DNA of 7,111 nt from Nitrospinota bacterium (GTDB taxonomy: Bacteria > Tectomicrobia > Entotheonellia > J063): positions 1 through 7,111 of the forward strand of contig RFHZ01000078.1 in assembly GCA_003696125.1 (NCBI GenBank), read 5' to 3'. The stretch's first letter is position 1. Each line of letters begins with the position of its first letter. Shown one piece after another: positions 1 through 7,111 of the stretch. The translations under genes and the position numbers were made by a program. Below the pieces are notes generated by a model that saw only the letters and a list, made by a program, of their open reading frames with translations, ran no database searches and had not been told where the DNA came from.

Positions 1-147
1 AGCCGTCTGGAAGTGCTGCAAGGCTTCGGTATAACGCTGAGCCTCTAGAGCAAGGATCCCTTTGGAAAGATAGAAATCGGAGAGTTGGGAAGCAGAAACT
101 GCACCGATGATCCAGAAGCATAGTCCAAGACCCCAGATCGTTCGCAC
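1..147 (-). CDS. Secreted TPR-repeat protein, N-terminal part only (runs off left edge)
   Basis: An open frame on the minus strand enters the window from the left edge and has no ATG. A GTG at 147 is the best start because a purine-rich ribosome site (GGGGGAA, 160-154) lies 6 bases upstream. The product then begins with a clean signal peptide: M-R, a hydrophobic core of about 14 residues (residues 4-17), and a V-S-A cleavage site at residue 19. The mature part (residues 22-49) reads as a first tetratricopeptide repeat, with FYLSKGILALEAQRYTEALQ giving the small and aromatic positions of helices A and B. It is therefore probably exported, and such repeats usually mediate protein binding. The partner and function are unknown. 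The frame stays open up to 336, so an earlier GTG (162 or 192) is possible but would spoil the signal peptide. It lies about 160 bases downstream of the phosphodiesterase gene on the same strand. Confidence 0.62.
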   Translation of the reverse strand, partial: MRTIWGLGLCFWIIGAVSASQLSDFYLSKGILALEAQRYTEALQHFQTA

Positions 148-153
148 CCGTTC

Positions 154-160
154 TTCCCCC
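154..160 (-). promoter_or_regulatory. Ribosome binding site deciding the GTG start at 147
   Basis: GGGGGAA on the minus strand, 6 bases before GTG 147. It is the best-placed purine tract upstream of any start-like codon in this frame, and it selects the start that gives a perfect signal peptide. It is not a textbook AGGAGG, so confidence is moderate. Confidence 0.45.
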
Positions 161-271
161 ACCAGGACAGACCAACCACCCAAGGCAACCACACCCTCTT
201 CGCGGGTCTTCTGGAACAAGGAGCCGTTCTTCGCCCCTTTCTGCCATGTTGGAAGCGACTCATATTTACAT

Positions 272-298
272 CCAGGCGCTACGCCCTTCCGCGCCAGG
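272..298 (-). other. GC-rich imperfect hairpin just after the phosphodiesterase stop
   Basis: Arms CCAGGCGC (272-279) and GCGCCAGG (291-298) pair with one internal A/A mismatch and an 11-base loop, starting 12 bases downstream of the stop codon at 311. No T-run follows on the minus strand, so it is not a standard intrinsic terminator. It could be a transcript-end stabilising stem or simply chance. Confidence 0.3.
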
Positions 299-310
299 GA
301 TCGTTCTTCT

Positions 311-1075
311 TTAAAAGCGGTACGTCTTCCCCTGCTCTAACACCACGATTCTTCGGTCGTTCAGCGCATTGAGTTCTGCGATGATCTCCTCCCGGTATTT
401 CGGCTTGAGGTGGTAGATGAGCACAGGAATATCCAGATCCCCCAGTTTTTGCAGTTCTTTTCCCAGGGTATAGGGAGTCAGATGCTTACTGATATCTGCG
501 AGCCACTGATACCGGTTGGGGAAAGAGGTCTCCATGATGATCCCCCGCAGGTTACCGATCCGGCGTGCCCACTGCCAGATCTCTTCGGTAGGACCGCTAT
601 CCCCCACGTAGAGGATGGTTCCCTCTGCTGTCCCCACGAAATAGCCGACCGAAGGGACCCCATGATTGGTAGCGATGGGGAGGACCTTCTTCTCTTCAAT
701 GGTGGTTTCCACCCCTGCCTGGAGGGCCTCAAAGCGAAGAATCGGGTTATGGGCAGAGGGAATACGGGTAAAATCTGGCCAGATATGATTGTTGAACACG
801 TGATGCTTCACGATCTGGAGCACTTCAGGGATGCTATACACCGTGATGGTATATCCTTCCATATCCATCATGTTGTCCAGGATGACGGAAAGTCCGAATA
901 TATGGTCCAGGTGCGCATGGGTGAGGAGAAGCCCGCGGATTTTCTCCTGCTCTTCTAAGGAGAGGATGGCCGAGGCAGAACCCGCATCCAGGAGCAACTC
1001 CGAATCCACCAGAAAACTGCTAAGCTCAAATCCAGGCACACTGCCTCCCGAACAACCGAGGACACGAACTTCCAT
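311..1075 (-). CDS. Class II (MBL-fold) 3',5'-cyclic-nucleotide phosphodiesterase
   Basis: A cytoplasmic protein of 254 residues with no signal peptide, predicted to hydrolyse cAMP or cGMP. The metallo-beta-lactamase ligands are all present: HAHLDH (His53, His55, Asp57, His58), His138 in TNHGVPS, Asp159 in YVGDSGP and His222 in YHLKP. HxHLDH instead of the HxHGDH of RNase Z, together with METSFPN (182-187) and SKHLTPYTLGKEL (from 197), matches the class II phosphodiesterase family (yeast PDE1 and Vibrio CpdP type). The frame is open up to 1171, but that upstream ATG lies inside the -35 box of the gene's own promoter. The ATG at 1075 has GAGAGG five bases upstream and starts directly on the first beta strand (MEVRVLGCSGG). 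It follows the adenylate cyclase gene by 111 bases, which supports a cAMP role. Another MBL-fold hydrolase activity is the main alternative. Confidence 0.8.
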   Translation of the reverse strand: MEVRVLGCSGGSVPGFELSSFLVDSELLLDAGSASAILSLEEQEKIRGLLLTHAHLDHIFGLSVILDNMMDMEGYTITVYSIPEVLQIVKHHVFNNHIWPDFTRIPSAHNPILRFEALQAGVETTIEEKKVLPIATNHGVPSVGYFVGTAEGTILYVGDSGPTEEIWQWARRIGNLRGIIMETSFPNRYQWLADISKHLTPYTLGKELQKLGDLDIPVLIYHLKPKYREEIIAELNALNDRRIVVLEQGKTYRF

Positions 1076-1142
1076 AAAGACCTCTCTCGCCTTTCTCCAG
1101 TTATCGTAAACACCACCGGGCCTACCTCTCCCTCCTGCAGTC

Positions 1143-1171
1143 ACTATACCGGCTCTTCCCTTTGGGGTCAA
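1143..1171 (-). promoter_or_regulatory. Sigma-70-type promoter of the phosphodiesterase gene
   Basis: On the minus strand, TTGACC (1171-1166), a 17-base spacer and TATAGT (1148-1143). Five of six bases match consensus in each box and the spacing is ideal. Transcription would begin near 1136, giving a leader of about 60 bases. The phosphodiesterase can thus be expressed apart from the trp-cyclase transcript, although no terminator separates them. Confidence 0.75.
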
Positions 1172-1186
1172 GTTTTTTCTTTATCC

Positions 1187-3478
1187 TTACTTGGTGGCCA
1201 GGTTGTAGACCCCATCCCAGTCGGGGGGAGGAGGGGAAATCTTATAGGTCTGACACCGTTGCAGATAGGTCTGTGAGGGACCATCTGTCGGGACCACATT
1301 CAGGGCCTCACGGAAGGCCTGGATGGCCTCATCCCATTGGCGGCGCCTGTACGCGGCCAGACCAGCGGTATACCACTCCAGGAGGCGGAACTGTTCTGGG
1401 GAGAGCTCCCCTTTGCGGGCCAGGAGTTCATAGACGGTCGTCGGTTCCGCCTTGCCTCGTACCCGGATGGTATCCAGTTCTCGCACCTCGATATCGTCCC
1501 TGGCCGCTTCGTATGTTGCCTGGCTGAGCATGATCATGGTCCCATATTCCTTGTTGGCCCCTTCCAGGCGGGCAGCCAGGTTGACCGCATCCCCCATCAT
1601 GGTGTAGTCCATATGCATACGCGAGCCCATGTTCCCGATGACCATGGGTCCGGTATTCAGCCCTATCCGCATGTGGAGGAGGGGTTTTCCCTCCTTGCGC
1701 CACTCCTGTCGCCTCTCGGCAAGCCGTTGCTGCATATCTAGACTGGCGAAACAGGCGCGGCGGGCATGGTCTTCGTAAGCGATAGGGGCACCAAAAAAGG
1801 CAACAATGGCATCCCCTTCATACTTGTCGATAGTCCCTTCATAGTGCAGCAGGATTTCAGACATTTCAGAGAGGTAATCGTTCAGCAGTGCCACCAGCGC
1901 CTCGGGACTCAACTGCTCGGAGATGCTGGAGAAACCGGCCAGGTCGGAGAAGAAGGCGGTGCAGATCCGTCGTTCTCCGCCGAGCTGCAGTCTGCTGGGG
2001 TCTTCCAGCAACTGGTGAATAACGGTAGGGGCCAGGTATTGGGAGAAAGCACCGCGAATGAAGCGCTTCTCCTTTTCCGTGGTGAAGTAGATATATACGG
2101 TCACACCGATATAGGTTAACAGGATGCTCAGAGCCGGGTAAACATAGTTGTACCAGGTTCCTGCATAGACCAGGAGTCCGTAATTGCCCACGGTATATCC
2201 ACCCAGGAGCAGGAGGGTGAAGCCGGCTCCGTACAGGGGAGAGAGGCGAGGGATCACGCTACCGATCGTTATGCCGAAGAGCAGGATGGACAGGGCATCG
2301 AGCAAGAGATGCCAGTTTTTGCGCACGATGAAACGCTTGCTGAGGATATTTTCCAGCACATTGGCATGAATCTCCACCCCGGGGAAGACCGGACTGAAGG
2401 GGGTGACACGAATATCATAGATTCCCAACGCTGTTGGCCCGACCAGCACGATCTTATCCCGAAAGGTATCCAAGGGGATCTTCTGGGTCAACACGTCGGC
2501 AAAGGAATAGGTGGGGAAGGTCTGCTCTGGTCCTGCATAGTCGATGAGAAAATGGCCGGTTTCGGTCAGGGGAATCTGGAGATGGCCCACGGTGAGGCTT
2601 TCCACCCCAAACTCCTGGGCTCGAAGCTGAATAGGAACTCCCCCCAGGTAGGCGCGCAGGGCCTGGAGATCGAGAGAGGGGTAGAGGTCCTGGTGAAAAC
2701 GGATCACCAGGGGAATGCGGCGAATGGTCCCATCGGCATCCGGGTCCTGGTTGAAGAAGCCCTGCCCATAAGCCGCCTGGGCGAGAAGAGGGATATTGGT
2801 CAAGGCCCCTCGTGCCGTGAGCAGCGTATCCAGAGCCTGGGGACTGCTTCCCCGCACGATGGAGAGTTCTGTCCCTACCAGGGCTTTTTGGGCTTCTCGT
2901 CTCTGGGCTTCCCGCAGATGGGCCACCTCTTTCTCTCGGAAGTAAAAGGCCATGCCCAGGACGACGTTCCCGGCCCTGCCTATCGCTTCGGCCAGCCGGG
3001 CGTCGTTATCCGCCTCTTGTTCCACCTGGATCAGATAGCGATAGAACTGCTGGGTTGCTCTTCCTCTCTCTTGCAGGTGGAGTTGCTCAAACCGCCTTCT
3101 GAACTCCCTGACCCGTTGCAGCTCGGAGTTCGTATCCGGTTCGGCAAAGAGGATATCCAGGGCAATGACCCTGGGTCCAGCCTGGGCCAGGCGATCGATC
3201 AAGGCCGCGAGGAGAGACCGGGGCCAGGGCCAGCGACCAAAGCGCTCGATGCTCTGCTCATCGATGGCCACGATCACGACATGCGATCCTGGGGAACGAG
3301 GTCCTCGCCATTTGAAACGCTGGTCGAGCATCTTCAGCTCGAGGTTCTGGATGAGCTCCGGGTTGAGGTGGAAGAGGAAGAGGAGGAAGAGGGTCATGAC
3401 CAGAGCCAGGAAAAAGGGGACCTTTTGGTGTCCCTCTCGTTTGCCTCTCCCTGTTCTGGAGCTTTTTCGGGGGAGCAC
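1187..3478 (-). CDS. CHASE2-domain membrane adenylate cyclase (class III)
   Basis: This 763-residue protein makes cAMP from ATP in response to an unknown extracytoplasmic signal. Order: basic N-terminus, membrane helix (about 21-37), CHASE2 sensor (about 45-385, with DEQSIERFGRWPWPR and ALDILFAEPD), three membrane helices (about 388-464), class III cyclase domain (about 500-685) and a TPR-like tail (about 692-735) ending PPPPDWDGVYNLATK. Catalytic residues are intact: metal-binding Asp512 (FFSDLAGFS) and Asp556 (YEGDAI), adenine-selecting Lys552 and Asp624 (MDYT), and transition-state Asn633 and Arg637 (NLAARLE). The Lys/Asp pair argues for adenylate rather than guanylate cyclase. A charged helical stretch of about 45 residues (116-160) is inserted in CHASE2. 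The start is GTG; AAGG overlaps the trpA stop codon and lies 4 bases upstream. Only 6 bases separate it from trpA, so co-transcription with the trp genes is likely. The real ligand is unknown. Confidence 0.95.
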   Translation of the reverse strand: MLPRKSSRTGRGKREGHQKVPFFLALVMTLFLLFLFHLNPELIQNLELKMLDQRFKWRGPRSPGSHVVIVAIDEQSIERFGRWPWPRSLLAALIDRLAQAGPRVIALDILFAEPDTNSELQRVREFRRRFEQLHLQERGRATQQFYRYLIQVEQEADNDARLAEAIGRAGNVVLGMAFYFREKEVAHLREAQRREAQKALVGTELSIVRGSSPQALDTLLTARGALTNIPLLAQAAYGQGFFNQDPDADGTIRRIPLVIRFHQDLYPSLDLQALRAYLGGVPIQLRAQEFGVESLTVGHLQIPLTETGHFLIDYAGPEQTFPTYSFADVLTQKIPLDTFRDKIVLVGPTALGIYDIRVTPFSPVFPGVEIHANVLENILSKRFIVRKNWHLLLDALSILLFGITIGSVIPRLSPLYGAGFTLLLLGGYTVGNYGLLVYAGTWYNYVYPALSILLTYIGVTVYIYFTTEKEKRFIRGAFSQYLAPTVIHQLLEDPSRLQLGGERRICTAFFSDLAGFSSISEQLSPEALVALLNDYLSEMSEILLHYEGTIDKYEGDAIVAFFGAPIAYEDHARRACFASLDMQQRLAERRQEWRKEGKPLLHMRIGLNTGPMVIGNMGSRMHMDYTMMGDAVNLAARLEGANKEYGTMIMLSQATYEAARDDIEVRELDTIRVRGKAEPTTVYELLARKGELSPEQFRLLEWYTAGLAAYRRRQWDEAIQAFREALNVVPTDGPSQTYLQRCQTYKISPPPPDWDGVYNLATK

Positions 3479-3484
3479 TACACC

Positions 3485-4291
3485 TTATCCCACGGTATCA
3501 ATGGCCTGGCGCAGGGCCGCCACACTCGTCCCCAGTTTTTGCAGGGTGGCAGGAAAGTCACCGAGATGTTCCTCGATGACCTTGATCAGGGCACTCCCTA
3601 CGATCACTCCATCGGCAAAGCTGGCCACCACCTGAGCCTGGGCAGGGTTGGAGATACCAAAACCGACGGCAACCGGCTTATCGGTCACCGCCCGGATCCG
3701 GGTCAGCATGGTACGCAGGTCCTCGGCCAGTCTTTCCCGAATGCCGGTAATACCGGTGCGAGAGACATAGTAGATGAACCCCTGGCTCACCCGGGCAATG
3801 AGCGCAATCCGTTCCGGCGGACTGGTGGGGGCCAGGAGGCAGACCAGATCCAGGTCGGTCTCTGCTGTCCGCTGAAGGAGTGAACGGCCTTCCTCGGGGG
3901 GAAGATCAGGGATGATCACCCCATCAACCCCGGCCTGCAGGGCATCCTGCACGAAGCGCTCTTCCCCATAGCGGAAGACCGGATTATAGTAGGTGAGTAA
4001 GATCAGCGGAACGCCGGTCTTTGATCGGAGCTGGGATACCAGGTCGAGTACAGTGGTCAGCGAAGTCCCACGCCCCAGGGCTCGTTGTGCGGCACGCTGG
4101 ATGATCGGTCCATCCGCGATCGGATCGGAGAAAGGCACACCGAGTTCGATCAGGTCTGCTCCCCGCTTTTCCAACTCCAGCAGCAAGGCGGCGGTCTGCT
4201 CCAGATCCGGGTCTCCTGCCATCAGAAAGGGGATCAACGCTTTTTTTCCTGTACGACGCAGTCGGGTGAAAACGGTCTCGATTCTTCCCAT
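3485..4291 (-). CDS. trpA: Tryptophan synthase alpha subunit
   Basis: Cleaves indole-3-glycerol phosphate to indole and glyceraldehyde 3-phosphate, passing indole to TrpB in the alpha2-beta2 complex in the cytoplasm. The 268 residues match the usual family length. Catalytic Glu49 (LIELGVPFSDP) and Asp60 (PIADGP) are in place. The mobile loop and phosphate-binding segments SRTGITG, VGFGIS and DGVIVGSALI are recognisable along a TIM barrel. The ATG overlaps the trpB stop by one base (TGATG), and AGGAGG lies 7 bases upstream, the strongest ribosome site in the block. It is the last biosynthetic gene before the cyclase. Confidence 0.98.
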   Translation of the reverse strand: MGRIETVFTRLRRTGKKALIPFLMAGDPDLEQTAALLLELEKRGADLIELGVPFSDPIADGPIIQRAAQRALGRGTSLTTVLDLVSQLRSKTGVPLILLTYYNPVFRYGEERFVQDALQAGVDGVIIPDLPPEEGRSLLQRTAETDLDLVCLLAPTSPPERIALIARVSQGFIYYVSRTGITGIRERLAEDLRTMLTRIRAVTDKPVAVGFGISNPAQAQVVASFADGVIVGSALIKVIEEHLGDFPATLQKLGTSVAALRQAIDTVG

Positions 4292-5514
4292 CAGTGGACC
4301 TCCTGCAGGGTAGGGGAGGAGCTTCCTGCCTTCTCGTCTTGCATCTTAGCGACCTGATCCACATCTTTGTCGCCTCGACCGGAGAGGCATAAGACCACAA
4401 TCGTCTCTGGTGGAAGGGTAGGGGCCAGCTTTTGGAGATAGGCAAGCGCATGTGCCGGTTCCAAAGCCGGGATAATCCCTTCTGTCTGGGAGAGTAAGCG
4501 AAAGGCCTCCAGAGCTTCGGCATCGGTAACCGTCACATAGGTGATCCGGCCCTGTTCTTTGTAATAGCTGTGTTCCGGGCCCACGCCAGGATAGTCGAGG
4601 CCGGCCGAGATGGAGTGGGCCTGGCGGATCTGGCCATGGGCATCCTGCAAGACATAGCTTTTGCTCCCGTGCAGTACCCCGGGACTCCCTCCGGAAAGAG
4701 AGGCGCCATGTTTTCCGCTTTCCAGTCCATACCCTCCTGCCTCCACGCCGATCAGCCTGACCTCCTTGTCCGGCAGGAAGGGGTAAAAGAGTCCCATGGC
4801 ATTACTCCCCCCTCCCACACAGGCGATGCAGTAATCCGGGTAGCGTCCCTCCCTCTCCTGGATTTGGGCTTTGACCTCCTCCCCGATCACCGACTGGAAA
4901 TCGCGCACGATCATAGGGAAAGGGTGGGGACCGACCACCGAACCGATCAGGTAATGGGTATCGCGCACCGTGGTCACCCAGTCGCGCAGGGTTTCGTTGA
5001 TGGCATCCTTGAGCGTGCGGCTCCCGCTCCGTACCGGGATCACCCTGGCCCCCAAAAGGCGCATGCGGAAGACGTTAAGGGCCTGGCGCTCGGTATCTTC
5101 TTCCCCCATATAGATGTCACAGCGCAGTCCAAAGAGGGCCGCCGCCGTAGCCGTTGCCACCCCATGCTGTCCGGCACCGGTCTCGGCGATGATACGCTTC
5201 TTCCCCATGCGCAAGGTGAGTAAGGCCTGTCCGATGCTGTTGTTGATCTTGTGCGCTCCGGTATGATTGAGATCCTCCCGTTTGAGGTAGATCTTCGGAC
5301 CCCCAAGTGCCTGGGTGAGGCGTTCCGCAAAATAGAGGGGGGTGGGCCTTCCGACGTAATGGGTGAGGTAGTAACGGAACTGCTCCTGAAAAGTGGGATC
5401 GTTTCGCGCCTGTCGATACGCCTCTTCCAGTTCGTCCAGGGCGTAAACGAGGGTCTCCGGTACATAGCGGCCACCAAAAATTCCAAAATGGCCTTGGGCA
5501 TCAGGTAACTGCAT
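4291..5514 (-). CDS. trpB: Tryptophan synthase beta subunit
   Basis: PLP enzyme that joins indole with serine to form tryptophan, working with TrpA. It is 407 residues, full length. The PLP lysine is Lys89 (HTGAHKINN), the catalytic glutamate is Glu111 (ETGAGQHG), the PLP phosphate loop is GGGSNAMG (234-241), and the C-terminal CLSGRGDKD (376-384) supplies the serine near the cofactor nitrogen. It is the TrpA-associated TrpB1 type, starting [18 protein letters not shown]. The ATG lies 14 bases inside the end of trpF, with AGAGG only 3 bases upstream, which is a short spacing and suggests dependence on translational coupling. A short polar tail (about 391-407) extends past the conserved end. 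Confidence 0.98.
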
Positions 5515-6130
5515 CGTCCTCTAATCCTTTCGCCTGTTGAATAAACTGTTCCATCTTTTTCCGATCCTTATACCCCGGCTTCTCTTCTACCCCGCTACTC
5601 ACATCGACGCCATACGGCTTTACCTGGTTTACCGCCTCCCGCACGTTTCCCGGATGGAGGCCACCGGCCAGGATGATCCGGCCGTAGGCCTTGGCAGCGA
5701 CGGCCATCTCCCATGGGAATCTCGTGCCTGATCCTCCGTATACCCCCTCTTTGTACCCATCGAGGAGAAAGGCGTTCACCGGGTACTGGGACAGGGGGGG
5801 CAGGGGTGCTCCTGCCTGGAGACGAAACGCCTTGATGACACGTCGCCGTATTGCCCGACAGTAAGCCGGATCTTCCTGCCCGTGCAGTTGGACGATATCG
5901 AGGGCACAATAAGCGCTGATCTCCTCCACCTCGGCTACCGGGAGATTCACAAAGAGTCCCACCGTGGTGACAAAGGGGGGAAGGCCGGCGATAATCTCTC
6001 GCGCCTGTTCCGGAGAGATGTAACGAGGACTGGGAGGGTAGAACACAAAGCCGAGGGCATCCGCCCCTGCCTCTACCGCACCGATGGCATCCTCCCAGTT
6101 GGTAATGCCACAGATCTTTACCTTAACCAC
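5501..6130 (-). CDS. trpF: Phosphoribosylanthranilate isomerase
   Basis: Converts N-(5'-phosphoribosyl)anthranilate to the ribulose form (CdRP), the substrate of TrpC. With a GTG start at 6130 the product is 209 residues, typical of the family. Catalytic Cys7 (KICGIT) and Asp124 (FLLDGY) are present, with phosphate-binding motifs [11 protein letters not shown] (153-163) and VDVSSGVE (175-182). An in-frame ATG at 6166 would add 12 residues that do not belong to the fold and lie deep inside trpC. The GTG has AGGAG 7 bases upstream. The gene overlaps trpC by 8 bases and trpB by 14 bases. It is a separate gene, not fused to trpC as in enteric bacteria. Confidence 0.96.
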
Positions 6131-6902
6131 CCAAGAGCTCCTGTAGTACCTGCCCGGGCTCTGCACCCCGCATCAAGGCTTCGCCAACCAGGAAGACCCG
6201 TACCCCTTGCGCGCACAGATATTCGATGTCTGCCCGGGTGTGAATCCCGCTCTCACTCACCACTACCTTCCCGGGTGGGATATGGGGGAGCAGGTGAAGG
6301 GTTGTAGCGGTATCGGTATGAAAGGTCTGCAGGTTGCGGTTATTGATCCCGATGATCCGTGCCTCGGCCCGCAGGGCCCTTTCCAGTTCCGCCGTGGTAT
6401 GCACCTCGACCAGGGCCTCCATCTGTAAGGAGTGGGTAAGGGCCAGCAAATCCCGTAGCAACCCGTCGTCCAGGAGGGCAACGATGAGGAGAAGGGCATC
6501 AGCACCGTAAGCACGCGACTCGTAGATCTGGTAGGGGTCAAAGAGAAAATCTTTGCGGAGAATGGGGAGGCTAGTCGCCTGCTTCACCAGGGGGAGAAAG
6601 GCCCGATCTCCCTGGAAAAAGGTCGCTTCGGTCAAGACAGAAATGGCGGCAGCCCCGTGTTCAGCATAGCTCTTTGCAATCTGGACCGGGTCGGCCCCAG
6701 GAGCGATCACCCCTCGAGAAGGCGAGGCACGTTTGATCTCGGCAATGATGCGTACCTCCTCTCGTTCTCGCGTCTGCAAAGCCTGGAAAAAGTTACGGGG
6801 AGTTCCTGCCGCTGCGATCCGCTCCTGGAGGAGGGGGAGCGGCTCTTCCCGTTTGCTCTGCACCAGCGCTCTGCGCTTGGCCTGCAAGATCTTCTCCAGC
6901 AT
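6123..6902 (-). CDS. trpC: Indole-3-glycerol phosphate synthase
   Basis: Closes the indole ring: CdRP is decarboxylated and cyclised to indole-3-glycerol phosphate, which feeds TrpA. The 259-residue TIM barrel has the N-terminal helical extension of the family. Active-site residues can be assigned by motif: Glu55 and Lys57 (AEIKRASPSRG), Lys117 (RKDF), Glu166 (LVEVH), Asn187 (GINNRNL), Glu217 and Ser218 (SESGI). The start is ATG with AGGAG 6 bases upstream. It is the first gene of the block, about 40 bases downstream of a predicted transcription start, so no trp gene precedes it on this transcript. Confidence 0.98.
   Translation of the reverse strand: MLEKILQAKRRALVQSKREEPLPLLQERIAAAGTPRNFFQALQTREREEVRIIAEIKRASPSRGVIAPGADPVQIAKSYAEHGAAAISVLTEATFFQGDRAFLPLVKQATSLPILRKDFLFDPYQIYESRAYGADALLLIVALLDDGLLRDLLALTHSLQMEALVEVHTTAELERALRAEARIIGINNRNLQTFHTDTATTLHLLPHIPPGKVVVSESGIHTRADIEYLCAQGVRVFLVGEALMRGAEPGQVLQELLGG
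6138..6142 (-). promoter_or_regulatory. Ribosome binding site deciding the GTG start of trpF
   Basis: AGGAG inside the last codons of trpC, 7 bases before GTG 6130. It selects the GTG over the ATG at 6166, whose product would carry 12 non-homologous residues. Confidence 0.8.
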
Positions 6903-6947
6903 CTCCTGCTCCTCGAGAAAAGGCTAACCATCTCTTCCGCTGCCAAC

Positions 6948-6976
6948 AGTCTAAGAAAAACCGCCCCTCTTGTCAA
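6948..6976 (-). promoter_or_regulatory. Sigma-70-type promoter of trpC
   Basis: On the minus strand, TTGACA (6976-6971, full consensus), a 17-base spacer and TAGACT (6953-6948, four of six). Transcription would start near 6941, leaving about 40 untranslated bases. That leader holds no terminator-like stem, T-box or tryptophan-rich leader peptide, so control is probably at initiation or lies elsewhere. Confidence 0.7.
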
Positions 6977-7005
6977 CAGGAAAGAGGGAAATAGTGATTT
7001 TCAAC

Positions 7006-7033
7006 TTGACTAAGTTCTGCAGGAACTTATAAT
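7006..7033 (+). promoter_or_regulatory. Divergent sigma-70-type promoter reading out of the right edge
   Basis: TTGACT (7006-7011), a 16-base spacer and perfect TATAAT (7028-7033). This is stronger than the trpC promoter. It points to a plus-strand gene starting beyond the window, with transcription from about 7040. No supported coding start is visible between there and 7111. Confidence 0.72.
7011..7029. promoter_or_regulatory. Perfect palindrome in the divergent promoter spacer (probable operator)
   Basis: TAAGTTC (7011-7017) and GAACTTA (7023-7029) are exact reverse complements separated by 5 bases. They fill the space between the -35 and -10 boxes. A third half-site GAACTT lies at 7035-7040, at the expected transcription start. 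A protein bound here would block RNA polymerase on the rightward gene. Relative to the leftward trpC start the site lies around -70 to -90. I do not recognise the motif as the site of a named regulator. Confidence 0.6.
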
Positions 7034-7111
7034 AGAACTTGGGAAGGGAGAGGTATCATTCCCTGGTTAGAAACGGTTCCCGGATTCCTGGTAAGCGCTT
7101 CTCTCCCAGCG

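Follow-up and report, generated by a model that had tools for sequence, protein, structure and literature searches.

A predicted class II cAMP phosphodiesterase encoded beside a CHASE2 adenylate cyclase at the end of a bacterial trp gene run

Introduction

When a gene for an adenylate cyclase is followed on the same strand by a gene for a putative phosphodiesterase, do the two form a self-contained signaling module, as the first-pass annotation of this locus suggested, or would the phosphodiesterase serve the cell more widely? As far as we are aware, the removal of cAMP in bacteria is poorly known beyond a few models. On the evidence presented here we consider it probable (roughly 0.78) that the pair, as predicted, makes and hydrolyzes 3',5'-cAMP, with the phosphodiesterase acting as a general cAMP sink located beside one membrane sensor cyclase.

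Results

Genomic context of the pair

The window, by which we mean the whole stretch of DNA analyzed, is a single contig of 7,111 bases from a MAG of 4.18 Mb, which consists of 990 contigs and has a reported contamination of 8%. All recognized genes in the window lie on the minus strand, and they are given below in the order of transcription, together with a possible promoter.

6123-6902, minus strand: trpC (indole-3-glycerol phosphate synthase), assigned by reading its sequence and from its place in the operon; it opens the run within the window
5501-6166, minus strand: trpF, which groups with trpF-position genes of other loci
4291-5514, minus strand: trpB, which groups with trpB-position genes of other loci
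3485-4291, minus strand: trpA, with its stop codon 6 nt before the cyclase start
1187-3478, minus strand: CHASE2 - class III adenylate cyclase - TPR protein, 763 aa, GTG start
1143-1171, minus strand: possible sigma-70-type promoter (TTGACC-17-TATAGT), a 10/12 consensus match only, in the 111-nt gap between the cyclase and phosphodiesterase genes
311-1075, minus strand: predicted typical class II cyclic-nucleotide phosphodiesterase (MBL fold, PF02112), 254 aa, ATG start
1-247, minus strand: beginning of a further reading frame, which encodes a hydrophobic segment and a TPR-like stretch and is truncated by the contig end

The first-pass annotation was correct in its gene content and in placing the two genes side by side on one strand (3478-1187 and 1075-311), but it missed the junction with trpA. 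The GTG start of the cyclase lies 6 nt past the trpA stop, and the cyclase closes the trpC-F-B-A run, with which it is probably co-transcribed. The ATG of the phosphodiesterase is located 111 nt past the cyclase stop. A separate promoter for the phosphodiesterase, as had been proposed, is weakly indicated by the match at 1171-1143; the promoter scan as a whole gave 4 matches against 2.3 +/- 1.6 for shuffled sequences, which is not a significant excess. Since the gap contained no called terminator on the minus strand, transcripts of the cyclase may continue into the phosphodiesterase; the latter gene is probably transcribed in this way and perhaps also from a promoter of its own.

There was no sign of contig contamination: the GC content of the contig (57.5%) and its tetranucleotide profile match other contigs of the genome, despite the 8% contamination reported for the MAG and the fact that trpA genes of same-class genomes are just 32-35% identical to the trpA of the window. 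Because the genome is fragmented and carries this level of contamination, gene counts may be off. An Rfam search found no families, a tRNA search found no tRNA, and no 16S was found in the genome. At the far end of the contig, a strong promoter-like match (TTGACT-16-TATAAT, 11/12; 7006-7033, plus strand) points away from the trp genes. A perfect palindrome (AAGTTC-TGCAG-GAACTT, 7012-7028) lies between and beside its hexamers, with an extra GAACTT half-site just downstream, and judging by its sequence this region looks like the operator of a divergent gene past the contig end.

Domain analysis of the cyclase

Pfam searches identified a CHASE2 domain (residues 30-403, 1.8e-75, 254 bits) and a Guanylate_cyc domain (residues 506-682, 3.1e-24, 86 bits), both above cut-off, as well as a TPR stretch (residues 701-731) slightly below it. 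Hydrophobic stretches at residues 17-43 and about 390-413 flank the CHASE2 domain, as would be expected of an extracytoplasmic sensor. The metal residues D512/D556, the adenine-selecting K552/D624 and the transition-state N633/R637 are all kept, and the description of this protein as a complete CHASE2 adenylate cyclase was borne out. The solved structures that best match it are adenylate cyclases; taken together with the six residues, this makes ATP the likely substrate, as predicted from knowledge of the family.

At the C-terminus (window 1187-1250, minus strand) the TPR is followed by PPPPDWDGVYNL. Many cyclases adjacent to a phosphodiesterase align with the window cyclase up to its last residue, so this tail seems to be conserved. 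We found no cyclase lineage peculiar to phosphodiesterase neighbors: the four best matches to the cyclase (G174, G044, G191 and G003) are encoded off the contig of a phosphodiesterase, and G003 is a genome without one.

Identity of the MBL-fold protein

The class II signatures quoted in the first-pass annotation (HAHLDH at residues 53-58, ETSFPN and SKHLTP) are all present, along with N95..W99-P100-D101 and an S/GHLTP motif. Nearly all of 111 relatives share the metal ligands H53, H55, D57, H58, H138, D159 and H222. The protein scores 55.8 bits against PF02112, for which the cut-off is 23.7, and all 14 family members scanned match the same domain (E <= 0.001). In its AlphaFold2 model the mean pLDDT is 92. 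Among solved structures, yeast PDE1 ranks first by sequence, by Foldseek and by VIA-align (Z 29.0 over 249 residues, 30% identity). Other MBL proteins trail it modestly in Z (27.5 vs 29.0) and clearly in identity (12-23% vs 30%).

The fold alone does not separate this protein from RNase Z, because RNase Z structures reach a Z of about 27, with an identity of 17-18%. Among NCBIfam models RNase Z is the best by E-value, yet its score is 48 bits against a cut-off of 293; a separate, genuine RNase Z is encoded on contig C641 (335 bits, over the cut-off), and the window protein scores 36 in the same genome search. Class II is therefore favored by the sequence family, by the W-P-D and HLTP motifs, which are common to the window protein and yeast PDE1, and by the fact that the genome has a true RNase Z elsewhere, and we rejected the identification as RNase Z. 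Typical class II enzymes are defined by HxHLDH and PF02112, while atypical ones (Rv1339, YhfI and C. glutamicum CpdA) are assigned to PF12706, near RNase Z (PMC9293780). With its HxHLDH motif and a PF02112 score above the cut-off, the window protein belongs by this definition with the typical enzymes; against NF041851 it scores 31.5 bits of 400. Both its sequence and its modeled structure thus support the prediction of a typical class II phosphodiesterase.

Recurrence of the cyclase-phosphodiesterase adjacency

We examined 386 genomes drawn irrespective of gene order, 65 of which, or 64 besides that of the window, encode an orthologue of the phosphodiesterase. A same-strand cyclase lies within 3 kb of it in 10 of these 64 genomes (9 once one genus duplicate is removed), where 0.28 would be expected from the cyclase count and size of each genome if cyclases are taken as random in position and genomes as independent; the other 54 have no adjacent cyclase. 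On a tree of 111 phosphodiesterases, a quick tree with many weak branches, cyclase adjacency requires at least 14 changes, and therefore it recurs. In a separate, similarity-selected set, a CHASE2 cyclase is located directly upstream of the phosphodiesterase in 11 betaproteobacterial loci. Three genomes that encode just one cyclase in all (G039, G134 and G211) have it next to the phosphodiesterase. Cyclases beside the phosphodiesterase nearly always retain the adenine-selecting lysine. By quick alignment, the cyclase domains next to the phosphodiesterases of a planctomycete (L058) and of its tree neighbor (L171) are without canonical ATP-selecting residues; they could have another substrate or be misaligned there. 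A literature search, conducted outside most subscription journals, found no paper linking bacterial class II phosphodiesterases with adjacent cyclases.

The expectation that the adjacency would recur thus holds across phyla and fails among close relatives. The nearest relative of the window phosphodiesterase (47-48%) is from Methylomirabilota (L039), where trpA is followed by the phosphodiesterase with no cyclase between them. No phosphodiesterase of this kind was found in any of four same-class genomes, a thin sample drawn from another family, and two of the same-class genomes (G003 and G004) encode cyclases of the window type. Since trpA adjoins the phosphodiesterase in L039 and the cyclase occurs without a phosphodiesterase in G003 and G004, the simplest reading of these few genomes is that the cyclase came between trpA and the phosphodiesterase in the lineage of the window, independently of the betaproteobacterial pairs.

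Other neighbors of the phosphodiesterase

We counted same-strand neighbors within 2.5 kb at 67 phosphodiesterase places, with representatives confirmed by Pfam. The most frequent are cNMP-binding proteins (21), accD (20) and folC (16), followed by cyclases (10), HD-GYP proteins (8) and trpA (7). CRP-type cAMP receptors are therefore found beside the phosphodiesterase about twice as often as cyclases, and cNMP-binding genes are denser right beside it than farther away; some of these neighbors combine cNMP-binding and Crp helix-turn-helix domains. At least one of accD, folC and trpA is near the phosphodiesterase in 27 of the 67 places. This linkage, at least as frequent as that to cyclases, could hint at a housekeeping role.

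The gene that lies between trpA and the phosphodiesterase varies. It is a CHASE2 cyclase in the window, an HD-GYP gene in five loci (L043, L082, L139, L151 and L159) and a cNMP-binding gene in two (L118 and L120), while trpA directly precedes the phosphodiesterase in four (L039, L041, L146 and L152). The trpA-accD-folC gene order itself is already known, and the flanking-gene table of the paper describing it has no phosphodiesterase or cyclase entries (PMC2395257). We tentatively suggest, at somewhat less than even odds, that a cross-phylum and largely uncharacterized class II family belongs to a trpFBA-[signaling gene]-phosphodiesterase-accD-folC cluster. On this reading, different cAMP or c-di-GMP components (a CHASE2 cyclase, a CRP-type receptor or an HD-GYP protein) occupy the position ahead of the phosphodiesterase, and the cluster would link the turnover of cyclic nucleotides to genes for the synthesis of tryptophan, fatty acids and folate.

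A second CHASE2 protein is encoded upstream in eight betaproteobacterial loci (L047, L048, L050, L051, L054, L055, L056 and L066), and the cNMP-binding protein of L047 carries a rhodanese domain. The order in L066 is PP2C and FHA genes, CHASE2 cyclase, phosphodiesterase, cNMP-binding protein, GAF-T2SSE ATPase and GAF-HD-GYP protein, which makes up a large multi-messenger cluster.

Discussion

Alternative explanations

A closed circuit, in which the phosphodiesterase serves its neighbor cyclase alone, would agree with two adjoining genes on one strand, 111 nt apart, with the similar pairs of many Betaproteobacteria, which are followed by further cNMP-binding and HD-GYP genes, and with the three genomes that keep their sole cyclase beside the phosphodiesterase. 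It does not agree well with the rest of the genome, where a profile search gave 14 Guanylate_cyc and 7 cNMP-binding matches and one PF02112 match (CpdA-type class III phosphodiesterases are outside this count). In a quick alignment, some of the other cyclase-domain matches lack the canonical residues for ATP selection, so not all 14 proteins need be active adenylate cyclases. No cAMP receptor gene was found within the 7,111-nt window, the cyclase is part of the trp operon, and the closest relative of the phosphodiesterase has no adjacent cyclase. Furthermore, cAMP is diffusible. The proposal of a self-contained module was therefore not upheld, and we regard a dedicated circuit as unlikely.

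The predicted substrate could also differ, because MBL relatives of the same fold include tRNA nucleases, Apyc1 and PhnP. Activity mainly on another cyclic nucleotide (cGMP, a cyclic pyrimidine or a cyclic oligonucleotide), as for Apyc1-like relatives, would fit the presence of Apyc1 and YhfI among the top fold matches, a weak match of one relative of the phosphodiesterase to the Apyc1 family, and the common occurrence of neighboring HD-GYP proteins, which are usually c-di-GMP enzymes. Nevertheless, the neighbor cyclases nearly always have the adenine-selecting lysine, the neighbors that join cNMP-binding and Crp helix-turn-helix domains suggest cAMP, and the protein is closer to yeast PDE1, a cyclic-nucleotide phosphodiesterase whose class takes its name from cAMP; we find this alternative quite improbable. 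In a further alternative, the MBL protein would be a housekeeping hydrolase, RNase Z-like or other, that owes its position to the conserved trp-accD-folC cluster and lies near a cyclase incidentally. This is suggested by the 27 places near accD, folC or trpA, by the E-value ranking in NCBIfam and by nearly equal RNase Z folds, but seems very improbable given the low RNase Z score and the true RNase Z elsewhere in the genome, the PF02112 match and motifs in common with yeast PDE1, the excess of adjacent cyclases far above chance and the density of cNMP-binding genes right beside it.

Proposed function of the pair

We thus return to a cAMP-making and cAMP-hydrolyzing pair with a general sink. 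The CHASE2 domain, situated between membrane segments on the extracytoplasmic side, would sense a signal and drive a cytoplasmic class III catalytic homodimer predicted to convert ATP to cAMP. The downstream enzyme, presumably a soluble, di-metal class II phosphodiesterase, would convert cAMP to AMP. Most likely it acts on the cAMP pool of the whole cell, as a general off-switch, because the genome encodes many cyclases and several cNMP-binding proteins and one such phosphodiesterase, and its position next to one cyclase probably reflects shared or balanced expression rather than a private circuit. Overall, the observed pairing is confirmed, and the family assignments and the recurrence are supported.

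A class II phosphodiesterase whose gene recurs next to those of cyclases and cAMP receptors across unrelated phyla is a candidate for the missing cAMP off-switch. Its place in the trp-accD-folC cluster also raises the testable idea that the turnover of cAMP is linked to core biosynthesis.

Comparison with known systems

The cyclase resembles known CHASE2 class III adenylate cyclases in having CHASE2 between membrane segments, and its catalytic domain shares the ATP-selecting K/D and the metal aspartates with those of P. aeruginosa CyaB (3r5g) and CyaC (1wc1). It differs from them in its additional C-terminal TPR and WDGV tail and in its location right after trpA. The phosphodiesterase shares the fold, the HxHLDH, W-P-D and HLTP-like motifs and seven metal ligands with typical class II enzymes (PF02112; yeast PDE1, PDB 4ojv); in contrast to yeast PDE1, this predicted enzyme is about 110 residues shorter, bacterial, and encoded beside a cyclase and trp genes. 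With the atypical enzymes (Rv1339, YhfI and C. glutamicum CpdA) it has in common the MBL fold, a related metal motif and a bacterial origin, but unlike them it has HxHLDH and passes PF02112 (as well as the broad PF12706). Finally, the locus follows the trp order of the trpFBA-accD-folC cluster as described in PMC2395257, and accD and folC accompany the phosphodiesterase in other phyla, whereas in the window trpA is followed by a cyclase and a class II phosphodiesterase.
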